From the IMG/VR virus record IMGVR_UViG_3300025674_000086, positions 1-44,327 of that record: DNA of 44,327 nt, one strand, 5' to 3'. This document shows, piece by piece, positions 1 to 44,327 of the stretch (positions within the stretch are counted from its first letter, which is position 1; the number at the start of each line of letters is the position of its first letter). The notes beneath the pieces were generated by a model. The model was not told the origin of the DNA. It did no database searches and worked only from the letters and a program-made list of their open reading frames with translations. The stretch is from a virus. Both the position numbers and the translations under genes were made by a program.

Positions 1-2
1 AT

Positions 3-125
3 GGAGGACAAAGAGGTTTAGACGAATTTTACGACGCTACGGGCAAACCTAATAATATTTATCCTAAAGAATTTTATTCTCAATATGGGGTAGATGTAAC
101 TTTTTCTGAATTTGATGTAAGTTAA
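3..125 (+). CDS. C-terminal end of an unidentified protein (5' partial)
   Basis: An open frame enters from the left edge and stops with TAA at 123-125, giving about 40 residues that begin GGQRGLDEFYDATG and end SEFDVS. The following gene starts six bases after this stop, so it is probably the upstream member of the same operon. The fragment is too short to assign. The amino-acid composition looks natural, but only the C-terminus is visible. Confidence 0.55.
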   Translation, partial: GGQRGLDEFYDATGKPNNIYPKEFYSQYGVDVTFSEFDVS

Positions 126-130
126 AAGTC

Positions 131-718
131 ATGTTAAAAAAAGAATTTAAAAAGAAGGACGTAGAACGTATGCGTAACCTGATTAAAGGTAAATCAGGTG
201 AATCCTCTGAGTTACAAGTTGGCTATACTGCCAAAAAAGAAGATCACAAAGAAGGTGATATTTGGGAAGAAAATGGTAAGAAATGGACTATTAAGGATGG
301 TATCAAACAAACTGCTACTAAACTTGATAAAGTAAAAAAAGAAGCTATTATGCCTTTATTTTGTCCTTCATGTGGTTCTATGATGAAAAAACGCAATGAT
401 GTTAAAATGTATAAAATACATAAAACATGTTTTGATTGTGTTATTGATATGGAAGCTAAACTTAAAAATGAAGGTAAATTTAAAGAATATGAACGTACTA
501 TAGTAGCAAATAATGCTGAATCTTATTTAAATGATTTAGAACAATATTTATTAGAAGCAATCAATATATCAAATACTCAATACGTTTCTGAAAGAGGTGA
601 AGTTGAAAGGTGGAAAGGTGGAATTAATAAAGAAGAATTTAAAGAATATATGGAAAAAAATCTTTCTGAATTTAGAAAAAAAATTGACGATTACAAAAAC
701 AACAAAACAAATGATTAA
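131..718 (+). CDS. Zinc-ribbon-like conserved phage protein
   Basis: A 195-residue, highly charged protein. Two CxxC pairs (C78/C81 in CPSC and C100/C103 in CFDC) are spaced like a four-cysteine zinc ribbon. The N-terminal part is lysine-rich and the C-terminal half reads as charged helix. Seen directly: the cysteine pattern and charge. Inferred: zinc binding and perhaps nucleic-acid or protein contact. It overlaps the next gene by 8 nt (ATGATTAA), so the two are probably translationally coupled. Proteins of this general look occur in T4-like marine phages, but I cannot name a function. Confidence 0.8.
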   Translation: MLKKEFKKKDVERMRNLIKGKSGESSELQVGYTAKKEDHKEGDIWEENGKKWTIKDGIKQTATKLDKVKKEAIMPLFCPSCGSMMKKRNDVKMYKIHKTCFDCVIDMEAKLKNEGKFKEYERTIVANNAESYLNDLEQYLLEAINISNTQYVSERGEVERWKGGINKEEFKEYMEKNLSEFRKKIDDYKNNKTND

Positions 719-1319
719 ATTAAGAGAACTTTTATTTGGCAAACCTGACTGCGATTGTGGTTGTGGTAATTGTGAAGGCACCAAACTTAACGAACAAACC
801 ACAATTTCAGAAAATTTACAATATCATTTAGATAATAAAATTCCATTAGGTGAGTCAATTTTTAGAATTAGTTCTAATGCTCACGTTAAATTATTTAAAG
901 AAGTCAGAGAACTTTGGGAAGCAGGTAAAATGCAACTTTCTGAAGCTGACGAATATTTTATGCACACCGATGCGGGTCGTCAAGGAATGTATGAAGGTAA
1001 ATTAGTACCTCTTGATTTACCTTATGTTATGGAAGCTGAAAAGAAAAAAAATCCACCATTAAATAAACCAAAACGTGGGGGTCCTAAAGCATATTATGTT
1101 TATGTTAGAGATCCTAAATCTAAAAGAATTAAAAAAGTAACGTTTGGTTCTGGTGGTTTAAGAGCAAAAATTAGTAACAAGAAAGCAGCCCAAGCTTTCG
1201 CAAAACGCCATAATTGTGATCAGAAAAAAGATAGAACTAAAGCTAGTTACTGGAGTTGTAACTTACCTCGCTACGCTAAGCAATTGGGTCTTGGTGAACC
1301 TGCTTCCAGATATTGGTAA
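711..1319 (+). CDS. Conserved basic phage protein with cysteine-rich N-terminus
   Basis: 202 residues from the ATG at 711. I prefer this start to the in-frame ATG at 597 because the latter would overlap the upstream gene by 122 nt, whereas 711 gives an 8-nt overlap. The N-terminus MIKLRELLFG is followed by a cysteine cluster (C14, C16, C18, C21). The C-terminal half carries KAYYVYVRDPKSKRIKKV, an RHNC element and YWSCNLPRYAK, a basic aromatic block that I associate with small conserved proteins of T4-like marine phages, possibly virion-associated. The MIKLRELLF opening resembles that of the gene at 22471. The function is unknown. Confidence 0.8.
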   Translation: MIKLRELLFGKPDCDCGCGNCEGTKLNEQTTISENLQYHLDNKIPLGESIFRISSNAHVKLFKEVRELWEAGKMQLSEADEYFMHTDAGRQGMYEGKLVPLDLPYVMEAEKKKNPPLNKPKRGGPKAYYVYVRDPKSKRIKKVTFGSGGLRAKISNKKAAQAFAKRHNCDQKKDRTKASYWSCNLPRYAKQLGLGEPASRYW

Positions 1320-1584
1320 GCCATATACTGACATAAAAGAATCAGACGGCTCTATAAGTCGTCTGTTTTCTGCTTCAATTAAGCCTGAAAAATTAAAATG
1401 GCATATGGATGATGAGGATCGAATTGTTGAACCTCTTGGCCCAAATAATTGGCAATTCCAATTAGAAGATCAATTACCTGTTCCTTTAAACAAGCCTATA
1501 TTTATTAAGAGACATCAATGGCATCGTCTTATAAAAGGAGACGGGCCATTAATGGTTAGTATAATTAAACATGGAAGAACGTAA
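1294..1584 (+). CDS. Small cupin-like protein, probable GTG start
   Basis: The frame is open from 1216, but its first part is a shadow of the conserved end of the previous gene, and no ATG occurs before the conserved core. I chose GTG at 1294 (MNLLPDIGKPYTDI); TTG at 1291 is equally possible. The product is about 96 residues. The stretch WHMDDEDRIVEPL, then PLNKPIFIKRHQWHRLIKG and a final VSIIKHGRT reads like a minimal cupin barrel with His/Asp/His metal-ligand candidates (WHxDxEDR and HxWHR). Small proteins of this type occur in T4-like cyanophages. Metal binding is inferred. The gene overlaps its downstream neighbour by 14 nt. Confidence 0.6.
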   Translation: MNLLPDIGKPYTDIKESDGSISRLFSASIKPEKLKWHMDDEDRIVEPLGPNNWQFQLEDQLPVPLNKPIFIKRHQWHRLIKGDGPLMVSIIKHGRT

Positions 1585-2389
1585 ACTATCAAAATCGGTA
1601 GAAAAAATAGCCAAATCATTGCCAGACGCTGAATTTAAAAAGCGTTATGGTAAAGATTGGATGTCTGTAAAAATAGCTACAGCAGAAAAAATGGCTAAAA
1701 AAAACGAAAATATTGATTTAGGTAGCGCTGAACCTATAATTTCTGCTTTATTATTAATTTTAGGACCTTTAGGAATTTATGTTGGTATGGAAAAACTACG
1801 TAAATTAGCTGAAAAATATGTTGATCCTATTAGAGATAGATTTGATAATAAAGTAGGTGAAGCTATTAAGTTTTTAAAAATTAATGCTAAAGAATTACGT
1901 AAAGCTGCTAAAGAAAGTCAAGATGCCTTTGAACAAAAAATGGCTGATTTGCTTGATGGTCTATATGAAGAAAAAGCTAAACGTGATAGATGTCTTCGTA
2001 TAGCAGACAGAAAATTTAAAAAACCATCTGCTTATAAAAGTGGTGCAGTAGTTAGATGTCGTAAAGGTGATATTTGGAAAGGTTTAAAAGAATCCTATAG
2101 CCAATTAAATGAAAAAGAAAAAGAAACCTTACGTACATGGTTTAAACGTAAAGGAGCCCCTGGTAAAACCGGGGGTTGGGTTGACTGCAATTCACCTATC
2201 CGTAAAGATGGTAAAATTACAGGATACAAACCTTGCGGTAGACAAAAAGGCGAAAAACGTAAATACCCAGCATGTCGCCCCACAGCTGCTAGATGTAAAG
2301 ATCCTGGAAAAGGTAAATCATGGGGTAAAACAACAGAATCTGAACTCAGACAATATATAAAAGAAATAATTAAAAACACATTATCATGA
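1571..2389 (+). CDS. Basic protein with DUF5872-like C-terminus
   Basis: 272 residues. Residues about 50-70 form a hydrophobic helix (SALLLILGPLGIYVGM), followed by a long charged helical region. The C-terminal third has the pattern KRKGAPGKTGGWVDCNSP, KPCGRQKGEKRKYPACRPT and ARCKDPGKGKSWGKT. I recognise this cysteine- and basic-rich block as similar to the phage-associated DUF5872 family; the family name is from memory. The last residues, ELRQYIKEIIKNTLS, match a short helix motif that recurs in several other proteins of this phage. No biochemical function is known. The gene overlaps the next by 4 nt (ATGA). Confidence 0.8.
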   Translation: MEERKLSKSVEKIAKSLPDAEFKKRYGKDWMSVKIATAEKMAKKNENIDLGSAEPIISALLLILGPLGIYVGMEKLRKLAEKYVDPIRDRFDNKVGEAIKFLKINAKELRKAAKESQDAFEQKMADLLDGLYEEKAKRDRCLRIADRKFKKPSAYKSGAVVRCRKGDIWKGLKESYSQLNEKEKETLRTWFKRKGAPGKTGGWVDCNSPIRKDGKITGYKPCGRQKGEKRKYPACRPTAARCKDPGKGKSWGKTTESELRQYIKEIIKNTLS

Positions 2390-2712
2390 GTAAATTAAAT
2401 TTAAGAGACGCACTCAATAACGTTCTTAACAGAACCGATTTAGACGACAAAGTTTTGAAAGAACTCAAAGCTATCAAAGCTAAAGTTGAAAAATTAGAAG
2501 ATCAAGCAGAAGCTAAAATTGAAGATCTACTTGAAGAACCAAAATCATTTATTGCTCGTTTGAGAGCTAACATTGGCTTTTGGTCTATTATTGAATTAGG
2601 AACTATTGGGTTTATTGTTTTACCAGCATGGAATGGTGATTTTAATATAGCTTTTGGCGCTGCTTTAGTTTGGGTTTTATTACACAAACTTGATAAAATT
2701 TGGATAAAATGA
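2386..2712 (+). CDS. Small membrane protein with coiled-coil N-terminus
   Basis: 108 residues. Residues 1-50 form a charged helix with leucine and valine spacing that suggests a coiled coil (VLKELKAIKAKVEKLEDQ). Two hydrophobic segments follow, about residues 66-81 (FWSIIELGTIGFIVLP) and 87-102 (FNIAFGAALVWVLLH), separated by a short WNGDF turn. It should be a two-pass inner-membrane hairpin with a cytoplasmic coiled coil. Starts overlap stops as ATGA at both ends, so it is part of the same operon. I do not recognise the family; a membrane or lysis-related role would be speculation. Confidence 0.75.
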   Translation: MSKLNLRDALNNVLNRTDLDDKVLKELKAIKAKVEKLEDQAEAKIEDLLEEPKSFIARLRANIGFWSIIELGTIGFIVLPAWNGDFNIAFGAALVWVLLHKLDKIWIK

Positions 2713-4583
2713 GCTTTTTAAACGAAGGAACTTTTATAGGAAAAAACGCCGTAGCAGATGCTTTAAAAGACCCTGAATTCAAAGCTTTAAAAAGCGATGA
2801 AAAGGCTAAAGCTATTGCTACTCTTAAACAAGGTGGATCTATAACTACTGAAATAGAAGAAGCTAACGCTTACCTTGCTGCTGCTGATGCTGCTAGAGAT
2901 GCTGGTAAAAAAGAATTTGAATTTCCTGAAGGTAGTGGTAAAATGCATAAAGTTACCCTTAAAAGAGATTTAGATCTTGAAGAAGGTAAATTATCCAAAG
3001 CATTAGGTGGTGTAGCTGTTCTCGCAGGGCTTTTATTAATGAATAAAATTAATTCAAATGATCCTGTAATTCAACGTTTACAAGCCGAATATGAACAAGC
3101 AGATCCTGCTCAACAAGATTCTATTCAAAAACTCATGACTAAAAGATTAATTTTCTTAGATAGTGGTGATTTTGATAGTGAAACTCCTATGGATGAAGCT
3201 AAAGGTGGTGAATATAATCCACCTGAATATACAATTTTTGAACCAGCAAGAGGAGAAAAAGGCAGATTTAGAAGCGCTGTGGGTTACAAACCATTAAAAA
3301 GTCCTACAGACACCGTAGGTGATTTTAAACAATTTACCAAAAAAGCAGCTAAGGTAGCAGGTAAAAGATTTGATAAAGGATTTGCTAAATTTGTAGGAGT
3401 TGAATATGATACCCCATTTTCTGATTTAGTAGATGATTTAGAAAGAGTTTTTAAAGATAATCCTGACAACACTGAATTACAAAAATTTGCTAAAAAATTA
3501 TCTAATATTGAAGATATGTCTAAAGATGAATTTAATTCTTTTATAAAAGAATTAGGTAAAGAAGGATATGATAAAAAAGAACTTCAAAAACTCCAAGATA
3601 GATATAAAAAAGCTCAGCAAGCAAAAACTTCTAAAAACAAAAAAGCCGTGAAAGAAGAAAAAGAACTTCAAAAACTCCAAGATAGATATAAAAAAGCTCA
3701 GCAAGCAAAAACTTCTAAAAACAAAAAAGCCGTGAAAGAAGAAAAAGAACTTAAATTACCTGCAGATACTACTTTTACTATTGATCTTAAGCATCTTATG
3801 CAAAAACATGGTAAAGAAGATACTATTAAACTTACTAAAAAGTTAATGCAACAACTTCATGATAAAGGTAAAGTTGAAGTTGATGGTACTACTTTAGTTT
3901 TTGAAATGAATATGATGCAAGATACTCCACTAGCACTTCCAGAACCACCTGCTCGCGATTACTTAGGCGACGATGGTAAAGATTACGAAGGTGGAATGGC
4001 TAAAAGTCAAATGCTCAAAATGAAAAAATATGCTACGGCATTGTGCGATATGGTAGATGATGAAACACAATTAGAAGCATGGGTTCAAGCTAAAATTACT
4101 AAAGCTTCTGATTATATGTCTGCTGTCTATCATTATTTAGATTATCAAAAATCTAAAATGGATGAAAATTTAAATCCATCAATGATGGATACTGATGAAA
4201 TATTAGTTAGTATTTTAATGAGTGTAGCTAGACTTGGCGAAGAATCTGCTGAACAAGTAGTAGATAATTTAACAGCTGAAGATTTTAAAAAAGCTGCTAT
4301 GATGATGATGAGAGATGTTGATGAAAGAGAAATAGCTAAATTTATTCTTTCTGCTACTAAATTAGATGAAAGTTCTAAAATAAATGAAAATCGCTTAGTA
4401 CCTAAAGACGAATGGGAACAATTAGATATTGAATGGGAAATGCCTAATCCAGATGAAAATAGATTAGATTATCAGGCAGGGGTACTCATTGGAACTACAG
4501 ATGATGGCCGTGAATTTGAATCATATGGTTACTATACTGAATTTGAAGGTCTTGTAATTGATGATGATGTATATGAAGTATGA
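2709..4583 (+). CDS. Large acidic protein with a perfect internal duplication
   Basis: 624 residues from ATG 2709; the alternative TTG at 2700 is three codons upstream, but the ATGA overlap with the previous stop favours 2709. The protein is charged, largely helical, and has one short hydrophobic segment near residue 100 (LGGVAVLAGLLLMNKI). Residues 291-346 are two identical 28-residue copies starting ELQKLQDRYKKAQQ, encoded by identical 84-bp DNA copies. The rest resembles internal or core-type structural proteins of T4-like phages in composition only. I do not recognise the family. A role inside the prohead or virion is possible but unproven. Confidence 0.8.
   Translation: MSFLNEGTFIGKNAVADALKDPEFKALKSDEKAKAIATLKQGGSITTEIEEANAYLAAADAARDAGKKEFEFPEGSGKMHKVTLKRDLDLEEGKLSKALGGVAVLAGLLLMNKINSNDPVIQRLQAEYEQADPAQQDSIQKLMTKRLIFLDSGDFDSETPMDEAKGGEYNPPEYTIFEPARGEKGRFRSAVGYKPLKSPTDTVGDFKQFTKKAAKVAGKRFDKGFAKFVGVEYDTPFSDLVDDLERVFKDNPDNTELQKFAKKLSNIEDMSKDEFNSFIKELGKEGYDKKELQKLQDRYKKAQQAKTSKNKKAVKEEKELQKLQDRYKKAQQAKTSKNKKAVKEEKELKLPADTTFTIDLKHLMQKHGKEDTIKLTKKLMQQLHDKGKVEVDGTTLVFEMNMMQDTPLALPEPPARDYLGDDGKDYEGGMAKSQMLKMKKYATALCDMVDDETQLEAWVQAKITKASDYMSAVYHYLDYQKSKMDENLNPSMMDTDEILVSILMSVARLGEESAEQVVDNLTAEDFKKAAMMMMRDVDEREIAKFILSATKLDESSKINENRLVPKDEWEQLDIEWEMPNPDENRLDYQAGVLIGTTDDGREFESYGYYTEFEGLVIDDDVYEV
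3579..3746 (+). repeat. Perfect 84-bp tandem duplication in coding sequence
   Basis: Copy 1 is 3579-3662 and copy 2 is 3663-3746. The copies are identical base for base, and the first six bases recur again at 3747 before divergence. The unit is 28 codons, so the reading frame is kept. Identity at silent positions implies a recent duplication. Confidence 0.95.
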
Positions 4584-5029
4584 ATAAATTAACTGAACAA
4601 CGACTAAGACGTAAAATACGTCAAATAATAAGGGAAGAACGTGAATATCAATTACGTGATTTATCACCTGGAGCATATAGTGCTTTAGGTTCTGATATAT
4701 TAGGTATCCCTCCTTCTGCTATTGTAGATGTTAAAATAGTTAAAGCGCCTAAACCAATTTTTAAATGTTTTCTTGAAAATGGTCAAACATTTAACTTAAT
4801 TGACAACGGTGAATATATGCAAGCTGATATTAATCGTATTTTATTTGATTTAGATAGAGACGATGATATTAATGGTGCAAAATATGAACTTGAAAAACTA
4901 ATGCAAAAAGGAAGCATCCCATCTGATGAAGAACCCGCAAATACTAGTTCAGAAGAATTACCACCTGAAGCAGAACCGGGATTTGAAAAACCTGCAGGTG
5001 AAGAACCCGCAGAAGAACCCGCAGCATAA
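4580..5029 (+). CDS. Small protein with helical N-terminus and acidic Pro/Glu tail
   Basis: 149 residues. The N-terminus LTEQRLRRKIRQIIREER is a basic amphipathic helix matching a motif repeated in other proteins of this phage. The middle (about residues 30-95) looks globular (ILGIPPSAIVDVKIV, FKCFLENGQTFNLI). The C-terminus from about residue 112 is a low-complexity EEP/PAE tail. IRE followed by E in the N-terminal helix would fit the T4-type prohead protease consensus (hydrophobic-x-Glu), which would make this a candidate core protein; that is inference. It is joined to its neighbours by ATGA and TAATG junctions. Confidence 0.75.
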   Translation: MNKLTEQRLRRKIRQIIREEREYQLRDLSPGAYSALGSDILGIPPSAIVDVKIVKAPKPIFKCFLENGQTFNLIDNGEYMQADINRILFDLDRDDDINGAKYELEKLMQKGSIPSDEEPANTSSEELPPEAEPGFEKPAGEEPAEEPAA

Positions 5030-5424
5030 TGAATAATAATCCAAAATTTAATCAAGCAGCAGCAGGTATTTATCGCGATGCCGTCAAAAAATTTGACATC
5101 CAAAATACCCCTAGGTTAGTCCTTCGTAAAGATGAAGAAAACGGAGCTAAAACATTAGGACGTACTGCTTATTATGATCCTTCTGATATGACAATTGTTC
5201 TTTACATTAGTGGTCGCCACCCTAAAGATATTCTTCGTTCATTTGCTCATGAATTAATTCACCACGTTCAAAATGAACGAGGCGATTTACAAATGGGAGA
5301 CGCTAGTAATCCTCAGTATGCTCAACAAGACGATCACCTTCGTAATATGGAAAAAGAAGCATACCTTGAAGGTAACTTATTGATGAGAGACTTTGAAGAC
5401 AATTTTAAATACCAACAACAATAA
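5029..5424 (+). CDS. HExxH metalloprotease-like protein
   Basis: 131 residues. HELIHH at 74-79 contains the zincin motif HExxH. A second acidic helix, NMEKEAYLEGN at 107-116, carries glutamates positioned as in gluzincin-type third ligands. An N-terminal beta-rich part precedes the active-site helix, as in minimal metallopeptidase domains. There is no signal peptide. It could process a virion protein or simply be a structural domain that kept the fold; the substrate is unknown. It is the last gene of the operon and is followed at 5478 by a strong terminator. Confidence 0.75.
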   Translation: MNNNPKFNQAAAGIYRDAVKKFDIQNTPRLVLRKDEENGAKTLGRTAYYDPSDMTIVLYISGRHPKDILRSFAHELIHHVQNERGDLQMGDASNPQYAQQDDHLRNMEKEAYLEGNLLMRDFEDNFKYQQQ

Positions 5425-5477
5425 CAAATAAACATATAGACTGATTCATAGCCAGTCGATCAAATAAAATTTTAGAG

Positions 5478-5512
5478 AGCTGTGACCTCATTTGGGGTTA
5501 CAGCTTTTTTTT
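5478..5512 (+). terminator. Intrinsic terminator after the metalloprotease-like gene
   Basis: AGCTGTGACC pairs with GGTTACAGCT (one G-U pair) around a short loop, followed by a run of T. It closes the 131-5424 operon. Confidence 0.9.
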
Positions 5513-5539
5513 ATTATATTTAAAAGTTAAGATTAAACC

Positions 5540-6946
5540 ATGGAAAAAATAGTAATAATCGGAGCCGGTGTAGCGGGCGTAAACGCTGCAACTAAGTTAA
5601 TTGACAATGGTTATCCTGGTGACCATATCACAATCATTGATATGGGTAATGATCCTTACAACCGTAAACCAGAGGAAGTAATGACTGGGTTTATGGGTGC
5701 AGGTGGTTGGAGTGACGGCAAGTTAACGTATCATACTTCAATTGGAGGTCATATGTCCAAATATTGTGGTGAAGACAAAGCTATGTCGTTATTTAACGAA
5801 GTAATTGAGAATTTTAAGCGCTTCCACCCCAAACCAGAAGCGGTACAATGTTCAAATCCTGAAGCAGAACCTGAATTTATTAAACCATATTTTGGTTTAC
5901 GATTGTTCCCTGTATGGCACGTAGGTACAGATTACCTCCACGAAATTGGTAAAAATTGGTATGATTTCCTTTGTGGCAAAGGTGTTAATTTTATTTGGAA
6001 CCATAAAGTAGAACAAATTGATTTTAATGATCAAATAGCCTTTTACGCACATAACCACCCAGAATCAAAAGGTGTTAAAGGTATTGAATATGATCGTTTG
6101 ATCTTTGGTGTAGGTAAATCAGGTATTGATTTTGGCAAAGCACTCGCTGAACAATATAACCTCCCAACAGAAGCAAAACCAGTACAAATCGGGGTTCGTT
6201 TTGAAGCGCCACAAAAACACTTTCAAAAACTTATTGATGTAAGTTATGATTTTAAATTGTACCGTAAGTTTGATGATGAAGGCGTATCGCTTCGTTCATT
6301 CTGTACTAACAATAACGCAGCTTATGTAGCCGTTGAAGAAACGTATGGAGATCATAGCTACAACGGACATGCTAAAAAAGACGAGGCCCATCGAAATAAT
6401 ATGACTAACTTCGGTATACTCATGGAAATTCAGGGTATCGATAAACCATTTGATTGGTCTCGTGAAGCAGTTAAAAAACTCCAAATTAATGGCACTGGCA
6501 CCTATTTTTCACCTAGCAAACGTGTACCATCTAAAACAAGTGAAGGTGATTATGTTAAAACAGAAATCGTAGATAATATGGATATTTTATATGATGCTAT
6601 TGGTGATAATGCAACATATATTATTGATTTTATCGAGGATATGCAAAAAGTATTCCCAACACTTGGAAATGATTGGGGTGTTTATATGCCCGAAGTAAAA
6701 TATCTTTCACCTGAACCACTTGTAGATTACGATACTTTAGCGCTTGCTGACTTTAACAATGTACACTTTGTAGGCGATGCTCTTTCAGCAAGAGGCATCA
6801 CAGTAAGCGGAGCACAAGGAACATATGTTGCTGAATATATTATTCACTGCCATAATGAAGAATTATTTAGTCATTTAGAAGATGGTAACTATATTGGCGG
6901 ATTAACAATGCCTAAAGAAAAATCAGAATATTGGAAAACAATTTAA
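5540..6946 (+). CDS. FAD-dependent dehydrogenase (COG2509-like)
   Basis: 468 residues. The N-terminus KIVIIGAGVAGVNAA is a Rossmann dinucleotide-binding GxGxxG motif (residues 3-17). GAGGWSDGKL at 53-62 matches the GGxGxxSDGKL signature I associate with the COG2509 group of uncharacterised FAD-dependent dehydrogenases. The C-terminal GDALSARGITVSGAQGT (412-428) is the second FAD-contacting motif. The length is normal for the family and the frame is intact, so the enzyme should be functional. The substrate is unknown. It follows a terminator and begins an accessory gene set, which suggests an acquired metabolic gene. There is no clear Shine-Dalgarno sequence. FAD binding is well supported; the physiological role is open. 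Confidence 0.85.
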   Translation: MEKIVIIGAGVAGVNAATKLIDNGYPGDHITIIDMGNDPYNRKPEEVMTGFMGAGGWSDGKLTYHTSIGGHMSKYCGEDKAMSLFNEVIENFKRFHPKPEAVQCSNPEAEPEFIKPYFGLRLFPVWHVGTDYLHEIGKNWYDFLCGKGVNFIWNHKVEQIDFNDQIAFYAHNHPESKGVKGIEYDRLIFGVGKSGIDFGKALAEQYNLPTEAKPVQIGVRFEAPQKHFQKLIDVSYDFKLYRKFDDEGVSLRSFCTNNNAAYVAVEETYGDHSYNGHAKKDEAHRNNMTNFGILMEIQGIDKPFDWSREAVKKLQINGTGTYFSPSKRVPSKTSEGDYVKTEIVDNMDILYDAIGDNATYIIDFIEDMQKVFPTLGNDWGVYMPEVKYLSPEPLVDYDTLALADFNNVHFVGDALSARGITVSGAQGTYVAEYIIHCHNEELFSHLEDGNYIGGLTMPKEKSEYWKTI

Positions 6947-7203
6947 AACTTAAAAAATACCCTATTATATTCTTTTCTGCGTTAGCATTAGAAATAGGTA
7001 GTACAATGTATATCAGTTCAGTAGCAGATAAAAACATGGCATCAACTATGTTTTGGGCATTTTTAGGTCCTTTTATAGCATTACCTTTTGCTGGTTATGT
7101 AGCTGACGAAAAAACATGGAAGGGTAGATTTTATCTAGCTTTATCTAGCTCAATAGGATATACTATAGGAGCTTTGATATCAATGTATTTTATATTAAAT
7201 TAA
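6931..7203 (+). CDS. Small multi-pass membrane protein, TTG start
   Basis: 90 residues starting with TTG at 6931 and overlapping the dehydrogenase gene by 16 nt; no ATG lies before the first membrane segment. Hydrophobic segments lie at about residues 10-28, 38-57 and 68-88, so three transmembrane helices are likely. Short charged linkers (DKNMAS, ADEKTWKGR) separate them. I do not recognise the family. Its coupling to the FAD enzyme could mean the pair acts together at the membrane, but this is contextual inference only. Confidence 0.7.
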   Translation: MENNLKLKKYPIIFFSALALEIGSTMYISSVADKNMASTMFWAFLGPFIALPFAGYVADEKTWKGRFYLALSSSIGYTIGALISMYFILN

Positions 7204-7209
7204 TAAGAA

Positions 7210-7515
7210 ATGGATAAAAACGAAGAAAAAAGACTTAAAGAAGCTCGTCTTATTGATGAACAAAATCGTTTAAGAGGTAAAGAAACGTTTCCTAAAACTA
7301 AACGATTAAAGGCGCCTGATGGTACAATAGCTTATTATTGGGATAATAAACTTCATAATTGGGAAGGACCCGCTTTAATTCCTGAGGGTAATAATCGTTT
7401 AAGAGAATATTATCTCTATGGGATAAAAAAAACTGAAGAAGAATGGAAAGAGGCTAAAAGAAGTGGACATGGATTACCATGGTATAAAAATCCTGCATAT
7501 AAAGAAAGAAGCTAA
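7210..7515 (+). CDS. Small MORN-like hypothetical protein
   Basis: 101 residues. The N-terminal 30 residues are a charged helix. The core, DGTIAYYWDNKLHNWEGP then ALIPEGNNRLREYYLYGI, resembles the Gly/Trp/Tyr beta-hairpin repeats (tyrosine-tryptophan plus HxxxGPA) seen in phage MORN-type proteins. The C-terminus is basic with tryptophans (GLPWYKNP). The molecular role is unknown. It lies six bases after the membrane-protein gene, in the same orientation. Confidence 0.7.
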   Translation: MDKNEEKRLKEARLIDEQNRLRGKETFPKTKRLKAPDGTIAYYWDNKLHNWEGPALIPEGNNRLREYYLYGIKKTEEEWKEAKRSGHGLPWYKNPAYKERS

Positions 7516-7526
7516 TATGTATTAGC
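7511..7526. promoter_or_regulatory. Perfect 16-bp dyad abutting the start of the DUF6884-like gene
   Basis: GCTAATATGTATTAGC is a perfect inverted repeat ending one base before the ATG at 7527 and overlapping the previous stop codon. It could be an operator or a small RNA hairpin. It contains the mini-frame ATG-TAT-TAG at 7517-7525. The function is not known. Confidence 0.4.
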
Positions 7527-8021
7527 ATGCCTAATAAAATAGTCCTTATATCTTGTGTAGCAACTAAAAGAGATAAAGCTCTCCCTGCAGAAGAATTATA
7601 TAACTCTGATTTATTCCATAAAACATTAAATTATGGAAAAAGTTTAAATCCTGATAAAATGTATATTTTATCGGCTAAACATTACCTTTTACCATTAAAA
7701 AAAGTAATTAAACCATATGATGTAACATTAAATAATATGGCTGCGGATGAAAAAAAAGAATGGGCTAATAAGGTATTAGATATTATGAAATATAAAAAAA
7801 TCAACTTAGAAGAAGATGAATTTATAATATTAGCAGGAGCTACTTATAGTAAATATCTTTTACCTGAGTTAAAAAATGTAAAATTACCTCTTAAAGGACT
7901 TAGAATTGGTCAACAAAAGTCTTTCTTAAAGAAAAAGTTAGAACAACTTAAGAAAGCAATAAATGAATTAAAGAATAGATTTTATGAAATTGTCAAAAGA
8001 AAACGTAGAGAACTTATCTAA
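7527..8021 (+). CDS. DUF6884-like protein
   Basis: 164 residues. The motifs KIVLISCVATKRDKALPAEE, LYNSDLFHKT, YILSAKHYLLPL, KPYDVTLNNM and a final LPLKGLRIGQQ follow in the order I recall for the DUF6884 family (LISCxxxKxxxxxPAxxLYxSxLF, YILSAKxGLL, IxPYDxTL). The family is soluble, alpha/beta, and common in phages and mobile elements. The conserved Ser/Cys/Lys and Asp residues suggest an enzyme, but no reaction is established as far as I know. The last part is a lysine-rich helix. It overlaps the next gene by 38 nt. Confidence 0.75.
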   Translation: MPNKIVLISCVATKRDKALPAEELYNSDLFHKTLNYGKSLNPDKMYILSAKHYLLPLKKVIKPYDVTLNNMAADEKKEWANKVLDIMKYKKINLEEDEFIILAGATYSKYLLPELKNVKLPLKGLRIGQQKSFLKKKLEQLKKAINELKNRFYEIVKRKRRELI

Positions 8022-8238
8022 CTCTTATATGGGAGATATAGATGCTTTTGGTGATGAGGAAATTTATACTCCTGAATATATTTCGTTATGTGAAATAACT
8101 TTAGAAGAAATTAAACAGAGCATTTTGGAAGATAAAGATTCTTCATTAAATTTATTAAAACAATATTCTGAAAATTTATCAAAAGATAAAAAAATTATTT
8201 TAGAAGATTTTTTAACATACGTTAAACATACAGATTAA
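7984..8238 (+). CDS. Small acidic hypothetical protein
   Basis: 84 residues, acidic and predicted to be helical (EITLEEIKQSILEDKDSS). No cysteines, signal peptide or membrane segment are seen. It starts inside the previous gene (38-nt overlap) and stops immediately before the ATG of the P-loop gene, which supports a real gene in a compact operon. I do not recognise the family. Confidence 0.6.
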   Translation: MKLSKENVENLSNSYMGDIDAFGDEEIYTPEYISLCEITLEEIKQSILEDKDSSLNLLKQYSENLSKDKKIILEDFLTYVKHTD

Positions 8239-8760
8239 ATGAAAATAGGTTTTTGTGGAACAATGAGTGTTGGTAAAACAACACTTGTTAAGGCTCTTCA
8301 GGATATTCCTGAATTAAAAGATTATCAATTTGCTACTGAACGTAGTAAGTATCTTAGTTCATTGGGTATACCATTGAATCACGAAACAACTATCAAAGGA
8401 CAAACAATTTTCCTCGCAGAACGTGTAAGTGAACTCATGCAACCTAACATTGTTACTGACCGTACCATTATAGATGTTATGGCATTTACAAAATGTGCAA
8501 AAAAAACAAGTGTGATTGATGGAGATGCATTTGAAGAATATGCTAAACGGTTTATTTATTTATATGATTATATGTTTTATATTTCACCTGAAGGAGTAGA
8601 TATGGAAGATAATGGTGTACGTGAAACTGATTTAGAATATAGAAAGGAAATAGATGAATGTATTCAAAAGTTAATTTTTAAACATAGGCCAATATACTTT
8701 ACAATTAAAGGTTCTACCGAAGAACGTATTAAACAAATATTAAATATAGTAAAATTTTAA
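8239..8760 (+). CDS. P-loop kinase-like ATPase (AAA_28/NadR-like)
   Basis: 173 residues. GTMSVGKTTL at 7-16 is a Walker A motif. FATERSKYL (31-39), a glutamine (GQTIFLAERV) and TDRTIIDVMAF (73-83) match the layout of the AAA_28 family of small nucleoside- or nucleotide-kinase-like ATPases (ER near the end of beta 2, xDRxxxD as the Walker B region). It lacks the N-terminal features of T4 gene 1 dNMP kinase. A role in nucleotide or NAD-precursor phosphorylation is possible; the substrate cannot be read from sequence. Confidence 0.75.
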   Translation: MKIGFCGTMSVGKTTLVKALQDIPELKDYQFATERSKYLSSLGIPLNHETTIKGQTIFLAERVSELMQPNIVTDRTIIDVMAFTKCAKKTSVIDGDAFEEYAKRFIYLYDYMFYISPEGVDMEDNGVRETDLEYRKEIDECIQKLIFKHRPIYFTIKGSTEERIKQILNIVKF

Positions 8761-8763
8761 AAC

Positions 8764-9066
8764 ATGAAAATTTGGAAATGGATATTAGCAGTTATAGCTG
8801 CTGTAGGAGGTGCCGCTGCATTAGCGAGTACTAAAGACAAAAAAAAGTATAAACAAGACGTCAAAGAAAACGAAGAACAAGTTAAAGCAGTTCAAGAAAA
8901 AGCAGCACAAGCTGAAGCTGAAAGAATTAGATTTAAAAAGCAAAATTCTCAAGCTAAAAAGAAAGCAGCTGCTACTAAAGCACAAGTTAAAGATACTACA
9001 AGTGCTAAACAAACAACTAAGAATTTCGAAAAGAAATACAGACGTAAGCCAAAAGCAAAATCATGA
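8764..9066 (+). CDS. Small N-terminally anchored coiled-coil protein (spanin-like?)
   Basis: 100 residues. Residues 5-22 form one transmembrane helix (WILAVIAAVGGAAALAS). The remainder is a Lys/Glu/Ala/Gln-rich helix with a strongly basic end (KKYRRKPKAKS). A short N-terminal anchor, an external coiled coil and a basic C-terminus is the layout of inner-membrane spanins. Together with the overlapping next gene this makes a lysis pair conceivable. That is inference from topology alone; it could equally be a virion or membrane protein. Confidence 0.7.
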   Translation: MKIWKWILAVIAAVGGAAALASTKDKKKYKQDVKENEEQVKAVQEKAAQAEAERIRFKKQNSQAKKKAAATKAQVKDTTSAKQTTKNFEKKYRRKPKAKS

Positions 9067-9443
9067 AACAGTTACTAGTCGCTTTATTATTAGGCGTATC
9101 TAGTATTGTTTATTCACAGGATACTCTTCAGATTCCCGCAATGGAACTTGAAGAGTTTTTCCTGGCTTTAGATACGCTACGCACTCAAGATTCAATTAAA
9201 ACCCAATTAATTAAAGATCTTGAATTTCAAATTATTTTACATGAACATATAGAACAACAGGATAGCCTTATAATTTTATATAAAAACCAAGAAATAGAAT
9301 TATTAAATAAACAAATTCAACTTCATTTAAATTATATAGATCGTTCAGATAAATGGTATAAAAAACCAGGCATTGGAGTAGTAGGTGGTTTTATAGGTAC
9401 ATTAATTTTAATTCATACAATAGATTATACTTTGCCTAATTAA
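9063..9443 (+). CDS. Exported coiled-coil protein with C-terminal membrane anchor
   Basis: 126 residues. MKQLLVALLLGVSSIVYSQ is a classical signal peptide with likely cleavage near residue 19 and no lipobox cysteine. A periplasmic coiled coil (about residues 25-98) follows, and then one transmembrane helix (VVGGFIGTLILIHTIDYTL). The start overlaps the previous stop by 4 nt. A signal peptide, coiled coil and C-terminal anchor recall spanin-type lysis proteins, though the missing lipobox argues against a standard outer-membrane lipoprotein. I have seen similar proteins in phages of Bacteroidota. Function unproven. Confidence 0.7.
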   Translation: MKQLLVALLLGVSSIVYSQDTLQIPAMELEEFFLALDTLRTQDSIKTQLIKDLEFQIILHEHIEQQDSLIILYKNQEIELLNKQIQLHLNYIDRSDKWYKKPGIGVVGGFIGTLILIHTIDYTLPN

Positions 9444-9448
9444 TCTTT

Positions 9449-9460
9449 ATATATTTATTA
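9449..9460 (+). promoter_or_regulatory. ATATTTATTA element (candidate late promoter)
   Basis: TATATTTATTA-type element 21 nt before the ATG at 9482, matching the element found upstream of many genes here. Promoter role inferred. Confidence 0.4.
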
Positions 9461-9481
9461 CTATAATAATAATACATTGCT

Positions 9482-11341
9482 ATGAACAAAGCCGAAATTA
9501 AGCAAATTATTCTTGAAGAAATCGAAAATGCTATGAATGACATGGCATCAAATTTAAATAATAGAGAATTAGTTGATTCTTTAGCTACAATTTTATCAGT
9601 TCCTGATACTGAAGATGACGAAATAGAAGGTCCTGGTATTGAAGATTTATCACCAGATCCTATATTTGGTCCTGATCCTTCATACGTTGAAGAAATGGCT
9701 CGCCCAAAAGAAACTTGGGTTGCTACTCCTAAATTAGAAGCTTTATTACAACACTTTGTTGGAAAAGGTGGAGTAGATGGATTAACCGCTGCTATGGAAA
9801 GAATTAGCAATGTATTAACTAAAACCCAAAACGTTGGTTTTAAATCAAGAGCTAAAAAATATCAAAAACGTTTCTTTACAGATGAAGCTGGTAATATTGA
9901 TAAAGCTAAATTAAGACAATTTGCTGAATTATTACTTAACCCATCAGGATTTACTCAAAGCGATATTCAAAATTTTGTTGGATTTAAAAACTCAGCTCAG
10001 GCTAATGCCTTTAAAATGAAATTATATAAGGCTAAATTAATTAATGTCCAACAACCACAAGACGATTCTGAAGAAGTTTCAGAATCAAAAAAAAAACTCG
10101 AGTTTGATTTTTCGCAGGTAGAAACACCTGAAAAATTACCCATTGATGTCGATGAACAAGACTTAATGGATAATATTAAAAAAGAATTAAAATCATCAGC
10201 TGAAGATTATAGTGGTGATGGTGATAAAGAAACAGCGAATCAGTTAAAAGATGCTGTAAATTGGGTTGATAAAAATAGTCTTAAAGGTAAAGTTACTTTA
10301 GAAGAAGTTTATAAATTTTTAACTGAATTTCATAAACAACTTCCCGAAGATGATAAGATGTTTTTACATGAACCTACAATTTTAGAATTAATAGAAGACG
10401 AATTTAAACCATACGTTAATACTGAAAAAGAATACCAAGAAATTGTTTCCTCAGTTAAACAATATTTATCATCAAAACAACCACAAACTATGAGTGAATT
10501 AAAAAAATATGATTTAAACGAAAATACTATGAGTGAATTAAAAGAATATTACATTAAAAAGGCGATTCTAGAATCTGATAATCGACCAGAAGAAAAAGAA
10601 AAATTAGATGAAGTAGCAGCTGAATTAGTAGGACAATATGGAGCTGAAGCTGTCAATGGACTTTATATGTTAGCAGGGATTTTAGGTCTTCCTATCGCAG
10701 CTGTTTTATCATCTGTAGCTGATGGAACTATAGATATAGATTTAAAAGGTACTCTTAAAGATTTATACAAATCAGCAGGTGACAGTGTAAAAAGTAAAGC
10801 AAAATCTTTAGCTAAAACATTAGGATTAAGTAGTAGCTCAGTTTCACTTAATGAAAACAAAATGACAAATTTAGAAAAATATATCAAACAGCAAATCAAA
10901 GAAGCTAAAAATCCATTAGCTCAAAAGATGAAAGAAATCGAAAATCAAGGACGCGTTGCAGCACTTGAAACCAAATTAGCTGCTATTGCTGAAATGATCG
11001 AAGAAACTAATGGCCGTTTAACTCGCATTGACGAAGATAATGAATTCGCTGATATGATGGATAGAAATGCTGTTAAAGAAGTTCGTAAACAACTCAAAGA
11101 ACTTGAAAAAGCTAAAGATAAGCTCGAAAAAGAAAGAGCTAAAATGGAAGGTAAAGTCGAAAAGAAAAAAGAACCAGTAGTAGATGAAGATGCTCCTATT
11201 GGTGAAGATATATTTGACACAGCCATTGATGAAATCGACTTAGAAGAAGAAACATTTGAACTTAACGAATCTATGCTTCGCATGCAAAAATTAGCTGGTT
11301 TAATCACTGAAAGTGATATTCAAAAAAAAACTAAGCCTTAA
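9482..11341 (+). CDS. Large charged, helix-rich protein, possibly core/internal
   Basis: 619 residues. The N-terminus NKAEIKQIILEEIENAM and an internal NLEKYIKQQIKEAKNP carry the short basic amphipathic helix motif that recurs in this phage. Residues about 40-65 are acidic and proline-rich. A hydrophobic stretch (LYMLAGILGLPIAAVLSSV) lies near residue 400, and a long Lys/Glu coiled coil follows residue 490. The C-terminus LNESMLRMQKLAGLITES resembles the end of the scaffold protein gp22 (SRFQKLANINK). These features suggest a prohead-core or internal virion protein. The family is not recognised. Confidence 0.8.
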   Translation: MNKAEIKQIILEEIENAMNDMASNLNNRELVDSLATILSVPDTEDDEIEGPGIEDLSPDPIFGPDPSYVEEMARPKETWVATPKLEALLQHFVGKGGVDGLTAAMERISNVLTKTQNVGFKSRAKKYQKRFFTDEAGNIDKAKLRQFAELLLNPSGFTQSDIQNFVGFKNSAQANAFKMKLYKAKLINVQQPQDDSEEVSESKKKLEFDFSQVETPEKLPIDVDEQDLMDNIKKELKSSAEDYSGDGDKETANQLKDAVNWVDKNSLKGKVTLEEVYKFLTEFHKQLPEDDKMFLHEPTILELIEDEFKPYVNTEKEYQEIVSSVKQYLSSKQPQTMSELKKYDLNENTMSELKEYYIKKAILESDNRPEEKEKLDEVAAELVGQYGAEAVNGLYMLAGILGLPIAAVLSSVADGTIDIDLKGTLKDLYKSAGDSVKSKAKSLAKTLGLSSSSVSLNENKMTNLEKYIKQQIKEAKNPLAQKMKEIENQGRVAALETKLAAIAEMIEETNGRLTRIDEDNEFADMMDRNAVKEVRKQLKELEKAKDKLEKERAKMEGKVEKKKEPVVDEDAPIGEDIFDTAIDEIDLEEETFELNESMLRMQKLAGLITESDIQKKTKP

Positions 11342-11723
11342 AGAAGAAAAAATAGCTCCCGAAGAATTACTAAAGCTATTACAAAGTAACCCAGATAAAG
11401 TATATTTAAATACAGGTAAATGGCCTCGTTTGAATGTTAAAAATTTTAAAGTAGGGAAAGATAATAAAGAAGTCATTGATTTTAATTCTAGACCACAGGA
11501 ATTTTGGTTTTTCTGGACAGGTGAGGAATACAAAGATGCTCCTAAAAACATTGGCGATGGAGCTCAATTAATAGGAGGTTTTCAGTTAGAAGGAACCCAA
11601 ATATGGTTTACAGTAATGGGGGGACGTGCTGAAGAATATTTAATGGCTCGCCTTGATAGAAAAGAATTTACTAGTAAACCTGGAAAAATTGATTATCTTA
11701 AAGTAGCTAAATTTGGTAACTAA
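11313..11723 (+). CDS. Hypothetical protein, GTG start
   Basis: 136 residues from GTG at 11313, overlapping the previous gene by 29 nt; the frame contains no ATG before residue about 100, so a non-ATG start is required. The core (EFWFFWTGEEYKDAPK, GAQLIGGFQLEGTQIWFTVM) looks like a beta-rich globular domain. The gene is followed at 11744 by a strong terminator and so ends the transcription unit. I do not recognise the family. Confidence 0.6.
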   Translation: MIFKKKLSLKEEKIAPEELLKLLQSNPDKVYLNTGKWPRLNVKNFKVGKDNKEVIDFNSRPQEFWFFWTGEEYKDAPKNIGDGAQLIGGFQLEGTQIWFTVMGGRAEEYLMARLDRKEFTSKPGKIDYLKVAKFGN

Positions 11724-11743
11724 CTTAACTAAATATAAGAATT

Positions 11744-11770
11744 AAGGGAGCTTCGGCTCCCTTTCTTTTT
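11744..11770 (+). terminator. Intrinsic terminator with TTCG tetraloop
   Basis: AAGGGAGC-TTCG-GCTCCCTT is a perfect stem with a stable UUCG loop, followed by a T-rich run. It separates the upstream unit from the packaging genes. Confidence 0.93.
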
Positions 11771-11785
11771 AGCTACGTATATACG

Positions 11786-13378
11786 ATGGCAGACATTAAA
11801 TCAATTATTAAACAAGAGTTCGTTAAATCTGCGAGCGATCCTGTCTATTTTATGAAAAAATATTGTTGGATTCAACACCCAACAAGAGGTCGCACACAAT
11901 TTAACTTATACCCATTCCAAGAAAAGGTATTAACTCTACTAAACAAGCACGATAAATCAGTTATCTTAAAATCAAGACAGCTTGGTATATCGACTCTCTC
12001 AGCAGGTATAGCTTTGCATATGATGTTGTTTCAAAAAGATAAAAATATCCTTGTAATAGCAACAAAACAAGAAACAGCTAAAAACCTAGTAACTAAAGTA
12101 CGATTTATGTATGATCAGTTACCTAGTTGGTTAAAATTACCCACAGTAGAAAATAACCGACTATCACTACGACTTAAAAATGGATCCCAAATTAAAGCAG
12201 TATCAGCAGCAGGCGATGCTGGTAGATCAGAAGCAATTTCACTTCTAGTGATTGATGAGGCTGCGTTTATTGAAGAAAATAGAATTGAAGAGATTTGGGG
12301 TTCAGCACAACAAACACTCGCAACTGGTGGTAGAGCAATTGTATTATCTACACCAAACGGAACAGGTAACTGGTTCCACCGAATGTGGACTAAAGCACAA
12401 GACGGTACAAGTGGATTTACACCTATTAGATTACCTTGGACTGTACATCCAGAACGAAATCAAGAATGGCGAGATAAACAAGATGATGAATTAGGTGAAA
12501 GAATGGCTGCACAAGAATGTGACTGCGATTTTACAACCTCTGGTGATACAGTATTCCCTCCAGAAACTCTTAATTATATAGAAACTACAATGCTTAAAGA
12601 TCCACTTGAGAAACGTGGTATGAATCAAAGTTTATGGGTTTGGGAATATCCAGATTATTCAAGGCAATATATGGTTGTAGCTGACGTAGCAAGAGGTGAT
12701 TCAAAAGACTATTCTGCGTTTCACATTATAGACATTGAAACTTGTACACAGGTAGCTGAATTTAAAGACCAAATTCCCACAAAAGATTTTGGTCGAATAT
12801 TATATAATATAGCAAACGAATACAATAAAGCATTACTTGTAATTGAAAACGCAAATATTGGTTGGGCTGCAATTCAAGAAGTAATTGATATGGGTTATGA
12901 AAACCTATACTACAGCCCCAAAGACGAAAAATTTACCCGCGATGCTGAAGCATACATTGCTAGGGGATATGATTTAATAGATAAATCTAAAATGGTACCT
13001 GGATTTACAATGTCACTTAAAACTAGACCATTAACTATTGCTAAATTAGACGCATATATTAAAGAACAAAGTATACAAATCCAATCAAGACGTACATTAG
13101 ATGAATTAAGAACATTTGTCTGGAAAAACGGCCGCCCAGAAGCTCAAACCGGATATAATGATGACCTAATTATGTCTATAGCTACTGCGTGTTATGTGCG
13201 AGATACTGCATTAAAATTTGCTCAACATGGGGTTGACTTAACTCGAGCTATGCTTGAAAATACAACCAAAGCAGCTTATAATCCATTTTTTAGTTCTACA
13301 CAAATTAATGATCCTAAAGATGCTTATAAATGGAATGTAAATGGAAAAAATGAAGATTTGTCTTGGCTTTTAGGTTAA
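11786..13378 (+). CDS. 17: Terminase large subunit (T4 gp17-like)
   Basis: 530 residues. This is the packaging motor ATPase and headful nuclease. The ATPase domain shows LKSRQLGIST (61-70, Walker A position), LLVIDEAAF (153-161, Walker B) and STPNGTG (188-194, coupling motif). The C-terminal RNase H-like nuclease has VVADVARGDSKDYS (D300), LVIENANIG (E354) and GYNDDLIMS (D459/D460). The P-loop lacks lysine at the T4 position (SRQLGKT in gp17); a lysine sits at the front of the motif (K62), as in lambda gpA. It begins after a terminator and directly precedes the portal gene. No small terminase gene is visible in the window. Confidence 0.96.
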   Translation: MADIKSIIKQEFVKSASDPVYFMKKYCWIQHPTRGRTQFNLYPFQEKVLTLLNKHDKSVILKSRQLGISTLSAGIALHMMLFQKDKNILVIATKQETAKNLVTKVRFMYDQLPSWLKLPTVENNRLSLRLKNGSQIKAVSAAGDAGRSEAISLLVIDEAAFIEENRIEEIWGSAQQTLATGGRAIVLSTPNGTGNWFHRMWTKAQDGTSGFTPIRLPWTVHPERNQEWRDKQDDELGERMAAQECDCDFTTSGDTVFPPETLNYIETTMLKDPLEKRGMNQSLWVWEYPDYSRQYMVVADVARGDSKDYSAFHIIDIETCTQVAEFKDQIPTKDFGRILYNIANEYNKALLVIENANIGWAAIQEVIDMGYENLYYSPKDEKFTRDAEAYIARGYDLIDKSKMVPGFTMSLKTRPLTIAKLDAYIKEQSIQIQSRRTLDELRTFVWKNGRPEAQTGYNDDLIMSIATACYVRDTALKFAQHGVDLTRAMLENTTKAAYNPFFSSTQINDPKDAYKWNVNGKNEDLSWLLG

Positions 13379-13388
13379 ATATTTATAC
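13379..13388 (+). promoter_or_regulatory. ATATTTATAC element (candidate late promoter)
   Basis: Lies 20 nt before the portal ATG at 13409, just after the terminase stop. Same element as upstream of the sheath and tube genes. Confidence 0.45.
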
Positions 13389-13408
13389 ACACATTATAAA
13401 CCATAAAT

Positions 13409-15256
13409 ATGGCAGATACTAGCTTATTTACACGATTAAGAAGGTTATTCTCAAATGACGTTATTATTAGAAACGTTGGAGGTAACCAACTCAAAATAAT
13501 GGATACTGATCGTATCCAAAAATATGGTAACTTAGAGTCAAACTCACTTTACGATAGATTCACAAGATTACACAGACCTGTAGGTTCGTCACTTCAATAC
13601 AACCCTACACTCAACTACTCATCTATGCGCCTCCAGCTTTACAGCGATTACGAGGCGATGGACTACGATTCGTTAATTGCTCCTGCACTTGATATTATTT
13701 CAGAAGAATCAACTCTCAAAAATGAATATGGAGATGTATTGACAATCAAATCCTCAAACGACAACGTAAAGCGTGTATTACACAACTTATTTTACGATGT
13801 ATTAAATGTTGAATTTAACCTACCATCTTGGGTTCGTCAAATGTGTAAGTATGGTGATTTTTATCTTCACCTTCAAATCTCTGAAAAATTCGGTGTTTAC
13901 AACGCCTTACCACTTTCTGTATATCAGGTAGTAAGAGAAGAAGGTATGGACCCTGAAAACCCTAGTTATGTACAATTTGTATTAGATCCTAATGGTTTGT
14001 CACAAAGTCAGACTTATAGTGCTAGAAGAAGCGACCAAATGAAACTCGAAAATTACGAGGTTGCTCACTTCAGACTATTGTCAGACGCTAACTATCTTCC
14101 TTATGGCCGTTCATATCTTGAACCCGCTCGTAAGGTATTTAAGCAGTTAATTTTGATGGAGGATGCGATGCTTATTCACAGAATTATGCGCGCTCCCGAA
14201 AAAAGAATTTTCTACATGAACGTAGGAGGTATTCCACCACAAGAAATTGATCAATTTATGGAACGTACTGTTGCCAGAATGAAAAAAACTCCATACGTAG
14301 ATCAAAGCACTGGTGACTATAACTTAAAATTCAATATTCAAAATATGACTGAGGATTTTTATATCCCAGTTAGAGGTAACGATGCATCAACTAAAATAGA
14401 AACAACAAAAGGCCTCGATTATGACGGCACAACTGATATTGAATATTTAAAAAACCGAATGCTGGCTGCTCTCAAGATTCCAAAAGCATTCTTAGGATAC
14501 GATGAAAATCTTGAAGGCAAATCAACACTAGCAGCTATGGATATTCGTTTTGCTCGTACAATTGAACGCCTACAAAGAACAATCGTTTCTGAGCTCAACA
14601 AAATAGCATTGGTTCACTTATATACCCAAGGATTTACAGATTCAGACTTAGTAGATTTTGAATTATCACTTACAGGTCCTTCAATTGTATTTGAACAAGA
14701 AAAAGTAGAATTATATAAATCTAAAGTCGAATTATCTAATTCAATTTTAGATAAAAAGATTTTATCCACAGACTTTATTTATAAAAATGTATTTAATTTA
14801 TCTGAAGATGAAATCGACCATGAGAGAAATAGAGCACTTGATGATGCCGCTCATATTTTCCGTACTAATCAAATAGAAAATGAAGGTAATGACCCTATAG
14901 AATCAGGCGAATCATATGGTACTCCTCATGATTTAGCAAATGTATATGCTAATAATAGGATTAAAGATAGAGGTGATGTACCTAGTGGGTATGATGAAAG
15001 GGAGCCGGGACGTCCTAAAACAAAATTAAGTGATTTTGGTTCAGATAAAGGTAATTTTAGTCGTGACCCTCTTGGAAAATCTGGCTTAACAGCTGACGAT
15101 GAACCTAAAAGAACAAATAATGTTTCTACATTTGCTCTTGAAGAAAACTCAAGAATACTTAAAAAATTATCTTTAGGAAGATTAAAAGGAAAACAACTTT
15201 TATCTGAGGAGGGTAAAACATCTATGTTAAGTGAAGAAAACATCATAAAGGAATAA
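13409..15256 (+). CDS. 20: Portal protein (T4 gp20-like)
   Basis: 615 residues. This is the dodecameric portal, the entry point for DNA and the nucleus of prohead assembly. Recognisable gp20 features include DYEAMDYDSLIAPALDIISE near residue 80, WVRQMCKYGDFYLHLQ near 140, and the stem/clip region RIMRAPEKRIFYMNVGG followed by KNRMLAALKIPKAFLGYDE. The C-terminal 110 residues are polar and low in hydrophobics, ending KQLLSEEGKTSMLSEENIIKE, longer than in T4. It sits between the terminase and core-protein genes, as expected for the packaging/head module. Confidence 0.96.
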   Translation: MADTSLFTRLRRLFSNDVIIRNVGGNQLKIMDTDRIQKYGNLESNSLYDRFTRLHRPVGSSLQYNPTLNYSSMRLQLYSDYEAMDYDSLIAPALDIISEESTLKNEYGDVLTIKSSNDNVKRVLHNLFYDVLNVEFNLPSWVRQMCKYGDFYLHLQISEKFGVYNALPLSVYQVVREEGMDPENPSYVQFVLDPNGLSQSQTYSARRSDQMKLENYEVAHFRLLSDANYLPYGRSYLEPARKVFKQLILMEDAMLIHRIMRAPEKRIFYMNVGGIPPQEIDQFMERTVARMKKTPYVDQSTGDYNLKFNIQNMTEDFYIPVRGNDASTKIETTKGLDYDGTTDIEYLKNRMLAALKIPKAFLGYDENLEGKSTLAAMDIRFARTIERLQRTIVSELNKIALVHLYTQGFTDSDLVDFELSLTGPSIVFEQEKVELYKSKVELSNSILDKKILSTDFIYKNVFNLSEDEIDHERNRALDDAAHIFRTNQIENEGNDPIESGESYGTPHDLANVYANNRIKDRGDVPSGYDEREPGRPKTKLSDFGSDKGNFSRDPLGKSGLTADDEPKRTNNVSTFALEENSRILKKLSLGRLKGKQLLSEEGKTSMLSEENIIKE

Positions 15257-15274
15257 TCTTTTAAGAATCTTTAC

Positions 15275-15285
15275 ATATTTATATA
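15275..15285 (+). promoter_or_regulatory. ATATTTATATA element (candidate late promoter)
   Basis: Lies 19 nt before the ATG at 15305, in the short gap after the portal gene. Confidence 0.45.
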
Positions 15286-15304
15286 AGAATAAATCAATTC
15301 ATGC

Positions 15305-16147
15305 ATGAAACCTAAGCATTCCAAGTACAAAAATACAGGGATATTATTTGAATTGTTGACGAGACAAATCACTTCGGAGACTATTTCAAATTCCCAACCA
15401 AAGGCTGTAGGTATCTTAAGAAAGTTTTTTGGTAATAATTCTGCTCTTGTAAAAGAGTACCAAATATATAATGCGTTACTTAATAAAAGATTTGAAAAAG
15501 AAGCAAGCGCTACTGTTCTCATTGAAACGTTAATAGACGCTCACTCTAAACTTAACAAGTCTGTTTTAAGAAGAGAAAGATACAATTTAGTTAGAGAAAT
15601 TAAAGAAACCTATAATATAGAGGATTTTTTCAAAGCAAAAATTCCTAATTATAAAGTATATGCTAGTGTCTACAATCTATTAGAAAATCAAGACGCTAAC
15701 CCTATGTCAATTGTAAATTCTAAAGTAGCTATTTTAGAACATATTACAAATAAAAACCTTCCAAACAAACCCAAAAAGGAAATCGTTATGGAAGAATATG
15801 AGAAGTTTGATAAAGAAACTAGAGCATTAACATATAAGATGTTAATGGAAAAGTTTAATGATAAGTACTCTAGATTAGCAGACAACCAAAAAACACTTCT
15901 TAAAGAATACGTTTATAACGTTTCTAACAGCCCTAAATTAAAAGCATTTATCAACGAAGAAATTATTGCTGTAAAAGCTGAGTTAGAAATATTAGCTGAA
16001 AATGTTGATCAAGTCACCAAAATTAAACTTACTGAAGTTAAAAACTTAATTAAACCTCTTTGCAAAAAATCTTCGGTTCATGATGATAATGTAATTAATC
16101 TTCTTAATTACTATGAATTGGTCAATGAACTTAAAGCTGCTCAGTAA
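15305..16147 (+). CDS. Probable prohead-core or head-assembly protein
   Basis: 280 residues, helical and charged. It starts KPKHSKYKNTGILFELLTRQ and contains many Lys/Glu helices (REIKETYNIEDFF, YNLLENQDANP). It occupies the slot between portal gp20 and protease gp21 that in T4 holds the core genes 67 and 68, but it is twice the length of gp68 and I see no clear sequence match. Proteins with this opening occur at the same position in marine T4-like phages. A head-core or assembly-chaperone role is inferred from synteny. Confidence 0.75.
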   Translation: MKPKHSKYKNTGILFELLTRQITSETISNSQPKAVGILRKFFGNNSALVKEYQIYNALLNKRFEKEASATVLIETLIDAHSKLNKSVLRRERYNLVREIKETYNIEDFFKAKIPNYKVYASVYNLLENQDANPMSIVNSKVAILEHITNKNLPNKPKKEIVMEEYEKFDKETRALTYKMLMEKFNDKYSRLADNQKTLLKEYVYNVSNSPKLKAFINEEIIAVKAELEILAENVDQVTKIKLTEVKNLIKPLCKKSSVHDDNVINLLNYYELVNELKAAQ

Positions 16148-16356
16148 TGAAAGTAGACGAACTGAGAAATTTAATTCGTGAACTCATTAAAACCGAGTTA
16201 GAGGAAGTTAATACTACAGGCACTGGTGCTTCTTTTAATGCAGGTTCTGGTGAAGCTTATGCTACTCCTTTTGCATTTAAAGGAAAAGGAAAAAAAACAA
16301 AAAATAGAGGTCTTGAACAATCAAAGCGCCTTGGATATATACCCTTAAAAAAATAA
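16147..16356 (+). CDS. Small putative prohead-core protein with capsid-like processing motif
   Basis: 69 residues. An N-terminal amphipathic helix (KVDELRNLIRELIKTELEE) is followed by EVNTTGTGASFNAGSGEA at 20-37, then a basic tail. The second segment is nearly the same as residues 60-77 of the major capsid protein (EVNSTGTGTSITAGSSEA). In T4, the gp21 protease cuts capsid and core proteins after Glu in hydrophobic-x-Glu contexts, so LEE/V here and VNE/V in gp23 are likely cleavage sites. Position and size resemble T4 gp67. It is joined to its upstream neighbour by a TAATG-type overlap. Confidence 0.75.
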   Translation: MKVDELRNLIRELIKTELEEVNTTGTGASFNAGSGEAYATPFAFKGKGKKTKNRGLEQSKRLGYIPLKK

Positions 16357-16359
16357 GTT

Positions 16360-16500
16360 ATGGCTAAAAAAATTAATGCATTTGAGTTTAGTAAAGGTGG
16401 TTCTAAGGTAAACCGCCCTGGTATACATGCTAAGACTAAATCTAGTAAGCATAAAAATTCAAAAAACTATCAAAAAGCCTATAGAGGACAAGGAAAATGA
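16360..16500 (+). CDS. 46-residue very basic protein
   Basis: ATG at 16360, stop TGA at 16498-16500 overlapping the gp21 start (ATGA). The product begins MAKKINAFEFSKGGSKVNRP and continues with a Lys/Ser/His-rich stretch ending YQKAYRGQGK. It has almost no acidic residues (one Glu), so nucleic-acid or acidic-scaffold contact is likely. Tight coupling to gp21 and its place in the core-gene slot suggest a prohead-core or DNA-binding head protein. Function unproven. Confidence 0.7.
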   Translation: MAKKINAFEFSKGGSKVNRPGIHAKTKSSKHKNSKNYQKAYRGQGK

Positions 16501-17108
16501 GCCAATTATTAGTAGAACATATCCCATTTAAAGTCGATAGACTTTTAGTAGAAGCATCAATTAAAGAAAATCGTCCTTTAGTTGTTAAAGGTATACTTCA
16601 AAAAGCCGGTACTAAAAACCAAAATGGTCGTATCTACGAAAGAAAAATTCTTGAAAGGGAAATCCAAAAATATATAGAAGGCCCAATTAAAGAAAATAGA
16701 GCATTAGGTGAATTAGATCACCCCGAATCGTCTGTTATTAACTTAAATAATGTATCCCACAATATTAAAAAAGTATGGTGGGATGGAGATACCGTAATGG
16801 GTGAAGTAGAAGTATTATCTACCCCAGCAGGTAATATACTTAAAGAATTATTCCGTAGTGGAATTACAGTAGGAATTTCTTCTAGAGGAATGGGTTCAGT
16901 AGAAGAAAATGCTAATGGTACTTTAATAGTACAAGAAGATTTCGATTTATTATGTTGGGATTTTGTTTCTACACCTTCAACACCTGGTGCTTATATGACA
17001 CCAACTACATTAAAAGAAGGAATAGAAACCCCAATTAAAGATTACACTAAAGTAAATAACATTATCCGTGATATCATTTGTGATAACACAGGAATGTGTA
17101 AGTGTTAA
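16497..17108 (+). CDS. 21: Prohead core protease (T4 gp21-like)
   Basis: 203 residues. This is the serine protease that matures the prohead by cleaving scaffold, core and capsid proteins. Motifs in family order are KNQNGRIYERKILEREI (41-57), GELDHPES (71-78, catalytic His75), GITVGISSRGMGS (122-134, catalytic Ser within ISSRG) and FDLLCWDFVSTPS (149-161). Length and order match T4 gp21. It lies upstream of the scaffold and capsid genes. The C-terminal CDNTGMCKC is unusual for its cysteines. Start ATG 16497 overlaps the previous stop by 4 nt. Confidence 0.95.
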   Translation: MSQLLVEHIPFKVDRLLVEASIKENRPLVVKGILQKAGTKNQNGRIYERKILEREIQKYIEGPIKENRALGELDHPESSVINLNNVSHNIKKVWWDGDTVMGEVEVLSTPAGNILKELFRSGITVGISSRGMGSVEENANGTLIVQEDFDLLCWDFVSTPSTPGAYMTPTTLKEGIETPIKDYTKVNNIIRDIICDNTGMCKC

Positions 17109-17290
17109 TCTTTACCTAAAATTCCTTTAACAAAGTAGACTAAAAAGACTACAATCATGATTGGCCATAACCCAATCATCCAAAATCTTTCTCCGAAACT
17201 TACATCGTTTCCTGTCCAACGGATTACATGTTCAATTACAAATGAAATAACTAATCCGGCTAAAATGTATTCTACTGCTAACAAAATCAT
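17105..17290 (-). CDS. Small membrane protein on the opposite strand
   Basis: 61 residues reading leftward from the ATG at 17290 to a stop overlapping the gp21 stop. Two hydrophobic helices (LAVEYILAGLVISFVIEHVI and a C-terminal FWMIGLWPIMIVVFLVYFV) flank a polar loop, RWTGNDVSFGER. The composition is that of a genuine two-pass membrane protein and the plus strand here carries no competing gene, so I think it is real. It is the only convincing minus-strand gene in the window. The family is not known to me; its position between protease and scaffold is odd. Confidence 0.6.
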   Translation of the reverse strand: MILLAVEYILAGLVISFVIEHVIRWTGNDVSFGERFWMIGLWPIMIVVFLVYFVKGILGKD

Positions 17291-17326
17291 AATATAGGGG
17301 CTTTTTCATAAGATAACAAAAAAATC

Positions 17327-17347
17327 TTTGGTCTCCAAACCTTTTTT
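17327..17347. terminator. Weak hairpin-T element between gp21 and gp22
   Basis: TTTGG-TCT-CCAAA followed by CC and six Ts. The stem is only 5 bp, so it is a weak terminator for plus-strand transcripts from gp21, lying just before the next candidate promoter. Confidence 0.35.
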
Positions 17348-17358
17348 ATATTTATTTT
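17347..17358 (+). promoter_or_regulatory. TATATTTATTTT element (candidate late promoter for gp22)
   Basis: Matches the recurring ATATTTAT element but lies 123 nt before the scaffold ATG, leaving a long leader that contains the phased hairpins. Confidence 0.4.
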
Positions 17359-17369
17359 TAACAAGCATA

Positions 17370-17457
17370 CACTATAAAAAAATAGTGTCCCTGGATTTTA
17401 AAACAAATCCCTATTAGAGATACTAAAATCTCTATTTCCCGTATTTTTATTTACCGG
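17370..17457 (+). promoter_or_regulatory. Array of four 23-nt-phased hairpins in the gp22 leader
   Basis: Three perfect 6-bp stems each enclose a 6-nt A-rich loop: CACTAT/ATAGTG (17370-17387, loop AAAAAA), GGATTT/AAATCC (17393-17410, loop TAAAAC) and AGAGAT/ATCTCT (17416-17433, loop ACTAAA). Starts are exactly 23 nt apart. A fourth element at 17438-17457 (CCCGTA with TACCGG, one mismatch or bulge) falls in the same phase. Stem sequences differ while geometry and A-rich loops are kept, which points to RNA structure rather than a repeated DNA site. Likely a leader controlling scaffold or head-gene expression; mechanism unknown. Confidence 0.7.
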
Positions 17458-17481
17458 AAGCCAAATAAAAACTTTTACAAA

Positions 17482-18537
17482 ATGGCTGAATTATTAAAAG
17501 AAGCAATCGCTGACGCGAAAGCTGTTAGAGAAGTCGCTTTGCAAAACGCTAAAATGGCGTTAGAAGAAGCGTTCGACTCTAAATTAAAAAACATGCTTTC
17601 TGCTAAATTAGCAGAAGAGCTTGAAGAGGACGTTGAACTTGAAGAGGTATACGAAGAAGACGATGATAATGTAAAGTCTGAAGGTGATACTTACGAAGAG
17701 GACGACGTAACTGAGGAATTCGATCTTGATGAAGAAATCAACCTTGACGAACTCATGGCTGAACTCGAAGAAATGTCATATGATGAAGACGATGATATGA
17801 AAGAGGGATACGATGAAGATGAAAAGGTTGATGAAGGTTTAGGCACTAAAGCTGTAGCCATCATGAAAGGTATTGGTAAATCTTTAAACCCATTTAAACA
17901 ACCTGCTGACTATGCTAAAGAAATGCAAGCCGCTTTGCAAAAAGATCCTGAGTTAAAAAACGATGAGGATTTTATGCAACAGTTAAACTTCTTTAAAGGA
18001 TTCGCAGATATTGCTTCTGCTGCATCTGACGCTGGAGCAGACATGGGTACTAAAGCAATGAATGAAGATTTCGACATCGATGCTTTAATTTCTGAAATCG
18101 AAGCTGACCTTGAAGAAGGTAAGAAAAAGGCTAAAGATGATGAGAAAAAAGAAGACGAGGAGAAGAAAAAGATGAAAGAAGAACTCGCTGAGGCTCTTTC
18201 AACTGTTGATACTCTTAAGTCTACTATCTCTGAAATGAACCTTTTAAATAGCAAACTCCTCTACTGCAACAAGCTTTTCAGAGCTAATTCTTTAACAGAA
18301 GCTCAAAAAATTAAGGTGGTTGACGCCTTAGACAAAGCTGCTACAACTGGTGAAGCTAAATTAGTATTCGAAACTCTCGAAGAATCTTTTGCTTTTACAG
18401 GTGTAGAAAAAAGAGCTATTCAAGAAGGTTTAGGACGTGCTTCTAAGCCTGCTGGAGTTGCTCCTAAAAAGGTTATTGCGGAATCAGTTGATGAGACTGT
18501 GTCTCGATTCCAAAAACTCGCAAACATTAACAAATAA
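17482..18537 (+). CDS. 22: Prohead scaffold / core protein (T4 gp22-like)
   Basis: 351 residues. This is the main internal scaffold around which the gp23 shell assembles; it is degraded by gp21 on maturation. The protein is very acidic at residues 48-125 (Glu/Asp runs), then carries a Lys-rich segment around 213-235. The family signature NLLNSKLLYCNKLF lies near 253-266 and is followed by LTEAQKIKVVDALDKAAT and EAKLVFETLEES. The C-terminus SRFQKLANINK resembles the end of the 9482 protein. It lies directly upstream of gp23 as in T4. It is preceded by a 123-nt leader with four phased hairpins. Confidence 0.94.
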   Translation: MAELLKEAIADAKAVREVALQNAKMALEEAFDSKLKNMLSAKLAEELEEDVELEEVYEEDDDNVKSEGDTYEEDDVTEEFDLDEEINLDELMAELEEMSYDEDDDMKEGYDEDEKVDEGLGTKAVAIMKGIGKSLNPFKQPADYAKEMQAALQKDPELKNDEDFMQQLNFFKGFADIASAASDAGADMGTKAMNEDFDIDALISEIEADLEEGKKKAKDDEKKEDEEKKKMKEELAEALSTVDTLKSTISEMNLLNSKLLYCNKLFRANSLTEAQKIKVVDALDKAATTGEAKLVFETLEESFAFTGVEKRAIQEGLGRASKPAGVAPKKVIAESVDETVSRFQKLANINK

Positions 18538-18548
18538 TTTTAGAAAAC

Positions 18549-20207
18549 ATGAATGTTAACACATTATTAGAGGGCGCATCCCCGCTCCAACATCAGCAGA
18601 ATGAAGCTGCTAAGTTGGCTAGCAAGTGGGAAAAGTCCGGACTCTTGGAAGGCTTAAACGGCCACGAGAGCGAAAAAGCAAACATGGCTGTTCTCCTTGA
18701 GAACCAAGCTAGACAATTAGTAAATGAAGTCAATAGCACTGGTACTGGTACTTCTATCACTGCTGGGTCTTCAGAAGCTTGGGCTGGTGTTGCTCTTCCA
18801 CTTGTTAGAAGAGTATTCGGTGAGATCGTTGCTAAAGACCTCGTGTCTGTTCAGCCAATGAACCTCCCTTCAGGCCTTATCTTCTACTTAGATTTCCAAT
18901 ATGGTCAAGCACAACCAGGATTCGCTGCTGGCTCTTCTTTATACTCAGTAGATTCTACTACGCTTAAAGAAACAGAATTACCTGCTGTAGGTAAGGGTAG
19001 TGGTCTTTATGGTGCTGGTCGTTTCGGTTACTCAATCAATGATACCGCTTCTATTGTAACTTCTTTAAGTACTACAGCTAATGCTTTATCTACTTATACC
19101 ACAGGTTCTATAAACGCTGCTGACTACAATTATAACGCTGAATGGTCTGCTTCTCATGCAGGTCAATTTAATGCTTCAAACGCTTCTGGTGTTTATAAAG
19201 TAATTGTTGATGCCACTGATGGTCTTATAGATTATGATCCTGAAGGAATTAGAGCATTTGAACTTTCAGGTACTGGTATTTTAGAAACTTTCAATGAGTT
19301 TACTAAATTAAATGGTGATAATATTGAATTCCTTGTTTCTTGTTCTGGTGATGCTGGTGCTATTAGCGCATTAACTGTTCAGTACCAAAAAGGTCCAGAT
19401 AACCTTAACGACAGAGGTGATTTCGAAGAACTTGATTTTGATGGAGTAGGTTCTCTTGATATCCCTTCAATCGATGTTAAATTAAACAGCGATACTGTTA
19501 CAGCGAAAACTCGTAAATTGAAGGCTCAATGGACACCAGAATTCGCTCAGGATTTGAATGCTTACCACAGCATCGATGCTGAAGCTGAATTGACTTCTAT
19601 TCTTTCTGAGTACATCTCAATGGAAATCGATCTCGAGATCCTCGACATGTTGATTAGAAACGCTGACACTACAGATTTTTGGAGTGCTAAAATTGCTAGA
19701 GAAAGAAGCAACACAGGTGTTGCAACTGATTTAAGCTCAGGTGTTTACTATACTAAAATGTCTTGGTTCCAGACCTTAGGTGTTAAACTCCAAGCAGTTA
19801 GCAATACTATCCACCAGAAGACTCTTCGTGGAGGTGCTAACTTTATGGTAGTTTCTCCAAGAGTAAGCACAATCTTAGAATCTATTCCTGGATTCGCTGC
19901 TGATTCTCCTGGTGATTCTAACAAGTACGCGATGGGTGTTCAGAAAATCGGTGCTATCAACTCTAGATACACTGTTTATAAGAATCCATACATGACTGAA
20001 AACACCATTTTAATGGGTTATAAAGGTAACCAATTCCTCGAAACAGGTGCGGTATTTGCCCCATATATTCCATTAATTATGACTCCACTTGTGTATGATC
20101 CTGTATCCTTCACTCCACGTAAAGGAATCATGACTCGTTACGCTAAGAAAATGGTTCGTCCAGATTTCTATGGTAAAATTACCGTTACTGATCTTAACGA
20201 ATTGTAA
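18549..20207 (+). CDS. 23: Major capsid protein (T4 gp23-like)
   Basis: 552 residues, HK97-fold shell protein. The N-terminal propeptide (1-60) ends QARQLVNE; cleavage by gp21 after Glu60 would leave VNSTGTGTSITAGSSEAWAG as the mature N-terminus, comparable to T4 gp23 cut after residue 65. SVQPMNLPSGLIFYLDFQYG near residue 100 is the hallmark of the family. Later motifs include KLKAQWTPEFAQDLNAYHS, ISMEIDLEILDML and the C-terminal VSFTPRKGIMTRYAKKMVRP. It starts 11 nt after gp22, and a strong terminator follows. Confidence 0.96.
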   Translation: MNVNTLLEGASPLQHQQNEAAKLASKWEKSGLLEGLNGHESEKANMAVLLENQARQLVNEVNSTGTGTSITAGSSEAWAGVALPLVRRVFGEIVAKDLVSVQPMNLPSGLIFYLDFQYGQAQPGFAAGSSLYSVDSTTLKETELPAVGKGSGLYGAGRFGYSINDTASIVTSLSTTANALSTYTTGSINAADYNYNAEWSASHAGQFNASNASGVYKVIVDATDGLIDYDPEGIRAFELSGTGILETFNEFTKLNGDNIEFLVSCSGDAGAISALTVQYQKGPDNLNDRGDFEELDFDGVGSLDIPSIDVKLNSDTVTAKTRKLKAQWTPEFAQDLNAYHSIDAEAELTSILSEYISMEIDLEILDMLIRNADTTDFWSAKIARERSNTGVATDLSSGVYYTKMSWFQTLGVKLQAVSNTIHQKTLRGGANFMVVSPRVSTILESIPGFAADSPGDSNKYAMGVQKIGAINSRYTVYKNPYMTENTILMGYKGNQFLETGAVFAPYIPLIMTPLVYDPVSFTPRKGIMTRYAKKMVRPDFYGKITVTDLNEL

Positions 20208-20230
20208 TAGAGTTATTATTATAAATTTAG

Positions 20231-20260
20231 AAAGAGCCGCAATTGCGGCTCTTTTTTTTT
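20231..20260 (+). terminator. Strong intrinsic terminator after gp23
   Basis: AAAGAGCCGC-AATT-GCGGCTCTTT is a perfect stem followed by an uninterrupted T run. It ends the scaffold/capsid unit. Confidence 0.95.
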
Positions 20261-20296
20261 ATATGTATTAATGTTAAACGTTTAAATTTTTATATT

Positions 20297-20527
20297 ATGG
20301 CTCAAAAAACCAAAATTAACCTTAATAGAGAATATACTCTTAAACAAGGAATAGCTGAACTTCAAGATATTATTGATAGTGTTCAATTCTTAACCCCAGG
20401 TGAAAATACCTTACCTACTGCTGACCCAGCATCTGCAGGTGCTTTATTTATTACTGGCTCAGATGGTATGAATTTAGGTAGTATTACTGGAAGTGGATTT
20501 GCTGTTCTTTGCGTGTCTCAAGGATAA
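20297..20527 (+). CDS. Small putative virion surface/decoration protein
   Basis: 76 residues from ATG 20297; an upstream in-frame start at 20243 lies inside the terminator stem-loop and T-run region and is unlikely. The N-terminal half is helical (NREYTLKQGIAELQDIID). The C-terminal half has NTLPTADPASAGALFITGS and GSGFAVLCVSQG, resembling the LPTxDPxxAGxLw motif found in small phage virion proteins. The gene stands alone between two perfect terminators directly after gp23, so it is probably abundantly and separately transcribed. A capsid decoration role is an inference. Confidence 0.65.
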   Translation: MAQKTKINLNREYTLKQGIAELQDIIDSVQFLTPGENTLPTADPASAGALFITGSDGMNLGSITGSGFAVLCVSQG

Positions 20528-20548
20528 TATTTATTTAATTATTATTAG

Positions 20549-20576
20549 AAAGGCCGCTTTAAGCGGCCTTTTTTTA
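20549..20576 (+). terminator. Strong intrinsic terminator after the small virion gene
   Basis: AAAGGCCGC and GCGGCCTTT form a stem around TTTAA, followed by a T run. Confidence 0.93.
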
Positions 20577-20585
20577 TATTTATAA
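20576..20585 (+). promoter_or_regulatory. ATATTTATAA element (candidate late promoter)
   Basis: Immediately after the terminator T-run and 26 nt before the PhoH ATG at 20612. Confidence 0.45.
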
Positions 20586-20611
20586 TCGTAAAACGTTTCA
20601 AACCATTTATA

Positions 20612-21277
20612 ATGGCTAAACAAAATATTGAAAAGACCCCACCAAAAGGGCCTATTCGCTTCTCAATCAGCCTTTCAGAGGAACAAAAAGAAGCCAAAGA
20701 AAAAATTCTTCAAAGACCGTTTAATTTTATTATTGGTAAAGCTGGTAGTGGTAAAACATTACTTGCCGTTCAAATAGCATTAGACATGCATTTTAAACGT
20801 ATGATTAATAAAATTGTAATCACACGCCCAACAGTATCAAATGAAGATAACGGGTTTTTACCTGGTTCACTTGAAGAAAAATTAGAACCATGGTTAGTTC
20901 CAATTCGTTCTAATATGAGAAAGGTTTATAATAAACCAGATATCTTATCTAAAATGGAAAGTGAAGAAAAAATTGAATTAGTTTCACTTACACATTTTCG
21001 TGGTAGAACATTTGAAGATGCTGTGTGTATTATTGATGAATTTCAAAATTTAACTAAACAACAATTCCAAATGTGTATTTCACGTTTAGGTAAAAATTCA
21101 ACAATGATATTTACAGGCGACAGTCAACAAATTGACTTAAAATTCAAAAACGATTCAGCTATACATGAAGTAGCTAAAATTCAAGGATCACAATTTGTTA
21201 ATAAAATAATATTAAAAGAAAATCACCGCCATGAAGCTTTAGATGAAATATTTGAGTTGTTGAAAGATTATAATTGA
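20612..21277 (+). CDS. phoH: PhoH-like P-loop ATPase
   Basis: 221 residues. PhoH-family NTPase, an auxiliary gene common in marine phages. GKAGSGKT at 42-49 is Walker A, followed by KIVITRPTVSNEDNGFLPGS (67-86), a PhoH signature. CIIDEFQNLTKQQ (139-151) is Walker B, and FTGDSQQIDL with ENHRHEALDEIFELL completes the family pattern. It covers the conserved PhoH core only, as in other phage versions. The cellular role of phage PhoH (RNA metabolism or phosphate response) is unsettled. It is placed between head and neck genes and has its own candidate promoter. Confidence 0.94.
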   Translation: MAKQNIEKTPPKGPIRFSISLSEEQKEAKEKILQRPFNFIIGKAGSGKTLLAVQIALDMHFKRMINKIVITRPTVSNEDNGFLPGSLEEKLEPWLVPIRSNMRKVYNKPDILSKMESEEKIELVSLTHFRGRTFEDAVCIIDEFQNLTKQQFQMCISRLGKNSTMIFTGDSQQIDLKFKNDSAIHEVAKIQGSQFVNKIILKENHRHEALDEIFELLKDYN

Positions 21278-21291
21278 TTTTATATTTTTTC

Positions 21292-21301
21292 ATATTTATA
21301 A
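21292..21301 (+). promoter_or_regulatory. ATATTTATAA element (candidate late promoter)
   Basis: Lies 15 nt before the gp13-like ATG at 21317. Confidence 0.45.
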
Positions 21302-21316
21302 TCAAATACTATATCT

Positions 21317-22471
21317 ATGGCAACAATTTCAATTTGGCCGGGGTCTGCATCATTTGCAGATACAACCAACCCTACTCCTTTTGGATTCTATGATAATGAT
21401 ACCTCTTTTACATCTTCAGCTAACCAAGTTGCTACTTGGTGCGCTCAGAGATTAGGCTATCCTATTGTAGATATAGAATTACAAGCAGTAAACTTTTTTA
21501 CAGCATTTGAAGAAGCTGTAACTACTTATGCCCAGTATGTTTATCAATATAAAATAATTGAAAATATAGGTAGTTTAGAAGGATCTACCACAGGTAGTAA
21601 TTTAAATAACCAATATATCCAACCTAATTTAGGTAATACTATAGCTATTGCTGAACAATATGGAACTGAAGCAGGTACTGGAGGTAATATTGATTATAAA
21701 ACAGGCAGTATAAACGTAATTGCAGGCCAACAAAGATATTCATTAACAGATTTATTTACTAATGTTAGTGAATCAGGAAACAATATAGAAATAAAAAGAA
21801 TATATCACTATGCACCACCAGCGATTGTAAGGTATTTTGACCCTTACGCTGGTACAGGTACTGGTATTCAATCGTTGATGGAAACCTTTGGGTTCGGTAA
21901 CTACTCTCCAGGTGTAAACTTTATGTTAATGCCTATTTATTATGATGCCTTAAAAATTCAAGCAATTGAATTTAATGATCAAATTCGTAAATCAGCTTAT
22001 AGTTTTGAACTTTTGAATAATAATAATTTAAAATTATTCCCACGTCCTGCACGTAGTGAAAAATTATGGTTTGATTATGTAGTTAAAGAAGATCGAAATA
22101 ATGTTGTTAGAAACACTAATAGAGGATTAATAACTGATGTTTCTAATGTTCCTTATTCTAATATAAGTTATTCTACTATTAATACACCGGGTAGACAATG
22201 GATTTTCCGTTATACATTAGCAGTTTCAAAAGAAATGCTTGCTAGTGTAAGAGGTAAATACTCAACTGTTCCTATTCCAGGAGCTGAAGTTACAACAAAT
22301 GCTAGTGATTTAAGAAGTGAGGCAGCTGCTGAAAAAACAGCACTTATTGACGAGTTAAAATTAATGCTTGAAGAATCTTCAAGATCTAAATACACGGAGC
22401 GAAATGCCCAAATCGCCCAAAATACACAAGATACCTTAGGAAAAGTCCCTTATCCAATATATATTTACTAA
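21317..22471 (+). CDS. 13: Neck / head completion protein (T4 gp13-like)
   Basis: 384 residues. It should form part of the head-to-tail connector that seals the packaged head. Motifs typical of marine gp13 homologues are AQRLGYPIVDIELQ near residue 45, FFTAFEEAVTTYAQYVYQYK near 62-81, KTGSINVIAGQQRYSLTDLF and a C-terminal RYTLAVSKEMLASVRGKYST. It is longer than T4 gp13 (about 309 residues). Its position upstream of gp14 supports the assignment. The C-terminus is a charged helix. Junction with the next gene is TAATG. Confidence 0.85.
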   Translation: MATISIWPGSASFADTTNPTPFGFYDNDTSFTSSANQVATWCAQRLGYPIVDIELQAVNFFTAFEEAVTTYAQYVYQYKIIENIGSLEGSTTGSNLNNQYIQPNLGNTIAIAEQYGTEAGTGGNIDYKTGSINVIAGQQRYSLTDLFTNVSESGNNIEIKRIYHYAPPAIVRYFDPYAGTGTGIQSLMETFGFGNYSPGVNFMLMPIYYDALKIQAIEFNDQIRKSAYSFELLNNNNLKLFPRPARSEKLWFDYVVKEDRNNVVRNTNRGLITDVSNVPYSNISYSTINTPGRQWIFRYTLAVSKEMLASVRGKYSTVPIPGAEVTTNASDLRSEAAAEKTALIDELKLMLEESSRSKYTERNAQIAQNTQDTLGKVPYPIYIY

Positions 22472-22827
22472 TGATAAAATTAAAAGATATATTATTTGAA
22501 GATGTAAAATTATATGCTGTAGATATAGTTATAGTATCTGACAAGGCATCTAATTTTACTGATATAGTAGATAATATGAGAGCTACTAGAAAAGTTACTA
22601 TTGTAAATGCTAATACTTCTGATGAGATTGAAGCCAAAAATAGAGCAAGAACAGATGGTAAAGAAGTTCATACAGCAACTTTAAAATTCGTCGCAGGTAA
22701 AGACCCAAAACAAGATTTAGAATTTTTAAAAACCACTATGTTAAAAAGTGATAGTGGGGATCCTGAACAAAGAATACCAGGTTTACGTCATTTAATTTTT
22801 AAACCCGAAACCTTAGTTAGAATATAA
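22471..22827 (+). CDS. Small protein between gp13 and gp14
   Basis: 118 residues. It starts MIKLKDILFEDVKL, resembling the MIKLRELLF opening of the 711 gene. The body alternates short strands and helices (AVDIVIVSDKASNFTDIVD, KVTIVNANTSDE, VHTATLKFVAGKDPKQDLEF, RHLIFKPETLVRI), consistent with a small ferredoxin-like alpha/beta fold. It is coupled on both sides by one-base TAATG overlaps, so it is probably co-expressed with the neck proteins at matching levels. Family and function are not recognised; a neck-assembly accessory is the simplest reading. Confidence 0.7.
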   Translation: MIKLKDILFEDVKLYAVDIVIVSDKASNFTDIVDNMRATRKVTIVNANTSDEIEAKNRARTDGKEVHTATLKFVAGKDPKQDLEFLKTTMLKSDSGDPEQRIPGLRHLIFKPETLVRI

Positions 22828-23384
22828 TGCCATTATTTGGAGGAGCTAGAGATATATCATTGTTTAGGACAATGAATAAAGAACTGATTAATGATATTAT
22901 TCAGACGGAAATAGGCTTTTATAAATTTGTTCTTCAAGATTCTGAAACCAATGTTTATGGTGAATCAGATAAAAAGGTTTATTATGAACCAATGTTAATC
23001 CCTGCTCTAATTACAAGAGAAGACCAAGCGTGGAATGAAACAGATTTTGGCCCTGATTCTACTCAACAAATGACGTTTGCTTTTTTAAGAGCAACTTTAG
23101 TAGAAAAAAACATAGTACCTGAAATAGGTGATATTGTATTATATAATAATGACTATTTTGAGTTTAATAGTATAGTTGAAAACCAATTTTTCTCAGGTAA
23201 AAATCCTGACTACTCTATGAATCAAGATACTGATAATTTTGGTGTTTCTCTTTCTATTATTTGTAAAGCTTCTAAATCAAGAATAGAACAATTAAAAACA
23301 ATTCCATTTAGATCTGGTATTTATCCTACAACTACTAAAGTAGAACAAACTAACGCTAACCCTCGAAATCAATTATATAGCTAA
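22827..23384 (+). CDS. 14: Neck protein (T4 gp14-like)
   Basis: 185 residues. It is a head-tail connector component acting with gp13. Typical elements are FRTMNKELINDIIQTEIGFY (13-32), YGESDKKVYYEPMLIPALI, FGPDSTQQMTFAFLR, VPEIGDIVLYNNDYFEFNSI and NPDYSMNQDTDNFGVSLSII, the latter characteristic of gp14 homologues in T4-like marine phages. It is shorter than T4 gp14 (256 residues). It lies between gp13 and a gp15-like gene, as in T4 gene order 13-14-15. Confidence 0.9.
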   Translation: MPLFGGARDISLFRTMNKELINDIIQTEIGFYKFVLQDSETNVYGESDKKVYYEPMLIPALITREDQAWNETDFGPDSTQQMTFAFLRATLVEKNIVPEIGDIVLYNNDYFEFNSIVENQFFSGKNPDYSMNQDTDNFGVSLSIICKASKSRIEQLKTIPFRSGIYPTTTKVEQTNANPRNQLYS

Positions 23385-24610
23385 TGGCCACTAGAATATC
23401 TAAAAAACCAACAATAGCTAGACAATATGAATTGTCTCAACAAGCTATAATTGATACAGCAGTAGATCAAGGTGGGTCACCTGATGTTCCCGCTATTGCT
23501 TTAGGGCCTGATATTAGACCTAATCAAAATCGTGCTAATATTATTAGTAAAAATGATTCTAAAACCAATGGTGATTTTCATTTAGGTTTAGAAGCTATTG
23601 ATGAATCAATATTTTATTATTTTGAAAATATAATTAAACCATCAGTTTTATCTAATGGAGATATGATTGATGTTCCTGTGATTTATGGTTCAGGTGAAAG
23701 ATGGAAATTAGCCCAAAAAGATGGGTTTTATAGAGATAAAAATGGTAAAATTCAAACTCCTCTTGTTATGCTTAAAAGAGAGAGTATTGAAAAAAGAAGA
23801 GATTTAGGTAATAAATTAGACGCTAATTCTCCTCAATTATATATTACCCACCAAGAAAAATATACTAAACGTAACCAATATGATAGATTTGCATTAGTAA
23901 ATAACCGTATTCCACAAAAAGAATTTACAGCAACAGTAGTTCCTGATTACGTTAATTTAACTTATAATGGTATTATTTGGACTGATTATATCTCTCAACT
24001 TAATAAAATTATTGAGGCAGTAAACTATGCTTCAGATGCTTATTGGGGTGATCCTGAAAAGTTTAAATTTATGGCTATGATTGATTCATTTAATAATATA
24101 AATGAATTATCAGGTGAAGATGGTAGAATAGTAAGAGCTAATTTTAGTCTTAAATTACAAGGATATATTGTTCCTGATAATATTCAAAAGAAATTAAGAG
24201 AACAAAATACTAGATTTTTTAGTAAAGCTCAAATAATCTTAAATCAAGCAACCACAGTAATTGATGAACCAGGACAAAAAATCAGATCAGTCAAATCTAT
24301 CACTACAGGAGGTGGGGGTAGTGTTCAAAATATAACTACTCAAAATATTGGAGGAGATGATGATTGGACAGCTACTGAAACTCTTTTAATTAATGGAAGT
24401 AATAGAAACGTTCAAATAAATAATGCATATTTAACAGTTGATATAGGAGATACTAAAACAGATGATATTTTTATTATTAAAAAATCTGGAGATGAGCAAC
24501 TTAAAGTAAATAATGATGGTGTTTTATCATTAAAAAATTTTAGCACTTTTCCTACTGCCGTAGAAGGAGGGTTACTTATTAAAGATAATAATTTTTATAT
24601 AGGAATTTAA
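23384..24610 (+). CDS. 15: Tail sheath stabilizer/completion protein (T4 gp15-like) with extra C-terminal domain
   Basis: 408 residues against about 272 for T4 gp15. The core (about 70-290) has GDMIDVPVIYGSGERWKLA (92-110), RIPQKEFTATVVPDYVNLTY, DYISQLNKIIEAVNYASDAYWG and EDGRIVRANFSLKLQGYIVP, matching the gp15 order: VP-strand, polar strand, helix, then the final beta hairpin ending GY(I/M)xP. gp15 caps the tail and joins it to the neck. Residues 310-408, after a GGGG linker, resemble the fibre proteins downstream (DIFIIKKSGDEQLKVNNDGV). This looks like a fusion of a tail terminator with a fibre-type segment. Confidence 0.8.
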   Translation: MATRISKKPTIARQYELSQQAIIDTAVDQGGSPDVPAIALGPDIRPNQNRANIISKNDSKTNGDFHLGLEAIDESIFYYFENIIKPSVLSNGDMIDVPVIYGSGERWKLAQKDGFYRDKNGKIQTPLVMLKRESIEKRRDLGNKLDANSPQLYITHQEKYTKRNQYDRFALVNNRIPQKEFTATVVPDYVNLTYNGIIWTDYISQLNKIIEAVNYASDAYWGDPEKFKFMAMIDSFNNINELSGEDGRIVRANFSLKLQGYIVPDNIQKKLREQNTRFFSKAQIILNQATTVIDEPGQKIRSVKSITTGGGGSVQNITTQNIGGDDDWTATETLLINGSNRNVQINNAYLTVDIGDTKTDDIFIIKKSGDEQLKVNNDGVLSLKNFSTFPTAVEGGLLIKDNNFYIGI

Positions 24611-24639
24611 TATGTATAAATGTTTAATACTAATAAGTT

Positions 24640-24879
24640 ATGGGTACATTACAAGAACTTAAAAATAGAATAAAATTTAATCAAGAAGATAATCAAAATC
24701 CTCAAATTGAAACCCCACAAGTTGATATAAAAGTTGAAAAAGATAATCTTTTTGAGTTAGAAGAAGCAAGATATATGTTAAATTTAATAGCAAATAGTGA
24801 TTTTAAAGGTAGAGATATACAAGTTGTATATAACATAGCTTTAAAGCTTCAAAATACATTACAAACCATAAACGATTAA
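24640..24879 (+). CDS. Small helical protein, paralogue of the 29416 gene
   Basis: 79 residues. The C-terminal part, LFELEEARYMLNLIANSDFK and GRDIQVVYNIALKLQNTL, has the same layout as the product at 29416: a leucine-rich helix, G(R/K)D, then a second helix. Similar short proteins (helix, FxGxDVxxxYxLxLKLQ) accompany tail or fibre genes in T4-like marine phages. The N-terminal 35 residues are polar. Function unknown; position directly before the first fibre gene. Confidence 0.7.
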   Translation: MGTLQELKNRIKFNQEDNQNPQIETPQVDIKVEKDNLFELEEARYMLNLIANSDFKGRDIQVVYNIALKLQNTLQTIND

Positions 24880-24884
24880 TATAA

Positions 24885-27395
24885 ATGGCAAACTGGAAAA
24901 AAGTACTAGTCTCAGGTTCAGCTATTGAAATCCTAAACATTACTGCGAGCGACTTACCACAAAGTTCAGGTGGTGGTGATAAAATAGTAGTAATTGATAC
25001 TGACACAGGTCGATTAGCATATACATCCTCAGCTGCTGGAGGAGGTAGCATCTTTACAGATAGAACTGGTTTTTATGATACTCCAAACAGTTTAAAAGTA
25101 ACTGGGTCTACATTACAACCTGCACCTCTTGAAGATACAAATGAAACACGAGGAGCTTCTTCAGCAAATAATAATTATGCTTTTATAGTTAGCCAATCTG
25201 CTTGGTTTAATAATCATAACGTAGGCCATCCTAATAGTTTGTCGTGGGGTTCTAATTTAAATGGATCCATATTTAATGATTATAATTCAAATACTGATGT
25301 ATCTGAAATATTAAGAACAATCGTTGGTATTATAAGTTCTTCTCATGCTGAGGCTGTAGCTAGTCCTTTACCTAATACTAGAACATTTAGCAATGTTTCT
25401 CAAACTAGAAATAGTAATGCTTCTATATCTCGTGGTACTACTGATTTTCCTGAGGGTAATATTCCTTTAGAATCTACAGATCCAAATGTTCAGTACACAA
25501 TAGATAAGGGTTTCTCAACCGCAGGACAAAAATTACTTGAAAATATTTCTACTATATATAATGACCCTAATTTATATTGGGATTATGATTCAGTAGCTAC
25601 TGGTATTACTAGTGTAAGTTCTGACGCAGGAAATCCTCAATTATTTGGCTTAGGGCCAAAAGCTTCTCCTGGTATTGACGTTACTATTAGTCATGTTAGA
25701 CAATTTGATGGTGACGGTACTGCATTTACCCAGTTTGGAGCGGATTTTAGTTCTTCCCTCCATCTTTTTTCAAATAGCAGCATTAACACAGTTACTGAAG
25801 GTATTGATCTTAATACAATTGAAACCCTTAACCCCACAGTTATTCCTAGTGTTTATCTTGATGGTTTATTTACAAACCTAAAACCCGAACCAGGGGTTAG
25901 TGGGTTATTTATGATTGATGGTAATAATATAGCAGGACATAATAGTCAATCTATTAGTTCTTCTGGATGGTATCGATCTGATGCTGTAGTTAAAATATAC
26001 ACTGGATCACAAGGTGCTACTGGTGGTGCTGCTTATGGTAATGGAGGTGGTTTAGCAGGTACTTCTATATTCTATTTCCCAATAGGGCAATCAGGTATAT
26101 TTAATACTTTACAAACCCAATTAAGCACTGATACTTCTTATAGCAATTCTTATATGGTTACTAGTAGTTATTCTACAAGAAATTTATCTGGAGCTCCTTA
26201 TATAAATAGTATTACTTATGATTTTTATAGTACTGCATCAAATGCATTTAAACCTTTATATACTAACGATGCTACTATAACTTCTGTAGCTGTTGGGACT
26301 ACTAATTTAGTTAATGGAAATACTACTAACTGCACAGATATAACAAATGGTGATTTCGCAGAATCTAACTTCACTAATACTACTCAAAACAGTTCCGGAC
26401 AAATCAGTAATGCAGGAACTGTATTTAATGGAGTTACTGACCAAAATGGAGTTGTTCCTAATATAGAATCTGAAATTCGTTTAACCCAAACCCGCACTTT
26501 TAATCCAGCTAATGGAACTGATACTAATATGCAATTAATCACTGCTAATAGTACAGATGATACTATTAGTGTAAGTTTTACAACAGAAAAAATTGATACT
26601 GATGGGACAGAAGGAAATGTCTCTGAAACATTTGCATTTAAACCTCATACTGCAGGAACATTAGGACAAGATGTTACTAGTGGTTCAATGGTATTATTTG
26701 CTTCCAATGATGGACAAGATACTTCTACTCAAACTACAAGTGTAGGGACTGAAAAATTTACTGGAGAAGCTTATAGAAGAACTATTGGAGATTGCACTAC
26801 TGTAGGTGAGTTAAGTAATAGTTTTGATTCTGGATCTGCTTTAAGTAACAGCACACCAAGAGATGCTCAAGTCAAACCAGGTTTCTTAGTTATTCCTGGA
26901 TCAAGTTATGGCTACTGGTATCCCGCAGGCACTTATTATAATGCTGCTAACTATTATTGGTATTTAAGAGAATTCGATTTTGTAACACCTGGTGGACCTA
27001 GCCAATTAGCAGTTTCTTTAACTGGAGGTGGTGGTAGTAGCCCAACAATAACAGGATTAGATGATACATCTACTGCTAATACTCTATCTATAGGATTTAT
27101 TTTTGAATCAGGTATAGCAGCTGGGGCAGGAGGTAGAACAAACATAGTTGATATAACCAAAGCTATTAGTTCTGATATATCAACAGGTAATTCTAATCCA
27201 TTCACAAGTAATATTAATTTAGTAGGATGGACTGGTGGATCTGCTTATAGTAGTGGTGCTGCTACTATTGTATTCAGTGAAGCTGCTAATCTTACAATTA
27301 ATAACACTTACTCTAAAGTTTGGGCTTTAATAAGAATGAGAGGAACTGTCGGTGGTCAAAATGGATTACGAAATCTACAATTAACAGTTTCATAA
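24885..27395 (+). CDS. Large virion protein, probable fibre/tail structural protein 1
   Basis: 836 residues, rich in Ser/Thr/Asn/Gly with little Lys, typical of beta-structured fibres. The N-terminus MANWKKVLVSGSAIEILNIT is shared with the 29660 product (MPNWKKVIVSGSNAILSNIT), a probable attachment domain. Residues 30-58 carry IVVIDTDTGRLAYTSSAAGG, a variant of a module shared with later fibres. The C-terminal half (IGDCTTVGELSNSFDSGS, QVKPGFLVIPGSSYGYWYP, YYWYLREFDF) resembles large structural proteins of T4-like marine phages. It is the first gene of the fibre cluster. The receptor is unknown. Confidence 0.8.
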   Translation: MANWKKVLVSGSAIEILNITASDLPQSSGGGDKIVVIDTDTGRLAYTSSAAGGGSIFTDRTGFYDTPNSLKVTGSTLQPAPLEDTNETRGASSANNNYAFIVSQSAWFNNHNVGHPNSLSWGSNLNGSIFNDYNSNTDVSEILRTIVGIISSSHAEAVASPLPNTRTFSNVSQTRNSNASISRGTTDFPEGNIPLESTDPNVQYTIDKGFSTAGQKLLENISTIYNDPNLYWDYDSVATGITSVSSDAGNPQLFGLGPKASPGIDVTISHVRQFDGDGTAFTQFGADFSSSLHLFSNSSINTVTEGIDLNTIETLNPTVIPSVYLDGLFTNLKPEPGVSGLFMIDGNNIAGHNSQSISSSGWYRSDAVVKIYTGSQGATGGAAYGNGGGLAGTSIFYFPIGQSGIFNTLQTQLSTDTSYSNSYMVTSSYSTRNLSGAPYINSITYDFYSTASNAFKPLYTNDATITSVAVGTTNLVNGNTTNCTDITNGDFAESNFTNTTQNSSGQISNAGTVFNGVTDQNGVVPNIESEIRLTQTRTFNPANGTDTNMQLITANSTDDTISVSFTTEKIDTDGTEGNVSETFAFKPHTAGTLGQDVTSGSMVLFASNDGQDTSTQTTSVGTEKFTGEAYRRTIGDCTTVGELSNSFDSGSALSNSTPRDAQVKPGFLVIPGSSYGYWYPAGTYYNAANYYWYLREFDFVTPGGPSQLAVSLTGGGGSSPTITGLDDTSTANTLSIGFIFESGIAAGAGGRTNIVDITKAISSDISTGNSNPFTSNINLVGWTGGSAYSSGAATIVFSEAANLTINNTYSKVWALIRMRGTVGGQNGLRNLQLTVS

Positions 27396-27427
27396 TAAAA
27401 TAACTATAACAATACAATATATAAGAC

Positions 27428-29332
27428 ATGGCTCAATTTGATGCAACAGATTTTAGTAGTAGAAAACTCCAAGGTAGAAGATATACTGGTCTTCCTTTTG
27501 ATAGCCAAGAAGCTTCTACATCTACTATTGATATACAAAGTAGTGAAATACTAACAGATGACCGATACATCCCTACAGGAAGTCTTCCTTTTAGTGGGTC
27601 AAGTCAACATTTATTAATAGCTTCTAGGAGTCTTACTGATGATACTATAGTTCAAGATAGTGCCGATGACGGTAATGTTTTACAATATCATTATAGGCAT
27701 AAGTTAACTAGAGCTTTTAGTAATGACACTAACAGAGAAACCTTTTATTTTTTAAGAGACGAACCTGCTACAGCTGCTACTAAAATTGGTTCCGACCAAT
27801 TAATTACAGGTTCTCAATATACTAATTTTATTAGTAATAAAAATCTTGGAGCAGATGTATATGCTACTTTAGGAGCGGGTGATGCTGAGAATGCTTTAAC
27901 TAATGGATTAGCTTATAATGTTATTGTATATAAAAGTACCGACTCTGACAAAAATAATGTCACTGTAGGAGATGTTATCGATGCAGGTAATTATGTATTT
28001 GATTATAAAACAGGTATATTAAGTTTTACCAGTGATGATGCTGTAAATCCTGATTCTGGTGAATTTATCTATATGACAGCTTATCGTTATGTAGGTAGAA
28101 CATTAAAAGATCAATTAGCAGATGGCTCTTTAGGAGGTGGATCCGAAACAGAAGCTAATCTAACTGCTTTAAATATATTTACTGGCTCAATTCAAACAGA
28201 AGTAGATGCCTTAAATACATTTACTGGTTCAATCCAAACTGAAGTAGATGCCTTAAATACATTTACTGGTTCAATCCAAACTGAAGTAGATGCCTTAAAT
28301 ACATTTACTGGTTCAATCCAAACTGAAGTCGATATTTTATCAATTAGCGCATCTGTTGGTATTCATTTTATGACCAGTAGCGCTACTGCTGGTACTTCTT
28401 TAGGACTTGCACAAACAGCTTCATTTGGCGCTTCTGGTAATGGCCTTACAGTAGATGAAACCAGTGGTACTATAACATATACAATTACTCCTGATGATGT
28501 TCTTAATGGAATTACAAGTACATCAACCTTTAATTTTACTGCAAGTGTTGCTACAACAGCTCTTTCAGCTTCAACTATTGAAATAACTGATGATAATACT
28601 ACTAGCCAATATTTTGGAGTAGTATTTGCTGATAATACTGGTAGTGGTATTAGTTTAAAATCTGATAGTAATTCAGGTTATGGTTTAACTTATAACCCTA
28701 GTACTAATGCCCTAAGAATAGGGGCTGAAGCAAATAGGAGCATAAGCATTACTGCTGGTGAAACATCCCATAATTTAACAGCAGATCAGGCTGCTGATAC
28801 AATTAATATTTTTACTACATCAAATGCAACTGTAAATGTTGGTACAAGTGCTACTGCTTTTACTTTAGGTAATGACAGTGCTATTTCAACAACTACTCTA
28901 AATGGTCATACAGTTAATGTTGGTAGAGCTGAAGGTACTGTTAATATATTAGGTTCAGCAAGTATTGCAGGTGATTTAATTGTACAAGGTGATACTGTTA
29001 CTATTAGAACTACTAATTTAAATGTTGAAGATAAATTTATATTATTAAATAGTGGATCAAATACAGGTGATGGTGGTATTGTAGTTCAAAATACTGCTCT
29101 TAATGGAACAGGCCAAGGTTTATTTTGGAATGACCAAACTAGTCGTTGGGCAGTAGCCCCAAACATATCAGCTGTCGGAAGTATAAACCAAGATCCACGC
29201 CAATATATTGTTACGGTATCTGCTTCCCTTGAAGATCCTCTTTCAAATCCACAAGACTATGGTGATACAGATGAATATTATGGTATGATGCACGTTAATA
29301 CTAGTAATGGTGAAATTTGGATTTATTCTTAA
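27428..29332 (+). CDS. Tail fibre protein 2 with 14-residue repeats
   Basis: 634 residues. The N-terminal 230 residues form a globular region (SSRKLQGRRYTGLPFDSQEA, YHYRHKLTRAFS, GNYVFDYKTGILSFTSDDAV). Residues 247-302 are four copies of ALNTFTGSIQTEVD, probably a trimeric coiled-coil shaft (14 residues is two heptads). A beta-rich shaft follows. The end carries NLNVEDKFILLNSGSNTGDGGIVVQ, a module also present in the 33949 fibre. The C-terminus is YYGMMHVNTSNGEIWIYS. It is followed by a terminator at 29355. Probable adhesin or baseplate-attached fibre. Confidence 0.8.
   Translation: MAQFDATDFSSRKLQGRRYTGLPFDSQEASTSTIDIQSSEILTDDRYIPTGSLPFSGSSQHLLIASRSLTDDTIVQDSADDGNVLQYHYRHKLTRAFSNDTNRETFYFLRDEPATAATKIGSDQLITGSQYTNFISNKNLGADVYATLGAGDAENALTNGLAYNVIVYKSTDSDKNNVTVGDVIDAGNYVFDYKTGILSFTSDDAVNPDSGEFIYMTAYRYVGRTLKDQLADGSLGGGSETEANLTALNIFTGSIQTEVDALNTFTGSIQTEVDALNTFTGSIQTEVDALNTFTGSIQTEVDILSISASVGIHFMTSSATAGTSLGLAQTASFGASGNGLTVDETSGTITYTITPDDVLNGITSTSTFNFTASVATTALSASTIEITDDNTTSQYFGVVFADNTGSGISLKSDSNSGYGLTYNPSTNALRIGAEANRSISITAGETSHNLTADQAADTINIFTTSNATVNVGTSATAFTLGNDSAISTTTLNGHTVNVGRAEGTVNILGSASIAGDLIVQGDTVTIRTTNLNVEDKFILLNSGSNTGDGGIVVQNTALNGTGQGLFWNDQTSRWAVAPNISAVGSINQDPRQYIVTVSASLEDPLSNPQDYGDTDEYYGMMHVNTSNGEIWIYS
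28166..28333 (+). repeat. Four tandem 42-bp repeats in a fibre gene
   Basis: Units start at 28166, 28208, 28250 and 28292. The last three are identical except one base near the end of the last; the first differs at several silent sites and one Thr-to-Ile codon. Unit peptide: ALNTFTGSIQTEVD. Confidence 0.95.
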
Positions 29333-29354
29333 TAAAAAATAAATAAATTTAGTT

Positions 29355-29380
29355 AAAGCGCTCATTGAGCGCTTTTTCTT
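29355..29380 (+). terminator. Strong intrinsic terminator between fibre genes
   Basis: AAAGCGCTC-ATT-GAGCGCTTT, followed by TTCTTTT. Perfect stem. Confidence 0.93.
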
Positions 29381-29382
29381 TT

Positions 29383-29391
29383 ATATTTATA
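29383..29391 (+). promoter_or_regulatory. ATATTTATA element (candidate late promoter)
   Basis: Directly after the terminator and 24 nt before the ATG at 29416. Confidence 0.45.
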
Positions 29392-29415
29392 TATAACAAA
29401 TATAAATTAAAAGTT

Positions 29416-29571
29416 ATGTTACAAGTTAGATTAGAACCTCAAGAAATTCAATTTGCAATCGCTGCAATCCACCAAACCCAAATCATGGGTAAAGACGCTC
29501 ACGTTGTTTCTGGTTTATTAAGAAAATTTGAAGATAAATTAGCATCTATTCAGGAAGTTAAAACATCTTAA
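29416..29571 (+). CDS. 51-residue helical protein, paralogue of the 24640 gene
   Basis: I chose ATG 29416; the in-frame start at 29365 lies inside the terminator hairpin. The product, starting MLQVRLEPQEIQFAIAAIHQ and continuing QIMGKDAHVVSGLLRKFEDK, has two helices joined by a GKD turn and lines up with the C-terminal part of the 24640 product (GRD turn). It stands between a terminator/promoter pair and the next fibre gene. An assembly partner of the fibres is plausible. Function unknown. Confidence 0.65.
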   Translation: MLQVRLEPQEIQFAIAAIHQTQIMGKDAHVVSGLLRKFEDKLASIQEVKTS

Positions 29572-29659
29572 TAGGTATCACAGAACACTATTGTTGGCCT
29601 TTAAATGTAAGGGAAGTAGGCGAATTGTTCGTATCTAACCGCGATAGAATTAGTATTGT

Positions 29660-32284
29660 ATGCCAAATTGGAAAAAAGTAATCGTATCGGGATCGAATGC
29701 GATTTTAAGTAATATTACAGCTAGTGGCGATATCTCCGCCAGTGGGGATATCTATGCAACTAATTTCTATGGAAATTTTGAAGGCACTGCTTCAATAGCA
29801 TCTGCAGTTACAATCACTGAACTAGATAGTCCAGCATTTTTTAATGTATTATTTACTAATGGTAGTAATCTTTTTGCTACAGATAATACATATGGGGATT
29901 TTGTCTATAATCCCTCTTCAAACACTCTACAAGTAGATAATATTGTAGGTACAGCTTCATTAGCAACAACATCTTCATACGCTTTAACTGCTTCATTAGC
30001 AACAACATCTTCATACGCTTTAACTGCTTCATTAGCAACAACATCAACAACATCTTCATATGCTTTAACTGCTTCATATGTTGAAGGAGCTGTTAGTATT
30101 AATGGTAACACTAATAATAATATCCTTACTGCTACAGGCACTGATACTATTCAAGGCGAATCAAATTTAACTTTTAATGGATCTACATTAAATATAAATG
30201 GCGGGATAACTGTTAATCCTCAAGGTTATTTAGGATTTATTGATTTGTCTGCTTCTCCAGGCGGAGCTTCTGTTAATATAGGTGATGAAAATCAAAGTAA
30301 TAACGGCACTTTCTTTAAAGTAGACGATGAGAACAGTAATATTACTTTTAATTTTGATGATCCAGTAATTACTCACACCGTTACATCTACTGGATTTAAT
30401 ATTACTGGGAATATTACAGCATCAAATGATATAAGTGCAAGTGGTGATGTATATGCTGATAACGTTAGAACAGATACAATAATATTCCCTAATGTTGGAG
30501 GTAAAATTACTACTCCTGATGGTCAGATAAATGATGATTATGTTACTTTAGATGGTACTAATAGATATTTTAGTGTTGTTTTAGATGCTACAGATTTATT
30601 AAAAGTTGATTTTAATAATGAATTAATCACCTTAGGTGAATCAACTAAACATGGATCAGCTACTAATGATACTCACCAATTTACTGGTAGTGTTGATATA
30701 AAAGGTAACACTAACATTGATGGTAATTTAGTAATTAATGGTGACATAACCGCCGAACAATATATCGTTAATTCCACAGTTACTAACGTAACAATGTCAT
30801 TTAGTAGTGGTTCCACCATATTCGGCGACTCACTAGATGACACACATTTATTCACAGGTAGTGTTGATATAACGGGTTCGTTAACTGTAGAGGGAATAAC
30901 ATATCCTACTACAGACGGTGACAATGGCGACGTATTAATAACAGACGGCGCTGGTAATTTATCATTTACTAGAACAACAGTATACGCTAATGTTAAAAAC
31001 GTCTCTGGAGGAGAACTAATAAAAGGATACCCAGTCCATGTTACTGGTACCACAGGTAACACTAGTGAAGTTATAGCAGCATCCGCTTCAAATGCGGATA
31101 CAATGCCCGCTCACTTTATTCTAAATGAAACATTAGCAGATAATGCTGAGGGATTAGCAATTGCTGTTGGATATATTAATGGAATTAATACCATTGGCTT
31201 TACTGAAGGTGATACTGTTTATGTAGCAGCGGATGGTGGTTACACAAATGTTAAGCCAATAGGATCCAATTTAATTCAAAACTTAGGTATAGTAGACAAA
31301 GTAGCAGAAAATGGATCTGGCTTTATTTTGGGCGCTGGTAGATCAAATGATGTGCCTAACTTACCCGTAGGTAAGATATGGGTAGGTTCTTCAACATATT
31401 CAGTTACTTCATCTGTTATACACTTAGATGAATCTAACAATAGATTAGGGATTAATACTGATAATCCAACATATCAACTTCATGTATCAAGTAGTACTGC
31501 TGCTTTAGGGGTATATGAAAGAGCAGGAGGAGCTGCTTTATATTTAGAAGGCCAAGAAACTCGAGGTGTAATGGGTACTGTAGGCTCTCATCCATTATTA
31601 ATTGCATATAATAGTGGTGAAGTAGCAAGATTTACAGGTACTTCATTCCTTGTAACAGGTTCTTTAGATGTTAGTACTTCCATAACAGCTTCAGGTAATA
31701 TAAGTGCAAGTGGGTATGTTAGTGCTGATCATTTAATTTTAAATCCCAACACTACAACTACAGGTTCTAATGATACAGAAACTCAAATTGATATTTCATT
31801 AGGTGATGAAGAATATAAAAGAGGAGTTATTAAAAGAGTATTTGATTTTAGAGAAAATTTAGTATCTGCAGATGATGTAAATATTAATAATCAAGTAATT
31901 GCTGATATAGGAGAATTTAAAAAAGGAACACTCGATGTTACTATTGAACTTAATGGATATCGTCCTGATAGTGAATCTTTTAATACTAACACTGCAAGTT
32001 TAAATCAAAATATTAAAATCCACACAGTTCCTACTACAACTTTTCAAGGTAGTGCTGTAGATATTTTATTAGAAGAGGGGGCTTCTTTTAATTCTTTTTT
32101 ACCTCTTTTAAATATAGGTACTATAATCGGAGAAGTGCCCCCCAACCAATTTATATTATATAATTCTTTATTAAAAATAGATAATGAACAAATCAAATTT
32201 AATGTAAGTGATATAAATAATGCTAATATACTACTTAGTAGTTCTCTAGCTATAGTTTATATAGATTATCAACTTTACAAATAA
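29660..32284 (+). CDS. Large tail fibre protein 3
   Basis: 874 residues. The N-terminus MPNWKKVIVSGSNAILSNIT is shared with the 24885 product. ITASGDISASGDIYATNFYG follows, a module repeated at about residue 255 and in other fibres. Residues 99-137 are three copies of ASLATTSSYALT. A mid-C-terminal globular region (GGELIKGYPVHVTGTTGNT, NADTMPAHFILNETLADNAE, GFTEGDTVYVAADGG) resembles a head domain. The C-terminal 120 residues are less repetitive (KRGVIKRVFDFRENLVSADD). Long, beta-rich and acidic, it is a probable receptor-binding fibre. Confidence 0.8.
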   Translation: MPNWKKVIVSGSNAILSNITASGDISASGDIYATNFYGNFEGTASIASAVTITELDSPAFFNVLFTNGSNLFATDNTYGDFVYNPSSNTLQVDNIVGTASLATTSSYALTASLATTSSYALTASLATTSTTSSYALTASYVEGAVSINGNTNNNILTATGTDTIQGESNLTFNGSTLNINGGITVNPQGYLGFIDLSASPGGASVNIGDENQSNNGTFFKVDDENSNITFNFDDPVITHTVTSTGFNITGNITASNDISASGDVYADNVRTDTIIFPNVGGKITTPDGQINDDYVTLDGTNRYFSVVLDATDLLKVDFNNELITLGESTKHGSATNDTHQFTGSVDIKGNTNIDGNLVINGDITAEQYIVNSTVTNVTMSFSSGSTIFGDSLDDTHLFTGSVDITGSLTVEGITYPTTDGDNGDVLITDGAGNLSFTRTTVYANVKNVSGGELIKGYPVHVTGTTGNTSEVIAASASNADTMPAHFILNETLADNAEGLAIAVGYINGINTIGFTEGDTVYVAADGGYTNVKPIGSNLIQNLGIVDKVAENGSGFILGAGRSNDVPNLPVGKIWVGSSTYSVTSSVIHLDESNNRLGINTDNPTYQLHVSSSTAALGVYERAGGAALYLEGQETRGVMGTVGSHPLLIAYNSGEVARFTGTSFLVTGSLDVSTSITASGNISASGYVSADHLILNPNTTTTGSNDTETQIDISLGDEEYKRGVIKRVFDFRENLVSADDVNINNQVIADIGEFKKGTLDVTIELNGYRPDSESFNTNTASLNQNIKIHTVPTTTFQGSAVDILLEEGASFNSFLPLLNIGTIIGEVPPNQFILYNSLLKIDNEQIKFNVSDINNANILLSSSLAIVYIDYQLYK
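29954..30070 (+). repeat. Three tandem 36-bp repeats (last one 45 bp) in a fibre gene
   Basis: Units start at 29954, 29990 and 30026. The first two are identical (ASLATTSSYALT). The third has a 9-bp in-frame insertion of ACA/TCA codons (TTSTTSS). Simple-sequence slippage is the likely origin. Confidence 0.93.
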
Positions 32285-32292
32285 TATCAGTA

Positions 32293-33612
32293 ATGCCTAA
32301 TTATACTTTATATCCAGATATTTATTTTTATAGTTCAAGCGGGATATTTTTCAACCCTACTGCTGCCTCTATAGATAGTGGTTCTGGATATAAATTTGAA
32401 GCATTTGATGATGGAACTTTAAATATATACAAGAAAAATTCAGGATCAGTTTCCCCAGAATATTTACTTAATATTAGTAGTTCTAACAATGAACCCCGTA
32501 TTGGTTTTGGTTTTGAACCTACCCAAAAGTTCGAAAAAACCTTTGAGATACGATCAGTAAAAGATTCAGAGTTTGGTACTGAAATTACTTTAAAAAGTAG
32601 CCGTACAGCTACAGGAGGAGAAATTGGTGATTACGCAGGTATAATTGATTTTATTATTGATAGTGGTAGTTATGAAAAAGTTAATATATCTGGTTCCATA
32701 GCAAACATAAAAGCAGAAGTAACAAATATTACTGAAGAAGGAAGTACTGGTGATATAATATTAAGTGCTGCTAGTAGTGTTAAATTAGCTCCCTCAGAAG
32801 TTTTAAGAATTAACGGTACAACTTCAAACTTTAGCTCTTCATTAAGAGTTATGGGTGGTAATCTTACCGTTGATTATAATTTAATTAGTGATGGTAATAC
32901 TCAATTAAATGGTAATACTATAACAACATTAATCACAGCAAGTGGTGATATTAGTTCAAGTGGCAATGTTTATGGTGCTAATTTAATTGGTGATGTTATA
33001 GGAACAACATTTTTCCCCGCAGGGGATACTCCCGAAACTAATGAAGTTACTTTTTATCATTCATTAACTACAACTGATATCTTAGGTAATCCTATAGTAC
33101 AAGAAACTTCCTCAGCAGATTTTAAATTCTTTAGAGCTGGAGAAAGCGGATACGCTAACTCAGCTTTAGAATTAACAGGTTCATTATTAATTACCGGTAG
33201 TACCACAATAACAGGTCCATTAACAATCACAGGTTCCCAGTTAATAACAGACGATATTACTTCAGATGGTACAATTCGTGCAAGAGTAAAGTCCTTCGAT
33301 ATACCCCACCCTACTCGCAAAGGTAAGCGCCTAGTTTATGGTGCTCTCGAGGGACCTGAACATGGTATTTATTGCCGTGGGGAATCAAAAGAATTAAAAG
33401 TTCTTCTTCCACCTGAATGGAGAGCAATGGTAAATACAAAAGGAATAACTGTCCAAATTACCCCAATAGGAGAATGGCAGCCTTTATACTTCAAAAAATT
33501 ACACAGTAATTGGTTATATTTTGGTTGTGGTGATGAAAGAGAAGAAGTTCACTTTTATTGGGAAATAAAAGGCGAAAGAACTGACGTTCCTAAACTACAA
33601 ACAGTTCAATAA
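32293..33612 (+). CDS. Tail fibre protein 4 with conserved C-terminal head domain
   Basis: 439 residues. The N-terminal part (EYLLNISSSNNEPRIGFGFE, YAGIIDFIIDSGSYEKVNIS) is related to the start of the 37848 fibre. The middle has TLITASGDISSSGNVYGANL, the shared shaft module. The C-terminal about 120 residues (VKSFDIPHPTRKGKRLVYGA, LEGPEHGIYCRGES, LLPPEWRAMVNTKGITVQIT) are a compact domain I recall from C-termini of T4-like marine fibre proteins. This suggests a trimeric tip or intramolecular assembly domain rather than an enzyme. It starts nine bases after the previous stop. Confidence 0.8.
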   Translation: MPNYTLYPDIYFYSSSGIFFNPTAASIDSGSGYKFEAFDDGTLNIYKKNSGSVSPEYLLNISSSNNEPRIGFGFEPTQKFEKTFEIRSVKDSEFGTEITLKSSRTATGGEIGDYAGIIDFIIDSGSYEKVNISGSIANIKAEVTNITEEGSTGDIILSAASSVKLAPSEVLRINGTTSNFSSSLRVMGGNLTVDYNLISDGNTQLNGNTITTLITASGDISSSGNVYGANLIGDVIGTTFFPAGDTPETNEVTFYHSLTTTDILGNPIVQETSSADFKFFRAGESGYANSALELTGSLLITGSTTITGPLTITGSQLITDDITSDGTIRARVKSFDIPHPTRKGKRLVYGALEGPEHGIYCRGESKELKVLLPPEWRAMVNTKGITVQITPIGEWQPLYFKKLHSNWLYFGCGDEREEVHFYWEIKGERTDVPKLQTVQ

Positions 33613-33613
33613 G

Positions 33614-33623
33614 ATATTTATTA
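33614..33623 (+). promoter_or_regulatory. ATATTTATTA element (candidate late promoter)
   Basis: Lies 20 nt before the TTG start at 33644. Confidence 0.35.
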
Positions 33624-33643
33624 ACGATACAAAATAAAACCAA

Positions 33644-33901
33644 TTGGCATACAATAGAAATATAATCATAACCCCAGCGAGTGGATCCATGATATTTAGT
33701 GGATCTGCTGGGGCTATTTTTTCTGAACTTACAGTCGATGATAATGCTAATATTGATTTAAGTTTAAAAGCCGGTAGTACTTTTACAGTTACTGGCTCTA
33801 TGAATGTATCTTCTTCTGCTGCAATTACATTAAATGTTTCTGGAACTTTATCAACAGATGACTTTATTCTTAGAGGAACTCTTGATTTAGGAACTTTTTA
33901 A
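33644..33901 (+). CDS. Small beta-rich fibre-like protein, TTG start
   Basis: 85 residues from TTG 33644 (MAYNRNIIITPASGSMIFSG). ATG 33689 (residue 16) is the alternative start and lies in the loop of a hairpin. The sequence is regular beta material (ELTVDDNANIDLSLKAGSTF, SAAITLNVSGTLSTDDF), like a short piece of fibre shaft. It may be a stand-alone small virion protein or a remnant of a longer fibre. The spacing of a candidate promoter upstream fits the TTG start. Function not established. Confidence 0.6.
   Translation: MAYNRNIIITPASGSMIFSGSAGAIFSELTVDDNANIDLSLKAGSTFTVTGSMNVSSSAAITLNVSGTLSTDDFILRGTLDLGTF
33672..33722 (+). promoter_or_regulatory. Terminator-like hairpin inside the start of the small fibre gene
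   Basis: CCCCAGC (33672-33678) pairs with GCTGGGG (33707-33713), and GATCC (33684-33688) with GGATC (33701-33705). The ATG at 33689 is in the loop, and CTATTTTTT follows the stem. It could be an attenuator or a translation-control hairpin; it lies in coding sequence if TTG 33644 is the start. Confidence 0.5.
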
Positions 33902-33909
33902 TATTTATT
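33901..33909 (+). promoter_or_regulatory. ATATTTATT element (candidate late promoter)
   Basis: Lies 39 nt before the ATG at 33949; a second AT-rich element, ACATATAAGAT, is nearer the start. Confidence 0.35.
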
Positions 33910-33948
33910 AATGATTAATCAAACAACGCGTTAAACAACATATAAGAT

Positions 33949-35796
33949 ATGGCTCAAACAATAAAAATAAGAAGAGGTGGTATAGGAGCAATAGGAACTT
34001 CTACCCCCACTACTCTAAAAGGTGAATTAATTTTAGCCACTGGTTCATTTTCTGGTGGTGTTTTAGGAACTTCTTTATTTGCTGCTGAAGCAGATGACAC
34101 TCTAAGATTAACCCATGGCAGAATAGATTCAGTAAGTGATGGAGCCGCATTAGCTACTGCAATTGGAAACAACGACTCCTTTACAGGTTTACTTATCCAT
34201 TCTGCGAGTGATAATAAATTATATAGATATAGTGGTACAGCATTTGTAGAATTACCTATTGCCGCTGGTAGTTTTGTAGGAACTTTAGGTGTCGATAGTG
34301 GTGGTACTGGACAAGAAACTTTAACTGATGGTGCCGTATTAATAGGCAATGGTACTAGTGGTATTGAATCAGTTACAATGACCAATGGTCAATTTTTAAT
34401 TGGTAATAGCAGTGATAATCCTTCAGCAGTCGATGCTTCTACAATTGCAGGTGCAGGTTTAACAGCTACTACTGGTGCTGGCACAGCAACTCTTAATGTT
34501 GATTCTGGATCTTTCCCAATTAACGACCTTGATACCACAACAGATTTATCAGTTGCTAACGGTGGTACTGGCGTTTCTACATTAACAGATCATGGTGTTC
34601 TTGTTGGTAGCGGTACTAGCCCTATTACAGCTTTAACTGTTGGTACTAACGGCCAATTATTAATTGGACAAAACGGTGCAGACCCATCGTTTAACACAGT
34701 ATCAGGTGTAATCAATATCAATAATAGTGGTGCTACTACATTTACTGCAACTGCAAATAGTGCTATTTCAGGTGCATTTGCTTCAACAAGTGCTTCAATC
34801 GCTGCAGATATTACATCAAATGCTGCAGATATTGATTCTAACTTTTCACAGATTAATATAAATACTACTGGTATTTCAACTAACGCTAACAGTATAACAG
34901 CATTAAATGCAGCAACTTCTTCTTATTTACAATCAGCAGATTTAGCTGGTGTAGTTTCTTCTTCTGCATTATCTAGCCCATCTCAAGGTACTGTCACATT
35001 AACTACTAATGGGGTAGCCAATAATGTTGACACAGGATTACAAATAGGTGATTCTCCTCAATTTACCGATTTAACATTAACAGGAGGTGATTTAATAGCT
35101 TCAACATCAACTACATTTAATGTATTTAATACAACTGCAACTACAGTCAATGCTTTCGGAGCTGCAACCTCAATAACTATTGGTGCATCCACAGGTACTG
35201 CTACTATTAAAAATGCAACTATTAATTTAGGTGAAACATCAGGTGATATTGTTAATATTAAAGGTAACTTAAATGTTGCTGGTACAACTACAACAATTGA
35301 TTCAACAACTGTTAGTATTGGTGATAGAATTATTGAACTTAACGCAGGAAATGCAGCTGGTGATGGTGGTATTTTAGTACGTGATCAAAGTGGTTCTCAA
35401 ACAGGTTCTTTATTATGGGATGCTGCGGGTAATTATTGGAAATCTGGTTTAGCAACTGATGGTGTTGGAGGTGGTACTTTATACAGAATACCTGAATTTG
35501 TATCTACTACTAATATCACTGATAATACATTAATTGTAGCGGGTACAAGTGGACGATTAGAAGGTAGTGGTAAATTCACCGAAGATGCCACGAATGGTAT
35601 TGTTGCTGATCCTAAATTTACTGGATTAAATGCTAGTTCAACTGCAGACACCGATCGTGTTGTTTTTGTAACCAGTACTGGCGAAGTTGGACAAGTAGTG
35701 GCAACCCAAGAAACTACAGTTGTAACAACTGGATTGTTGGGATACGATGGTACGGGATTGACATTTAGTTCGTTGATCGACGGAGGTACATTCTAA
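33949..35796 (+). CDS. Tail fibre protein 5
   Basis: 615 residues. The N-terminus MAQTIKIRRGGIGAIGTSTP with GELILATGSF is shared in pattern with the 35899 fibre (MAQTIKLRRSATTGNVPTTA), a common phage-fibre attachment sequence. The shaft has repeated GGTG turns (VDSGGTGQETLTDGAVLIGN, VANGGTGVSTLTDHGVLVGS). Residues about 430-500 carry DRIIELNAGNAAGDGGILVR and GSLLWDAAGNYWKSG, a module also in the 27428 fibre. It ends TGLTFSSLIDGGTF and is followed by a strong terminator at 35818. No chaperone domain is seen. Confidence 0.8.
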   Translation: MAQTIKIRRGGIGAIGTSTPTTLKGELILATGSFSGGVLGTSLFAAEADDTLRLTHGRIDSVSDGAALATAIGNNDSFTGLLIHSASDNKLYRYSGTAFVELPIAAGSFVGTLGVDSGGTGQETLTDGAVLIGNGTSGIESVTMTNGQFLIGNSSDNPSAVDASTIAGAGLTATTGAGTATLNVDSGSFPINDLDTTTDLSVANGGTGVSTLTDHGVLVGSGTSPITALTVGTNGQLLIGQNGADPSFNTVSGVININNSGATTFTATANSAISGAFASTSASIAADITSNAADIDSNFSQININTTGISTNANSITALNAATSSYLQSADLAGVVSSSALSSPSQGTVTLTTNGVANNVDTGLQIGDSPQFTDLTLTGGDLIASTSTTFNVFNTTATTVNAFGAATSITIGASTGTATIKNATINLGETSGDIVNIKGNLNVAGTTTTIDSTTVSIGDRIIELNAGNAAGDGGILVRDQSGSQTGSLLWDAAGNYWKSGLATDGVGGGTLYRIPEFVSTTNITDNTLIVAGTSGRLEGSGKFTEDATNGIVADPKFTGLNASSTADTDRVVFVTSTGEVGQVVATQETTVVTTGLLGYDGTGLTFSSLIDGGTF

Positions 35797-35817
35797 AAGA
35801 AATATATATACTTTTTT

Positions 35818-35847
35818 GAAGAGTCTTGGTTTTCCAAGACTCTTTGC
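35818..35847 (+). terminator. Strong intrinsic terminator after fibre 5
   Basis: GAAGAGTCTTGG-TTTT-CCAAGACTCTTT forms a perfect long stem. The trailing T run is short (TTTGC), so it may also act as an RNA-processing hairpin. Confidence 0.85.
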
Positions 35848-35857
35848 TATTTATATA
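35848..35857 (+). promoter_or_regulatory. TATTTATATA element (candidate late promoter)
   Basis: Directly after the terminator and 41 nt before the ATG at 35899. Confidence 0.35.
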
Positions 35858-35898
35858 TGCAGTATATACTGTTAACATTTTTAAAATAGACCATATAT

Positions 35899-37851
35899 AT
35901 GGCGCAGACGATTAAATTAAGACGTAGTGCTACTACGGGGAATGTCCCTACAACAGCACAGTTAGCTTTAGGAGAAGTTGCACTCAATACTTTTGATGGA
36001 AGGGCCTTTATCAAAAAAGATAATGGAGCCGAAAGTATAGAACATTTAATTACTACCAATTCAGAAACAACAGGTAGTATAAATTTAATTGGTAATATAA
36101 CTGCGTCAGGTGCTATTAGCGCAAGTGGTGATTTATTTATTAACACTAGTGATGCTGCAGGATCTTCTTATAATACTTTAATGGTAGATACTGCTACTGG
36201 TAAAGTATACCATACTGGCAGTTATGGAGGAGGTGGGGGAGGAGGTGGAATATTTACCCAAGATGGAAACTACCAAACTACTACTAATAATATAAAAATC
36301 ACAGGATCTTTAGAGGTAAGTGGAAGTTCTCTTGAAATTAAAGATTCATTAACAAGTCCTATAATATCTCTTAACAGAAATTCGGGAGCTGGTAATTCTA
36401 GTTATATCCTTTTTAATGAATATGGTTTTAACTCTAGCGCACCATCACCTTTTAAAGACACAGTATGGCATGTCGGTAATGATTATAACAGTGGAAATAA
36501 TAGCTTTAGGATAGGAAGTGGAGTAGTTTCTTCTTTATATAGAGAAGCATTTATAGCTACCCAACCTGCTTCTGAAGGGGCCTCTCCTAGAGTAGGAATT
36601 GGAATCAAATCAGTAGCTGATATAAATACTGATCTTTATACTTTAACTATAAGTGGTAGTACACGTGTTGTAGATGGAAATCTACAAGCTAGTAGTGGTT
36701 CTTTAATAGTAATACAAACAGGAAGCCTTAATGGTTTAGATTATATACCCGTTAGTGAAGGAGGTACATATACTAGTCCAAGCCCATCTTCTCCTTCTAT
36801 TATTACGGCTACAATGTTATTTGAGCATTACTATCAAAATAGTTTAGTTAATCTTAATCAATCTCATACTATAAACACAGGAACAAATTACACAGGAAAC
36901 GTTACAATAAAACAAATCAGCGCTAGTGGTGATTTAGATAGTGCTGGAGAATATATTAGTAACCTTACAATAGGTGGGCAAAATCTTGTAGCACAATGGG
37001 GTATAACGAATGATGGAACTATTCAAACTGCATATGTCCCTATGTTTGATAATGATAATGATGTTACTTTAAACCCATCATATCCTGCATCGATTGTATA
37101 TGATACGTTTGGAGCAGGAGATGCAACCCAAGTAGATTGTGTTAATGGTATAATTGATGTAACTTTAAGTATTACTCCTGGTGTAAGTGCAAACACACCT
37201 GCAGGTGGGGGTCCTGGTTCAGGTTATCCTATACTTTCTTTTGAAATAGAAATACCTGACCAAATCTCAGGAACTCCCGGTACATTTGGAAAAGGAATAA
37301 TAGCAGGAGATTCTACCCAAATTAATGAAATAGCTCATTTTATTAATATAGCCACAGGTAGTTCCACCCCAAGTTCAGGCCTTAGAATCACTTTAGGTAC
37401 TGAACAAGGAGTCCAAAATGGGTTTAGTGGGGTAAATAACACTTCATTTATAAATTGTTATACAACTGATGGGGTAAATGGTTTAAGTAAAATAGGAACA
37501 GCATATTCTGGTCTTAATGGTGTAGATTGGCAAACAGTTTCAGATGAAAGATTAAAAGAAAATATAGTATTAAGTAATCAAGGTTTAAATATAATTAATA
37601 ATCTTAAAGTTAAAGAATTTAATTTTAATTATGATAAATCTAAAACCCCACTTGTAGGATTTATAGCTCAAGAACTTTATGAAATTATCCCACAAGCTGT
37701 TTATAAGGGGGGTGATGACCCTAAATTAGATCCATGGTCTATACAGCCTAAAATTCTTATACCTTATTTAGTTAACGCCCTTCAACAACAACAAAAACAA
37801 ATAGAAGAATTACAAGCTCAAATTAACCAATTAAAAACAAATACTAAATGA
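35899..37851 (+). CDS. Tail fibre protein 6 with C-terminal S74 autoproteolytic chaperone
   Basis: 650 residues. The N-terminus MAQTIKLRRSATTGNVPTTA is the shared attachment sequence. It contains NITASGAISASGDLFINTS, then NTLMVDTATGKVYHTGSYGG and a glycine run, a cassette also in the 37848 fibre. The C-terminal 103 residues are a peptidase_S74 intramolecular chaperone: SDERLKENI (548-556, cleavage expected before Ser548), VGFIAQELYEIIPQAV and a C-terminal coiled coil QQQQKQIEELQAQINQL. In this family the domain trimerises the fibre and then cuts itself off. The stop overlaps the next start (ATGA). Confidence 0.88.
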   Translation: MAQTIKLRRSATTGNVPTTAQLALGEVALNTFDGRAFIKKDNGAESIEHLITTNSETTGSINLIGNITASGAISASGDLFINTSDAAGSSYNTLMVDTATGKVYHTGSYGGGGGGGGIFTQDGNYQTTTNNIKITGSLEVSGSSLEIKDSLTSPIISLNRNSGAGNSSYILFNEYGFNSSAPSPFKDTVWHVGNDYNSGNNSFRIGSGVVSSLYREAFIATQPASEGASPRVGIGIKSVADINTDLYTLTISGSTRVVDGNLQASSGSLIVIQTGSLNGLDYIPVSEGGTYTSPSPSSPSIITATMLFEHYYQNSLVNLNQSHTINTGTNYTGNVTIKQISASGDLDSAGEYISNLTIGGQNLVAQWGITNDGTIQTAYVPMFDNDNDVTLNPSYPASIVYDTFGAGDATQVDCVNGIIDVTLSITPGVSANTPAGGGPGSGYPILSFEIEIPDQISGTPGTFGKGIIAGDSTQINEIAHFINIATGSSTPSSGLRITLGTEQGVQNGFSGVNNTSFINCYTTDGVNGLSKIGTAYSGLNGVDWQTVSDERLKENIVLSNQGLNIINNLKVKEFNFNYDKSKTPLVGFIAQELYEIIPQAVYKGGDDPKLDPWSIQPKILIPYLVNALQQQQKQIEELQAQINQLKTNTK

Positions 37852-40166
37852 AATACACTAAAGCACATAAGTCTATAGTATTTGCTGATTTTACTAGAGG
37901 TTCTGTTACAGGATCAGATGGATTTATTAACCCTGAAAAGATTACAGGGATTTTAGAAACAGATTTTGATAATAAAACTCTTCAATTTCGAATTCCTTCT
38001 CAATCTTTTGGTAATTCATATGATGTAACTACATTATATATTAGTTCTTCAAATAATAACCCACGTGTAGGTATAGGAACTACTCTTCCCATAGGATCTT
38101 TTGATATTAGTAGCCCCAATAATTTAATCCCACCTAATTTTACTTTAAGAACTAATAATGATAATATTGTAACAGTAGGGGAAGAAACAGGTAGAATCCG
38201 TTTTTTAATAGAATCTTCTTCATTTAATCTTGGATCACTCGATTTAGCTATTAGTGGATCTACAGCAGAAATCTTTTCAAGAGTTACTGAAGTTGATTCT
38301 TCGGGAGTTAAAGGTAGTTTAGTATTTGGGTTAAGTAGCACTACTACTACATCAAGTATAGATGCTTTTCAATTAGGATATGAAGTTGGCTCATCCGAAT
38401 TATCTGATGGAGATATCCATGCCGTATTTTCAGCAAGCATGGAAATGAATGCTCAAATTCCAAAAATAATCTTAAATAGAGCAGATGGAAATCAATCTAT
38501 AGTACAAATTGGTAGTGTCAATACAAATAATCTTACTGAAGGATCTATAGTCTTAAGAAGTTCAAATACTACAGGTAACGCCTATTTTGTTATAAGAAAT
38601 ACTAATGACTCTTATATAAGTAGCAGTAATAATTCTAATTTTGGTATAGGAACAAGTGCCCCAGGTGAAAAATTAACAGTAACAGGTAATATAAGTGCTA
38701 GTAATGATATATATGGTAAACTTTATTATACTGATGGATATGAAGCACTTAGTCGTAGTGGAAATATTTTAGTATTTAGTAACACCTTAACTAGTAACCA
38801 ATATAAAGGAACCAACCATAACTTTGGTAACGCCCCCATTACAGCTTCAATTATAAGTGCAAGCGATACTGGTTATTTTAACGCAGTAAGAATACCCCAA
38901 GATATAGGAGGATCAGGTACTAAAAGATTATATTTTGGCTCTGGACCCACTGATAATAATGGTTTTATATATGATGATAGTGATAAATTAGGCCTAGGGT
39001 ATAATGATAGTGATAAATTACTAGTCTCTAACACTAATCCCGAGGTTACAATTGAGGGTAATCTTAAAATCACTGGTGGTGCTGGGGGTAATATAACAGC
39101 ATCAAATGATATAAGCGCAAGTAATGATATATTTGCACAACAATTTAAAAGTGGTTATAAATACTTACTACAAGGTAACGACTTAGCACAAATTGTAACT
39201 TTGAATGGTGTTGCTAATACTATTCAAATAGGTGATACTACTACTCCTAATCAATTAAGTTTAGCAGGTACAAATATAACTACTCTTGTTGATTTTACAT
39301 CTTCCGCTAATATAAGCGCAAGTGGATATATACATGCACTTACTACTGATGCTAATGGAAGTGCCTTTAATACATTAATGGTTGATACATCTACTGGGCG
39401 ATTCTACCATACAGGAAGTTATGGTGGTGGTGGTGGTGGTGGAGGTGGTATCACTGAGATAGCAGTAGGTACCGGTTTAGATATTACTAACCCTACAGGA
39501 CCTACAGCTACTGTGGACTTAGACCTTACAGAAGTAATAACAAGTGATGGGTCTAATAGAATATTAACTTCTAATGGTAATGGTACTTTAACAGGCGAAT
39601 TAGATCTAAAATATGATGGTACCACACTTACAATACTTGGTGATTTTGAATTTCCCCCTCAATTAGGAGCTACTTTCCGTAATGGAATTTATATTGATAG
39701 TAGTAATACAAGTACTATACCTGGATTTACTGTCGATGGTAATGTTGGGTATGGTGAACATCTAGAAGTTCCTAACACATCTACTCTTACCTTATTTGAT
39801 ATTGTTTATTTAGGTGCTACAGGTGCTTGGGCTGCTGCTCAAGCAGATGCTGAAAGTACCTCTAAAAACTTATTAGGTATGGTACTTCAAGGAGGTACAT
39901 ACTCAAAAGCAATGACTAAAGGATATGTAAGAATTCCTGATTCAAGAATAGCAGGTGCAGATCTTTCATCCCCCTCACCCAATTATGGTGATCCTTTATA
40001 TCTATCCACAGGTTCTGCGGGTTATTTTCAACATTCACCCCCAACTACTAGTAATCATGTTATTAGGTGTGTAGGTTACGTAGTAAATTATACAACTGAT
40101 AGAAGTGGAAATGTTAATTCTTGGATAATTAAATTTGATCCATCTCCAGATTTCATCACTTTATAA
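37848..40166 (+). CDS. Large tail fibre protein 7
   Basis: 772 residues. The N-terminal part (TTLYISSSNNNPRVGIGTTL, SSFNLGSLDLAISGSTAEIF) is related to the start of the 32293 fibre. Shaft modules are NISASNDIYGKLYYTDGYEA and ITASNDISASNDIFAQQFKS, then NTLMVDTSTGRFYHTGSYGG with a nine-glycine run shared with the 35899 fibre. The C-terminal 160 residues form a distinct head (LFDIVYLGATGAWAAAQADA, LGMVLQGGTYSKAMTKGYVR, DPLYLSTGSAGYFQHSPPTT), probably a receptor-binding tip. It lacks an S74 chaperone. It is coupled to its neighbours by ATGA and TAATG. Confidence 0.8.
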   Translation: MKYTKAHKSIVFADFTRGSVTGSDGFINPEKITGILETDFDNKTLQFRIPSQSFGNSYDVTTLYISSSNNNPRVGIGTTLPIGSFDISSPNNLIPPNFTLRTNNDNIVTVGEETGRIRFLIESSSFNLGSLDLAISGSTAEIFSRVTEVDSSGVKGSLVFGLSSTTTTSSIDAFQLGYEVGSSELSDGDIHAVFSASMEMNAQIPKIILNRADGNQSIVQIGSVNTNNLTEGSIVLRSSNTTGNAYFVIRNTNDSYISSSNNSNFGIGTSAPGEKLTVTGNISASNDIYGKLYYTDGYEALSRSGNILVFSNTLTSNQYKGTNHNFGNAPITASIISASDTGYFNAVRIPQDIGGSGTKRLYFGSGPTDNNGFIYDDSDKLGLGYNDSDKLLVSNTNPEVTIEGNLKITGGAGGNITASNDISASNDIFAQQFKSGYKYLLQGNDLAQIVTLNGVANTIQIGDTTTPNQLSLAGTNITTLVDFTSSANISASGYIHALTTDANGSAFNTLMVDTSTGRFYHTGSYGGGGGGGGGITEIAVGTGLDITNPTGPTATVDLDLTEVITSDGSNRILTSNGNGTLTGELDLKYDGTTLTILGDFEFPPQLGATFRNGIYIDSSNTSTIPGFTVDGNVGYGEHLEVPNTSTLTLFDIVYLGATGAWAAAQADAESTSKNLLGMVLQGGTYSKAMTKGYVRIPDSRIAGADLSSPSPNYGDPLYLSTGSAGYFQHSPPTTSNHVIRCVGYVVNYTTDRSGNVNSWIIKFDPSPDFITL
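39423..39448 (+). repeat. GGT trinucleotide run encoding a glycine linker
   Basis: (GGT)n with one GGA encodes nine consecutive glycines after HTGSY. A similar GGA/GGT run lies at about 36226-36248 in the preceding fibre. Prone to slippage. Confidence 0.85.
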
Positions 40167-40714
40167 TGTTTACAACTGAGTTAATTTTTTCTAACGATAG
40201 TATTGTTTTAGGAAACGAAACTGTTATGCATAAATGGGAACATCCTATTATGAAAGCTAAAGCAGAGTTTGTTTGTAAAAATGGAGGTGATATAATTGAA
40301 TTTGGATTTGGGATGGGTATCTCAGCTACTTATATCCAAGAACATAATATTAATTCTCACACGATTTGTGAAATTCACCCCGAAATAATAAAAAACTTAA
40401 AGGAGTGGGCTAAAGATAAACCAAATGTGATTATCTTAGAAGGAGATTGGTATCGTAATTTAGATAAAATGAAAACTTACGATGGTATATTATTTGATAC
40501 TCATCAAGATTCTAAAGCACCTTTTTTTGGGCAATATATTCCCCAACTTTCTAACCCAAATTGCCATATAACTTGGTGGAATGGGAGACCCGAAAAAAGA
40601 AATTGGTGGAATTTAGACAATGTAGAATTTGATACTCTACAAGTAGATCCTCCTTTAAATGATTACTTCAATCATAAACAATACTTTTTACCTAAATATA
40701 TTTATACACAATGA
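40166..40714 (+). CDS. SAM methyltransferase resembling guanidinoacetate / RMT2 arginine methyltransferases
   Basis: 182 residues. VMHKWEHPIMKAKAEF (20-35) is the substrate-side helix typical of the GAMT/RMT2 group. GGDIIEFGFGMGISA (40-54) is SAM motif I, HTICEIHPEIIKNLKEWA (65-82) includes the ribose-binding acid (E69) and WA ending, GDWYRNL (93-99) follows, and YDGILFDTHQ (105-114) is motif II with the conserved DT (Asp111). Human GAMT, from memory, has the same order: VMERWETPYM, EVGFGMAIAAS, IIECN, LRDWA, DGILYDT. The target could be a small guanidino compound or an arginine side chain, perhaps on a fibre. The frame is intact. Confidence 0.85.
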   Translation: MFTTELIFSNDSIVLGNETVMHKWEHPIMKAKAEFVCKNGGDIIEFGFGMGISATYIQEHNINSHTICEIHPEIIKNLKEWAKDKPNVIILEGDWYRNLDKMKTYDGILFDTHQDSKAPFFGQYIPQLSNPNCHITWWNGRPEKRNWWNLDNVEFDTLQVDPPLNDYFNHKQYFLPKYIYTQ

Positions 40715-41121
40715 AATTCCATGGAATTAATATAGATGTAACTCCCACTACTTATAGATGCGCATACGTTATGGTTGCTTTATTAGGTCAAACCACGCGG
40801 AGATATATGCCATTTAATACCCTTACTGAAGGTTCAAATCCAGCATCTTATACTAATATACTACCAGTACCATCAAGTGGACAAGTAATCGCAGTCTCTC
40901 TTTGGGCGACTTCAACTTCAACCATAACGGTAAGTACTCACAAAAATAGCAGTTCCACTATCATTGAATCTGATACTATAGCATGTACAGGTGGAGTTCC
41001 ATCTACTTTTTTATTTTCTTCTACTACTTTTTCTCAAAATGATGAATTACACTTTGGTGTTGCAGGTACAGCAAACCCAAACGGTACCGTAATTAATGTT
41101 ATTTTAGAATATGATATATAA
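40711..41121 (+). CDS. Small beta-rich virion protein
   Basis: 136 residues. The sequence from about residue 20 onwards is regular beta strand (YVMVALLGQTTRRYMPFN, GQVIAVSLWATSTSTITVST, SSSTIIESDTIAC, DELHFGVAGT, NVILEYDI), like a jelly-roll or fibre-tip domain. It follows the methyltransferase with an ATGA overlap and so belongs to the fibre operon. A small fibre, tip or capsid-surface protein is likely. I do not recognise a named family. Confidence 0.7.
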   Translation: MKFHGINIDVTPTTYRCAYVMVALLGQTTRRYMPFNTLTEGSNPASYTNILPVPSSGQVIAVSLWATSTSTITVSTHKNSSSTIIESDTIACTGGVPSTFLFSSTTFSQNDELHFGVAGTANPNGTVINVILEYDI

Positions 41122-41142
41122 TACCTTAATAAAAAATTAACT

Positions 41143-41271
41143 ATGTATAATTTAACTGAATTTAATCAACAAGATTGGGGTTTAGCAGACGACCACTTTG
41201 AATTTTTTAACTCTCTTATTAATAAAATTAATGAACTAGAAGCTCGCATTCAAACTCTTGAAACTCCTTAG
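41143..41271 (+). CDS. 42-residue helical protein
   Basis: ATG at 41143, TAG at 41269. The product starts MYNLTEFNQQDWGLADDHFE and ends INKINELEARIQTLETP, a short acidic protein with a C-terminal coiled coil (heptad I-I-L-I-L). It fills the gap between the beta-rich gene and the 41323 gene, in the same strand and with good composition. Function unknown; possible oligomerisation or assembly peptide. Confidence 0.6.
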   Translation: MYNLTEFNQQDWGLADDHFEFFNSLINKINELEARIQTLETP

Positions 41272-41322
41272 GGTTTCCTAAATTTATTACATACGTATAT
41301 CCAAACATAAAAAATTAAAGTT

Positions 41323-41589
41323 ATGGCAGTTAAAAAATCAAACACTAAAAAGCTTACTACTGAAGAAGTTACTGAGCTTAATGAATTAAGAATTAAAACA
41401 AGCGAACTTACATTCCAAAGAGGGCAATTAGGTATCGCCGAAGATAATATTAAAAGACAACTCAACCAATTAGCTGAAAAGTTTAATGAGTTATATACTG
41501 AGGAAAATACAATTTCTTCAAAACTCTTTGACAAATACGGAAAGGGCCAAGTCAACTTAGAAGACGGCACTTTTACTACTGAAGAGTAA
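41323..41589 (+). CDS. Small coiled-coil protein upstream of the sheath gene
   Basis: 88 residues. A basic N-terminus (MAVKKSNTKKLTTEE) is followed by a long helix with hydrophobic spacing (ELNELRIKTSELTFQRGQLG, IKRQLNQLAEKFNELYTEE) and a short C-terminal beta piece (FDKYGKGQVNLEDGTFT). Proteins of this layout occur near structural genes in T4-like marine phages. It may be a tail-assembly or regulatory peptide. It is followed by a terminator-like hairpin at 41600. Confidence 0.7.
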   Translation: MAVKKSNTKKLTTEEVTELNELRIKTSELTFQRGQLGIAEDNIKRQLNQLAEKFNELYTEENTISSKLFDKYGKGQVNLEDGTFTTEE

Positions 41590-41599
41590 TCTTTTTACA

Positions 41600-41617
41600 A
41601 GGGTTCGACCCTCTTTT
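41600..41617 (+). terminator. Short terminator-like hairpin before the sheath unit
   Basis: AGGGT-TCG-ACCCT followed by CTTTT. The 5-bp stem makes it moderate in strength. Confidence 0.55.
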
Positions 41618-41667
41618 AGATATTTATTATTGGCTTCCATCTTGTCTATGTTTTGACGGAGGAATCC

Positions 41668-41678
41668 ATATTTATATA
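41668..41678 (+). promoter_or_regulatory. ATATTTATATA element (candidate late promoter)
   Basis: Lies 23 nt before the sheath ATG at 41702. A second related element (GATATTTATTA) lies near 41619. Confidence 0.45.
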
Positions 41679-41701
41679 CAACACAAATAATCTAAAAGAT
41701 A

Positions 41702-43822
41702 ATGGCCGAACAAATCGTATCACCGGGAGTATTTCAGAGAGAAACCGACCAGTCATTCATAACACCTGCTCCCGTTGAAGTTGGAGCAGCAATTGTAGGT
41801 CCTACAGTTAAAGGTCCAATTGAACAACCAACTGTAGTAACCTCATTTGCAGACTATAAAAACAAGTTTGGAACCACTTTTACTTCTGGTTCTAGTCAAT
41901 TAGAATTTTTTACTTCTATTGCAGTACAAAAGTATTTTGCAAATGGAGGTAACAGTATGTTAGTTACTAGAGTTGTTTCTGGTTCTGGAGAAGCATGGGA
42001 TTATGCAACAAGCACAAACATATATTCTAATTCTGGAGCTTCTTCAGGATTTGCTAGTGGTGCTTTAACTATAGTTTCTAATTTTGTTCCTGAAGATGAA
42101 GTACAAATCACAGTCGGAAGTACTGAATATAGATTTGTTGCTGCTGATCCTGTAGGGGGTATACCAGCTGATAATTCACCAGTATTTTATTTCTCAACAG
42201 GTTCTAGTATTGCTGACTCAGTAACTTCATTAGTTACTAAAATCGATAATGTTAGTATAGGTGTAGATGCTACAGCTAATTCTACAGAATTACAATTAAC
42301 TGCTTCAAATGCAGGAACAGTAGGTAACTCAATTACTGTTGATACTGGTTCTGGTGCTACATTTAGTGATGTATTAACATTATCTGGTGGTACTGATGGT
42401 GTTGGTGCTGTATCATTTACATTAAAAACATTAGGTGAAGGTATTGTTCTTAATAACTCAACAGGTGCTTCAGATGCAGGTGAACAATATTCAGATGGCT
42501 CATTAAAATCAGGATCTTTAGATAATTTAAGATGGGAAATTAGTGGTGTAAATACAGCTGCTGGAACATTTAATTTATCGATCAGAAGAGGTGACGATAA
42601 TATTAATAATAAAATTATTTTAGAAACTTTTATAGGATGTAGTTTAGACCCAAAATCTGATAATTTTATATCTAAAATAGTAGGTGATCAATATGCTTCA
42701 GCAACCGAATATGAAGGACAAACAGTTGTTAAAGTAAATGGTGATTATCCAAATAGATCTAAATTTGTAAGAGTATCAGCTGTTAATTTACAAACCCCTG
42801 ATTATTTGCTCCCTGATGGAAATGTAGGAACTGACGCTAATGGGGTAGCTTATTCACAACGTCTACCAAATGTAGGAAGTGGTTCTTTCCATGGTGCTAC
42901 TGGTACTAATATCCCAACCACAGGACCATTATTAGCCTTTGAAAATATTGCAAGTAGTAATGTTCAAGGATTAGTATCTAGTGATTATACAACTGCTCTT
43001 AATATCCTTAAAAATAAAGACGAATATAGATTTGCTACTATTACTATTCCTGGAATGTATAATTCTAACCACGCAAGTGCTGTAGCAAGTACTATTGAAT
43101 TATGTGAAACTAGAGGTGATACCTTCCTTATTACAGATTTAGTTCCTTATAATTCTTCTATTTCAACATTAACAACCCAAGCAGGAACATTAAATACTAA
43201 CTTTGCAGGAACATATTGGCCATGGGTTCAAGTTCCATCTACTGAATTAAGTAGAAACGTTTGGTGCCCTGCATCAGTAGTAATGCAAGGTGTTTATGCT
43301 GCAAACGATAGAGTAGCTGCTCCTTGGTTTGCACCAGCAGGTCTGAATAGAGGTGGATTACCTGTAATAAGAACAGAATTTAAATTAACTCAAGCATTAA
43401 GAGACACATTATATGACAATAGAGTAAACCCAATTGCAACATTCCCTAAAGTTGGACCAGTTGCATATGGTCAAAAAACATTACAGAAAAAAGCAAGTGC
43501 TTTAGATCGTATTAATGTTAGAAGATTATTAATTTCTCTTAAAAACTTTATTGGTGACACTTCTAAGAATTTAGTATTTGAACAAAACTCAACAGTCACC
43601 AGAAATAGATTCTTAAATGCAGTTAACCCATTCTTAGAATCAGTTCAACAAAGACAAGGTTTATACGCTTTCAGAGTAGTGATGGATGAAACAAATAACA
43701 CAGCTGAAGCAATCGATAGAAACCAATTAGTAGGTCAGATATTTATCCAACCAACTAAAACAGCTGAATTTATAATCTTAGATTACACAATCCAGCCAAC
43801 AGGTGCAACATTTAACGACTAA
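41702..43822 (+). CDS. 18: Contractile tail sheath protein (T4 gp18-like)
   Basis: 706 residues. It forms the contractile tube around the tail core. The N-terminus VSPGVFQRETDQSFITPAPV and AAIVGPTVKGPIEQPTVVTS (about 28-48) is the sheath signature. The central part (130-400) is a variable, exposed insertion region. The C-terminal domain shows AAPWFAPAGLNRGGLPVIRT, FPKVGPVAYGQKTLQKKASALD, NVRRLLISLKNFIGD and FRVVMDETNNTAEAIDRNQL, the conserved core of contractile sheaths. Length is close to T4 gp18 (659). It lies just upstream of the tube gene. Confidence 0.96.
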   Translation: MAEQIVSPGVFQRETDQSFITPAPVEVGAAIVGPTVKGPIEQPTVVTSFADYKNKFGTTFTSGSSQLEFFTSIAVQKYFANGGNSMLVTRVVSGSGEAWDYATSTNIYSNSGASSGFASGALTIVSNFVPEDEVQITVGSTEYRFVAADPVGGIPADNSPVFYFSTGSSIADSVTSLVTKIDNVSIGVDATANSTELQLTASNAGTVGNSITVDTGSGATFSDVLTLSGGTDGVGAVSFTLKTLGEGIVLNNSTGASDAGEQYSDGSLKSGSLDNLRWEISGVNTAAGTFNLSIRRGDDNINNKIILETFIGCSLDPKSDNFISKIVGDQYASATEYEGQTVVKVNGDYPNRSKFVRVSAVNLQTPDYLLPDGNVGTDANGVAYSQRLPNVGSGSFHGATGTNIPTTGPLLAFENIASSNVQGLVSSDYTTALNILKNKDEYRFATITIPGMYNSNHASAVASTIELCETRGDTFLITDLVPYNSSISTLTTQAGTLNTNFAGTYWPWVQVPSTELSRNVWCPASVVMQGVYAANDRVAAPWFAPAGLNRGGLPVIRTEFKLTQALRDTLYDNRVNPIATFPKVGPVAYGQKTLQKKASALDRINVRRLLISLKNFIGDTSKNLVFEQNSTVTRNRFLNAVNPFLESVQQRQGLYAFRVVMDETNNTAEAIDRNQLVGQIFIQPTKTAEFIILDYTIQPTGATFND

Positions 43823-43837
43823 AAACTTAGGTTTAAC

Positions 43838-43847
43838 ATATTTATAA
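43838..43847 (+). promoter_or_regulatory. ATATTTATAA element (candidate late promoter)
   Basis: Lies 15 nt before the tube ATG at 43863, after the sheath stop. Confidence 0.45.
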
Positions 43848-43862
43848 CAAAACAACACGACA

Positions 43863-44327
43863 ATGGCAATATTAAGTTCAGCAGATATGTTCTATACAGC
43901 TTACGAACCCAAGCTGCAAAATAGATTTATATTTTATATCGATGGCATACCAGCTTATCTCGTTAAATCCGCAGATAAACCAAAGTATACCGCAGAAGAA
44001 GTAGTTCTCGACCACATCAATGTAAAAAGAAAGGTCAAGGGTAAATCCGACTGGTCTCCAATCTCATGCACCTTATACGACCCAGTAACTCCTTCAGGAG
44101 CACAAGCTGTAATGGAATGGGTTCGTTTACATCACGAATCAGTAACTGGTAGAGACGGTTATTCTGATTTCTATAAAAAAGATGTTAGATTTAATACTTT
44201 AGGACCTGTTGGTGATGTTGTTGAAGAATGGATCTGTAAAGGAGCTTATATAACTAACGCAGAATTTGGAAGTGGTGATTGGACTTCATCTACTCCAATG
44301 GAAATCAGCTTAACCATTGCCATGGAT
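43863..44327 (+). CDS. 19: Tail tube protein (T4 gp19-like), 3' partial
   Basis: 155 codons are visible and the frame runs off the window. Recognisable tube features are YEPKLQNRFIFYIDGIPAYL (14-33), KPKYTAEEVVLDHINVKRKV, a WSPISCTLYDPVTPSG stretch, RDGYSDFYKKDV and GDVVEEWICKGAYITNAEFG, then STPMEISLTIAMD. T4 gp19 is 163 residues, so only a few residues should be missing. It forms the inner tail tube through which DNA is ejected and pairs with the sheath gene just upstream. Confidence 0.95.
   Translation, partial: MAILSSADMFYTAYEPKLQNRFIFYIDGIPAYLVKSADKPKYTAEEVVLDHINVKRKVKGKSDWSPISCTLYDPVTPSGAQAVMEWVRLHHESVTGRDGYSDFYKKDVRFNTLGPVGDVVEEWICKGAYITNAEFGSGDWTSSTPMEISLTIAMD

Follow-up and report, generated by a model that had tools for sequence, protein, structure and literature searches.

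We identified a conserved cis-acting RNA in the 5′ leader of the mRNA for gp22 (scaffold position) and gp23 (major capsid protein) in a broad set of far-T4 phages of the immuto type, and sequence searches detected it solely at this operon. Comparison of about 95 related leaders established a conserved core of two predicted hairpins, designated H1 and H3, each with a 7-bp stem whose pairing is kept in more than 90 phages as the stem sequences differ. A conserved, covarying structure upstream of one orthologous gene was thus found, which assigns the element to the general kind of structured cis-regulatory leader RNAs.

Head operon and its promoter

The window (the whole stretch of viral DNA analyzed, 44,327 nucleotides) represents a 44-kb segment from a T4-like phage. 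The following features were found in and around its head operon:

17108, end of gp21, prohead protease (PF03420, E-value 7e-35)
17319-17347, + strand, terminator-like hairpin (UUUGG-UCU-CCAAA, then U6) read in the sequence, abutting the promoter box
17348-17355, + strand, late-promoter box ATATTTAT, which recurs before other + strand genes
17369-17388, + strand, H1, 7-bp stem ACACUAU/AUAGUGU, loop AAAAAA, preceded by AU (17367-17368)
17393-17410, + strand, H2, 6-bp stem GGAUUU/AAAUCC, loop UAAAAC
17415-17434, + strand, H3, 7-bp stem UAGAGAU/AUCUCUA, loop ACUAAA, preceded by UAU (17412-17414) and followed by UUUCC
17436-17459, + strand, H4, UUCC.GUA/UAC.GGAA, directly 3′ of H3
17482-18537, + strand, gp22, scaffold-position gene
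18549-20207, + strand, gp23, major capsid protein
20549-20575, + strand, terminator-like hairpin (GGCCGC/GCGGCC plus U7) read in the sequence, after a small ORF downstream of gp23

gp22 was named from its position alone, between the gp21 protease and gp23, and had no match in Pfam or PHROG. gp23 was assigned by tblastn to annotated major capsid proteins and follows gp22 after a gap of 11 nt. A 61-codon membrane-like ORF was observed on the minus strand between gp21 and the head leader (17105-17290). Between gp20 and gp21, the window also encodes a strongly basic 46-aa protein (16360-16500), a possible nucleic-acid binder, for which Pfam and PHROG searches gave no match. By capsid protein, the closest cultured relative in the phage collection was Flavobacterium phage immuto (56%). 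Two of four related contigs from bacterial genome assemblies fell in Flavobacteriales bins, which is consistent with Bacteroidota hosts but is no proof of them.

Besides gp22, at least eight + strand genes of the window have the box ATATTTAT 24–36 nt upstream of their start codons (boxes at 9451, 13379, 15275, 20576, 21292, 29383, 41668 and 43838). The box is probably the late promoter of this phage group. Its sequence is near the TAnnTTT form of the Bacteroidota -7 element. By analogy with T4 late promoters, the gp22 transcript would be expected to start at about 17360-17363. The distance from box to ATG at gp22 is 134 nt, compared with the 24–36 nt at other genes of the window, indicating an exceptionally long leader. 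A similar difference was observed in immuto (105–111 nt at gp22 versus mostly 24–38 nt at other late genes). A stem plus T-run just 5′ of the box was also present in relatives, such as L006, L125, L128, L134 and immuto. Since no promoter box was found in the gp22-gp23 gap and terminator-like hairpins flank the two genes, gp22-gp23 looks, as far as can be read from sequence, like a separate insulated unit.

A leader peptide or attenuator was considered and rejected: upstream of the gp22 start, the leader of the window contains one GTG but no ATG. ATG was present in 23 of 111 leaders, in which no conserved reading frame was noticed. In immuto, an annotated 30-aa CDS (gp068, L139 3007-3099) overlies the leader RNA and is probably spurious.

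Hairpins in the window

The original prediction described four hairpins in this leader, phased at exactly 23 nt, with 6-bp stems in the first three and an imperfect fourth. Folding confirmed all four at the predicted places, including the imperfect H4. Six pairs proved correct for H2, but H1 and H3 have seven each. The hairpin midpoints (17378.5, 17401.5, 17424.5 and 17447.5) are indeed separated by exact 23-nt steps. The proposed comparison with shuffled controls also bore out the structure: region 17340-17490 folded at -26.5 kcal/mol compared with -15.0 (sd 3.1) for shuffles (z -3.7), and none of 200 shuffles was as good. When folding began at the expected transcript start (17361-17520), z was -5.1. 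Moreover, three 6-bp hairpins within 70 nt occurred only once in the 44-kb window, whereas a single such cluster arose across 20 dinucleotide-shuffled versions of the whole window, and two of 2,000 leader shuffles had one.

An additional pairing is possible around the gp22 start codon (17459-17487): AGCC near the end of the leader is complementary to GGCU directly past the AUG, and the two could enclose it. This pairing is retained in several close relatives.

Covariation in related phages

A blastn search with the hairpin region against phage records gave no match, and relatives were therefore gathered through protein searches, which yielded 137 related viral loci. The gp22 N-terminus is well conserved in relatives and fixes the start codon, allowing 94 distinct leaders to be read. 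Nearly all of them have one hairpin after the promoter box and another ~25 nt further on. In MAFFT alignments analyzed with RNAalifold, seven of seven H1 pairs covaried (29 sequences), as did five of seven H3 pairs (32 sequences), and none was broken in either stem. H1 covariation was seen in three of seven pairs within the window's clade alone. The covariation score for H1 and H3 together was 0.555, compared with 0.214 for shuffled and no more than 0.185 for slid controls; for H3 and H4, it was 0.221 versus 0.112 and no more than 0.102, respectively. The H3 helix was just 68% paired in the count for H1 and H3, because MAFFT shifts one arm by two columns in ~10 sequences. In an alignment of 89 leaders fitted to a covariance model, whose pair counts lean towards the model, 98.8% of H3 cells were paired and double-sided changes occurred at all 14 H1/H3 pairs.

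Selection on RNA shape, which had been suggested from the window alone, is thus supported by compensatory changes at H1 and H3. Relatives devoid of conserved hairpins, named beforehand as the outcome that would speak against the element, were looked for, and the hairpins proved to be conserved instead. The unit under selection is a hairpin array in the leader, as predicted, but it comprises H1 and H3 and not all four hairpins.

H2 is confined to the window's clade and lacks compensatory changes; outside this clade, a spacer of 18–27 nt is found at its position. H4 appears in relatives as UUUCC pairing with GGAGA (or GGAA), just before the start codon in many members, though not in all. With 91% of its cells paired and no double changes, its complementarity is conserved without covariation. 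An arrangement of four equal hairpins was rejected on these grounds, H2 being clade-specific and H4 conserved in sequence.

Fixed letters, spacing and an alternative pairing

Stem sequences were highly variable: 45 different 5′ strands for H1 and 29 for H3 were counted among the 89 leaders. AU immediately precedes H3 in all 89, and before H1 the A is present in 81 and the U in 88. The last two loop letters are also conserved (A in 80 and U in 81 of 89 for H1; A in 88 and U in 81 of 89 for H3). Loops of relatives end in AAU or UAU, the common forms being CCUAAU (typical), CCCAAU, CUUAAU, CUCUUAU and CUUAU. The A-rich loops of the original prediction are therefore a trait of the window's clade and not a general one. 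In an independent scan, 6-bp hairpins with a YYHAAU loop numbered 56 in the 94 leaders (14 kb) and 12 in the other ~940 kb of the same strand, corresponding to a ~300-fold higher density in leaders; the minus strands held 45. The spacer between H1 and H3 varies (26–28 nt in the closest relatives, 18–27 nt across the 89 model-fitted leaders), and the 23-nt phase, exact as it is in the window, was rejected on this basis as a conserved or functional feature. H1 begins 6–15 nt past the promoter box in most members.

In L012-type leaders, a strand beside the promoter box (A, GGATAGC) can pair with strand B (GCTATCC), which can alternatively pair with strand C (GATAGCT) to form H1. The three strands change together in L012, L014, L017, L033 and L106, preserving two mutually exclusive hairpins, both of which follow the AU rule. 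The choice between A:B and B:C would depend on where the transcript starts, making this a possible start-site-dependent switch and suggesting that transcript identity matters in these phages.

Distribution

With the covariance model, 75 matches at the gp22 site were detected among the 94 loci at E-values up to 0.4, and no off-target match at that level; these E-values are rough, and the promoter box adds to the score. Seven genomes of 155–190 kb, including the whole genomes of immuto and Microcystis phage Mel-JY01, each had one copy, always at gp22. Other late mRNAs of the same phages thus had no element in this search. Mel-JY01 also has a bS21 ribosomal protein gene between gp21 and gp22 (L140 2684-2911), which bears on ribosome choice if its host belongs to Bacteroidota. 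Six of six held-out loci fetched after model building (L148, L149-L152 and L153) had the element at gp22, L148 being from a 484-kb phage. A freshwater group missed by the model (L084, L089, L091 and L095) has two hairpins with different spacing, and the second loop ends in AAU or similar letters. These data support the predicted placement of a leader element of the head operon 3′ of the late-promoter box.

The model detected no element in a more distant 206-kb genome or in the head regions of T4, cyanophage S-RIM2 and Rhodothermus phage RM378. In RM378 (L141, minus strand, about 4540-4660), the region upstream of the gene in the gp22 position shows a pair of hairpins together with two AT-rich boxes that resemble promoters. 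The hairpins may represent a distant counterpart, but RM378 was left uncounted as a member. When 119 genomes of a host class were searched, the sole match was in the one that held a phage contig; the absence of matches in the other 118 led us to reject a host element borrowed by phages.

Possible functions

Stem letters vary while stem height, flank and loop letters are fixed, which suggests a binding factor, and the presence of two hairpin copies suggests a two-site or dimeric binder. The target mRNA encodes scaffold and capsid protein, and control of its stability or translation would be the natural output. We propose, with a probability of about 50%, that in this new cis-acting leader RNA of phages H1 and H3 serve as paired binding sites for a trans-acting factor that controls capsid-mRNA stability or translation. 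Scaffold and capsid protein are the most abundant late products. Both hairpins would be bound by one factor, most likely a phage protein, and how stable the scaffold/capsid mRNA is and how well it is translated would be set by this binding or by the folded 5′ end as such. Where UUUCC and GGAGA precede the start codon, H4 could make ribosome access depend on the state of H3. Against binding, loops have drifted to AAAAAA or ACUAAA in the window's clade, which weakens a strict loop-recognition model there. More tentatively, we put forward a narrower version: the two hairpins would define a previously undescribed RNA family, and a protein encoded by the phage, probably a dimer, would recognize AU-7 bp-YYNAAU on both and so tune scaffold and capsid synthesis. 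T4 RegA (PF01818), detected in the T4 control, was rejected as the binder, being absent from seven element-bearing genomes. A phage RRM_1 protein was likewise rejected (none in eight genomes, including these seven). A host-encoded RRM protein is a possible binder.

The main competing explanation is a passive 5′ stabilizer, which we consider rather unlikely but which could act jointly with binding. A hairpin at the 5′ end, with others backing it, would block 5′-end-dependent decay and insulate the ribosome site, with no specific binder. The short distance from box to H1 in most members implies few unpaired 5′ nucleotides at the predicted start, and the element serves a capsid mRNA. There is also a precedent in the stem-loop of T7 gene 10, which is thought to stabilize mRNA and raise expression and which, placed in a different bacterium, led to a 1.5- to 3-fold increase in expression (PMC6146998). 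However, such a stabilizer needs neither the conserved AU flank, the YYNAAU loop nor the fixed 7-bp height of both hairpins, does not require an internal H3 ~25 nt away, and does not explain why other late mRNAs of the same phages are without the element.

An improbable alternative is a ribosome-recruiting or standby element, in which the hairpins and an A-rich tail would present the start site to host ribosomes and the UUUCC-GGAGA pairing of H4 would hide or expose a Shine-Dalgarno-like GGAG. Many relatives conserve this complementarity ahead of the start codon, which favors such a role. In addition, Bacteroidia ribosomes normally do not use Shine-Dalgarno sequences (PMC9976891), so an alternative recruitment signal is plausible. 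However, GGAG is missing in immuto and many other members, and GGAA of the window is ~24 nt from the AUG. The start region also opens only slightly, with a predicted mean unpaired probability of 0.59 for the native compared with 0.53 for a shuffled leader.

We regard as very improbable an antiterminator RNA of the HK022 put type, which would target RNA polymerase as soon as the transcript begins; two hairpins do begin a long, highly expressed late transcript, but the element is confined to one short operon that ends at its own terminator. Least credible is a DNA-level element, in which inverted repeats next to the promoter would be bound by a regulator and RNA folding would be incidental: H1 is close to the box and the box-adjacent strand also pairs in the L012-type clade, but H3 is 50–70 nt downstream, and freely varying stems with fixed loop and flank letters and pairing kept in more than 85 phages fit an RNA.

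T4-type head assembly depends on defined amounts of scaffold and capsid protein, and to our knowledge most of the search for its control has so far concerned promoters and interactions between proteins. If the narrower version is correct, T4-type head assembly would be controlled at the RNA level, and this control would be shared by phages ranging from 160-kb Flavobacterium phages to one of 484 kb. A covarying leader tied to one operon across a large group of marine and freshwater phages offers a directly testable handle on how capsid output is set in hosts thought not to use Shine-Dalgarno sequences. The leader further suggests that an RNA-binding factor exists, and it represents an RNA family that Rfam does not contain.

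Comparison with known systems

No Rfam 15 family was detected at its gathering threshold in the window or in 14 relatives, and the best sub-threshold match was S4-Clostridia (15.9 bits versus a threshold of 37.5, E-value 0.64). The element was not found described in the literature searched, whose coverage was incomplete so that this absence is weak evidence; both results agree with the earlier view that no leader element of this kind had been reported. Structured leaders on phage capsid mRNAs are already known as a general kind. The GUCCY-hairpin motif (PMC2864571), considered since GUCCCU follows H1 in the window, was set aside; that paper's text gives no testable description of it, and its table lists no Rfam accession. 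The manA and wcaG motifs are structured cis RNAs of T4-like cyanophages (PMC2864571). Their structure, hosts and genes (exopolysaccharide, photosynthesis) differ from those of the H1/H3 element.

The put antiterminator RNAs of HK022 consist of two hairpins that start early phage transcripts and target RNA polymerase. The likeness to H1 and H3 lies in the layout at a phage transcript start, and the present element belongs to a late head operon. The leaders of T4 genes e, soc and 49 have a hairpin close to a late promoter that sets late transcripts apart from those arising by read-through. The choice between A:B and B:C in the L012-type clade is similar to this arrangement; however, the ribosome site is hidden by the hairpins of T4 in early transcripts, whereas H1 and H3 do not hide it. 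The T7 gene 10 leader has a 5′ hairpin near the transcript start of a major capsid mRNA, and H1 would be placed similarly if transcription starts where predicted. The T7 leader combines a single hairpin with a strong Shine-Dalgarno sequence, whereas the element described here is a covarying pair whose loop and flank letters are conserved, and its phage group is unrelated to T7.
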